From positions 1-38,263 of the forward strand of contig JAFZOG010000183.1 of NCBI GenBank assembly GCA_017550745.1: a stretch of DNA of 38,263 nucleotides. Direction: 5' to 3'. The notes under the pieces were generated by a model, which did not search any database, was not told where the DNA came from, and saw nothing but the letters and a program-made list of their open reading frames with translations. Positions within the stretch are counted from its first letter, which is position 1; the number at the start of each line of letters is the position of its first letter. Shown piece by piece: positions 1 through 38,263 of this stretch. The position numbers and the translations under genes were made by a program. Source of the stretch: Clostridia bacterium. Lineage in GTDB: Bacteria; Bacillota; Clostridia; Christensenellales; Aristaeellaceae.

Positions 1-239
1 GCGTGTACGTCGCCGGGGCCCGAAGCGCCCGGAAAACCTGCCCTTGGGCCGGTTTTCAGCGTAGGGCGGGCCGGAAGGCCCCGGGCAGGCAACAGAATGT
101 TGCTTCCTATATCAATTTCCGGCCGTAAAAAGAGCGTTTTCACTTGCGAAAATGCCTTTTTACAGGAAATTGATGTCTCGAATGAAAGCGGAATCCCGAT
201 TCCGCTTTCATTCGCACCATTCAGCGTTAGCTGAATGGT
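1..239 (-). repeat. Mosaic palindromic repeat, copy 1 (cut by window edge)
   Basis: Most of this stretch is the reverse complement of part of the repeat at 4621-5028, so the copy lies in the opposite orientation and continues beyond the left edge. It is a chain of hairpins: a CGCCGGGGCCC block, GAAAACC..GGTTTTC (about 33-57), GGGCCGGAAGGCCC (about 67-80), GCAACAGAATGTTGC (about 90-104), a long stem at 111-174 (ATCAATTTCC with GGAAATTGAT), a perfect 17-bp-arm palindrome at 179-214 and ACCATTCAGC-GTTA-GCTGAATGGT at 216-239. The order of the last modules differs from a simple inversion of copy 2, which points to module shuffling. Confidence 0.85.
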
Positions 240-571
240 AACTTAGAAGTATCCTCATTTTCCTCCATATCGGGTTTCAGCATTTTTTTCAGCCTGTCCT
301 GCATTCTTTTCACCGCCTCCAGGTTCAGCGAATACAGCGTCCGCTGCCCGTCCCGGCGGCTTTGCACGATGCCCGCGTCGATCAGCAGCTTCATATCGTG
401 GGACAGTGTGGGCTGGGTGATATGGAAGTGTTCCAGCAGCGCGCACCCGCACATCTCCCCTTTGGACAGCACGTCAATGATCTGCACCCGCTTCGGGTCG
501 GACAGCGCTTTAAACACCTTTGCCATTTTCACATATTGCTCTTCCACTGCATCCACATCCCATCTTTTCAA
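227..571 (-). CDS. ArsR/SmtB-family winged-helix repressor
   Basis: A small DNA-binding repressor (114 residues from the start chosen here). The core MAKVFKALSDPKRVQIIDVL and the recognition helix region ITQPTLSHDMKLLIDAGIV are typical of the ArsR family. An EMCGC motif stands where ArsR proteins carry the ELCVCD metal(loid)-sensing cysteines, so thiol-based sensing of a metal, arsenical or redox signal is possible. The open frame reaches upstream to 637, but a good minus-strand promoter (596-624) lies inside that stretch, so the start must be further in. A TTG at 569-571 preceded by AGGAAGG (581-587) fits best. The last codons (KLPFS and stop) are encoded by the hairpin of the adjacent repeat. 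The likely target is its own divergent promoter region and the membrane gene at 735. Confidence 0.85.
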   Translation of the reverse strand: MKRWDVDAVEEQYVKMAKVFKALSDPKRVQIIDVLSKGEMCGCALLEHFHITQPTLSHDMKLLIDAGIVQSRRDGQRTLYSLNLEAVKRMQDRLKKMLKPDMEENEDTSKLPFS

Positions 572-595
572 AAACCGTCGCCTTCCTGCACCCCG

Positions 596-624
596 ATTAT
601 AGCATAAGCGCCTTTCATCGGCAA
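596..624 (-). promoter_or_regulatory. Promoter of the ArsR-type gene
   Basis: On the minus strand TTGCCG (619-624) and TATAAT (596-601) are separated by 17 bases. Transcription would begin near 589, which excludes the upstream ATG at 637 as the start codon of the repressor. Confidence 0.7.
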
Positions 625-639
625 GGGATGTTTCCATGC

Positions 640-668
640 TTGCGGGCAGGTGGCCTTTGTGCTATAAT
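640..668 (+). promoter_or_regulatory. Promoter of the YczE-like gene
   Basis: TTGCGG (640-645), 17 bases, then TATAAT (663-668) with an upstream TG (extended -10). It is back to back with the ArsR-type promoter; the two -35 boxes are only 15 bases apart, so one bound repressor could affect both. Confidence 0.7.
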
Positions 669-734
669 TTTGTGGCCGCCGGCAAAACGCCGGTGTGTTT
701 CCATCGAATGGCCAGATTTTGAGGAACGGGATGT

Positions 735-1397
735 ATGAACAGGAAACGCATTTTTCTCCAATGGCTGCAGATCGCGGCGGGGCTGCTGGTTTTTTCTTTC
801 GGGGTGCATCTGACGATCTTTGCCAACATCGGCCTCGCCCCGTGGGACTGCCTGGGCATGGGCATATCCTACCACACACCGCTGAACTACGGGCTGTCCA
901 TGACGGTGATGGCGGTCATCATCCTGCTGATCGACCTGTGCCTGCGGGAGCGCATCGGGTACGGAACCATCATTGATTCGCTTCTGACGGGCAACTTCGT
1001 GCAGATGTTCAACGACCTGAATCCTTTTCCGGAAAACCATAACCTTTGGCTGGGCATCGCGCTGATGCTCACCGGGTTTGTGTTCATGGCGCTGGGCATG
1101 TGGATCTATATGAAAGCTGCCCAGTGCTGCGGGCCGCGGGATTCCCTGCTGGTGGGCCTTGGCAAACGAATGCCGAAGCTGCCCATCGGCGTGGTGGAGA
1201 TCCTGCTCTGGGCCGCGGTGCTGCTGGCCGGCTGGCTGCTGGGCGGGCCGGTGGGCATCGGCACGCTCATCAGCACCTTCGCCGCCGGCGTCATCATGCA
1301 GCTGGTCTATAACGCGGTGCGCTTTGAACCCAGAGATATAAAACACCGGGACGTCATCGAGGTGACAAAAGCGCTCATCGGAAAAACGCAGGGATGA
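735..1397 (+). CDS. YczE/YyaS/YitT-type integral membrane protein
   Basis: A 220-residue protein with about five hydrophobic spans and the family's recognisable early segment: a glycine-rich first helix, then IGLAPWDCLGMGISY, matching the G-x-x-PWD pattern of YczE-like proteins. A second conserved patch is GYGTIIDSLLTGNF. The molecular role of the family is not settled; Bacillus YczE is linked to lipopeptide production. It is divergent from the ArsR-type repressor and ends at a clear terminator, so it is a single-gene unit. Nothing in it suggests an arsenite or heavy-metal pump (no metal-binding motif, too short), so the link with the repressor is positional only. Confidence 0.8.
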   Translation: MNRKRIFLQWLQIAAGLLVFSFGVHLTIFANIGLAPWDCLGMGISYHTPLNYGLSMTVMAVIILLIDLCLRERIGYGTIIDSLLTGNFVQMFNDLNPFPENHNLWLGIALMLTGFVFMALGMWIYMKAAQCCGPRDSLLVGLGKRMPKLPIGVVEILLWAAVLLAGWLLGGPVGIGTLISTFAAGVIMQLVYNAVRFEPRDIKHRDVIEVTKALIGKTQG

Positions 1398-1400
1398 ATA

Positions 1401-1430
1401 CGCAGGGATGAATCGCTCCCTGCGTTTTTT
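1401..1430 (+). terminator. Rho-independent terminator after the YczE-like gene
   Basis: CGCAGGGA (1401-1408) pairs with TCCCTGCG (1417-1424), followed by six T. The left arm with its flank (ACGCAGGGATGAAT) is present twice in tandem (1386-1399 and 1400-1413), a small local duplication that overlaps the end of the gene. Confidence 0.85.
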
Positions 1431-1476
1431 CATCTATCATGGTTTTGCCGTTTCATAAGCGCTTTCAGTGCGTAAC

Positions 1477-1538
1477 GGGGACGCAGCAGGGGGGCTTGGG
1501 CCCTTGGTTCAGTCTTGGGCGCAGCGCCCAGCGTCCCC
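1477..1538. repeat. Palindromic stem-loop ahead of feoA
   Basis: GGGGACGC (1477-1484) pairs with GCGTCCCC (1531-1538) and encloses a second perfect hairpin, TGGGCG-CAG-CGCCCA (1516-1530), and a CTTGGGCCCTTGG palindrome. No T-run follows, so it is not an obvious terminator. It resembles the other GC-rich palindromic elements of this window more than a known riboswitch. Confidence 0.6.
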
Positions 1539-1615
1539 TTTGCCGGATGATTGATCGGCGTGCGGAACCTCCCGCCTGCCTCAGCATATTCTGAAAGCAC
1601 AGGAGGTGGAACGGC

Positions 1616-1846
1616 ATGAAGCGGCTGGCGGATATACCTGTAGGCGGCGTGGGCGTGGTGAGATACGCGGAGGGCGGGCTCAGCGGGCGGCTGTACGACC
1701 TGGGCTTCAACCGGGGCGCGGAGGTGAAATGCCTCTTCGCCGCGCCGGGACGCGGGATGCGGGCATACCTGGCCCGGGGCGCGGTGATCGCCCTGCGGGA
1801 GCGGGACGCCCGCGGGGTGGTGATGGAGGACAGCGAGCATGCGTAA
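1616..1846 (+). CDS. feoA: FeoA, ferrous iron transport accessory protein
   Basis: A 76-residue SH3-like cytoplasmic protein that assists FeoB in Fe(II) uptake. The features are the usual FeoA ones: an opening L-x-x-I-P-x-G, then GLSGRLYDLGFNRGAEV (the R-L-x-x-L-G-x-x-x-G-x-x-V pattern) and a C-terminal ARGAVIALRERDARGVVM strand pair. A strong AGGAGG (1601-1606) is 9 bases ahead of the ATG. Its end overlaps the start of feoB by 8 bases, so translation is probably coupled. No Fur box was identified with confidence. Confidence 0.9.
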   Translation: MKRLADIPVGGVGVVRYAEGGLSGRLYDLGFNRGAEVKCLFAAPGRGMRAYLARGAVIALRERDARGVVMEDSEHA

Positions 1847-3875
1847 AGCGCGGGTCATTGTCCTGGCCGGGAACCCCAACGTGGGCAAATCCACCGTATT
1901 CAACGCCCTGACCGGCCTGCGCCAGCATACGGGCAACTGGCCCGGGAAAACGGTCAGCGCGGCCCGTGGCGCCTGCGTCCTGGACGGGGAAGCGTTCACG
2001 GTCATCGACACCCCCGGCGCTTATTCCCTCCGGGCGCGTTCCGCCGAAGAGGAAGCGGCGATGGAGGCCGTCTGCTTTGGCCGCGCCGACGCGGTGGTCG
2101 TGGTATGCGACGGCGCGCGGCTGGAAAGGAATCTCAACCTGCTTTATCAGGTGATGGAGATCACGGACCGGGCCGTGCTGTGCGTGAACCTGCTGGACGA
2201 AGCGGAAAAGCAGGGGGTGCGTGTCGACCTGAAAGCCCTGTCCCTGTGCCTTGGCATTCCCGTGGTGGGCGCCTGCGCCCGGGACGGAAAGGGAATGAAA
2301 GCGCTGCTGCGGGCCGCGAAGGGCGTCATGGAGGCCTCCCCGGCGCCGCGGAAGGCCCCCTGCCCTGAAGCCCTTGAACCTGCCGCCGCCGCGCTGGCGG
2401 AGGCATTGCGGGAGCCGCTGAACGGCGCTGCCGCCCCCCGCTTCGCGGCCCTGCGGCTGATGGAAAACGACGAATGCTTCCGGCGGGAGCTGGCAAAGCA
2501 TATGGTGATCAACGCTTCCGTGGAAGCGGCGGTGGAACGCGCCCGGAGCCAAACCGGGATGACCCCGGACGAAATCGCCGAGGCCGTTACGCAAAGCGTG
2601 TATCGGGCGGCGGAGGAAACCTGCAAAAGAGCCGTAAAAAAGCCCGCAGGAACCGGGGAAAACCAGCTGAAATGGGACCGCAGGCTCACAGGCTTCCTGG
2701 GCGTGCCGGTGATGCTGGCCCTGCTGGCGCTGGTGTTTTTCATCACCCTGAAAGGGGCGAACCTGCCTTCCGCGTGGCTGGCAGCGGGCTTTGGGGAATT
2801 GGAAGCGCTGCTGCAAAGAGCCCTGGACGGCCTGGGCCTGCCGCCCTTCTTAACGGCGCTGCTCACCGAAGGCGCGTTCCGCACGGCGGGGAAGGTCACC
2901 TCCGTGATGCTGCCGCCCATGGCGATTTTCTTTCCCTTGTTCACGCTGCTGGAGGACTGCGGGTATCTGCCCCGGGTCGCTTTCACCCTGGACGGCGTGT
3001 TTGAGCGCTGCCACGCCTGCGGCAAGCAGGCCCTGACCATGTGCATGGGCTGCGGGTGCAACGCGGTGGGCGTGATGGGCTGCCGCATCATCGACAGCCC
3101 GCGGGAGCGGATGATCGCCGTGCTGACGAACTGCTTCATTCCCTGCAACGGGCGTTTTCCCGCGCTGTTCGTGATGCTGACGCTGTTCTTTTCCGGCGGG
3201 GGCCCGGGCGGGGCGCTGCTGTCCGCCGGGCTGCTCACCGGGCTGGCGGCGCTTGCTGTGGGGGTGACGCTGCTTTCCTCCCGGCTGCTGTCCGTGACGG
3301 TTTTGAAGGGCGTTCCTTCTTCCTATACCCTGGAGCTGCCGCCCTACCGCAGGCCGCAGTTTGGCCGGGTGATCGCGCGCTCGGCGCTGGACAGGACGCT
3401 GTTCATGCTGGGCCGGGCCGTGGCAGTGGCCGCGCCCGCGGGAATCATCATCTTCCTGCTTTCCCGCGTGCCTGCGGGCGGGCGGCCGCTGCTGGGCCAT
3501 ATCACCGATTTCCTGGATCCCCTGGGGCGGCTGATGGGCCTGGACGGGGTGATCCTGGCGGGCTTCCTGCTGGGCTTTCCGGCCAATGAAATCGTGCTGC
3601 CCATGATCGTGACGGCGTACACGGCGGGGGGCGTCCTCCGGGAGGCGGCGGACTTGAACGCGCTGGGCGCGGTTCTTCGCGCCAACGGCTGGACAACGCT
3701 TACGGCCCTGAACCTGATGCTCTTTTTCCTCTTTCATTTCCCCTGCTCCACCGCGCTGCTCACCATCCGCAGGGAAACCGGCAGCGCCAAATGGACGGCT
3801 TTCGCCTTCGCCCTGCCCACGTGCATCGGCGTGCTCCTGTGCGTGCTCACGGCCGCGATTGCAAAATATTTCTGA
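1839..3875 (+). CDS. feoB: FeoB, GTP-dependent ferrous iron permease
   Basis: A 678-residue inner-membrane Fe(II) transporter. The N-terminal G domain has G1 GNPNVGKST (about residues 11-19), the switch region TGNWPGKTV, G3 DTPGAYSL and G4 NLLD; a helical insertion domain follows to about residue 270. The C-terminal part has about eight membrane segments with two Gate regions: VMLPPMAIFFPLFTLLEDCG and a second ending in FPANEIVLPMI. The segment CHACGKQALTMCMGCGC is very cysteine-rich, with more Cys in VMGC and CFIPCNGRFP; this form is seen in clostridial FeoB and differs from the enterobacterial type. No FeoC gene follows. The length is normal. Confidence 0.95.
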   Translation: MRKARVIVLAGNPNVGKSTVFNALTGLRQHTGNWPGKTVSAARGACVLDGEAFTVIDTPGAYSLRARSAEEEAAMEAVCFGRADAVVVVCDGARLERNLNLLYQVMEITDRAVLCVNLLDEAEKQGVRVDLKALSLCLGIPVVGACARDGKGMKALLRAAKGVMEASPAPRKAPCPEALEPAAAALAEALREPLNGAAAPRFAALRLMENDECFRRELAKHMVINASVEAAVERARSQTGMTPDEIAEAVTQSVYRAAEETCKRAVKKPAGTGENQLKWDRRLTGFLGVPVMLALLALVFFITLKGANLPSAWLAAGFGELEALLQRALDGLGLPPFLTALLTEGAFRTAGKVTSVMLPPMAIFFPLFTLLEDCGYLPRVAFTLDGVFERCHACGKQALTMCMGCGCNAVGVMGCRIIDSPRERMIAVLTNCFIPCNGRFPALFVMLTLFFSGGGPGGALLSAGLLTGLAALAVGVTLLSSRLLSVTVLKGVPSSYTLELPPYRRPQFGRVIARSALDRTLFMLGRAVAVAAPAGIIIFLLSRVPAGGRPLLGHITDFLDPLGRLMGLDGVILAGFLLGFPANEIVLPMIVTAYTAGGVLREAADLNALGAVLRANGWTTLTALNLMLFFLFHFPCSTALLTIRRETGSAKWTAFAFALPTCIGVLLCVLTAAIAKYF

Positions 3876-3900
3876 GAACATGTTTTTTTCCGGCAGGAAT

Positions 3901-3929
3901 TTTCCATTTTCCGTCGTATAAGATACAAT
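3901..3929 (+). promoter_or_regulatory. Probable promoter of hpf
   Basis: TTTCCA (3901-3906), 17 bases, then TACAAT (3924-3929). The -35 is weak. The leader contains a short hairpin, GCCGGA-GGT-TTCCGGC (about 3960-3975), before the ribosome binding site. Confidence 0.45.
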
Positions 3930-4004
3930 AGAAACAGAGGATGAAAAATAGGATAAAAAAGCCGGAGGTTTCCGGCCATATAACGAGAGAGGAGCTGTTC
4001 CTGA

Positions 4005-4544
4005 ATGAAGACCAACATCACCGCGAAAAACATGATCGTGACCCCGGGCATTACCAACCGGATCATGAAAAAAACCGCCACCATGGAGCGGTATTTGAGG
4101 CCGGATACAGAAATGTTTGTACGCCTGCGCCGGGAACGGGATGAACGCATTTGCGAAATCACCGTTCCCATGAAGGATGTGACCCTGCGCGCCGAGTCCT
4201 CCAGCAAGGATAACCTGTTTATGTCCATCGACAGCGCCCTGGCCAAGCTGGAGCGCCAGATCCTGCGCCACCGCACCAAGCTGGAAAAGCGCCTGCGGGA
4301 GGACGCCTACAAGGAAGAAACCGCCGAATACATCGAGGACATCTCCGCTTACGGCCCCTCCGACCGCAAGGTGGTCCGCACCAAGGAATTCCCCGTGCGC
4401 CCCATGGCCGTGGAGGACGCCATCCTGCAAATGGAGCTGCTGGGCCACACCTTCTTCGTGTTCGTCAATATCGAAACCGAGCGCACCAACGTGCTGTATC
4501 TGCGCAAGGACGGAAACCTGGGCCTGATGGTGCCGGAAGCCTGA
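4005..4544 (+). CDS. hpf: Long-form ribosome hibernation-promoting factor
   Basis: A 179-residue protein that binds the decoding region of the 30S subunit and, in its long form, dimerises 70S ribosomes into inactive 100S particles during slow growth. Residues 1-100 form the S30AE/sigma-54-modulation domain (KNMIVTPGITNRIMKKTA, then ERICEITVPMKDVTLRAE). After a charged linker, residues about 120-179 are the C-terminal dimerisation domain, recognised from VVRTKEFPVRPMAVEDAILQ and the run from FFVFVNIETERTNVLYLRKD to the end. A GAGAGGAG ribosome binding site precedes the ATG. It stands alone and is followed by a stem-loop. Confidence 0.95.
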   Translation: MKTNITAKNMIVTPGITNRIMKKTATMERYLRPDTEMFVRLRRERDERICEITVPMKDVTLRAESSSKDNLFMSIDSALAKLERQILRHRTKLEKRLREDAYKEETAEYIEDISAYGPSDRKVVRTKEFPVRPMAVEDAILQMELLGHTFFVFVNIETERTNVLYLRKDGNLGLMVPEA

Positions 4545-4568
4545 GGGTAAAAAACGGATTTTTCTTAT

Positions 4569-4594
4569 GGGGGTCCCGGTTCTCCGGGGCTCCC
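4569..4594 (+). terminator. Probable terminator after hpf
   Basis: GGGGGTCCCGG (4569-4579) pairs with CCGGGGCTCCC (4584-4594), 11 pairs with two G-T wobbles and a TTCT loop. Only GTTT follows, so the T-run is weak; the preceding run of A/T could favour the other strand. Confidence 0.55.
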
Positions 4595-4620
4595 GTTTCA
4601 GTTGGCGCATTTGCTTTGTA

Positions 4621-5028
4621 CGAATGAAAGCGGAATCCCGATTCCGCTGAGGCTGTCGAATAAGTTTTTTCGCCAGCCTGCGAATGAAAATGGAATCAGG
4701 ATTCCATTTTCATTCGATGCATCCATTTCCTGCAAAAATGGGTTTCCGACCTCCAAAGGAGGCCAAAAACCCTATTTTTGCGGCCGGAAATGGATATAGG
4801 AAGCAACATTCTGTTGCCTGCCCGGGGCCTTCCGGCCCGCCCTACGCTGAAAACCGGCCCAAGGGCAGGTTTTCCGGGCGCTTCGGGCCCCGGCGACGTA
4901 CACGCCGCCGCCTGTGGATAAAAATCGAAGGGCTGCGGCCCTTCGATGCATCCCGGGGTTTTTCGACAATCTGAGCGGAATCCCGATTCCGCTTTCATTC
5001 GTACCATTCAGCGTTAGCTGAATGGCAG
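4621..5028 (+). repeat. Mosaic palindromic repeat, copy 2 (most complete)
   Basis: This fills most of the 600-base gap between hpf and the SH3 protein gene. Modules in order: a cut CGAATGAAAGCGG palindrome (4621-4648); AGGCTGTCGAA..TTCGCCAGCCT (4651-4679); a perfect 17-bp-arm palindrome around AG (4681-4716); a 75-base stem with outer arms ATCCATTTCC (4721-4730) and GGAAATGGAT (4786-4795); GCAACATTCTGTTGC (4803-4817); GGGCCTTCCGGCCC; GAAAACC..GGTTTTC (4848-4873); a CGACGTACACG block; CGAAGGGC-TGC-GGCCCTTCG (4926-4945); a partial CGGAATCCCGATTCCG palindrome; and ACCATTCAGC-GTTA-GCTGAATGG (5003-5025). No coding sequence is supported. Confidence 0.9.
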
Positions 5029-5087
5029 GCTGATGTAAAATTTACATTTATTTTATAAATGCTCTATGATTGCCATGTGATCTGTGT

Positions 5088-5093
5088 TATAAT
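5088..5093 (+). promoter_or_regulatory. Extended -10 promoter of the SH3 protein gene
   Basis: TATAAT preceded by TGT (TG-T-TATAAT). No good -35 box is placed 16-18 bases upstream. It lies about 60 bases beyond the end of the palindromic repeat. Confidence 0.5.
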
Positions 5094-5142
5094 CGGTTTG
5101 ACGCGAACAAGACGTCAAGTAAAATAGACGGAGGACAATGCA

Positions 5143-5751
5143 ATGACCAAGAGACTCCTTTCCCTGGCGCTGATTGCCGTGATGATGGCAATGCTGTTTC
5201 CTGTGGTGAACGAAGCGAAAGCCGATTGGACGATGTACGTGTACACGGATAACGGCAAGTCCCTGAACGTTCGCAGCGACCCTATGACGGGCGATAACGT
5301 GATCGGATCCCTGGCTTACGGCGAATCCGTTTCCGTCCGCATGACGCTGGCAAGCGGCTGGACCGCCATCTCCTGGGCCCATGCAGACGGCTATGTGGCC
5401 TATGTGCAGAGCCGCTTCCTGATCGATTATAAGCCCGCGCCCAAGCCCACCTCCAAGCCCGCGCCCAAGCCCACCTCCACTTCCCAAAAGTCCACGGCCT
5501 TTGACGCCATGAACACGGAGTTTAGGTCCGCCCGCAGGGTCAACCCCTACACGGTGGTTGCCCGTCCCTCCCGCGCTTCCGGCTGGGTGAACCTGCGCTG
5601 GGCCCCCTCCACGGATACCGAAGTGATCTCCCAGTGCCCCCAGGGCAAGGAGCTGACCGTGCTGGCTGAGCTGAAGGACTGGTATCAGGTGGAGGATCCC
5701 GCCACCGGCTACATCGGCTTCATCAGCAGCAAATATGTGTCCCGCAAATAA
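5143..5751 (+). CDS. Exported protein with two bacterial SH3 domains
   Basis: A 202-residue protein with a signal peptide (MTKRLLSLALIAVMMAMLFP, cleavage probably near NEAKA-DW). Two SH3b domains follow. The first (about residues 30-95) has SLNVRSDPMTGDNVIGSL and ends DGYVAYVQSRFLI. The second (about 135-200) has VNLRWAPSTDTEVISQ and ends TGYIGFISSKYV. They are joined by a Pro/Lys/Thr/Ser linker with a near-perfect PAPKPTSKPAPKPTS repeat. Such domains usually bind peptidoglycan peptides. No catalytic domain is present, so a wall-binding or structural role is inferred. GGAGG lies 7-8 bases before the ATG. The next gene begins 42 bases downstream in the same direction and also encodes an exported protein. 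Confidence 0.85.
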   Translation: MTKRLLSLALIAVMMAMLFPVVNEAKADWTMYVYTDNGKSLNVRSDPMTGDNVIGSLAYGESVSVRMTLASGWTAISWAHADGYVAYVQSRFLIDYKPAPKPTSKPAPKPTSTSQKSTAFDAMNTEFRSARRVNPYTVVARPSRASGWVNLRWAPSTDTEVISQCPQGKELTVLAELKDWYQVEDPATGYIGFISSKYVSRK

Positions 5752-5793
5752 GGTTTCCAGGACAAAGAATTAAATGAAAGGAAAAAAGAAATC

Positions 5794-6348
5794 ATGAAGA
5801 AAATCATTGCGATCACGCTGTGCCTGGCCATGCTGCTGGGCTGCGCCGCCATGGCGGAAACCGCTGAAAAAACCTATATGGGCACTGTCTCTGTCAAGGG
5901 CGCATTCGATCTGAAGTGCACGATCCCCGAAGGCTACGATCTGATCACCGAGCCCATGGATAACGGCAACATCGTAAGCGTCATCACGCCCAAGGACGAA
6001 ACGAAGCCCAGCATGATGCTCTCCATCGCGTTTAACGAGATTTATGCCGATACCAAGCGGCTGAGCGACGTGGACGCCGAGACCCTGGCGGAAATCGAAG
6101 ACAGCTTCCGCGAGGAATACGAAGTGGAAATCAGCTATACCGAAACCGCGAAAGGCACCAAGCTGCTGATGGCCAAGGAAGTGGAAGGCGCCGTGGATTG
6201 GGTGGACTTCTATACCATCTATGAAGGCTATGAAATCGAAATCGTTATGGTGCAGAGCGAAGCCAAAGAAGGCGAGTCCATCTCCGACGAACAGGTTCAG
6301 ATGATGCTCGACTTCCTGAGCAACCTGGATTTTGTGCAGGTTCAATAA
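5794..6348 (+). CDS. Exported protein of unknown function
   Basis: A 184-residue protein not matched to a known family by eye. The N-terminus MKKIIAITLCLAMLLGCAAMAE is a signal peptide; LLGC could be a weak lipobox, while AMA-E is an equally good signal peptidase I site, so lipoprotein status is open. The mature part is acidic and appears to alternate strands and helices, with no cysteine. A purine-rich GAAAGGAAAAAAG precedes the ATG. It may be co-transcribed with the SH3 protein gene 42 bases upstream and is followed by a long stem-loop. A role at the cell surface is inference. Confidence 0.75.
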   Translation: MKKIIAITLCLAMLLGCAAMAETAEKTYMGTVSVKGAFDLKCTIPEGYDLITEPMDNGNIVSVITPKDETKPSMMLSIAFNEIYADTKRLSDVDAETLAEIEDSFREEYEVEISYTETAKGTKLLMAKEVEGAVDWVDFYTIYEGYEIEIVMVQSEAKEGESISDEQVQMMLDFLSNLDFVQVQ

Positions 6349-6367
6349 TAATAGTATCCTGGAATAC

Positions 6368-6408
6368 AAACGCGCCCTTTTGCCGTCCCGCGGCAGAAGG
6401 GCGCGTTT
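6368..6408 (+). terminator. Strong stem-loop after the exported protein genes
   Basis: AAACGCGCCCTT (6368-6379) pairs perfectly with AAGGGCGCGTTT (6397-6408), and an inner TGCCG/CGGCA extends the stem, with one T-G wobble between the blocks. There is no T-run beyond the TTT inside the stem, so termination would be less efficient than a classic terminator; it could act in both directions. Confidence 0.65.
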
Positions 6409-6431
6409 GCGCAATACGGAGGCGTCGGCAG

Positions 6432-6761
6432 GAGCACTTTAAGTAAGTAAGGGGATCAGGGATTAGGAAATAGGGATTAGGGATCAGGGGAGAACCCACC
6501 CTGTCATCCTGAGCGAAGCGAAGGATCTCACGATACGGATGGGCACGTGCGAAGAAACTCACTCGTAAAGGCATTTTTACAAGGAACGAAGGAGATCCTT
6601 CGCACGCCACATCCGTATCGTGGCGGCTCAGAGCCTGCCCTGAGCGTAGTCGAAGGGATGACAGACGAGGTATCGCGGGTATCTCGGCGCCTCAGGATGA
6701 CAGACGAGGTTGTCTTTCGCCTAATCCCTAATCCCTGATCCCTTTACTTATTTAATGTGCA
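6432..6761. mobile_element. MITE-like element with long terminal inverted repeats, copy A
   Basis: The left end CACTTTAAGTAAGTAA (from 6435) followed by GGGGATCAGGGATTAGG is mirrored at the right end by CCTAATCCCTGATCCC then TTTACTTATTTAATGTG (to about 6759). The inverted repeats run about 33 bp with few mismatches. Nested inside are GTCATCCTGAG/CTCAGGATGAC and CACGATACGGATG/CATCCGTATCGTG. There is no transposase frame. A second copy lies at 15941-16230. The inner GTCATCCTGAGCGAAG words resemble sequences that are common between genes in many bacterial assemblies (recalled, not searched). Confidence 0.8.
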
Positions 6762-6782
6762 TTTTCATTGACCGTCCAAATC

Positions 6783-8126
6783 CTATGCCTTGCTCTTTCC
6801 TGTGGCCACGCCGTCGTAGCCCTGGGTGAGGGGGTCATAGGACCTGCGGGCCTGGACGGTGACGGTATCGCCCTGGAAGCAGAGCAGCATATCAAACCCG
6901 CAGGGGGCAAAGTCTATGGCAAAGCAGCGCACCCGCAGCACGCCGGGCGCCACCCAGCCGCCGGAGGCCATGGCAAAGACCGGCCAGCCGGGATAGCAGA
7001 TTTTCTCATTCTTTCCCTGGCCGAAGCGCAGGACGCACGGGCCCACGGCGTTTTCGTAATACAGCCTGTTGCCCTTCAGTTGCAGGGATGTAAGCTGCAG
7101 CTGGTTGCCTTCCTCGAAATAATAAACGGGCGTTTCAGGGAGGGCGTATTTCTTTTGGTTGGGCACCGCCTGGGTTTTCAGCCGCAGCGACACCGGCTCC
7201 ATGTCCTCCTCCCCGATGAAGGGATACACTTCCTCAAAAAACGCGTCGTAAATCCGCTGCACGCCGCAGGGGTCCAGGCGGGTATCAGCGATAGTAGACA
7301 GTACCGCTTTTTTATCCGGGCAGATGACGGCCAGCTGCCCGCCCAGGCCGTACATGGCAAAGCCCGCCCGGGTGCGCCAGCACTGCCAGCCGTAGCCGTA
7401 CTGCTCCTCCTCGTTGGCCTGCATCAGGGTTTCGATCTGCTTTTTCCCCATTTCCTTCACGAACCAGGCAGGCACAACGCCCTCGCCCCCGTTGAGCAAA
7501 CAGACCGCCACCCGGTGCATATCCCGCAGGCTCATGCACAGGCCCGTGCCGCCCTGGCAGCAGCCGGTGGGATCATTCAGCCAGCGCATGTCATCCTGAC
7601 GGCCCAGGGGTTTGAACAGACGCTCATTCAGGTAGTCGATCACCTGCTGTCCGCTCAAACGGACAACCAGCTTGGCCAATACCTGGGAGCAGCCCGTATC
7701 GTAATAAAACACCGTGCCCGGCGCATGGTCCGGCTTGCCGGTAAAGAAGGTTTTCGCCCAGTTATTATCCACGCCCTCCCGGTACGTCGTGCAGCGGTAG
7801 CAGGTGGCCATGCGCAGCATGTCCCGGATGGTCAGCGCCATCAGCCAGGGGGAGGGATTCTCCGGCAGCCAGTCCCGGAAATAATCCACGATGTGGTCGT
7901 CCAAACGGAGTTTTCCTTCGTCGATCAGCATGCCGACGGCGATGCCCGTCATGGTTTTGCTGACGGAATACATGCGGTGTACTTCGCCTTCCCTGAAAGG
8001 CGCGTAATACGCCTTCGCCTTTTCCTGCCCCTTGACGGACAGGATGAAGCCGTGCATCATCACGTCCTCTTTTTTCAGGCGCTTCACAAATTGATCGACG
8101 CGCGCCGCCAAACGGTGATCCGCCAT
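6783..8126 (-). CDS. Serine hydrolase of the beta-lactamase/class C penicillin-binding fold
   Basis: A 447-residue protein of the family that includes esterases, 6-aminohexanoate-dimer hydrolases and class C beta-lactamases. The SxxK nucleophile motif is S54-V-S-K57 in RMYSVSKTMTGIAVGMLIDE. The second motif is FYYDTGCSQVLAKLVVRLSG, with Tyr-Asp-Thr where Y-x-N or Y-S-T occurs in relatives. A third motif may be YGLGGQLAVICPDK. The C-terminal 150 residues form an extra domain rich in strands. No signal peptide is visible, so a cytoplasmic esterase or amidase is more likely than an antibiotic-resistance enzyme. The ATG is preceded by AAGGAAGG. Substrate unknown. Confidence 0.85.
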   Translation of the reverse strand: MADHRLAARVDQFVKRLKKEDVMMHGFILSVKGQEKAKAYYAPFREGEVHRMYSVSKTMTGIAVGMLIDEGKLRLDDHIVDYFRDWLPENPSPWLMALTIRDMLRMATCYRCTTYREGVDNNWAKTFFTGKPDHAPGTVFYYDTGCSQVLAKLVVRLSGQQVIDYLNERLFKPLGRQDDMRWLNDPTGCCQGGTGLCMSLRDMHRVAVCLLNGGEGVVPAWFVKEMGKKQIETLMQANEEEQYGYGWQCWRTRAGFAMYGLGGQLAVICPDKKAVLSTIADTRLDPCGVQRIYDAFFEEVYPFIGEEDMEPVSLRLKTQAVPNQKKYALPETPVYYFEEGNQLQLTSLQLKGNRLYYENAVGPCVLRFGQGKNEKICYPGWPVFAMASGGWVAPGVLRVRCFAIDFAPCGFDMLLCFQGDTVTVQARRSYDPLTQGYDGVATGKSKA

Positions 8127-8188
8127 GCTCTTTCCTTCCTTTCTCTTGCCGGGATGCGGGAGATGCGCTGCAGTGAGGAAACGAATGA

Positions 8189-8308
8189 TCCGAAAACCAG
8201 CTGCGCCTGGCCAATGGCAAGGCCCAGGAGCCGTCCATCAAAAAGCTGACCAAGGGCAACCTCACCATGCGGGACAAGTTTGAGGAAGCTGGGGTCAGCG
8301 TTACGTAA
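8189..8308 (+). pseudogene. C-terminal remnant of a lost gene
   Basis: An open stretch of 39 codons with no plausible start ends at TAA (8306-8308). Its translation (ENQLRLANGKAQEPS... ending FEEAGVSVT) has the composition and G/C-rich third positions of a real protein tail, unlike the surrounding non-coding frames, and it is followed 19 bases later by an intact terminator on the same strand. A TGA at 8186-8188 closes it upstream. The family is not recognised. I infer the 3' end of a gene whose front was replaced when the serine hydrolase gene, now facing it, arrived. Confidence 0.5.
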
Positions 8309-8326
8309 GGCATTTGTTTTATTCAT

Positions 8327-8385
8327 ATCAGGCAGGAAGCTTGGGCCGCGCGCAGGAGACGGGCTCAGGCGCCTGCCTGATTTTT
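8327..8385 (+). terminator. Terminator between the gene remnant and the GNAT gene
   Basis: ATCAGGCAGG (8327-8336) pairs with CCTGCCTGAT (8372-8381) and continues into TTTT. The long loop is itself GC-rich. It fits the plus-strand remnant and may also stop transcripts from the minus-strand GNAT gene. Confidence 0.65.
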
Positions 8386-8395
8386 GCTGTGCGCG

Positions 8396-9196
8396 TTAAA
8401 GATCCACCCCCGGCAGGGCGGTCACGGTGCGGACGAAGGCGGCGTTCAGGTGCTTCATCAGGGCCATCTGGGGCACGTTGCGGCGGAAAACGTGGGTGTA
8501 CATGGTGTTCACGCCCCGCTCCCGCAGCAGGGCGCAGGCCGCCCCCAGCAGGTTTTTCGCCATGCCCTGGCGGCGGGAATCCGAGCGGGTATAGATCATC
8601 AGCAGCGTGGCGCTGCTGCCCGCGCCGGTCACCACGGCCTCGCACAGGGGCTGGCCGTCCCGGTAAAAGCCAAGGGCCATGAAGTGCTGCTGCTGCTGCC
8701 ACAATTGCAGGTAATCCCGGGTGATGGGCTGGATGCGGTGCAGGTTGACGCGGGAAAGGAAGGCGTTCTGGCCGGCCTCGTCCTGCAGGGGCACGGAGGC
8801 GAAGGTCAGGCCCATGGGCGCCTGGGGGATGCCCATGGGCGGAACGAAGCGGTACATGTCCTCCCCGTCGTCGTTGCGCAGGCCGCAGGATTCATAGAAG
8901 GAAAGCAGCTCCGTGTCCTTGGGGTCCACCTGGGTATACAGGCGGGCGGGAAGCTCCGGATACTGGGCCTTGAGCTGCTCGGCCCTGGCCAGCAGCGCGC
9001 CGAACATCAGCGCCCGGGCGGTGGGCTGGCAGTCGATCTGCATAAAAATATGATTGGGCCGCTCGGGATACAATTGCCCCTGGAAAAACTGCATCACATA
9101 GCCGGTGCCCAGCTGGATGGACATATCATTCGCTACAAAAAACACGTTTTCCGGCGCTACGCCCTGAAACGGCGCCTGCGGATGGGTAATACGCAT
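8396..9196 (-). CDS. GNAT-family N-acetyltransferase with two GNAT-like halves
   Basis: A 266-residue protein. The C-terminal half (about 150-266) has the clear acetyl-CoA motif RSDSRRQGMAKNLLGAACAL (R-R-Q-G-M-A matches Q/R-x-x-G-x-G/A), followed by a strand and NVPQMALMKHLNAAFVRT. The N-terminal half also looks like a degenerate GNAT fold: a helix RALMFGALLARAEQLKAQ, then LYTQVDPKDTELLSFYESCG, the usual small-side-chain ending of the fold. Tandem GNATs often have one active and one structural half. The ATG is preceded by AAGGGG. It lies 33 bases downstream of the GMP-synthase-like gene on the same strand, so the two are probably one transcript. Substrate unknown. Confidence 0.85.
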   Translation of the reverse strand: MRITHPQAPFQGVAPENVFFVANDMSIQLGTGYVMQFFQGQLYPERPNHIFMQIDCQPTARALMFGALLARAEQLKAQYPELPARLYTQVDPKDTELLSFYESCGLRNDDGEDMYRFVPPMGIPQAPMGLTFASVPLQDEAGQNAFLSRVNLHRIQPITRDYLQLWQQQQHFMALGFYRDGQPLCEAVVTGAGSSATLLMIYTRSDSRRQGMAKNLLGAACALLRERGVNTMYTHVFRRNVPQMALMKHLNAAFVRTVTALPGVDL

Positions 9197-9229
9197 CTGT
9201 CATTCCCCTTGTATCATGAGTTCCGTTGA

Positions 9230-10681
9230 TTACTGCCACTCAATGGACGAAAAGTTTTCGCTGGAGGTCAGGTCATACACCACGCGGCTCACATTGGGCA
9301 GGTCGCGCCGGATCAGCTCCGCCACGTTTTCCATCACGTCATAGGGAAGGCGGGCGGCGTAGGTCTGGCTGCGCTCGCTGGTGTACACCGCGCGGAGGCA
9401 GAGCACGTTTTCTTTTTCGTTTCCCGGCAGGGGCAGCAGCACGGCGAAGAACTGCCACAGCCGCTTGGCGGCGCCGGAACGGGCCAATTCGCTCCTGAAA
9501 ATCGCGTCCGCTTCCCGCAGGATGCGCAGCCGCTCCTGCGTCACCTCGCCGATAATGCGCAGGGCCAGGCCGCTGGCCGGGAAGGGCTGGCGGGCGATGA
9601 TGTCCTGGGGTATGCCCAAAAAATCAGCCACGGAGCGGATCTCTTCCTTGAACAGGTCGCGCACAGGCTCGATGAGGGGCACGTCCGCGCCGGCGGCGGG
9701 GGCGGCGGGCCGGTTGCCGAACATCACGTCGTTGCAGCTGGTGCCGCGTATGAGGGCGTTAAAGCCGCCCAGCCCGGCCTCGGTCTCCTGCAGGATCCGG
9801 CGGATCAGGCCGTTGATGGCCGTCCGCTTTTCCTCCGGATCGGTCACGCCCCGCAAGGCGTCCAGAAAGCGTTCCTCAGCGGAGACGCAGGTAATGTCCA
9901 TCCCCGCTTCGTCGCGGTAATACGCCAGAAAATCCTGGGCCTCCCGCTCCCGGAGCAGGCCGGTGTCCACGAAAATACATTTCAGCCTGTTGCCCAGCGC
10001 CTTATGGGCCAGCATAGCGCTGACCCCGCTGTCCAGCCCGCCGGTCATGGTGCACACGGCGCGGCCGTCCTTGACCAGCCGACGGATCTCCTCCACCGCC
10101 CGGCTGACGAAAGCGTCCTCGTCCCACCAGGCGGCGCAGCCGCAGATATTGAACGCGAAATTGCGCAGGATGGCGGAGCTCTCCGGGTCGTTCTGCTCCA
10201 CCTGAAACTGCATCGCGTACAGCGGCAGGCTTTCATGCGCAAAGCCTACTACCGTTTCCTGGGCGTGGCACAGGGGCCGCACCTGCGGCGGCAGGCGCAT
10301 CTCCCGGACGCACTGCAGCAGGCGTTCGCCGTTTTCCACCTCCCGCAGCAGGGGGGATTCCTGATATTTCAGCTCCATCACCGCGCCTTGCAGCACGGGT
10401 TCCCCCACCTCGCCCCCCAGGCATTCCAGCAGCGATGCCGCGGCGTCCCCCAGGGCCAGCATGGGGATGCCGGAGGAGGGGATGCGCCCGTCCAGCCCGG
10501 CGGGGGTGACGCCCGCCACGCCGCCGGCCAGCAGCAGGCCCAGCGGCTCCTGGGCCTGGATCTCCTCCAGGGTGGTATTCCCCGGAACGATTTTACAGAA
10601 AACGCGCTCGGAACGCAGCTTCCGCGTGACAGCGCGGCTGGCAGAGTCGTCATAATTCAGCACCAGCACCATATCGCGCAT
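9230..10681 (-). CDS. GMP-synthase-like protein with a dead glutaminase domain
   Basis: A 483-residue protein with the full three-domain layout of GuaA: class I amidotransferase-like (about 1-180), ATP pyrophosphatase (about 190-365) and dimerisation domain (to 483). The ATP-PPase core is kept: TMTGGLDSG (P-loop, 211-219), CIFVDTGLLRERE, IEPVRDLFKEEIR and RQPFPASGLALRIIGEVT. The amidotransferase nucleophile motif GICYG is replaced by ALGDA (Cys to Gly78) and the catalytic His of QFHPE is Gln160 (QFQVE). The IKSHHNVGGLP motif and the C-terminal SKPPATIEWE are also altered (SSENFSSIEWQ). It may use free ammonia, or act on a substrate other than XMP. The start follows AAGGAGG at 7 bases; the upstream in-frame ATG at 10687 is too close to it. 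The intact frame argues against decay. Confidence 0.85.
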   Translation of the reverse strand: MRDMVLVLNYDDSASRAVTRKLRSERVFCKIVPGNTTLEEIQAQEPLGLLLAGGVAGVTPAGLDGRIPSSGIPMLALGDAAASLLECLGGEVGEPVLQGAVMELKYQESPLLREVENGERLLQCVREMRLPPQVRPLCHAQETVVGFAHESLPLYAMQFQVEQNDPESSAILRNFAFNICGCAAWWDEDAFVSRAVEEIRRLVKDGRAVCTMTGGLDSGVSAMLAHKALGNRLKCIFVDTGLLREREAQDFLAYYRDEAGMDITCVSAEERFLDALRGVTDPEEKRTAINGLIRRILQETEAGLGGFNALIRGTSCNDVMFGNRPAAPAAGADVPLIEPVRDLFKEEIRSVADFLGIPQDIIARQPFPASGLALRIIGEVTQERLRILREADAIFRSELARSGAAKRLWQFFAVLLPLPGNEKENVLCLRAVYTSERSQTYAARLPYDVMENVAELIRRDLPNVSRVVYDLTSSENFSSIEWQ

Positions 10682-10778
10682 AAGCATTCCTCCTTACGGG
10701 AGTTTCAAGGTATCTTATATCCTTTCGACACGGAAGATAAAAATCCTGCTCAGGGCAGGGAAAAGGGACAACTATTTG

Positions 10779-11108
10779 CTCGGGCACCATTCACTTATCT
10801 GGGGGAAACCATTCTTTGGAGGTCAAAGAATGGTTTCCCCCGGCCCCCTATCCAAGAAAGCCATAAAGAAAAACAAACACAGTAGGCTGAGCCTTACAGT
10901 AAAAGCCTTTCCTTTTCTACAGCCTTTCCCGGAGGGGGACGAACCGCCGATGGCCGCCTGTGGCGGAAATCTCATCGACGGTGAAATCAGCCGAAACGAG
11001 CAATGTCCGCATGAAGCGGACTTGCTGCTTTTTAGGCCGCGGACCTGGGGGAACCGCTCTTTGGGCATCAAAGAGCGGTTCCCCCAGAAATACCTGTGCT
11101 CGGGCACG
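10779..11108. repeat. Palindromic element with twin GGGGGAA hairpins
   Basis: Near each end lies a perfect hairpin: GGGGGAAACCATTCTTTG (10801-10818) with its complement at 10824-10841, and GGGGGAACCGCTCTTTG (11047-11063) with its complement at 11069-11085. The same word GCTCGGGCAC flanks the element on both sides (10778-10787 and 11098-11107). Between them is a third stem, AGCAA-T-GTCCGC with GCGGAC-TTGCT (10999-11026), followed by a run of T (11029-11033), which could terminate plus-strand transcripts. There is no coding sequence. It fills most of the gap between the divergent GMP-synthase-like and response regulator genes. Confidence 0.8.
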
Positions 11109-11135
11109 GAAAACGTGCGATTGTGTGTCACCGTA

Positions 11136-11165
11136 TTGCGAAGCCGGGCGGCGGCGTGGTATAAT
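11136..11165 (+). promoter_or_regulatory. Promoter of the two-component operon
   Basis: TTGCGA (11136-11141), 18 bases, TATAAT (11160-11165). The start codon of the regulator is about 36 bases downstream, preceded by CGGAGGG. Confidence 0.7.
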
Positions 11166-11200
11166 GATCAAGGAAAAAGCGCTGCCCGGAGGGAAAAAGG

Positions 11201-11899
11201 ATGAACAAAAAAAAATTGATATTGATCGCCGACGATGAGATCGGCATTCACGAATCGCTGCGGATGTATCTGACGCGGGAGGGGTATGAGGTCTATTCGG
11301 TGTTCCGGGGGGACGACGTGATGGAGGCGTTCCAGCGGATGCGGCCCGACCTGGTGATCCTGGACATCATGATGCCCGGCCGCGCGGGCACGCAGGTGTG
11401 CGCGGACATCCGGGCCGTTTCCATGACGCCCATCATCATGCTGACCGCCAAGGGCGAGGAAGTGGACAAACTGCTGGGGTTTGCCCTGGGCGCGGACGAC
11501 TATATCGTAAAGCCCTTCTCCCCGCGGGAGATCGTGAGCCGCATCGCGGTGATTTTCCGCCGCATGAACCAGATGCAGGCCGCGCCCGAGGAGGGCAGGC
11601 TGACGGTGGGCAACACGGAAATCGACCTGCGCTGCTACGAGGTGCGGGTGAAGGGCGAAAGCGTGCTCCTCTCCCCAAAGGAAGTGGAGATCCTGCACCT
11701 GATGGCCAGCCACCCGCGCCAGGTGTTCACGCGGGAACAGCTGCTGGACAATATCTGGGGCTTTGACTTCAACGGCGACCCCCGGGTGGTGGACACCAGC
11801 ATCAAGCGCATCCGCAAAAAGCTGCCGGAGGATACGGACGTGATCCTGCGCTCCGTGTACGGCGTGGGGTACAAGGTGGAGGTACAGGGGGATGCGTAA
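11201..11899 (+). CDS. OmpR/PhoB-family response regulator
   Basis: A 232-residue regulator. The receiver domain (1-120) has the acidic pair ADDE, the phosphoacceptor D55 in VILDIMMPGRAG, the conserved T/S in MLTAKGEE and K in VKPFSPREI. The winged-helix domain (about 133-230) has the PhoB-type pattern: LSPKEVEILHLMASHPRQVF, REQLLDNIWGFDF, VDTSIKRIRKKL and VYGVGYKVE. It overlaps the kinase gene by 8 bases, so the two form a coupled pair. The stimulus cannot be read from sequence. PhoB/R-like and WalR-like systems share this architecture. Confidence 0.93.
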   Translation: MNKKKLILIADDEIGIHESLRMYLTREGYEVYSVFRGDDVMEAFQRMRPDLVILDIMMPGRAGTQVCADIRAVSMTPIIMLTAKGEEVDKLLGFALGADDYIVKPFSPREIVSRIAVIFRRMNQMQAAPEEGRLTVGNTEIDLRCYEVRVKGESVLLSPKEVEILHLMASHPRQVFTREQLLDNIWGFDFNGDPRVVDTSIKRIRKKLPEDTDVILRSVYGVGYKVEVQGDA

Positions 11900-13613
11900 A
11901 TTTTCCTCCTCCTTCTCGCGGCTGCTGATGCTGATCCTGATCATCATCGTGTGCGTGGCGGGGGCGCTGGTGGCCCTGAGCAGCTACTACTTTCAGGACA
12001 TCTACGCCGGTTCGCTGTACGAAACCATCTCCAGCGGCCTGCGGGAAGCGGAAAACCTGTACGTCCTGTACGACATCGGCCTCATCGACTACAGCACCCT
12101 GTATTCGGCGGTGAACCCCGTTCTGAACATGGACGGGGACTTTTATATGCTCCTTTCGCCGTCGCGCAGTGTGATCGCCTACACCGAATCCGCCGCCCCC
12201 TATTTTACCGGCGGCACCCTCACCGAGCTGCTGGACGCGGCGGATACCAACGCCTCCGCCATCGTGCGCAAGCAGGCGGGCAGGAAAACTGCGCTGATCG
12301 CCCTGCGCAAAACGGACACGGGCTACGTGCTGGCCGGGCGGCCCATGCGCACCCTGTCCGGCGCGGCGATATCCTTCCGCAACCGGATGCTGATTTCCAT
12401 GGGCGTGCTGCTGCTGGGAATGGTGGCGGTCAGCGCCTTTTCGGCCCGGCGCGCGGTGCGTCCGGCGCGGATCATCACGGAAATGGCGGGCAGGCTGGTG
12501 CAGGGCGAGCATGTGACGCTGCCGGAAAACCTGCCGGGAGAGGAGATCCGGGAAATCGCCATCGCCCTGAACCAGATGAGCGCCACCGTATCCCAGGCCA
12601 TCGGCGATCTGAAATGCGAGAAGGAAACCATGGCCCTGATCCTGGAGGGCCTGAGCGAGGGCATCCTGGCCGTGGACGAAAAGGGCTGCATCCTGCATGA
12701 GAACGCCGCCGCGTGGAAGCTGCTGGGCGGCGGGGAAACGGACGCCTGCAGGGCCGTGATGGCCGCCCTGCGGGAAAACACGGATAAGGAGCACTGGAAC
12801 AAGAAGTACAACGCCGACGGCCGGGTGCTGTACTTCGCCATGTCCCGCCTGCCCTCCGAAAGCAGGCTGGGGCGGAACCGGGGCTCCGTGGCCCTCATCC
12901 GGGACATCACCGAGCAGGAGCGCCTGGAGCGCACCCGCCACGACTATGTGGCGAATGTTTCCCATGAGCTGCGCACGCCCCTGGCCTCCATCCGGGGCCT
13001 GGGGGAAGGGCTGCGGGACGGCCTGGTGACGGAGGAAAAAGACCGGCAGCGGTATTACAATATCATCGTGGAGGAGATCACCCGCCTGTCCAGGCTGGTC
13101 AACGACATGCTGGAGCTGAGCAGCCTCCAGTCCAATCCCGCCGCCTTTGAGATGGAGCGGGTGGACCCCAACGAATTGGTGTACGACCTGCACGACCGCA
13201 ACAGCAGCCTGTTCACCGAAAAGCGGATCGACTTCCGGCGGGCCCTGCCCCAGGAGCCGCTGCCCGACATCCGCTCCAATGAGGACAGGCTGTCCCAGGT
13301 GCTGACCATCTTCCTGGACAACGCCCGGAAATTCACCCCCGAGGGCGGGGAAGTGACCCTGGGCGCGGAAAAGACGGCGGACGGCGTCCGCTTCTATGTC
13401 CGGGACAACGGCATCGGCATGGACGAGGAGACCCGGCGCCTGGCCTTCGACCGCTTCCACCAGGCCGAGCGCAGCCACAGCGGCAAGGGCAGCGGCCTGG
13501 GCCTGTCCATCGCCAGGGAGGTATTGCAGAAAATGGGGGTGGAAATCACGCTCACCAGCGCTTTGGGCCAGGGAAGCGAGTTTTCCTTTGTGATACCGGA
13601 TCAGGCGAAATAG
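11892..13613 (+). CDS. PhoR-type membrane sensor histidine kinase
   Basis: A 573-residue kinase, partner of the regulator it overlaps. Order: first membrane helix (about 10-33), an extracytoplasmic sensor region of about 130 residues, second membrane helix MLISMGVLLLGMVAVSAF (about 166-183), a HAMP linker, a PAS domain (ILEGLSEGILAVDEKGCIL), the HisKA domain with H358 in HDYVANVSHELRTPLASIRG, then the ATPase domain with N-box FLDNARKF, G1 RDNGIGMDEE and G2 GKGSGLGLSIA. All catalytic boxes are intact. The sensor region contains no cysteine and no recognised ligand-binding family. It converges with the phosphatase gene, with only 11 bases between the two stops. Confidence 0.93.
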   Translation: MRKFSSSFSRLLMLILIIIVCVAGALVALSSYYFQDIYAGSLYETISSGLREAENLYVLYDIGLIDYSTLYSAVNPVLNMDGDFYMLLSPSRSVIAYTESAAPYFTGGTLTELLDAADTNASAIVRKQAGRKTALIALRKTDTGYVLAGRPMRTLSGAAISFRNRMLISMGVLLLGMVAVSAFSARRAVRPARIITEMAGRLVQGEHVTLPENLPGEEIREIAIALNQMSATVSQAIGDLKCEKETMALILEGLSEGILAVDEKGCILHENAAAWKLLGGGETDACRAVMAALRENTDKEHWNKKYNADGRVLYFAMSRLPSESRLGRNRGSVALIRDITEQERLERTRHDYVANVSHELRTPLASIRGLGEGLRDGLVTEEKDRQRYYNIIVEEITRLSRLVNDMLELSSLQSNPAAFEMERVDPNELVYDLHDRNSSLFTEKRIDFRRALPQEPLPDIRSNEDRLSQVLTIFLDNARKFTPEGGEVTLGAEKTADGVRFYVRDNGIGMDEETRRLAFDRFHQAERSHSGKGSGLGLSIAREVLQKMGVEITLTSALGQGSEFSFVIPDQAK

Positions 13614-13624
13614 GCGATGGGAGG

Positions 13625-14026
13625 CTATTCTCCCCCGATCCCCGCCCGCTTCAGCGCTTCCAGCAGCCGTTCCGCGCAGCGCTCATAGGCCGCGTCGCCG
13701 CCGCCGTAGGGGTCGGGGATCTCGGGGTACAGCACGTCCGCTTTGGCGGCGGTTTCCGGGAAACGGGCGTTCAGCGCGTCCCACTGGCTGTTCGTCATGA
13801 CCCAGACCTGGTCCGCCGCCAGGATCATCTCCTCCGTCACCTGCCGCGCCCGGTGGCCGGTCAGGTCTGCCCCGTGCAGCGCTGCCGCCCGGATGGCTTT
13901 TTGCGAAGCGGGGCTGCCCGGCCGGGCCATGATCCCCGCGGACGCGGCCTCGGCGCCCCGGTTCCGTGCGAACGCCGCCGCCATGGGGCTGCGGCAGGTA
14001 TTTCCCGTGCAAATGAAAAGAATCAT
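13625..14026 (-). CDS. Low-molecular-weight protein tyrosine phosphatase family
   Basis: A 133-residue cytoplasmic protein. The active-site loop C-x5-R is at the N-terminus (MILFICTGNTCRSPMAAAFA, C6 to R12), and the general-acid Asp is in the C-terminal IPDPYGG motif. The signature fits LMW-PTP rather than thioredoxin-type arsenate reductase. In Gram-positive bacteria such enzymes dephosphorylate protein tyrosine or protein arginine. AAGGAGG stands 7 bases before the ATG. It is a single gene, convergent with the two-component operon and divergent from the phosphoribosyltransferase gene. The N-terminal CTGNTCRS form is common among clostridial arginine-phosphatase-like members, but the substrate is not proven by sequence. 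Confidence 0.88.
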   Translation of the reverse strand: MILFICTGNTCRSPMAAAFARNRGAEAASAGIMARPGSPASQKAIRAAALHGADLTGHRARQVTEEMILAADQVWVMTNSQWDALNARFPETAAKADVLYPEIPDPYGGGDAAYERCAERLLEALKRAGIGGE

Positions 14027-14055
14027 ACACGCGCCTCCTTCCTGCGCTGTTTTAT

Positions 14056-14084
14056 TTGACAGAAGCTGTTTTATCTGGTATGAT
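14056..14084 (+). promoter_or_regulatory. Promoter of the phosphoribosyltransferase gene
   Basis: A consensus TTGACA (14056-14061), 17 bases, then TATGAT (14079-14084): one of the best sigma-A-type promoters in the window. Confidence 0.8.
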
Positions 14085-14137
14085 ATTGAAAAGAAAAAAC
14101 ATCATGCGTTGACATGCAATAGGAGGATTGATTATTC

Positions 14138-14779
14138 ATGGCGATTCAGCTGATCAAATACCCGACGGCGAATTCCAACCTGCCGCTGCGCGTGGCCCGG
14201 GGGCACTTTGCCACCAGCCACAGCCACATCAACTACTACATCGACCTGACCATGACCAAGCACCGCCTTTCCGAGGCCCGGGAGGCGGCGGTGCAGCTGG
14301 CCTCCGCCTTCAAGCCCTCCACCATCATCGACACCATCCTGTGCCTGGACGGCACGGAGGTGGTGGGCGCCTGCATGGCCAGCGAGCTGACCCGGGCGGG
14401 CTTCATGAACATGAACGCCCACCGCACCATTTACGTGGTCACCCCGGAGCACACCACGGGCAGCCAGCTGCTGTTCCGCGACAACTCCGCGCCCATGATC
14501 GTGGGCAAGCACGTGCTGGTGCTGGCCGCCTCCGTTACCACGGGCTACACCGCCAAGGCCGCCATCGACGCCATCAACTATTACAGCGGCATTCCCGTGG
14601 GCATCAGCGCCATTTACGCCTCTGTGGATTCCTGCGAGGGCTTCCCCATCGTGTCCATTTTCAACATGGAGCGCGACCTGATGGACTACGAAAGCCACGA
14701 CAGCCACGACTGCCCCCTGTGCAAGGCCGGGGTAAAGGTGGACGCGCTGGTGAACGCTTTCGGCATCTCCAGCTTTTAA
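14138..14779 (+). CDS. Orotate-phosphoribosyltransferase-like protein
   Basis: A 213-residue type I phosphoribosyltransferase. The PRPP-binding region is GKHVLVLAASVTTGYTAKAA (about residues 127-146), where canonical enzymes have V-L-V-V-D-D-x-x-T-T-G-x-T; here the two acidic residues are replaced by Ala-Ala, which is unusual for an active PRTase. Residues 60-75 hold the conserved IDTILCLDGTEVVGACMA strand-helix. The tail YESHDSHDCPLCKAGVKVDA has a CPLC motif with nearby histidines, suggesting metal binding. AGGAGG is 11 bases before the ATG. No other pyrimidine gene is nearby. Automatic annotation would probably call it PyrE, but the altered PRPP loop leaves this open. Confidence 0.7.
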   Translation: MAIQLIKYPTANSNLPLRVARGHFATSHSHINYYIDLTMTKHRLSEAREAAVQLASAFKPSTIIDTILCLDGTEVVGACMASELTRAGFMNMNAHRTIYVVTPEHTTGSQLLFRDNSAPMIVGKHVLVLAASVTTGYTAKAAIDAINYYSGIPVGISAIYASVDSCEGFPIVSIFNMERDLMDYESHDSHDCPLCKAGVKVDALVNAFGISSF

Positions 14780-14841
14780 AGCATAGGCGGCTTTGTTCGG
14801 CTGAGACAGGTTGAAGAATTTTGAGGTAAGGGGAAATCGCT

Positions 14842-15909
14842 ATGCCCAAGACTCCCGTATCCCTGGACGGCAAGACCGTTCTGGTCACCGGCTCTCCCGG
14901 CTTCATCGGGGCGAACCTTGTGCTGCGGCTGCTCAAAGAAATGCAGGGCGGCACGGTGGTCAGCCTGGACAACATGAACGATTACTACGACCCGAAGCTG
15001 AAGGAATACCGGCTGTCCCTCATCGAACAGGCGGCGGAAACCGCGAAGGCGAAGCATGTCTTTATCCGCGGCTCCCTGGCGGACAAGGCGCTCATGGACC
15101 GGGTGTTTGCCGAATACCGGCCCGCCGTGGCGGTGAACCTGGCGGCCCAGGCCGGCGTGCGCTATTCCATTGACCATCCCGACGTGTATATCGAAAGCAA
15201 CCTGATCGGGTTCTTCAATGTCCTGGAAGCCTGCCGCCATTACCCGGTGGAGCATCTGGTGTACGCTTCCTCCTCCTCCGTTTACGGCGGGAACAAGAAG
15301 GTGCCCTTCAGCGTGGACGATATGGTGGACCACCCGGTCAGCCTCTACGCAGCCACCAAAAAAAGCAATGAGCTGCTGGCCCACAGCTACGCCAAGCTGT
15401 ACAATATCCCCTGCACGGGCCTAAGGTTCTTCACCGTGTACGGCCCCGCCGGGCGGCCCGATATGTTCTATTTTTCCGCCACCCAGAAGCTGGTGAAGGG
15501 GGACACCATTTCCATCTTCAATTACGGCAACTGCAAGCGGGATTTCACCTTTGTGGACGATATCGTGGAGGGCGTGCTCAGGGTGATGCGCGGCGCGCCG
15601 AAAAAGGCTGTCGGCGAGGACGGCCTGCCCCTGCCGCCTTACGCCGTCTACAACATCGGCGGCGGCACCCCCGAAAACCTGCTGGACTACATCGGCACCC
15701 TCCAGGAAGAATTGGTGCGCGCCGGCGTGCTGCCCCGGGATTACGACTTTGAGGCCCATAAAAAACTGGTGCCCATGCAGCCCGGCGACGTGCCCGTCAC
15801 CTACGCCGACAGCAGCGCCCTGGAAAACGATTACGGCTTCCGGCCTACGGTCGGCATCCGGGAGGGCCTCCGCGCTTTCGCGGAATGGTATAAGGCGTAT
15901 TACGGATGA
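14842..15909 (+). CDS. NAD-dependent sugar-nucleotide epimerase (UDP-glucuronate 4-epimerase-like)
   Basis: A 355-residue extended short-chain dehydrogenase. The Rossmann motif is VTGSPGFIGANLVLRLL (G-x-x-G-x-x-G). The catalytic Ser and Tyr-x-x-x-Lys are in VYASSSSVYG and YAATKKSNE. NMNDYYDPKLKEYRL after the second strand and RFFTVYGPAGRPDMFYF are typical of UDP-glucuronate 4-epimerases, rather than GalE or dTDP-glucose dehydratases. It supplies galacturonate-type precursors for surface polysaccharide. It begins 62 bases after the phosphoribosyltransferase gene with no visible promoter, so the two may be co-transcribed. The ribosome binding site is weak (GAGGTAAGGGGA). Confidence 0.88.
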   Translation: MPKTPVSLDGKTVLVTGSPGFIGANLVLRLLKEMQGGTVVSLDNMNDYYDPKLKEYRLSLIEQAAETAKAKHVFIRGSLADKALMDRVFAEYRPAVAVNLAAQAGVRYSIDHPDVYIESNLIGFFNVLEACRHYPVEHLVYASSSSVYGGNKKVPFSVDDMVDHPVSLYAATKKSNELLAHSYAKLYNIPCTGLRFFTVYGPAGRPDMFYFSATQKLVKGDTISIFNYGNCKRDFTFVDDIVEGVLRVMRGAPKKAVGEDGLPLPPYAVYNIGGGTPENLLDYIGTLQEELVRAGVLPRDYDFEAHKKLVPMQPGDVPVTYADSSALENDYGFRPTVGIREGLRAFAEWYKAYYG

Positions 15910-15940
15910 GCTTAGCAGGCAGGCCGCTGATTTCAGGTAC

Positions 15941-16230
15941 ATTCAGTCAGTAAAGGGATCAGGGAATAGGGATCAGGGGAGAACCCACCCTGTCATCCTG
16001 AGCGAAGGACCTCCCTATACAGATGGGCACGTGCGAAGAAACGCACTGGTAAAAGCATTTCTACAAGGAACGAAGGAGATCCTTCGCACGCCACATCCGT
16101 ATCGTGGCGGCTCAGAGCCTGCCCTGAGCGTAGTCGAAGGGATGACAGGCGAGGTATCGCGGCGCATCAGGATGACAGACATGGTTCGCCTAATCCCTAA
16201 TCCCTGATCCCTTTACTTCCTTAAAGTGCT
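15941..16230. mobile_element. MITE-like element, copy B
   Basis: A second copy of the element at 6432-6761, about 80-90% identical by eye, including the inner GAAGGAGATCCTTCG block and GCCTAATCCCTAATCCC. The right end reads TGATCCCTTTACTTCC then TTAAAGTGCT, the complement of the left end of copy A. The left end is partly eroded (CAGTCAGTAAAGGGATCAGG), and the inner CACGATACGGATG arm has mutated to CCCTATACAGATG while its partner is kept, so this copy's inner hairpin has decayed. It fills the gap between the epimerase and dipeptidase genes; no coding sequence. Confidence 0.8.
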
Positions 16231-16254
16231 GATGAAATAAACACATAAGCAACA

Positions 16255-17718
16255 TCAATGATCTGCCAGGTTATGGCCGTTTTTCATGCTGACGCTGGCT
16301 TCGTGGAGGACTTTTGTGAGGGTGTCGGCGGTTTCTTCCTTTGCCATGGCGCAGAGCTTTTCGTTGGCCTCGGCGCAGAGGGAGGGGTCGCCGGTCTCGG
16401 CGATTTTTTTGTCATATTCCCGGATGAGCCGGCGGCCTTTGACGGCCATAGCTTCCTGATAGCGGTCGATGAGCTGGATGCAGGAAACATAGTTGTGGTC
16501 GGCCAGGGCGTCGATGAGGCGGCTGGCCCAGTAAAAGTTTTCGGTGGAGGTTTCCAGCGCCACATCGCTCAGGTATCCGGGCATTTTGTCCACATTCGCA
16601 TACACCGGCAGCATGGCGGAGAAGGTGGTGGAGCCGAAGCACACCCATTCCACGCCCTTGGCGGGTTCCGGCGCGTTGGGCCGGATCTGGCAGATGGCGG
16701 TCACGCCGGTGCGGTTGATGCCGATGGAGCGGTACATGCCCCGTTTGCCGGTGTCATGGTTGGTGTAGGGGTTGTAGGGCGTGCCCTGGAAGTGGGAGGA
16801 CAGCAGGTATTTCACGTCCTCCGCCGCCAGCTTCCTCTCAGGCACAAGGGCCCAGGGGATGTTGTCGCTTTCGGGGGTAAACTCCGCTTCCGGGCCGTCC
16901 CAGCGGTGGGTGCGGGGGGTCAGGCACCGGCCCATGAACCAGGCCCGGGGCGTATTGTAAATGTGGTCCATGTCGGAATGGGAGCCGAAGATGTCCCGGG
17001 GGTTGAATCTTCCGTTCTGGTTCAGGTCCAGGTCGTTTTCCGCGATGAAGGCCCGCAGGTCCTTTGAGCACAGGTGCGCCTTCTGTTCGCCGAAGGCGTC
17101 GTCCAGGTCAAAGGAATCCATGCCGAACATGTTGGGCGCGATGACCGCCTGGTCGTCCGGCACCCGCTTGGCCATCCAGTGGTGCCCGCCGATGGTCTCC
17201 AGCCACCAGATCTCGTTTTCGTCGTTGAAGGCGATGCCGTTGGATTCATAGGTGCCGTACTGCTCCAGCAGGGAGGCCAGGCGCAGCACGCCTTCCCGGG
17301 CGGAGCGGATGTAGGGCAGCACCAGCAGCACCATATCCTCTTCCCCGATGCCGCCGGGCACGTCCTTTTCATTGCGTTTCTTGGCTTTTTTATATGCCAC
17401 CAGCGGGTCGGCGGCCAGCACCCGGGGGTTGGAGGTGATGGTTTCCGTAGCGGTCATGCCCACGTTGGCGGCGTTGATGCCCGTAGCGGGCCAGATGCCC
17501 TCCTTTTTGTCCACGTTGGGGCAGCAGGTATAGCGCATGGGATTGTCGGGCAGCGCGATTTCCAGGTGGGAAATCACGGTTTTGTATTTCCGGGGCTGCT
17601 TTTTCGGGTCGACCACGATCAGCTTTTTCACGTCATAATGGCCGTCGTCCGTCCGGGCGATCATGGTGGAATGGTCGTTGCTGGCGTTCCTGCCGACCAG
17701 TACGGTGGTACAGGGCAT
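16255..17718 (-). CDS. C69-family dipeptidase (PepD-like)
   Basis: A 487-residue N-terminal-nucleophile hydrolase. The start MPCTTVLVGRNAS is the family signature: Cys3 would become the nucleophile after processing, and STMIARTDDG follows. Other family landmarks are GINAANVGMTATETITSN, YGTYESNGIAFNDENEIWWL and the late TGVTAICQIRP. Members of this family, such as lactobacillar PepD, cleave a broad range of dipeptides. There is no signal peptide, so it is cytoplasmic. An upstream in-frame ATG (17748) exists, but GGGAGG lies 7-8 bases before the ATG at 17718, which also gives the correct N-terminus for a Cys-nucleophile enzyme. Single gene with its own promoter. Confidence 0.92.
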   Translation of the reverse strand: MPCTTVLVGRNASNDHSTMIARTDDGHYDVKKLIVVDPKKQPRKYKTVISHLEIALPDNPMRYTCCPNVDKKEGIWPATGINAANVGMTATETITSNPRVLAADPLVAYKKAKKRNEKDVPGGIGEEDMVLLVLPYIRSAREGVLRLASLLEQYGTYESNGIAFNDENEIWWLETIGGHHWMAKRVPDDQAVIAPNMFGMDSFDLDDAFGEQKAHLCSKDLRAFIAENDLDLNQNGRFNPRDIFGSHSDMDHIYNTPRAWFMGRCLTPRTHRWDGPEAEFTPESDNIPWALVPERKLAAEDVKYLLSSHFQGTPYNPYTNHDTGKRGMYRSIGINRTGVTAICQIRPNAPEPAKGVEWVCFGSTTFSAMLPVYANVDKMPGYLSDVALETSTENFYWASRLIDALADHNYVSCIQLIDRYQEAMAVKGRRLIREYDKKIAETGDPSLCAEANEKLCAMAKEETADTLTKVLHEASVSMKNGHNLADH

Positions 17719-17750
17719 AAGCGTTTCCTCCCGTTTCGTTTTTCTCATGC

Positions 17751-17779
17751 ATTATAACGCACATTGTCCGGGGATGCAA
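17751..17779 (-). promoter_or_regulatory. Promoter of the C69 dipeptidase gene
   Basis: On the minus strand TTGCAT (17774-17779), 17 bases, TATAAT (17751-17756). The predicted transcript would begin near 17744, which removes the upstream ATG at 17748 and supports the start at 17718. Confidence 0.7.
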
Positions 17780-17857
17780 CGATCCGTTTCCTTTTAGCGC
17801 CTGGGCAGAAGGCGGTCGAAAGCATATCACCTCCGTTACATGCGGGGAGGCGGGGAT

Positions 17858-18766
17858 ATGAGCACCTATCGGGATTACCAGGACGCCCGCGACGCGGCAT
17901 GGCGGGCGTTATTGGACGTGCCGGAAAAGAAGCTGCCCATTGACGTGGACGCGCTGGCGAAGCGGCTGGGGGTGGACATCCACCCCTTTCCCGGCAAGGA
18001 GCAGGAAAGGCTGTATGCGCTGGTACGCCGCGCGGCGCAGGGGCCGTGCGTTTCGCTGCGGATACGGCGAAGCTGGCATATCTTCCTCCGGCCGGAAGCG
18101 CTGGACGAAAACCGCCGGCGGTTCGCCGTGGCGCACGAGCTGGGACATTTGCTGCTGGCCCATGAAACGGAAACGCCGGCCCCCGGCGTGCGGTGCTTTG
18201 CCGCGCGGGAAAACACCGGCGACGTGATGGAGGATACCCAGGAACTGGAGACCTACACCGCCGACCTTTTCGCCGTCCGGCTGCTGGCCCCGGCCTGCCT
18301 GTTGCACGAAGCCCGGGTGGACAGCTCCGGCGGTATCATCAGCCTGTGCGGCCTGCCGCCCCGCGCCGCGGCCATCCGCGCGGAGCGGATGGAACTGCTG
18401 AACGAGCGCGACGCGTTTTATACCCATCTGCTGGAAGCCAAGGTGCGCAACGCGTTTCTCCCCTGGCTGAACAGCCTGCGCTTCCCCGCGCCGGAAAATG
18501 CGGACGTGAAGCTGCGCTACGCTTCGGAGGCCGCGCCCCGGATGGAGATCCATGCCAGCCCCCGGGAGCGCATGGAAACTGCGGCGGAGGAGCCCGCGCC
18601 GCCCCGGGCGTTCATCCCGGAAAAGCGGTTTTCCTCCCCGCCGCGGTCCTCCCGCGGGAGCAGAAAGATTATGCTGTCCTATTTCATCCGCCGGAATCAA
18701 AAACCGATCCTGATCGGCGCCACGCTTTTGATCGCGGCGGCAGTCTTCTATTTCGTGGGAAAATAA
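17858..18766 (+). CDS. ImmA/IrrE-like zinc metallopeptidase with C-terminal membrane anchor
   Basis: A 302-residue protein. The N-terminal part has the PIDVDALAKRLGVDI opening and the zinc motif HELGH in RRFAVAHELGHLLLAHE, with the third ligand region ETYTADLFAVRLLAP. ImmA-type proteases cleave repressors to induce mobile elements or stress regulons. Unlike them it has an extra region: a Pro/Arg/Ser-rich linker (about 225-270) and one membrane helix at the very end (LIGATLLIAAAVFYFVGK), which makes it a tail-anchored cytoplasmic-facing protease. No HTH repressor, integrase or phage gene is adjacent. The ATG at 17858 has GGGGAGGCGGGG before it; the ATG at 17840 has none. It converges with the esterase gene. 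Confidence 0.85.
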   Translation: MSTYRDYQDARDAAWRALLDVPEKKLPIDVDALAKRLGVDIHPFPGKEQERLYALVRRAAQGPCVSLRIRRSWHIFLRPEALDENRRRFAVAHELGHLLLAHETETPAPGVRCFAARENTGDVMEDTQELETYTADLFAVRLLAPACLLHEARVDSSGGIISLCGLPPRAAAIRAERMELLNERDAFYTHLLEAKVRNAFLPWLNSLRFPAPENADVKLRYASEAAPRMEIHASPRERMETAAEEPAPPRAFIPEKRFSSPPRSSRGSRKIMLSYFIRRNQKPILIGATLLIAAAVFYFVGK

Positions 18767-18805
18767 TGCCCGCAGGCGGACGGCAGTTCAGCGCCGGGAA
18801 GCGCA

Positions 18806-19903
18806 TCATTTATCAGAAAACAGCGAAGGCAGGATATGGTACAGATAAGTATAGACGGCCTGGATCGTATGCGTGCCGCCGATCATCATGGAGCAGCTGG
18901 TGTTGTCGCCGGGCTTGAAGAGGTCGGCATATTCCAATAAAGAAACCATTTGGCTGGTGGATACGTCGAAGGCTTCGTCCTCCGTGCCGGTGGCCACGAA
19001 GAGGCGGAAATCGTCCTTGGCGTAGCCCTGCTCCAGCACGGCGGCGCAAAGCACCTGGGCGGACACGCTGCTGTCCCAGATGCCGCTGGTGCCGCCCTCG
19101 CCGTCATCCCAGCTGGCTTCGCTGATGGGCAGAAACCAGCGGAAGGCCTGCATCTGCTGCAAAAACACATACCAGGTGGTCACGCCGCCCAGGGAGAACC
19201 CGGCGATGCCCCGGTGATCCCGGGACGCGCGGATGCCCTCTGTGCCGGTGGACGCCGCCCAGGTCCTGTATTTACTCTCCACGGCGGGGATAATGTCTTC
19301 CACCAGCTCCCGGGGGAAGGAGGCCGTCACCTCCACCTGTTTTTCCAGCGGCAGAAACTGCGTGAAGCCCTCGGAAGGGTAATAGGAGGCTGCGACCACG
19401 ATCAGCGGCTCCAGCTTTCCGTCCGCGATCATGTGGTCCAGCAGGCACTGAAAGGGCGTTCCGCGGTCGGGATCCAGGTAGTTTTTCGGCGTTCCGCTGG
19501 CGGCGTGGAGGATATACAGCACGTTGAAGCTGCTTTCGGAGGCGTCATATCCCTGCGGCAGGTAGACCATGACGGATTTGACGTCCTGGTTCTCATTCGA
19601 GACAAAGTAGCGCACCTTTTCCACCCGCCCGGCCTGCGCGGCTTCCTCCAGGTACCCTTCCGGCAGATCCCCCACGGCGAACTGCTCCTCCGTCAGCATG
19701 GGAAAGTCCGCGCCTGCCGGGAACATACCCTCCGCCATCTGCGGAAAGCCCTGTCCGTCCGGAGAAGCGGCTTCCTGCGCGATGCCGGCGCATTGGGAAA
19801 AAAGCAGCAGGGCGGCGGCCAGCGCTGCAAGAAACTGCCGCTTCCCTGCACGGTTTTTCGCAGGAAGCCGGATTTGTGCCGGATTTTCGTGTTTTTTGCG
19901 CAT
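18806..19903 (-). CDS. Exported esterase, CE1/esterase-D-like alpha/beta hydrolase
   Basis: A 365-residue protein with a charged leader and hydrophobic core (FLAALAAALLLFSQ), probably a signal peptide. The catalytic triad can be read: S237 in GIAGFSLGGVTTW, the acid in VATGTEDEAFD, and H345 in GGTHTIQAVYTYLYHILPSLF. The strand VMVYLPQGYDASESSFNVLY and SYYPSEGFTQ are typical of feruloyl/acetyl xylan esterases and of enterochelin-esterase-like domains. With the glycan-use operon downstream, removal of ester groups from plant polysaccharide is a reasonable inference. The ATG at 19903 has AAAGGA 11 bases upstream; an alternative ATG at 19927 lacks a ribosome binding site. Confidence 0.85.
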   Translation of the reverse strand: MRKKHENPAQIRLPAKNRAGKRQFLAALAAALLLFSQCAGIAQEAASPDGQGFPQMAEGMFPAGADFPMLTEEQFAVGDLPEGYLEEAAQAGRVEKVRYFVSNENQDVKSVMVYLPQGYDASESSFNVLYILHAASGTPKNYLDPDRGTPFQCLLDHMIADGKLEPLIVVAASYYPSEGFTQFLPLEKQVEVTASFPRELVEDIIPAVESKYRTWAASTGTEGIRASRDHRGIAGFSLGGVTTWYVFLQQMQAFRWFLPISEASWDDGEGGTSGIWDSSVSAQVLCAAVLEQGYAKDDFRLFVATGTEDEAFDVSTSQMVSLLEYADLFKPGDNTSCSMMIGGTHTIQAVYTYLYHILPSLFSDK

Positions 19904-20085
19904 AATTTTCTTTTTTCCTTTATCCATTATTTGATATGCTGTTTACGAGCAAACGGCAGAGCGCATGGTAGGGCCGCAACAACGTGCACCCTCTGCAGAC
20001 CCGGATGTCCTTCCCTACCTCCTGGGGATGGCAGGCCGGGTTCTTTTTTTGGTTCTTCACGGAAAGTTAGGGAAAAAAAGTGAGC

Positions 20086-20222
20086 CTGCATTGTCATCTT
20101 GAGCGGAGTGGAGCGAGAGCGGAACGGAGTCGAAAGATCTGTAGGTTGGCTTAACGATTCACTGACAGATCCCTCGGCTATGCCTCCCCTCTGGCTCGGC
20201 TTCGCTCGGGATGACATCGTAG
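20086..20222. repeat. Stem-loop repeat related to the MITE-like family
   Basis: TGTCATCTTGAGCGGAG (about 20091-20107) is mirrored by GGCTTCGCTCGGGATGACA (to about 20216), with an inner AGATCTGT/ACAGATC pair. The terminal words match the GTCATCCTGAGCGAAG core of the elements at 6432 and 15941, but the outer GGGATCAGGG arms are missing. The remaining sequence between 19904 and 20300 holds no gene that I can support. Confidence 0.65.
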
Positions 20223-20300
20223 GGTTGTAGTTTGACGGAACATTTCCCTATCAATTCGTAAAGAGCCTCTTTTTTGCGCCGCTGACGATGGGGGCGGATG

Positions 20301-22100
20301 TCATTCCCCGCCGCAGGGCAGGGAGATGGTGACCACCGCGCCGTTTTCGTTCCGGATGAATACGTGCATTTTGCCCTGGCTGTAATAGTGCAGCCTCAGG
20401 CAGGTGTTCACCAGGCCGATGTGGCCCCCGGCCACTTCGATGGACACCTTGCCGTCCTCGATTTCCTGGATGCGTTCCCGGAGGCTGCGCAGCATTTCTT
20501 CGGAGAAGCCGGTGCCGTTGTCGCGGATCTCCAGCATCAGCCGCTGATCCTTGATCTTTCCGGTGACGGAAAGCCTGCGCAGGGCGTTTGTGCCGTCAAA
20601 GCCGTGGTTCAGCGCGTTTTCGACCAGCGGCTGGAGGGTCAGCTTGGGCACGGTGATGTCGCTCAGGTTTTCGGGCACGTCGATGGTAAATTCCAGGTTG
20701 TCCTCATACCGCGCCTTGGCCAGCATCAGGTAATTGCGCGTGTTTTCGATTTCCTCCGCCATGGTGGCGGTTTTGGAGCGGGTATCGGTGGAATAGCGCA
20801 GCATCTGGGCGAACTGGTCGCAGATCTCGATCACGTCAAAGTTGCCTTTCTCCATGGCCTTGGCGCTGATGATGTTCAGGGTGTTATAGATAAAGTGGGG
20901 GTTGATCTGCGTCTGCAGGGCGCTCAGCTGCGCCTGCAGGGTGCCCTCCCGCAGGGAGATTTCGTTGGCCGCGCTGTCCTGCAGCCTGCGTATCAATTGG
21001 TTGAAGGATTGTTCCAGGTCGTAGGTTTCCAGATCCCGGGGGGAGGTGACGGTGGTCAGCATGCCCTGGGCGGTATCATCCCGGTGCAGCACGCTGTCGG
21101 AAGGAAGCTGCTTCACCTTCCGGGACAGCTTGCTGATGGATTGGGTCAACCCCAGGGACACCAGGATGATCAGCGCCAGGGCGGGCAGCATGATATAGGA
21201 CGCGCTCCTGTAAATAGCGAGGCGCAGCCTGCCGTTGTTCTGTTCATTGACGGCGCTGTCCTGGCTGATATACAGGTGCAGGCCCAGCTTTTTGATATAG
21301 GTGTGGTATACGGAGCGGCGCGTGCCGTTTTCTGCCATCTGAACCGTGGTAAACGCGTCCTCGTCCAGGGTATCGGGCCATTGCCAGGCCGTTTCCCCGC
21401 TGGCGTACAGCAGCTCGCCGCCGTCAAAGACCGCCTCCACGCTCACGTCTTCGTTATCCACGTAATCCATGATGCGTAAAAGCCCGTCCGCCTGGTTGGA
21501 TACCTCCAGATAACCGATGGTCTTTCCGTGATACTTTGCCTGCCGGGCGACGCCGTAGATCCGCACGCTGCGGCGCACGGGGAAAATATCTTCATGGGGC
21601 GCCAGGAACACGGGGCCGGCGGTTTTGTCCGCGTCGTCCAGCCAGGAAAGGGAAGCGATCCTTTCCCGCGCTTCGCCGGTTTTGGTCAGCAATTGGAAGT
21701 CCCGGTCCACCGCTTCCACAAAGGTCGTCAGGAACGCGCCCTCCCGGGTATAGAAGGAAACGCGGTAAAAGGATTCGACCAGCGGGGACTGCAGCAGCTG
21801 GTTCAGGGCGGTCTTGCCTGCGGCCAGGGCCATTTTCTGGTCCTCGCTGTCGTCCCGCACCATTTGGTTCAGGGCCGCCATGAAGGTGGTGTTTTCCGTC
21901 TGCTCCTGGAGCGTCATTTCCATCATGTCAAAGTCTATCTCCAGATCCCGCCGGATGCTGGTGCTCATGTTGCGGAACCGGGCTTCCGTGAACGCGTTGG
22001 CGCCTTCCAGGGTGGAACGGGTGGCGATGGAGGATAAAATCAGCAGCCCCGCCAGCATCATCACGGAAAACAGCAGCACGATCTTTACGCTGAGCTTCAA
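20301..22100 (-). CDS. YesM-type membrane sensor histidine kinase
   Basis: A 599-residue kinase. Membrane helix 1 is at the N-terminus (VKIVLLFSVMMLAGLLILSS), followed by an extracytoplasmic Cache-like sensor of about 270 residues, helix 2 (MLPALALIILVSLGL), a HAMP-like linker and the HisKA-type block QLSALQTQINPHFIYNTLNI with the phosphorylated His at about 402, then LVENALNHGFDG (N-box), RDNGTGF and GGHIGLVNTCLRLHY (G-box). YesM kinases sense extracellular sugars and phosphorylate YesN-type AraC regulators. The start is a TTG (22098-22100) preceded by AGGAGG; the open frame continues upstream but has no better site. It is divergent from the glycan operon. No YesN gene is adjacent; one is at 36636. 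Confidence 0.9.
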   Translation of the reverse strand: MKLSVKIVLLFSVMMLAGLLILSSIATRSTLEGANAFTEARFRNMSTSIRRDLEIDFDMMEMTLQEQTENTTFMAALNQMVRDDSEDQKMALAAGKTALNQLLQSPLVESFYRVSFYTREGAFLTTFVEAVDRDFQLLTKTGEARERIASLSWLDDADKTAGPVFLAPHEDIFPVRRSVRIYGVARQAKYHGKTIGYLEVSNQADGLLRIMDYVDNEDVSVEAVFDGGELLYASGETAWQWPDTLDEDAFTTVQMAENGTRRSVYHTYIKKLGLHLYISQDSAVNEQNNGRLRLAIYRSASYIMLPALALIILVSLGLTQSISKLSRKVKQLPSDSVLHRDDTAQGMLTTVTSPRDLETYDLEQSFNQLIRRLQDSAANEISLREGTLQAQLSALQTQINPHFIYNTLNIISAKAMEKGNFDVIEICDQFAQMLRYSTDTRSKTATMAEEIENTRNYLMLAKARYEDNLEFTIDVPENLSDITVPKLTLQPLVENALNHGFDGTNALRRLSVTGKIKDQRLMLEIRDNGTGFSEEMLRSLRERIQEIEDGKVSIEVAGGHIGLVNTCLRLHYYSQGKMHVFIRNENGAVVTISLPCGGE

Positions 22101-22131
22101 TGCACCTTGCCTCCTGCATACATGATAGAAA

Positions 22132-22137
22132 ATTATA
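22132..22137 (-). promoter_or_regulatory. Extended -10 promoter of the YesM-type gene
   Basis: The minus strand reads TGTGCTATAAT, an extended -10. The -35 position (22155-22160, TTTCAT) is poor. Confidence 0.55.
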
Positions 22138-22188
22138 GCACAAACAAAAGGCCGATGAAAAGCCAAAGTATGCCGCAAATGCTTCCTT

Positions 22189-22223
22189 GTGCCGGATATT
22201 CACATCTCCCGTGCCGGATATTC
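22189..22223 (+). promoter_or_regulatory. Candidate regulator binding site: two direct repeats
   Basis: GTGCCGGATATTC occurs exactly at 22189-22201 and again at 22211-22223, 22 bases apart (about two helical turns). It lies between the divergent promoters of the YesM-type kinase and the glycan operon, about 90-120 bases upstream of the latter's start. AraC-family regulators such as YesN typically bind two direct half-sites, so this is a strong candidate operator. I did not see the word elsewhere in the window. Confidence 0.55.
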
Positions 22224-22296
22224 CAACTGTCCATGCTTATGCTGTTTTTTTGCAGTTTTGCGTTTTGTATCTTAACGTGTGCAAAGGCCCTTGACT

Positions 22297-22305
22297 TGCT
22301 ACAAT
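22297..22305 (+). promoter_or_regulatory. Promoter of the glycan-use operon
   Basis: TGCTACAAT is an extended -10 box (TACAAT 22300-22305). No good -35 is spaced at 16-18 bases, which fits a promoter that needs an activator. The first gene starts 58 bases downstream with AAGGAGG. Confidence 0.5.
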
Positions 22306-22362
22306 GGCTGTAACAGAAGCGGGAACAGACGATAAGCCCGCAAAGTGAAGGAGGAACCCTTG

Positions 22363-23169
22363 ATGAAAAAACTGATTGCTCTTGTGGCGGCACTGTTGCT
22401 GGGCCTTTCCACTTCCGCGCTGGCTTATACCGACAAGAATCTGGAAGCCCCCAGGGCCAAGGACGTGGTGATCGACGGCGACCTGAGCGAGTGGGATACC
22501 AGTAAAAGCCTCAAAATCGACAGCCTGAACCAGATCATCGACCAGATCGAGCACTGGGACGGCGAGGCGGACTGCTCCATGGAAGCCTATGTGATGTGGG
22601 ATGAGGAAAACCTCTACATCGCCATGAAGATCCTGGACGACACCCCCCTGGTGTACCGCGAAGGCTTCCCCCTGGATGAGCTGGACGCCGTGATCTTCTT
22701 CCTCTCCACCGACCCCGACGCCGACCCTGCCCGCACCGAATACACCGCCACCGACTGGCGCATCGTGCAGAGCGCTTACGGCTACAAGGGCGAATATGAA
22801 TTTTTCAACTATATTGACCGCGACATGATCGCCGACACCCAGGGCTGGGACACCCAGGGCGAATACGGCGACGAAGTGGTGTTCGACGACTACGAGGCGG
22901 CCATCGTTTCCATCGACGGCGGCATCGTGTGGGAAAGCAAGATCCCCCTGCACAACCTGAGCAACAAGAACATCCCCCAGCTGGTGCCCGCCGCCGGGAT
23001 GACCATCGGCTTTGACTTCTCCATCCTGGACGTGGACCTGCCCTGCCCCGGCATCCACTCCCTGCGCATGCAGTACTCCTCCGAACTGGACGGCCGCGAC
23101 CGCAAGCCCGAAATGCACGCGGTGGATACCAACCCCAGCCTGTGGGCGACGCTGACCTTTGTGGACTGA
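22363..23169 (+). CDS. Exported protein with a CBM9/DOMON-like domain
   Basis: A 268-residue protein with signal peptide MKKLIALVAALLLGLSTSALA. The mature part resembles the CBM9-like fold: KDVVIDGDLSEWD near the start, then AYVMWDEENLYIAMKILDDT, DAVIFFLSTD, and the C-terminal strands GMTIGFDFSILDVD. CBM9-like domains bind sugar ends or act in sugar-sensing proteins; there is no catalytic motif. It is acidic and Asp-rich (DPDADPART), possibly calcium-binding. First gene of the glycan operon, 78 bases ahead of the binding protein. The ATG at 22363 has AAGGAGG upstream; the GTG at 22345 overlaps that site and is rejected. A role in capturing oligosaccharides at the surface is inferred. Confidence 0.8.
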   Translation: MKKLIALVAALLLGLSTSALAYTDKNLEAPRAKDVVIDGDLSEWDTSKSLKIDSLNQIIDQIEHWDGEADCSMEAYVMWDEENLYIAMKILDDTPLVYREGFPLDELDAVIFFLSTDPDADPARTEYTATDWRIVQSAYGYKGEYEFFNYIDRDMIADTQGWDTQGEYGDEVVFDDYEAAIVSIDGGIVWESKIPLHNLSNKNIPQLVPAAGMTIGFDFSILDVDLPCPGIHSLRMQYSSELDGRDRKPEMHAVDTNPSLWATLTFVD

Positions 23170-23247
23170 ACAGCGGGCAGGAGGCAGAAGGCAGGAAGTT
23201 GATGCCGGCTGTCTCCTCTCTCAATAACGACGGGAGGATATAGAAAG

Positions 23248-24612
23248 ATGAAGCTAAAGAGAATCGCGGCGCTGCTGCTGGCCCTGGTGCTGGTCATGAC
23301 CTGCACCGGCGCTTTCGCGGCCAAGAAGAACCAGAAAAAATCCGCTGACGAAATGGACATTCCCGCCATCCTGGAAGCCACCGGCGAAAAGGGCACCGTG
23401 AACGTGTACCACTGGTGGACGGCGGGCGGCGAAAAGGACGCCATCGAGAGCGTCGTGGACGCCTTCAAGAATTACTACGGCAAGGTCAAGGCCAAATCCA
23501 ACGCCATCCCCGGCGGCGCCGGCGGCGCCATGGTGATGAAGGTCAAGGTGCTGCAGCAGGCGGGCAAGAGCCCCGAAACCTTCCAGGCCCATCCCGGCCA
23601 GGAAATCGAGCCCTACCTGAACAGCGGCATGCTGCTGAACCTGAACAAGGTGTGGGAGTACGGCAGCCTGTCCGAGCGCGCGCTGCCCGGCCTGGAAACC
23701 CTGTGCACCGCCTCCGACGGCAACAAGTACATCGTGCCCATCGGCATCCACAAGACCAACGTGATCTTCTACAACATCCACGTGTTTGAAAAATACGGCG
23801 TGGCCATCCCCGACCATGAAAACATTACCTGGGACGAATTCTGGGCCATCTGCGAGGAGTTCGCCCAGAAGATGCCCGACGGCGAATACCCGCTGGATCT
23901 GGGCGACCGCAAGGGCTGGCCCGCCTGCCAGGTGTTCGAGAACATCATGATGGGCACCGACCCGCAGCTCTACGAGGATTTCATCAACGGCAAGTATGAC
24001 CTGGAGCAGGTCACCCAAGTGCTGGCCACCTACGCCCGGCTCATGGAATACGTGGCTCCCGACCATTCCAGCCGCGACTGGTACGAGGCCACCGGCCAGG
24101 TGGTGGCGGGCACCTACGCCATGCAGATCATGGGCGCCTGGGCGCAGCCGCTGATGACCAGCATGAACCAGGTGTACGGCGAGGATTACGGCGTGTTCAC
24201 CTTCCCCGGCACCGACGGCTGGTTCGGCATGTGCATCGACGGCTTCGTGGTGAGCAACGACTCCGCGGACGTGGAAGCGGGCCTCAAGTGGGCGTATAAC
24301 GTGTCCACCAGCGAAGTGCAGACCTCCTTCTCCACCCTCAAGGAAAGCGTGTCTCCCTACAGCGACACCCCCGACGAAACCTACTGCCCCCTGACCCTCA
24401 AGTTCAAGAACGAAATCACCGACGAAAACACCAAGGTGTTCCCCAGCTTCACCCACGGCACGGCGCTTCCCTGGGCCGCTTCCACCAGCCTGCAGACCCA
24501 GATCCAGGAATTCGCCACCTCCAGCGATCACAATCCCGATTTCTTCGCCAAGAAGATCGTGGACATCATGAAGGAATCCAGCGTGAAAGGAGATTGGAAC
24601 CTTGTTGATTAA
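23248..24612 (+). CDS. Sugar ABC transporter solute-binding protein (family 1)
   Basis: A 454-residue extracytoplasmic binding protein. The signal peptide ends at GAFA-AKK. The mature protein has the usual family 1 pattern: VNVYHWWTAGGEKDAIESVV, the hinge regions KTFQAHPGQE-like and PIGIHKTNVIFYNIHVFEKY, then AGTYAMQIMGAWAQPLMTSM and DGFVVSNDSADVEAGLKW near the C-terminus. It delivers oligosaccharides to the two permeases downstream. A classic lipobox is absent (VMTC is a poor match), so how it stays at the surface is unclear. Its last 11 bases overlap the GH3 gene. The 78-base gap before it contains a GGCAGGAGGCAGAAGGCAGG repeat-like word. Confidence 0.92.
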   Translation: MKLKRIAALLLALVLVMTCTGAFAAKKNQKKSADEMDIPAILEATGEKGTVNVYHWWTAGGEKDAIESVVDAFKNYYGKVKAKSNAIPGGAGGAMVMKVKVLQQAGKSPETFQAHPGQEIEPYLNSGMLLNLNKVWEYGSLSERALPGLETLCTASDGNKYIVPIGIHKTNVIFYNIHVFEKYGVAIPDHENITWDEFWAICEEFAQKMPDGEYPLDLGDRKGWPACQVFENIMMGTDPQLYEDFINGKYDLEQVTQVLATYARLMEYVAPDHSSRDWYEATGQVVAGTYAMQIMGAWAQPLMTSMNQVYGEDYGVFTFPGTDGWFGMCIDGFVVSNDSADVEAGLKWAYNVSTSEVQTSFSTLKESVSPYSDTPDETYCPLTLKFKNEITDENTKVFPSFTHGTALPWAASTSLQTQIQEFATSSDHNPDFFAKKIVDIMKESSVKGDWNLVD

Positions 24613-26566
24613 GAAATGCCTGTGCCTGTTTTGCGCGCTTTCGCTGATCCTCAGCCTCGTATCCGGCGCGTTCGCGGAGGAAACCTATGAGCAGCCCGCG
24701 CTCAATCCCCGCGTGAAATCCATCATCGAAGCCGACGGCTACCAGTTCATCGACCTGAACGGCAACGGCGCTTTGGACGTGTATGAAGACTGGCGCAAGG
24801 ACGCCGACACCCGCGCCGCCGACCTGGTATCACAAATGACCGTGCGGGAAAAGATCGCCCAGATGCAGCATCCCACCTACCTGCCCCGGGCGGACGGCAA
24901 AATCGCCCCCTACCTGCAAAAATACTGCACCGATTACGGCATCGGCATGCTGCTCATCCGCGAGCTGAACAGCGTGGAAACCGCCGCGTCCACCATGAAC
25001 ACCGTGCAGGAATACGCTGAGGCCAGCCGCCTGGGCGTGCCGGTGCTGGTATCCATGGACTCCGTTCACGGCCTGTCCTACGTCACCGGCGCGACGGTCA
25101 CCGGCCACAACCTGGCCCTGGCCGCCACCCGCGACGAAGAACTGGTCACCAAGCTGGCTGAAATGGCCCGGGACGAGCACATCGCCATCGGCGTGCGCAT
25201 GACCCTGAGCCCCGAAAGCGACATCGCCTCCGAACCCCGCTGGGGCCGCGTGATGGAAACCTTCGGCGAAGACCCCGACCTGGTCACCTCCATGGTGCGC
25301 GCCCAGATCGTAGCCTTCCAGAACGGTGAAGACGGCCTGAACCCGGACGGCATCGTGGCCTGCATCAAGCACTTCCCCGGCGCGGGCCCCCAGATGGACG
25401 GCAAGGACACCTCCCCCATCGTGGCTGACGAGGAAACCCTGCAGATCCACCTGAAGCCCTACTACGCCGCCATCGAAGTGAACGTGGGCTCCGTGATGCC
25501 CTATTACTCCGTGCCCCTGGCCATCGACATGGAAAACAGCGCCATCGGCTCCAAGGCCGCCCTCCAGGACCTGCTGCGGGAACAGATGGGCTTTGAAGGC
25601 ATCATCCAGACCGACTGGGGCATGATCTGGGCCATTCAGGAGGGCCTGGGCACCATGACCGGCGAGGAAGTGTCCGATGAGGAAGCCATCATCATCGGCG
25701 TCACCCAGAGCCGCGTGGACGGCATCGGCGGCGAATCCATCCGCCTCATCGACCAGATGGAAGAAATGACGGACGAAGGAAAGATCGACGAGGAGATCCT
25801 CACCGCCGCCGCCACCCGCATCGTAAAGGCCAAGTTCCAGCTGGGCGTGTTTGAGAATCCCTACTGCGACGTGGAATACGCCGTGTCCTTCGTGGGCAAT
25901 GAAGAGCACACCAGGCTGAACCTGGAAGCCGCTGAAAAGGCCATGACCCTGCTCAAAAACGACGGCGCGCTGCCCCTTACGCAGAACGCGGGCCAGAAGA
26001 TCCTGGTGTGCGGCCCCCGGGCGGGCGACATGATGAGCCTGGTGGGCGGCTGGTCCTCCGAGCAGGAGGGCCTGACCATCGCCGCGGCCGTGGCCGAATA
26101 CGCCGGTGAAAGCGACACCGTGACCTACATCGCCGATGACGTGGAGGCCATCGCCGAAGCGGCCAAGGACGCCGACGTGGTCATCGTGTCCGTGGGCGAG
26201 CCCAGCTACCAGCACGACCCGCCGTGGAGCTATGACACCCTGGAAATCACCGCTTCCCAGCAGGAGATCCTGGAAACCGTGAAAGCCAATACCAACGGCC
26301 TGATCATCACCGTCGTCACCGGCGGCCGGCCTTACATCCTCACCTGGTGCGACGAAAACACCAACGCCATCCTGGAAGCCTACTATCCCGGCCAGCAAGG
26401 CGGCATCGCCATCGCGGAAACGCTGTTCGGCCTGAACAATCCCACCGGCAAGACCCCCCTGCAGTTCCCCCGGGATATGGATTCCGTCAGCGACCAGTCC
26501 GGCGACGTGTCCTTCGACCTGGAGGATCCGCTGTATGACTACGGCTGGGGCTTGAGCTACGAGTAA
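24602..26566 (+). CDS. Exported glycoside hydrolase family 3 enzyme (first copy)
   Basis: A 654-residue beta-glucosidase or beta-xylosidase-type enzyme. A signal peptide ends at GAFA-EET. DLNGNGALDVYEDWR has the D-x-N-x-N-G-x-L-D-x-x-E pattern of an EF-hand calcium loop. The catalytic TIM barrel has SRLGVPVLVSMDSVHG, PRWGRVMETFGEDP, CIKHFPGAGP and the nucleophile D338 in GIIQTDWGM. The second domain ends near residue 650; there is no fibronectin-like third domain. Where barley-type enzymes have the acid/base Glu, this one has YQHDPPWS (H538). It starts at a TTG with AAAGGAG 9 bases upstream, inside the end of the binding-protein gene, so translation is coupled. Confidence 0.9.
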   Translation: MLIKKCLCLFCALSLILSLVSGAFAEETYEQPALNPRVKSIIEADGYQFIDLNGNGALDVYEDWRKDADTRAADLVSQMTVREKIAQMQHPTYLPRADGKIAPYLQKYCTDYGIGMLLIRELNSVETAASTMNTVQEYAEASRLGVPVLVSMDSVHGLSYVTGATVTGHNLALAATRDEELVTKLAEMARDEHIAIGVRMTLSPESDIASEPRWGRVMETFGEDPDLVTSMVRAQIVAFQNGEDGLNPDGIVACIKHFPGAGPQMDGKDTSPIVADEETLQIHLKPYYAAIEVNVGSVMPYYSVPLAIDMENSAIGSKAALQDLLREQMGFEGIIQTDWGMIWAIQEGLGTMTGEEVSDEEAIIIGVTQSRVDGIGGESIRLIDQMEEMTDEGKIDEEILTAAATRIVKAKFQLGVFENPYCDVEYAVSFVGNEEHTRLNLEAAEKAMTLLKNDGALPLTQNAGQKILVCGPRAGDMMSLVGGWSSEQEGLTIAAAVAEYAGESDTVTYIADDVEAIAEAAKDADVVIVSVGEPSYQHDPPWSYDTLEITASQQEILETVKANTNGLIITVVTGGRPYILTWCDENTNAILEAYYPGQQGGIAIAETLFGLNNPTGKTPLQFPRDMDSVSDQSGDVSFDLEDPLYDYGWGLSYE

Positions 26567-26624
26567 TAGGCAGGGAACCGGACTGAAAGCTGTTCAGTAT
26601 ATTTCAGAAGCGGCAGTTGACGTC

Positions 26625-26729
26625 CGATGAAGAGTACAGAGTACAGAGTGCAGATGATATAGTGTGTGCTTTGAAATCCAAATAAAACGACTATATCAAT
26701 CTGTACTCTGAACACTGTACTCTCATCCG
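26625..26729. repeat. AGAGTACAG palindromic element, copy A
   Basis: The left arm (GATGAAGAGTACAG, then AGTACAGAGTGCAGAT and GATATAGT) is mirrored by ACTATATCAATCTG, ACTCTGAACACTG and TACTCTCATC on the right, so nearly the whole 105 bases folds into one stem. It interrupts the glycan operon between the first GH3 gene and the first permease gene. No promoter is obvious within it. A related element is at 31871-31990. The rest of the 26567-26806 gap holds only the permease ribosome binding site. Confidence 0.75.
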
Positions 26730-26806
26730 TCTTTGCGTTCTGAAAGCAATTTCCTGACAGCATTTTTCCCGGTTTTCTCCAAAGAACAGAATGGAGGGCG
26801 CTGCCT

Positions 26807-27838
26807 ATGTTTCAGGATTTCTTGGATAATTTTGTCTACATGACCTTTGAGGGCAAGGGCCTGTTCTGGACGGTATGCGGCGTGATCATCGCCGTGATCG
26901 TGGCGTATCACCTGCTGCTGCGCTTCGCCCCCAAGACCGTGGCCCCGGTGCATGAATTTTTTAAAAAGCATCCGCTGATCTGGATCTGTATCCCGGCGGC
27001 GGCGCTGATTTACTTCGTATACGTCTCCCTGGGCTGGAACCTGTGGGTGTCCGTGTCCGACTGGGAGGCGGGGGAGCTGGAGGCCAGCTACGGCTTCGGC
27101 GGATTTGACAACTATGCGCGCATGTTCAGCAGCTCCACCTTCTGGCCCGCCCTCAAAAATACGCTGCTCCTGTTCTGCCTGATCCCCCTGTGCCTGCTGC
27201 TGGGCCTGGGCCTGGCGCTGATCATGGATCAGGGATTAAAGGGAACCGCCGTGTTCCGCACGCTGATCCTGCTGCCCTTTGCCCTGTCCTTCGTGGTCAC
27301 CGGCACCGTGTGGGCCTACATGTACCGCCCCACCGGCGGCGTGCTCAACAGCTTCCTCAGCATGATCGGCGTGGACGTTTCTTCCGCCATGAAGAACGGC
27401 AGCCTCATGTGGGCGTCCAGCAACCGCACGATCATGCTCTCCATCATCATCGCCATGGTATGGCAGTTTTCCGGCTACGTGGCCGTCATCTTCCTGGCCG
27501 CCATCAAGAACGTGCCGGTGAACGTGATCAACGCCGCGAAGCTGGACGGCGCGTACATGCCCCGCATCTACTGGAAGCTGATCATCCCGCAGCTGAAAGG
27601 CGCCATGGGCTCCTGCATCACCATCCTGGCCATGTACGCCCTGCGCTCCTTTGACTTTATCGTGTCCCTGGTGGGCTACACCACCTCCTCCGCCTGGACG
27701 CTGCCCATCTGGATGTACAACGAGGCCTTCCAGAGCAACAACTTCGCTTATTCCGCGGCCATCAGCTGCTTCCTGCTGGCGCTGGTGCTGGTGCTGATCC
27801 TGCCGCTGACCTATTGGACGAACAGGAGGAAAGCGTGA
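26807..27838 (+). CDS. Sugar ABC transporter permease 1 (MalF/UgpA type)
   Basis: A 343-residue inner-membrane protein with seven predicted membrane helices, one more than usual at the N-terminus (VCGVIIAVIVAYHLLLRF) before the common six. The EAA loop that contacts the ATPase is VINAAKLDGAYMPRIYWKLI, with the usual G at position 9 and IPQLK after it. The DUN-type GGFDNYARMF before helix 3 is typical of MalF-like permeases for oligosaccharides. It is 240 bases after the GH3 gene (which contains a palindromic element) and 1 base before permease 2. GGAGGG precedes the ATG. Confidence 0.92.
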   Translation: MFQDFLDNFVYMTFEGKGLFWTVCGVIIAVIVAYHLLLRFAPKTVAPVHEFFKKHPLIWICIPAAALIYFVYVSLGWNLWVSVSDWEAGELEASYGFGGFDNYARMFSSSTFWPALKNTLLLFCLIPLCLLLGLGLALIMDQGLKGTAVFRTLILLPFALSFVVTGTVWAYMYRPTGGVLNSFLSMIGVDVSSAMKNGSLMWASSNRTIMLSIIIAMVWQFSGYVAVIFLAAIKNVPVNVINAAKLDGAYMPRIYWKLIIPQLKGAMGSCITILAMYALRSFDFIVSLVGYTTSSAWTLPIWMYNEAFQSNNFAYSAAISCFLLALVLVLILPLTYWTNRRKA

Positions 27839-27839
27839 T

Positions 27840-28733
27840 ATGCAAAACAGCTTGAGCTTGGACCGCAGCAAGGCGGGCCAGCAGGCGCAGACCGTGAAGG
27901 TGAAGCCCCGCTGGCATATGACGGTGCTGCATATCGTGTATTACCTCATCATGGCCGCGTTCCTCATTTTCTACATGCTGCCCTTCTGGGGCACCGTGAT
28001 GACCAGCTTTAAAACCAACAGCGAGGTCATGACCTCCACCCCCATCACCCCGCCCACGGAATGGACGCTGGAGGGCTACGCCAGCGCCATGGAGGAGCTG
28101 GGGATGCCGCTGATGACCTCCCTGGTGGTCACCGTCTTCGGCGCGGCGGGCTCGGTGTTCCTGGGCTCCATCTGCGCCTACGCCCTGAGCAAGTGGAAAT
28201 TCAGGCTGAACAACGTGTTTTTCATCGCCCTGGTGGCAGCCACCTACCTGCCCTTCCAGGCCATCCTGATCCCCCTGCTCCAGACCATCAACAACCTGGA
28301 CCTGTATGACAACGTGTGGGGCCTGGTGCTGGTGCATTCCGTCTTCGGCATGCCCATGTGCACCGTCATGATGCGGGGCTATTACGCCGACGTGCCCGAC
28401 GCCATTATCCGCCAGGCCATGATCGACGGCAACGGCATGTGGCAGATTTACCGCAAGATCGTCCTGCCCAACACCATGATCGCCACCATCACCACCTTCG
28501 TCTTCCAGTGCACCTCCATCTGGAATGAAATGCTCTTCGCCCTGGTGCTGGGCGGCTACGATTCCAAACCCGCCACCATCGCCCTGAACGAACTGGCCGG
28601 CACCATGGCCGCCGAGTTCAACGTGCAGATGGCAGGCTCCCTTATCCTGGCCCTGCCCGTCCTGGTGCTCTATATCTTCATGGGCAAGTACCTGATCAGC
28701 GGCCAGATGAGCGGCGCCGTGACGGCGTCCTGA
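27840..28733 (+). CDS. Sugar ABC transporter permease 2 (MalG/UgpE type)
   Basis: A 297-residue permease with six membrane helices after an N-terminal cytoplasmic tail of about 35 residues. FWGTVMTSFKTNSEVMTSTP is the usual MalG-type opening. The EAA loop is IRQAMIDGNGMWQIYRKI with VLPNTM. It forms the transmembrane heterodimer with permease 1; the two genes are separated by one base, with AGGAGG inside the end of permease 1. The next gene, a GH3 enzyme, follows after 52 bases. Confidence 0.93.
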   Translation: MQNSLSLDRSKAGQQAQTVKVKPRWHMTVLHIVYYLIMAAFLIFYMLPFWGTVMTSFKTNSEVMTSTPITPPTEWTLEGYASAMEELGMPLMTSLVVTVFGAAGSVFLGSICAYALSKWKFRLNNVFFIALVAATYLPFQAILIPLLQTINNLDLYDNVWGLVLVHSVFGMPMCTVMMRGYYADVPDAIIRQAMIDGNGMWQIYRKIVLPNTMIATITTFVFQCTSIWNEMLFALVLGGYDSKPATIALNELAGTMAAEFNVQMAGSLILALPVLVLYIFMGKYLISGQMSGAVTAS

Positions 28734-28785
28734 GGGGACGGATCCCAGGAAAGCCATATCGATATCAATGCTATGAGGTGGTCGT

Positions 28786-30744
28786 ATGATGAAACGGTTT
28801 AAAAAGTTTGCTTCCGCCGCGCTGGCGGCGGTCATGGTGCTGTGCATGCTCCCCGCCCTGGCGGAAGAAGCCCCTGTGCAGCCGGAGCTGGCGGCCCGGG
28901 TGAAGGACATCATCGAAGTGGACGGTTATCAATTCAAGGACCTGAACGACAACGGCGAACTGGACCCCTACGAGGACTGGCGGCTGACCCCGGAAGAACG
29001 GGCGGAAAACCTTCTGTCCATGATGGATGCCGGCCAGAAGGCCGCCCAGATGGTGCACCTGACCCTGGTCACCAAGAAGGACAGCTGGTTCACCAAGGAC
29101 AACGTGGGCTTCGCGCTGGTATATGAATACATCTTCGAAATGGAAGAACCAGACGAAGAGGAGGAGGACGAGGAAGACGAAGAGGAGGAGGAAGCCCCCC
29201 TCATTACCGGCAGCGCCATGAACGCCGCGGTGAAAACCAACGAGATTCAGGAGCTTTCCGAATCCTCCGAGCTGGGCATCCCGATCCTCTTCTCCATGGA
29301 CACCGAGGCGGGCGCGGCGTTTGTCAAGGACGCCACCTTCCTGCCCGACGAAATCAACCTGGGGGCGGCCAGCGACGAGGCCCTGGCCGCCAGGTATTAT
29401 GAAGTGCTGAAGGAAGAGCTGCTGGCCATGGGCGTGCGCATGGCCCTCTCCCCGGACGCCGACCTGATCACCGATCCCCGCTGGGGCCGCAACCAGGAGT
29501 GCTATTCCGAGGATACCGAGGTCGTCCAAAAGCTGATCGCCGTCGCCGTGGAGACCCTGCAGAACGGCAGCGGGCTGACCGCCGATTCCGTGATGGCGTG
29601 CGTCAAGCACTTCCCCGGCGCGGGGGCGCAGACCGGCGGCGTGGACGGCTCCCCCCTGACCATTTCCGAGGATACCATCGGCCTGCACCTGGCAGGCTTC
29701 CAAGCCGCCATTGAAGCGGGCGTGGCCGCCGTGATGCCCTACGGCTATTCCACGGTGCCCTACCTGGGCGGCGACGCGGTGGACAATTCCGCTGACCAGA
29801 GCGCCGCGGTCATGACCGACCTGCTGCGCGGAAAGCTGGGCTACACCGGCATCATCCAGACCGACTGGGGCCTCAACTTCGTGGGCGCTGCCAACGCGGG
29901 CGCGGACATCCTGGGCGGCGCGGGCGTGCGCTCCACCCGGCAGCTGGTGGACGAAGTGGACGAGGAGCGGCTCACCGACGCCTGCCGCCGCATCCTGATC
30001 GCCAAGTTCCAGATGGGCCTGTTCGAAAATCCCTATGTGGACGAAACACAGGCGGAAGAAATCATCGGCAGCGACGCCCACAAGGCTGTGGCGAAGGAAG
30101 CCGCCGCCAAGTCCTTCACCCTGGTAAAATACGAAAACGCCGCCTCTCTGGTCGGCCAGTCCTTCGTGGTGGCCGGTCTGCTGGCGGACGACGTGCGCTG
30201 CCTGAATAGCGGCTGGACAGCCAAGGAGCCTGTGGAAATAGAAGGCACTTCCATTCTTTCCGCCCTGAAAGCCAAGGCGGGCGAGGACAAAGTGACCTAT
30301 ATCGCGGATGCCGCTTCTGTGCCCGCGGACCTTTCCGGCACCACCGCAATTGTGGTGGTTGGCGAAAAGAGCGGCACCCACGATCCCGCCTGGGGCGCCT
30401 CCACCCTGGAATTCCCGGAGGATCAGGTGGCGCTGGTGAACGCGCTGGACAAGGCCGGGGCCAACGTGGTGGCCGTGGTGGTGATGAACCGCGCCTATGT
30501 GCTGGCCCCCATCGCGGACGCGGCGGACAGCGTGCTGCTGGTCTACCGTCCCGGCGTCACCAGCGGCGGGTCAGCCGTGGCGGACTGCCTCTTTGGCGAA
30601 ACCGCCATTACCGGCAGGCTGCCCTTCCAGATCCCCGCTTCCATGGAGCAGGTGCTGGCCCAGCGGGAGGATATGCCCAAGGACATCGAAAATCCCCTGT
30701 ATGAATACGGCTTCGGCATTGACGCCGACGGCTTCGGGAGGTAA
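28786..30744 (+). CDS. Exported glycoside hydrolase family 3 enzyme (second copy)
   Basis: A 652-residue paralogue of the GH3 at 24602, with the same plan: signal peptide (cleavage near ALA-EEA), the EF-hand-like DLNDNGELDPYEDWR, PRWGRNQECYSED, CVKHFPGAGAQTGG and the nucleophile D360 in GIIQTDWGL. At the acid/base position it also has HDPAW (H532). It differs by an acidic loop of about 20 residues near 120-140 that is almost only Asp and Glu, absent in the first copy. A GAGGTGG site precedes the two ATG codons (28786 and 28789; either could start). The gene sits between permease 2 and the ATPase. The two enzymes may split a substrate in sequence or differ in linkage. Confidence 0.9.
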   Translation: MMKRFKKFASAALAAVMVLCMLPALAEEAPVQPELAARVKDIIEVDGYQFKDLNDNGELDPYEDWRLTPEERAENLLSMMDAGQKAAQMVHLTLVTKKDSWFTKDNVGFALVYEYIFEMEEPDEEEEDEEDEEEEEAPLITGSAMNAAVKTNEIQELSESSELGIPILFSMDTEAGAAFVKDATFLPDEINLGAASDEALAARYYEVLKEELLAMGVRMALSPDADLITDPRWGRNQECYSEDTEVVQKLIAVAVETLQNGSGLTADSVMACVKHFPGAGAQTGGVDGSPLTISEDTIGLHLAGFQAAIEAGVAAVMPYGYSTVPYLGGDAVDNSADQSAAVMTDLLRGKLGYTGIIQTDWGLNFVGAANAGADILGGAGVRSTRQLVDEVDEERLTDACRRILIAKFQMGLFENPYVDETQAEEIIGSDAHKAVAKEAAAKSFTLVKYENAASLVGQSFVVAGLLADDVRCLNSGWTAKEPVEIEGTSILSALKAKAGEDKVTYIADAASVPADLSGTTAIVVVGEKSGTHDPAWGASTLEFPEDQVALVNALDKAGANVVAVVVMNRAYVLAPIADAADSVLLVYRPGVTSGGSAVADCLFGETAITGRLPFQIPASMEQVLAQREDMPKDIENPLYEYGFGIDADGFGR

Positions 30745-30749
30745 GAACC

Positions 30750-31868
30750 ATGGCTGAAATCACCATCAAAAACATGTCCGTCAGCTACAACAAGGGCAAA
30801 TCCTTCGTGCTGGACAAACTGAACCTGGACATCAGGGACGGCGAGTTCTGCGTGTTCCTGGGCCCCTCCGGCTGCGGCAAATCCACCGCCATGTACTCCA
30901 TCGCGGGCCTCCTGGAGCCCTATGAAGGCGAGATCTACTTCGGCGAAACCAAGATGACGGAGATGGAAAAGGGCAAAAAAAAGACCTTCGTTCCGCCCCA
31001 GGAGCGCAACATCGCCATGGTGTTCCAGGAATATGCCCTCTACCCCAACATGACTGTACGGGAAAACATGGCCTTCGCCCTGAAAACCAAGAAGGTGCCC
31101 AAGGAAGAAATCGACAGGCTGGTGATGGAGCAGGCCACGAAGCTGGAGCTTACCGACCTGCTGGACCGGCGCATCGCCCAGCTTTCCGGCGGCCAGCGCC
31201 AGCGCGTGGCCCTGGGCCGCGCCCTGGTGCGTTCCCCCCAGGTGTTCCTGCTGGACGAGCCCCTGGGGAATCTGGACGCCAAGCTCCGGGACCAGGTGCG
31301 CTATGAGCTCAAAAAGATCCAGAAGGAGCTGAACGTCACCACCGTCTACGTCACCCACGACCAGACCGAGGCCATGACCATGGCCGACCACATCGTGCTG
31401 ATGAACGGCGGCCACATCCAGCAGCAGGGCACCCCCAACGACCTTTACGACCACCCGGCCAACGAGTTCGTGGCGGGCTTCCTGGGCACGCCCCAGATCA
31501 ACATCTTCCCCTGCGACGTGAAGCAGGAGAACGGCAGCCTGATCCTGGACGGCGGCGCGTTCCGCATCCACGCCCCCGAAGCGGTGAAGGCCTCCCTGAC
31601 GGCCTACATCGGCAAGAAGGTGGATCTGGGGGTCCGTCCCTCCGATTTTGAAATCGCCAGGGAAGGCGTCAACGCCATCCCCGCCCGGGTGGATTCCATC
31701 GAGCCCTTGGGCGACGCCTACTTGATTTATGTGCGGGTTGGTGATAAAGTAGTGGTGTTCAAGTATACCGGAGAAACCGCTCCCGCCGAAAAGGAACTGC
31801 TGCTGACCCCCAACATGGCCAAGCTGCACCTCTTCGACCCCCAGACGCAGATGAGGATTAACGACTAA
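30750..31868 (+). CDS. Sugar ABC transporter ATPase (MsmX/UgpC type)
   Basis: A 372-residue ATPase. Walker A GPSGCGKST (about 38-46), Q-loop VFQEYALYPNMTV, signature LSGGQRQRVALGRA, Walker B VFLLDEPLGNLD and the H-loop TVYVTHDQTEAMT are all intact. The C-terminal third (from about 240) is the TOBE/OB domain that in MalK-type proteins binds regulators. It starts 5 bases after the GH3 stop with GGGAGG before the ATG. It completes the transporter inside the operon, whereas in many Gram-positive bacteria one such ATPase is encoded elsewhere and shared. Confidence 0.94.
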   Translation: MAEITIKNMSVSYNKGKSFVLDKLNLDIRDGEFCVFLGPSGCGKSTAMYSIAGLLEPYEGEIYFGETKMTEMEKGKKKTFVPPQERNIAMVFQEYALYPNMTVRENMAFALKTKKVPKEEIDRLVMEQATKLELTDLLDRRIAQLSGGQRQRVALGRALVRSPQVFLLDEPLGNLDAKLRDQVRYELKKIQKELNVTTVYVTHDQTEAMTMADHIVLMNGGHIQQQGTPNDLYDHPANEFVAGFLGTPQINIFPCDVKQENGSLILDGGAFRIHAPEAVKASLTAYIGKKVDLGVRPSDFEIAREGVNAIPARVDSIEPLGDAYLIYVRVGDKVVVFKYTGETAPAEKELLLTPNMAKLHLFDPQTQMRIND

Positions 31869-31870
31869 AA

Positions 31871-31990
31871 AAAGAGAACAGAGTGCAGAGTACAGATTGA
31901 ATAGTGATGACAAAAGGAAACCCACGTTTTATTAAGTAGATAAATCTGAACTCTGTACTCTGTTTATGCACTCTGTACTCTGTTCTCTCT
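31871..31990. repeat. AGAGTACAG palindromic element, copy B
   Basis: AAGAGAACAGAGTGCAG then AGTACAGATT on the left is mirrored by AATCTGAACTCTG, ACTCTGTTTATGCACTC and TGTACTCTGTTCTCTC on the right. It shares AATAAAACG (in opposite orientation) and the repeated ACAGAGT word with the element at 26625. It separates the glycan operon from the Dlt-like operon; I see no clear promoter in or after it. Confidence 0.75.
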
Positions 31991-32006
31991 CCCCGGAGGT
32001 TTTCTT

Positions 32007-32243
32007 ATGGATGACATGGAAAAACTGCTCGCCGCCCTGGCCGAGGTGCGGGACGACGTGGATTTTGAGCATGGGGAGGGCCTGGTGGACGAGGGCGAGA
32101 TCGACTCCCTGGACCTGACCCAGATCATTGCCGCGCTGGACGAAGCCTTTGGCATTCACATCCCCGGCGGCGACATCGAGCCGGAAAATTTCAACAGCGC
32201 CGCGGCCATGCTGGCGATGGTGCGCAGGTACCGGGGAAAATGA
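32007..32243 (+). CDS. DltC-like carrier protein
   Basis: A 78-residue acyl/peptidyl carrier protein. The phosphopantetheine attachment Ser is in GEIDSLDLTQIIAALDEAFG (D-S-L), preceded by GLVDEGE. Length and the second helix fit DltC, which carries D-alanine for teichoic acid modification, but D-x-S-M is more common there than D-S-L. CGGAGG is 7 bases before the ATG. Its TGA overlaps the ATG of the adenylation gene (ATGA), so the two products are probably made in equal amounts. In classic operons the carrier gene comes third; here it is first. Confidence 0.85.
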   Translation: MDDMEKLLAALAEVRDDVDFEHGEGLVDEGEIDSLDLTQIIAALDEAFGIHIPGGDIEPENFNSAAAMLAMVRRYRGK

Positions 32244-33730
32244 GCACGCGGAACGTATTGGACTGGCTGGAGGACGCGGCGGAAAACGCCGGGTCCTCTC
32301 CGGCTTTTGATATGCCGGGCCAGGCCCTGACCTGGCGGCAGGCCCGTGCCCGGGCGAAAAGCGCGGGCAGTTTTCTTGCCGCCCGGGTTTCCCGGCAGAG
32401 GCCGGTTCTGATCCTCATGGAGAAAAGCCCGGACTGTCTGTGCGCCATGCTGGGCGCGGTATACGCCGGGTGTTTTTACACGCCGCTGGATTCCTCCATG
32501 CCGGAGAACCGGATGCGCCTCATCGCGGGCACCCTCCGGCCCGGCCTGATCCTCTGCGAGGAAAAATTCGCGGATACCGCCGGCCGCATCGCCGGGGACG
32601 CTTTGGTGTGCGGCTGGGAAGAAATCGGGGATGCGGCCGACGAAGCGCTGCTGTCGCAAAGAAGAAAACAGCACATCGACAACGACCTGCTGTATGTGCT
32701 CTTCACCAGCGGCTCCACCGGCGCGCCCAAGGGCGTATCCATCACCCACCGCAGCGTGGTCGACTTTGTGGAGTGGGCCTGCGAAGCCCTGCGGCTGCCG
32801 AAAGGCCCGCGCTTTGGCAGCCAGGCGCCTTTTTATTTTGACAATTCCGTGCTGGACATTTACTGCGCGATGAAAACGCACGGCAGCCTGCACCTGATCC
32901 CCAAGGGGGATTTCATGTTTCCCAAGCGGCTGGTGCAGCGCCTTTCCGATGAAAAGATCGACACCGTTTTCTGGGTGCCCTCGGCGCTGACGGCAGTGGC
33001 GAGGGCCCAGGTATTGGCGGAAAACTGCCTGCCCGGCTTAAAGCGCGTTTTTTTCTGCGGGGAAGTGATGCCCTGCTTCACGCTGAACCGGTGGAGGGAA
33101 GCGCTGCCGGACGCGGATTATGTGAATATGTACGGCCCCACCGAGATCACCGACGTATGCGCCTGGTACCGGGTGGACAGGGCCTTTGCCGACACCGACA
33201 GCCTGCCCATCGGATTCCCCTGCGAAAACACCCGGATCCATCTGATCGACGGGGAGATCTGCGTTTGTGGCGCCTGCCTGTCGCCCGGGTATTACAACGC
33301 CCCGGACAAGACCGCCGCCGCTTTCGTGCAGAATCCCTTGCGGCCCGAAATAACCGAGATCATCTACAAAACGGGGGATCTGGGCGAATACAACGGCCGG
33401 GGGGAGCTCATGTTCCTGGGCCGCCGGGACAGCCAGATCAAGCGCAGCGGCTACCGGATCGAACTGGGCGAGGTCGAAGCCGCCCTGAACGCCGCGGAAA
33501 ACGTGGCCCTGGCCTGCTGTTATTACGACGCGGAGAAGGAAAAGATCATCGCGGCCTACACCGGCAGCGCGGAGGAAAAAGCCTTAAAGAAGCATCTGAA
33601 GGCGGCGCTGCCCAAGTATATGCTGCCGGACGTGATTTTGCGCCGGGAAGCCCTGCCCCGGACGGGCAGCGGCAAGATCGACCGGAAGGCCCTCCGGCAG
33701 GAGGCGGAGCATGAGCATCTTATCCCTTGA
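32240..33730 (+). CDS. DltA-like amino acid adenylating ligase
   Basis: A 496-residue ANL-superfamily enzyme that activates a carboxylate with ATP and loads it on the carrier. Core motifs: A3 LFTSGSTGAPKGVSITH (about 154-170), A4/A5 region FYFDNSVLDI and NMYGPTEIT, A7 YKTGDLG, A8 GRRDSQIKRSGYRIELGEVE and A10 LPRTGSGKIDR with the catalytic Lys. The length is that of stand-alone DltA (about 500), with no condensation or thioesterase domain. The pocket residues cannot be read well enough to say whether D-Ala is the substrate. It overlaps the carrier gene by 4 bases and the MBOAT gene by 20 bases. Confidence 0.87.
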   Translation: MSTRNVLDWLEDAAENAGSSPAFDMPGQALTWRQARARAKSAGSFLAARVSRQRPVLILMEKSPDCLCAMLGAVYAGCFYTPLDSSMPENRMRLIAGTLRPGLILCEEKFADTAGRIAGDALVCGWEEIGDAADEALLSQRRKQHIDNDLLYVLFTSGSTGAPKGVSITHRSVVDFVEWACEALRLPKGPRFGSQAPFYFDNSVLDIYCAMKTHGSLHLIPKGDFMFPKRLVQRLSDEKIDTVFWVPSALTAVARAQVLAENCLPGLKRVFFCGEVMPCFTLNRWREALPDADYVNMYGPTEITDVCAWYRVDRAFADTDSLPIGFPCENTRIHLIDGEICVCGACLSPGYYNAPDKTAAAFVQNPLRPEITEIIYKTGDLGEYNGRGELMFLGRRDSQIKRSGYRIELGEVEAALNAAENVALACCYYDAEKEKIIAAYTGSAEEKALKKHLKAALPKYMLPDVILRREALPRTGSGKIDRKALRQEAEHEHLIP

Positions 33731-35159
33731 GTTTTTCGTGTTCGCGGCGGGGGCTGCGCTGCTGTACTACTGCCTGCCGCTGAACATCCGGTGGGTGGCG
33801 CTGCTGGCCGGCAGCGCGGCGTACACGGCCCTGGCCGGCTGGTACAGCGCCGCCCACCTGTCCGCCGCCGCCCTGGTGATGTGGGGCGGCGGGCTTGTGC
33901 TGCGAAAAAAGAAAAGCAGGCTGCTCCTTGGCCTGCTCCTGACGCTGGATCTGGGGGCCATGGCGTTTCTGAAATACTATCCCGCCCTCTCCGGGGCGGA
34001 CCTGATCCTGCCCCTGGGGCTGAGCTATTTCACTTTTCAGTCGGCGGGGTATCTGATCGACGTATACCGGGGCAAAGCGGAGCCGCAGAAGAACCCGCTG
34101 AAAGCCTGGCTGTTCGCCGGCTACTTTCCCCAGCTGGCCCAGGGCCCCATTTCCACCTGGAAAGAGCTGGGCGGGCAGCTGGCGGCGGGGCACCGGTTCG
34201 ACCCCGACGGGTTTGTTTCCGGCGTTCAGCTGGTTTTGTGGGGCTGCTTCAAAAAAATGGTCATCGCCGACCGGCTGGCGCCCGCCACGGACGCGCTGCT
34301 GCAGGGCGGCGATTTGCCCGGCTGGTTCATTTTGGGGGGCGTGATCCTGTATACGATCCGCCTGTACACGGACTTTTCAGGCGGGATGGACGTGGTGCGG
34401 GGCCTGTCCCGGTGCCTTGGCATTGAGCTGCCCGAAAATTTCCGGCGGCCCTTTTTCGCCCGGAGCGTGGCGGAATACTGGCGGCGCTGGCACATCACCC
34501 TGGGGGCGTGGTTCCGCGCCTATCTGCTTTATCCCCTGACCACCTCCCGCATCGGCATCGGCCTTGGCAGAATCGCTTCCAGGGCCTTCGGCAAAAAGAC
34601 AGGCCGCACGGTGCCGAGCGCTTTGGCGACCCTGCTGGTGTTCCTGCTCATCGGCGTCTGGCACACCGCCAACTGGAACGCGGTGGTGTACGGCGCGTAT
34701 TTCGGCCTGGTGATGGGGGCCTCCATGCTGCTGGAGCCGGTCTGGAAAACCATGCGGGCCACCCTGGGCCTGCCGGCCAGGGGCTGGATGACGGCGCTGC
34801 GCCTGGTGCGGACCTGGGTCCTGGTGCTGGGGGCCCAGTATTTCGCCTTCACATTGAACCCGGACATGGGGGTATCCCTGCTGCTGGGCACCTTCCGGCC
34901 CTGGGATTTTTCCGGCTTTGCCGAGCGGACGGCGGCGGTCATGGCCCCGCTGGAATGGGGAATAGCCGGGGCGGGCTGCCTGATCGTGCTGGGGATCGAC
35001 CTGATGTGTGAACAGAAAATCGACGTGTGCGGCAGGCTGGCGAAGGCGCGTTTCTGCTTCCGCTGGCCCGTGCTGCTTTTGCTGATCCTGGCCATCGCGG
35101 TCTTCGGCGTTTACGGCGCGGGCTATGACAGCGCGGCGTTTTTATACACCCAGTTCTGA
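33711..35159 (+). CDS. DltB/AlgI-like membrane O-acyltransferase (MBOAT)
   Basis: A 482-residue membrane protein with about 11 hydrophobic spans. The MBOAT hallmarks are GLSYFTFQSAGYLIDVYRG, VAEYWRRWHITLGAWFRAYL (His about 261) and the catalytic His at about 318 in LLIGVWHTANWNAVVYGAY. In DltB this His passes the alanyl group from the carrier on the inside to the outside. It is larger than typical DltB (about 400) and close to AlgI-type proteins (about 470-520). AGGAGG stands 6 bases before the ATG, inside the end of the ligase gene. Confidence 0.88.
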   Translation: MSILSLEFFVFAAGAALLYYCLPLNIRWVALLAGSAAYTALAGWYSAAHLSAAALVMWGGGLVLRKKKSRLLLGLLLTLDLGAMAFLKYYPALSGADLILPLGLSYFTFQSAGYLIDVYRGKAEPQKNPLKAWLFAGYFPQLAQGPISTWKELGGQLAAGHRFDPDGFVSGVQLVLWGCFKKMVIADRLAPATDALLQGGDLPGWFILGGVILYTIRLYTDFSGGMDVVRGLSRCLGIELPENFRRPFFARSVAEYWRRWHITLGAWFRAYLLYPLTTSRIGIGLGRIASRAFGKKTGRTVPSALATLLVFLLIGVWHTANWNAVVYGAYFGLVMGASMLLEPVWKTMRATLGLPARGWMTALRLVRTWVLVLGAQYFAFTLNPDMGVSLLLGTFRPWDFSGFAERTAAVMAPLEWGIAGAGCLIVLGIDLMCEQKIDVCGRLAKARFCFRWPVLLLLILAIAVFGVYGAGYDSAAFLYTQF

Positions 35160-35175
35160 GAAAGGAGGGGCGGGC

Positions 35176-36273
35176 ATGGCGGAGCGGACGGTTTCCCGAA
35201 AAAAAAAGGCGGCGGGCTTCTGGCTGCGCCTTGCCTGCTTTTCCCTGTTGGCAGCGCTGCTGCTCATGTATGCCAATTATGTGCTGACGCCCAAGCACGA
35301 TTACGGCATCTGCTCCATGATGAACCTGTACCGCCAGCCGGACGACAGCGTGGACGTGCTGGCGGTGGGCACCTCCCTGGCTTACGCGGGCATCAACACC
35401 AACGTGCTCTGGGAAGAATACGGCATCGCCTCCTACAACCTGTGCAGCGCCGAGCAGCCCTTCTGGGTCAGCTACTACACCATCCGGGAAGCGCTCAAAA
35501 CCCAGCATCCGAAGGTGATCCTGCTGGACGCCAAGCCCGCCATTTACACCCGGGACTATACCAGGCGGGGCCGCACCATCCTGTCCACCTTCGGCATCAA
35601 GGGAATGGAGAACCGCGTCGGCGCGATCCTGGCGTGCGTGGAAAATCCCCGGGACGCCTGGGGCTACATCCTGGGGCTGCCGGAGGTGCATAGCAATTAT
35701 GCCAAGCTGACGGCGCAGGATTTTCCCTTCCCTCCGGACAACGGCGGGCGGGGCGACAGCTGGAAGGGCTATATCGAAGCGGATACAGTGGAGCAGCACC
35801 AAAAGCCCTCCCTGGTGTACAACAGCGTCAAGCGCAACATGAACGACCGGGAGGAGGAATACGCCCGGAAGATCTTTGAGTACGCCCAGTCGGAAGGGAT
35901 CACAGTGCTGCTCCTTGGCCTGCCCAACCCGGACTACGCCAACGACCATATGTATTACAACGCGCTTTGGGCGGTGGCGGCGGAATACGGCATTCACGGC
36001 ATCAATTACAACGATCCCGGCATGCGCTTTGGCCTGCGCTATTCCTCGGACTTTGCCGACTGGCAGCATCTGAACGTAAAGGGCAGCGTCACCTTCTCCC
36101 GGAAGCTGGGCGAAGACCTGGAGATGCTGTTCGATCTCCCCGACCGCCGGGGGGACGAAAAATACGCCTCCTATGACGTTTGCGCCAGAAAATGGATGGA
36201 GCAGTATCCGCTGTTTGAATCCTCCGGCTGGGAGGAACATCCGCTGGACTGGTTCGCCGATGCGGAACGGTAA
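35176..36273 (+). CDS. DltD/AlgJ-like SGNH-fold protein with membrane anchor
   Basis: A 365-residue protein with one N-terminal membrane helix (LRLACFSLLAALLLMYANYV) and an extracytoplasmic SGNH-type domain. The nucleophile block is AVGTSLAYAGINTNVLWEEY (Ser about 67), and the catalytic Asp-x-x-His is DWQHLN (D295, H298). It has the position and plan of DltD, the outer-face partner that moves the acyl group to its final acceptor, but its GTSLA differs from the GSSE seen in DltD. AAAGGAGG stands just before the ATG at 35176; an earlier in-frame ATG lies inside the MBOAT gene and lacks a site. Last gene of the operon; the palindromic repeat begins 25 bases after its stop. Confidence 0.8.
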   Translation: MAERTVSRKKKAAGFWLRLACFSLLAALLLMYANYVLTPKHDYGICSMMNLYRQPDDSVDVLAVGTSLAYAGINTNVLWEEYGIASYNLCSAEQPFWVSYYTIREALKTQHPKVILLDAKPAIYTRDYTRRGRTILSTFGIKGMENRVGAILACVENPRDAWGYILGLPEVHSNYAKLTAQDFPFPPDNGGRGDSWKGYIEADTVEQHQKPSLVYNSVKRNMNDREEEYARKIFEYAQSEGITVLLLGLPNPDYANDHMYYNALWAVAAEYGIHGINYNDPGMRFGLRYSSDFADWQHLNVKGSVTFSRKLGEDLEMLFDLPDRRGDEKYASYDVCARKWMEQYPLFESSGWEEHPLDWFADAER

Positions 36274-36297
36274 GCTGCTGTTGTCTTTACAGCAAGA

Positions 36298-36625
36298 ACA
36301 GCCGCCAGGCGGCGGCTGTCAGGCTGTCGAAAAAGTATTTTTCGCCAGCCTGCGAATGAAAATGGAATCAGGATTCCGTTTTCATTCGATGCATCCATTT
36401 CCTGCAAAAATGGGTTTCCGACCTCCAAAGGAGGCCAAAAACCCTATTTTTGCGGCCGGAAATGGATATAGGAAGCAACATTCTGTTGCTCCTCGGCGAC
36501 GTACACGCCGCCGCCTGCGGATTACAATCGAAGGGCTGCGGCCCTTCGATGCATCCCAGGGGGTTCTCCGACAGCCTGACAGCCGCCAGGCGGCGGCTGT
36601 CGTCCGGATTGTCGAAAAATCTTTT
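36298..36625 (+). repeat. Mosaic palindromic repeat, copy 3, framed by identical palindromes
   Basis: Same orientation and module order as copy 2 from AGGCTGTCGAA (about 36321) to the CGAAGGGC hairpin and GATGCATCCC, but with the central GGGCCTTCCGGCCC and GAAAACC..GGTTTTC modules (about 70 bases) missing between GCAACATTCTGTTGC and CGGCGACGTACACG. The copy is bracketed by two exact palindromes, ACAGCCGCC-AGGC-GGCGGCTGT, at 36298-36319 and 36579-36600, which are not in copy 2. The left one may act as the terminator of the Dlt-like operon. It fills the 360-base gap before the convergent YesN-type gene. Confidence 0.9.
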
Positions 36626-36635
36626 CGGTATAAGC

Positions 36636-38105
36636 TTATTCTCCCGCCGTGAACTGGGAGGGGGTTTTGCCGGTATACTGGTGGAACACCTTGGTAAAGT
36701 AGCTGCTGTCGTCGTAGCCCACGCAGGCGGCCACGTCGCGCAGGAGCAGGTCGGGCTTTTCCTTGAGCAGCTTCTTGGCGGCTTCCATACGGCAGCGGGT
36801 GAGGAAGGTGTTGAAAGTGGTGTCGCTGTACTTGCGGAACAGGCGGCTCAGGTAAGTCTGGGAAATGCCGATCTCATCGCACACGCTCTGCATGCTCAAA
36901 GGCTGGGCGTAGTTTTCCTCGATGTACTGCACGGCGTAATCGTACAGCTCCTGGGTGGACATTTTACGGTCCCGGACGCTGCCGTTGTCAAACAGCAGGG
37001 CATACAGCCCGGACATGAGATCGCCGTAAGAGGAGGCGCATCGGATCAAATCGTTGAACTCCGTCAGCGTTTCTTCCAATTGGCTGCCCACCGGCTGAAA
37101 GACCGAAGCCGTCTGGTGGATGATCTGGCGGCCCATGTGCCACACCTGGCGCTGGGGCATCTGCTCCTTCTCCCAGGAGGCGGCCAGGGAAATGAAGTAT
37201 TCCTTGATCATCCGGTATTTGCCCATACTGATGAAATAGGCCAGCTGCTTTAAATCCGCGGCGGGCAGGCGCACCCGGTCCTCCGTGGGCGACCCGCCGG
37301 AGAACTGGATGATCTGGTGTTTGCCGATCACCGCCCGGCGGTACAGCAGCGTCAGCGCCCATTCCAGGAAAGCGGGCAGGAATTCGATCTCCCGGGCGGA
37401 GGAGGTGTAAACCGCCGTCCAGGTGGGCAGGCTGCCGGGCTTGGTCATATAAACGCTGAGGCTGCTCAGAAAATCCTCCATTGGCCCTTCCGGGGCGATG
37501 AGGATGCGCTCGTCGTCGTCCCGTCCCCGCAGCACCTGAAAATGCTCGTCCGGCGGCTTGATCAGCGAGGTGGCGCCCAGGGTCTTGGGCAGGTTCAGGT
37601 CCAGGTTGCCCCAGCGGATCAGGGCGAAGCGGAAGCTGTTTCGCTGGTACAGCTGGGCGGCGTCTTCCTTGGAATAGGGCTGGCCGCACGCGATGGACGG
37701 CAGGATGGTCGCCGCCATATCGCTGTTTTCCGCGTCAAGCTTTTTTTCGACAGCCTGCAGGATCGCGGTCATTTTGCTGATGGAAACGGGCTTAAGCAGA
37801 TAATCGTCCACCCCGGCCTGAATGGCGCCCTGGGCGTATTCAAACTCGCCGTAGCCGCTGATGATCACGATATGGATATTGGGCTGCATCCCCCGCGCGG
37901 CCTGGGCCAGCTCGATGCCGTTCATGCCGTGCATGCTGATGTCGGTAATCAGCAGGTCCACGGCGTTCTTCTGCAGAAACCGGACCCCCTGCTCGCCGCT
38001 GGTGGCCGTGCCCGCCACCTGAAAGCTTTTGGCGAACTGCTCGATAATGCTGGTCACAAACCGCAGGGCCGGCATTTCGTCGTCCACGATCAACACGCGA
38101 TACAT
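36636..38105 (-). CDS. YesN-type response regulator with AraC DNA-binding domain
   Basis: A 489-residue regulator. The receiver domain (1-125) has VLIVDDE, the phosphoacceptor D55 in DLLITDISMHGMNG and K in YLLKPVSISKM. The middle about 230 residues form the linker region common in YesN proteins, of unclear function. The C-terminal AraC/XylS domain (about 385-489) has two helix-turn-helix units: MQSVCDEIGISQTYLSRLFR and LRDVAACVGYDDSSYFTKVF, ending in TGKTPSQF. AGAAGGGA lies 7 bases before the ATG. The likely partner is a YesM kinase; the only one in the window is at 20301, over 14 kb away. Confidence 0.92.
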   Translation of the reverse strand: MYRVLIVDDEMPALRFVTSIIEQFAKSFQVAGTATSGEQGVRFLQKNAVDLLITDISMHGMNGIELAQAARGMQPNIHIVIISGYGEFEYAQGAIQAGVDDYLLKPVSISKMTAILQAVEKKLDAENSDMAATILPSIACGQPYSKEDAAQLYQRNSFRFALIRWGNLDLNLPKTLGATSLIKPPDEHFQVLRGRDDDERILIAPEGPMEDFLSSLSVYMTKPGSLPTWTAVYTSSAREIEFLPAFLEWALTLLYRRAVIGKHQIIQFSGGSPTEDRVRLPAADLKQLAYFISMGKYRMIKEYFISLAASWEKEQMPQRQVWHMGRQIIHQTASVFQPVGSQLEETLTEFNDLIRCASSYGDLMSGLYALLFDNGSVRDRKMSTQELYDYAVQYIEENYAQPLSMQSVCDEIGISQTYLSRLFRKYSDTTFNTFLTRCRMEAAKKLLKEKPDLLLRDVAACVGYDDSSYFTKVFHQYTGKTPSQFTAGE

Positions 38106-38143
38106 CGATACATCCCTTCTCCCCTAAGAATAGTACGCTCAGC

Positions 38144-38263
38144 TATTATACCATAACGCTCGGCGTGCGCCCATTCGGGGCCCGCCGAGACGCGCAACCG
38201 TCCCTTCGGGCCGGTTCGCTCGTTATTATACCATAACGCTCGGCGTGCGCCCATTCGGGGCCC
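38144..38263. repeat. 40-base direct repeat at the right edge, with a -10 box
   Basis: The same 40 bases, starting TATTATACCATAACGCTCGG and ending CATTCGGGGCCC, stand at 38144-38183 and 38224-38263, 80 bases apart; the second copy is cut by the edge. The intervening 40 bases contain the GC-rich words CCGTCCCTTCGGG and GGGCCGG. On the minus strand the first copy carries TATAAT (38145-38150), which may be the -10 of the YesN-type gene. More copies may follow outside the window. Confidence 0.6.

Follow-up and report, generated by a model that had tools for sequence, protein, structure and literature searches.

Small non-autonomous transposons built as rows of hairpins and bordered by duplicated target hairpins in a Clostridia genus

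The repeated hairpins studied here are small non-autonomous transposons (MITEs), each built as a row of hairpins. Those that we call type I are, with good though not complete confidence, IS1182-ended MITEs that an IS1182-type transposase acting in trans joins to the feet of a target hairpin, which repair then duplicates. Paired positions in their stems change together, and these matching changes are likelier to be a feature of the DNA than of an RNA.

Organization and distribution of the elements

Within the window, that is, the whole stretch of 38,263 nucleotides that was analysed, positions 1 to 5028 are not a single feature and hold two different elements, one at each end, with an ArsR-type regulator, FeoB and the gene of a ribosome-associated protein between them (Table 1). 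Copy 1 is an element of a second type (type II), with ends unlike those of type I. Copy 2, of type I, has inserted into a type II hairpin, a case of nesting, and a further complete copy is present elsewhere in the window.

Table 1. Hairpin elements, their parts and the duplicated hairpins in the window
Feature	Position	Strand	Remarks
Type II element (copy 1)	1-239	-	Cut by the contig start; complete relatives of this type were found
GC-rich modules of copy 1	1-88
Small hairpin of copy 1	89-103
Long stem of copy 1	111-174
b-hairpin of copy 1	179-214
k-hairpin of copy 1	217-238
Split b-hairpin of type II remnant, left part	4621-4648	.	Includes the left copy (4629-4648) of the duplicated palindrome
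Type I element (copy 2)	4649-4973	+	325 bp; GC-rich modules among the right parts; right end up to 4973
a-hairpin of copy 2	4649-4680
b-hairpin of copy 2	4681-4716
Long stem of copy 2	4721-4795
Small hairpin of copy 2	4803-4817
Distal hairpin of copy 2	4925-4946
Split b-hairpin, right part	4974-5001	.	Includes the right copy (4974-4993) of the 20-bp duplicated palindrome
k-hairpin of the type II remnant hosting copy 2	5004-5025	-
22-bp duplicated hairpin, left copy	36298-36319	.	Stem terminator-like, without a T-run
Type I element (third copy in the window)	36320-36578	+	259 bp, compact form
22-bp duplicated hairpin, right copy	36579-36600	.

A covariance model found at least 38 long-stem copies in the element's own genome, a lower bound given that just 38 candidates were scored. 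A degenerate palindrome pattern gave 35 matches per strand there, compared with none for a reversed-pattern control, and the distal hairpin was found at 38 sites, again with none in its control, numbers well beyond chance. We examined 52 copies, 17 from the same genome and 35 from relatives; all but one were 245 to 364 bp long, the exception measuring 527 bp, and they carry no transposase gene. Among 121 sampled genomes of the order, the long-stem RNA model matched this genome but had no match in the six listed genomes of other genera of the same family; a single weak match (35 bits, in genome G099) is probably due to chance, and 99 unlisted genomes had none. Among the literature matches listed, we found no description of this hairpin MITE family.

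Target hairpins and their duplication

A hairpin of 18 to 38 bp is directly duplicated around the element in 37 of the 52 copies (10/17 from the element's own genome and 27/35 from relatives), compared with 2 of 2652 mismatched flank pairs. The two duplicates are identical in 27 of these 37 cases and touch both ends of the element without a gap in 31, and the centre of the duplicated segment coincides exactly with the dyad in 20 and lies within 1.5 nt of it in 29, the eight outliers being kept as measured. Counting against this picture, the two bases at the outer edges of the segment can pair with each other in only 26 of the 37. Terminator-like features are frequent: in 27 cases the right hairpin is followed by a T-run or the left one preceded by an A-run, while 10 cases have neither. 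Hairpins of at least 7 bp adjoin both ends in 34/52 copies, while one-sided controls found a hairpin at 21 of 260 positions shifted outwards by 8 to 20 nt and at 201 of 2780 random positions. No duplication was detected at the threshold used in 15 copies, seven of them from the element's own genome, and some of these may have mis-called ends, as in the 527-bp copy, or have decayed. Stem-loop replacement of the IS1272 type, in which the target is deleted and nothing is duplicated, was rejected because 37/52 copies keep the hairpin on both sides.

In genome G002, 18 of 19 copies have their own individual duplicated hairpin, and most of the copies are nearly identical. At one G002 site, seven relatives were compared by eye. 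In four of them, the 230 bases that follow the gene hold one hairpin with its T-run but lack the element; the other three show no visible single terminator at the empty site, which counts against the mechanism favoured here.

The same target rule is common to type I MITEs and IS1182 copies from other Clostridia, in which hairpins adjoin both ends in 18 of 19. This set was drawn from 38 of 58 loci, those omitted being mostly short pieces at contig ends; 22 had both ends identified, and 19 remained once three with an impossible end order had been dropped, some of the 19 being shortened copies (639 to 1141 bp). The same hairpin stands on both sides in 7/19, but in the other 12 the two adjoining hairpins differ, which would need recombination or misassembly and counts against the favoured mechanism.

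Terminal sequences and the IS1182 family

Type I left ends are close to CAGNNTGTCGAAAAA, with the inverted form at the right, and are thus terminal inverted repeats. Ends like CAG[N]CTGTCGAAAAA are found on their IS1182-family relatives, and type I ends match those of IS1182-family insertion sequences, although the G002 left end, CAGTTTGTC, has diverged from them. IS1182 copies of named genomes have similar ends; one of these copies is L131, from Gemmiger sp. An120, whose protein scores 397 bits against NF033551. In the element's own genome, an IS1182-like end lies about 70 bases upstream of the frame of an IS1182 transposase fragment at two contig ends, exact on C133 and one base off on C168; a third fragment, on C61, has no matching right end after its stop. 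None of 13 genomes, nine of them of the genus, has an IS1182 transposase above the family cut-off, and their fragmentary assemblies hold fragments only. Two IS1182-like matches in G004 and G007 (L101 and L102) were set aside; by eye, they resemble IS5-type transposases, and no matching ends were found.

Intergenic palindromes that form mosaic clusters at high copy number also recall REP or BIME elements moved by a Y1 (TnpA-REP) transposase. REPs are not known to carry terminal inverted repeats or target duplications. Because the ends found here match a DDE insertion-sequence family and long target hairpins are duplicated, a REP/Y1 origin is not indicated, and we regard it as extremely improbable.

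Covariation of paired bases and its cause

The original prediction was that copies 1 and 2 differ at paired positions with pairing kept, and the sequence agrees: C4724-G4792 in copy 2 corresponds to A114-T171 in copy 1, C4733-G4780 to T126-A162, and the arms of the 17-bp palindrome at 179-214, like those of the one at 4681-4716, are 100% complementary, both arms differing between the two palindromes. A T-G wobble was claimed for a third copy that had been given no place; a T-G pair does occur in the corresponding palindrome at 36353-36388, outside positions 1 to 5028.

When covariation was tested across 42 of the 52 copies (distinct copies of 240 to 262 bp from 10 genomes of one genus), it proved to be far above controls. 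Two-sided changes occur in 43 of 84 pairs and 97.7% of cells pair, values reached by none of 500 shuffles; one of the five covariation measures, further pair types (77 versus 71.1), was reached by 13 of 500. Since 18 of the aligned copies come from G002 and most of these are nearly identical, we added a check with one copy per genome, in which at least two Watson-Crick types were found in 38 of 83 pairs, compared with 3 to 10 when the partner was slid.

Such strong covariation, in elements at gene ends that would be transcribed, could reflect selection on the folding of a structured RNA, either a 3′ UTR element or a small RNA. The long stem has an asymmetric interruption and one constant T-G pair, both kept in 42/42 copies, and these also favour an RNA. 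So does the finding that A-C mismatches exceed G-T (15 versus 2 in the one-per-genome set, the constant pair omitted), since A-C would read as G-U in a minus-strand transcript. Nevertheless, the stems are nearly pure Watson-Crick: on the plus strand, G-T makes up 0.7% of standard pairs when the constant T-G pair at alignment columns 87 and 141, which RNAalifold had paired, is omitted as part of the interruption, and 1.9% when it is included, compared with 11% in seven tRNAs each folded singly by minimum free energy. Even when the A-C excess is read on the minus strand, it yields only about 2% wobble. Moreover, some elements point the same way as their terminator-like hairpins and others the opposite way, and nothing in the window passed an Rfam gathering threshold. 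Reading the whole chain as one RNA is thus not our first choice by the wobble test, the A-C excess and the constant pair leaving a faint signal, and we consider a structured RNA improbable as the cause of the covariation. The near-absence of wobble, together with inverted hairpin heads among near-identical copies, makes a DNA-level cause likelier. In the original prediction, the hairpin was held to be maintained either as an RNA or as a DNA structure read by a protein; covariation supports the maintenance and the second form fits the target biology found, while the first is less supported owing to the wobble, the A-C excess and the two orientations. Strong covariation within an intergenic repeat, therefore, need not imply an RNA.

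A cause at the DNA level could be arm exchange by template switching or inversion at quasi-palindromes, without any selection on the hairpin; exchange between arms was the alternative named alongside the original prediction. Among the near-identical G002 copies, the hairpin heads stand in one orientation in 5 of 18 and in the other in 13, two exact inverted pairs occur among these 18 heads, and all four combinations are present at one head pair within this burst; the near-absence of wobble fits as well. In the long stem, however, TG stands opposite five bases in all 42 copies of A1, the five-base side being CGGNC in 38 and CGATC in four of them and CGGNC in 23/23 of A2, and unselected arm correction should erase such an asymmetry. 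The right end of the element, furthermore, does not track the left hairpin. Conservation of the interruption in 42/42 copies speaks against exchange acting alone, and we would give arm exchange as the only cause a minor share of the probability.

Proposed mechanism and its implications

In the mechanism that we favour, an IS1182-type DDE transposase supplied from elsewhere (in trans) most likely attaches the element at both feet of a target hairpin extruded as a cruciform, usually an intrinsic transcription terminator, and repair would then duplicate the entire hairpin. The length of the duplication would therefore be set by the target hairpin (18 to 38 bp) and not by a fixed stagger. The cut at copy 2 counts against joining at the feet, as it lies within a longer palindrome, 11 pairs short of the palindrome foot. 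Since a copy of the hairpin would be left on each side of the element, the host gene would presumably keep one, and insertions probably do little harm. Being rows of hairpins, the elements would themselves be targets and thus nest and shuffle, as in copy 2. Stem complementarity may be kept at the DNA level partly by arm exchange or inversion and partly by recognition of the structure. In this scheme, the ends, duplications, nesting, covariation and head inversions are observed, while the transposase, the cruciform, the cause of stem maintenance and any gain for the host gene are inferred.

DDE transposases usually duplicate a fixed number of target bases. Here the length of the duplication follows that of the target hairpin, as expected of a junction-directed reaction. 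We tentatively suggest, as a joint proposal that is somewhat more doubtful than probable, a structure-addressed DDE system in which the transposase recognizes a four-way DNA junction, at the target as well as at the left end of the element itself. The target would be the cruciform of a terminator, copied in its entirety however long it is; at the left end, the pairing of the a-hairpin would be kept while its sequence drifts from the inverted repeat; and the long stem, whose asymmetric interruption is conserved, would be another DNA structure read by protein. If this is true, terminator duplication would make insertions near-neutral and so allow large copy numbers. The duplications also suggest a way for a transposon to fill a genome with copies at gene ends and yet leave each gene a terminator hairpin.

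Comparison with known systems

Several known elements share parts of this behaviour. BOX, RUP and SPRITE of pneumococcus, as presented in a review (PMC10969869) whose main text does not mention IS1182, are likewise short, intergenic and structured, and they cluster and insert into each other, but they are other elements in other hosts. Insertion sequences that target REPs also use palindromes, but for ISPsy8 and ISRm22 the reported insertion point is the axis of the palindrome, with direct repeats of 0 to 6 bp (PMC1525189), while the cuts seen here lie at or near the feet. Siguier et al. (2015), as cited in PMC4923244 and PMC5678879, reported that members of the IS1182 family target palindromes, which agrees with our elements in both family and target; according to Wan et al. 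(PMC5678879), that report came without detailed data, and here hairpin-length duplications were counted with controls.

The closest parallel is with IS1272 and TnSha1 of the IS1182 family, which, according to PMC4923244 and PMC5678879, target stem-loops without sequence specificity, transcription terminators being among the TnSha1 targets. Our elements likewise insert at hairpins, and we infer a transposase of the same family. Unlike IS1272, which is described there as removing the stem-loop without target duplication, they are non-autonomous and the hairpin is duplicated. For IS1272, Wan et al. (2017; PMC5678879) drew a hypothetical branch, a stem-loop-duplication pathway with joining at the 5′ feet of the cruciform, and the duplication seen here is its product. 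What was a hypothesis for IS1272 is thereby matched by dozens of natural cases, with a mini-substrate at hand.

Duplication of the target hairpin

Of 52 type I copies, the hairpin-chain MITEs with IS1182-family-like ends, 37 have a hairpin-forming segment of 18-38 bp directly repeated on both sides of the element, compared with 2 of 2652 controls that joined the left flank of one copy to the right flank of another. The two flanking segments are identical in 27 of the 37 and leave no gap to either element end in 31, and the outermost bases of the duplicated segment are complementary in 26, the next bases in 28. When the empty sites are reconstructed, the centre of the duplicated part coincides exactly with the dyad in 20 of the 37 and lies at most 1.5 nt from it in 29, with larger offsets in 8. 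A T-run alone follows the right hairpin in 12 of these copies, an A-run alone precedes the left hairpin in 9, both occur in 6 and neither in 10; thus, terminator-like hairpins are targeted in both orientations. For one site in G002, a relative of the same genus with a burst of near-identical copies, four of seven orthologous loci were seen by eye to lack the element and to have one hairpin followed by a T-run; the other three showed no such hairpin there.

Similar surroundings were found for IS1182 itself. Among 19 IS1182 copies with both ends found, hairpins of at least 7 bp adjoin both ends in 18, while such a hairpin was present on one side of 39 of 570 random positions. The same hairpin lies on both sides in 7 copies, and the two differ in the other 12. 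Two copies from one bin share a hairpin, which lies on the left of L118 and on the right of L116, and differing hairpins of this kind are as expected from recombination between copies or misassembly.

Table. Coordinates of elements and hairpins (window positions unless a genome or locus is named; G000, own genome; G099, genome outside the family)
Feature	Position or locus	Description
Copy 1	1-239	Type II, cut by the contig end; one end only, own duplication not visible
Copy 2	4649-4973	Type I, inserted in a type II remnant at its b-hairpin
20-bp palindrome duplicated around copy 2	4629-4648 and 4974-4993	
Third copy	36320-36578	Type I, flanked by a duplicated 22-bp hairpin
Long stem with asymmetric interruption and one-base bulge	36390-36470	Also in aligned copies of both alignments
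Hybrid element	L071, 1382-1604 (G000 C75:16881-17103)	Third two-ended type II copy
Solitary a-hairpins	G000 C19:15249, C59:29986, C75:31479, C111:7174	Length about 32 bp; a back-to-back pair of inverted repeats
Weak long-stem match	G099:C3:4222-4303	35 bits
IS1182 copies with two different abutting hairpins	L114, L115, L117, L118, L122, L126, L128, L129, L132, L136, L142, L144	

Organization of the elements

Type I elements consist of an a-hairpin (the left inverted repeat plus its complement), a b-hairpin, a long stem, a small hairpin, GC-rich modules of variable composition, a distal hairpin and the right inverted repeat, with little or no spacing between the first hairpins. The target palindrome of copy 2 extends 11 pairs past the duplicated part. 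Type II elements, a second type of MITE, share the inner modules with type I and end in GTTACCATTCAGC; of three copies with both ends found, two have 8-bp direct repeats (L007 on C174 and L030 on C28), and a further copy, L200, has by eye one of about 9 bp. The third is a hybrid that combines one type II end with one type I end, joined at the long GC-rich palindrome, a fusion that suggests that palindromes act as crossover points. Solitary a-hairpins, which by eye lie close to gene ends, are possibly minimal remnants.

Maintenance of the hairpins

The original prediction held that the hairpin itself is maintained through compensatory changes. The base pairs that it named were found on re-reading the sequence, both 17-bp palindromes have perfectly complementary arms, and the covariation test that it called for points the same way. 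In an alignment of 42 copies with 84 pairs, 97.7% of cells are paired (84.9% when shuffled), 43 pairs show changes on both sides (28.6) and the covariation score is 0.338 (0.114; at most 0.083 in slid versions), values reached by none of 500 shuffles, to be read with the tool's caveat that related sequences may surpass shuffles even without structure. A fifth measure, further pair types, gave 77 compared with 71.1, a value attained by 13 of 500 shuffles. When a single copy is taken from each genome, Watson-Crick pairs fill 792 of 821 cells, and at least two pair types occur at 38 of 83 pairs, compared with 3 to 10 when slid. Moreover, bases 4-6 of the a-hairpin left arm agree with the inner arm in 40 of 42 copies and with the right end in only 3; therefore, it is the hairpin that is kept rather than the pair of ends.

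Whether the structure acts as RNA or DNA can be approached through wobble pairs. Leaving out a constant T-G pair, there are 23 G-T and 3351 Watson-Crick cells, with 43 A-C mismatches (2 G-T and 15 A-C with one copy per genome). Thus, an RNA role, if there is one, would more likely belong to the minus strand, where wobble is about 2% (one copy per genome). With the constant pair counted, G-T makes up 65 of 3416 (1.9%), compared with 20 G-U among 175 pairs in seven tRNAs, for which individual minimum-free-energy folds were used rather than a consensus. In the G002 burst, 13 of 18 hairpin heads lie in one orientation and 5 are inverted, including two exact inverted pairs, an arrangement that suggests DNA-level exchange. 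An asymmetric interruption of the long stem, however, speaks against pure arm exchange: TG opposite five bases is retained in all 42 copies of one alignment (CGGNC in 38, CGATC in 4) and, with CGGNC as the five bases, in each of the 23 copies of another. The interruption and the one-base bulge together resemble a recognition motif.

Copy number, distribution and the probable IS1182 partner

The window is an entire contig (C44) of a 3.75-Mb assembly in 186 contigs (88.8% complete, 7.5% contamination). Within the window, ARAGORN found no tRNA and Rfam gave no match at gathering thresholds. A 200-bp query matched the own genome at least 54 times when 40 of 134 candidates were scored, and single-module searches gave 35 matches per strand for one module and 38 sites for another, with none for reversed-pattern controls. 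These copy numbers are lower bounds because contigs break in repeats or at the IS1182 fragment, as C145, C19, C6, C5, C133, C168 and C61 do. Among 21 genomes, the third copy had matches in each of the 13 from the genus, the own genome among them, and in none of 8 that represent different families of the order; a long-stem covariance model found no match in six listed same-family genomes of other genera. The single weak match outside the family is perhaps due to chance.

The own genome carries IS1182 transposase fragments, of which P0001 matches DDE_Tnp_1_6 with 92 bits, and a search of 13 genomes (9 of the genus) found no transposase that scored above the cut-off for the family. The type I left end lies just upstream of the same fragment reading frame at two contig ends, exact at C133 and with one base different at C168, where it directly adjoins a b-hairpin. 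As a query against named genomes, the fragment gave 58 loci, mostly in records named Clostridia; the 19 two-ended IS1182 copies described above come from this set.

Comparison with known systems

Palindrome targeting by IS1182 members is already known, since the portions available of two reports describe it: IS1272 and TnSha1 target hairpins, including terminators, and excise the stem-loop, leaving no duplication (PMC4923244), and the cruciform model of Wan et al. contains a hypothetical branch in which the entire stem-loop is duplicated through joining at its 5′ feet (PMC5678879). Among the matches listed in the literature searched, we found no description of hairpin-length duplication with counts and controls or of this non-autonomous family. 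As far as these portions go, IS1272 and TnSha1 remove their target stem-loop, whereas the type I elements duplicate theirs, which is the product of the hypothetical branch of Wan et al.
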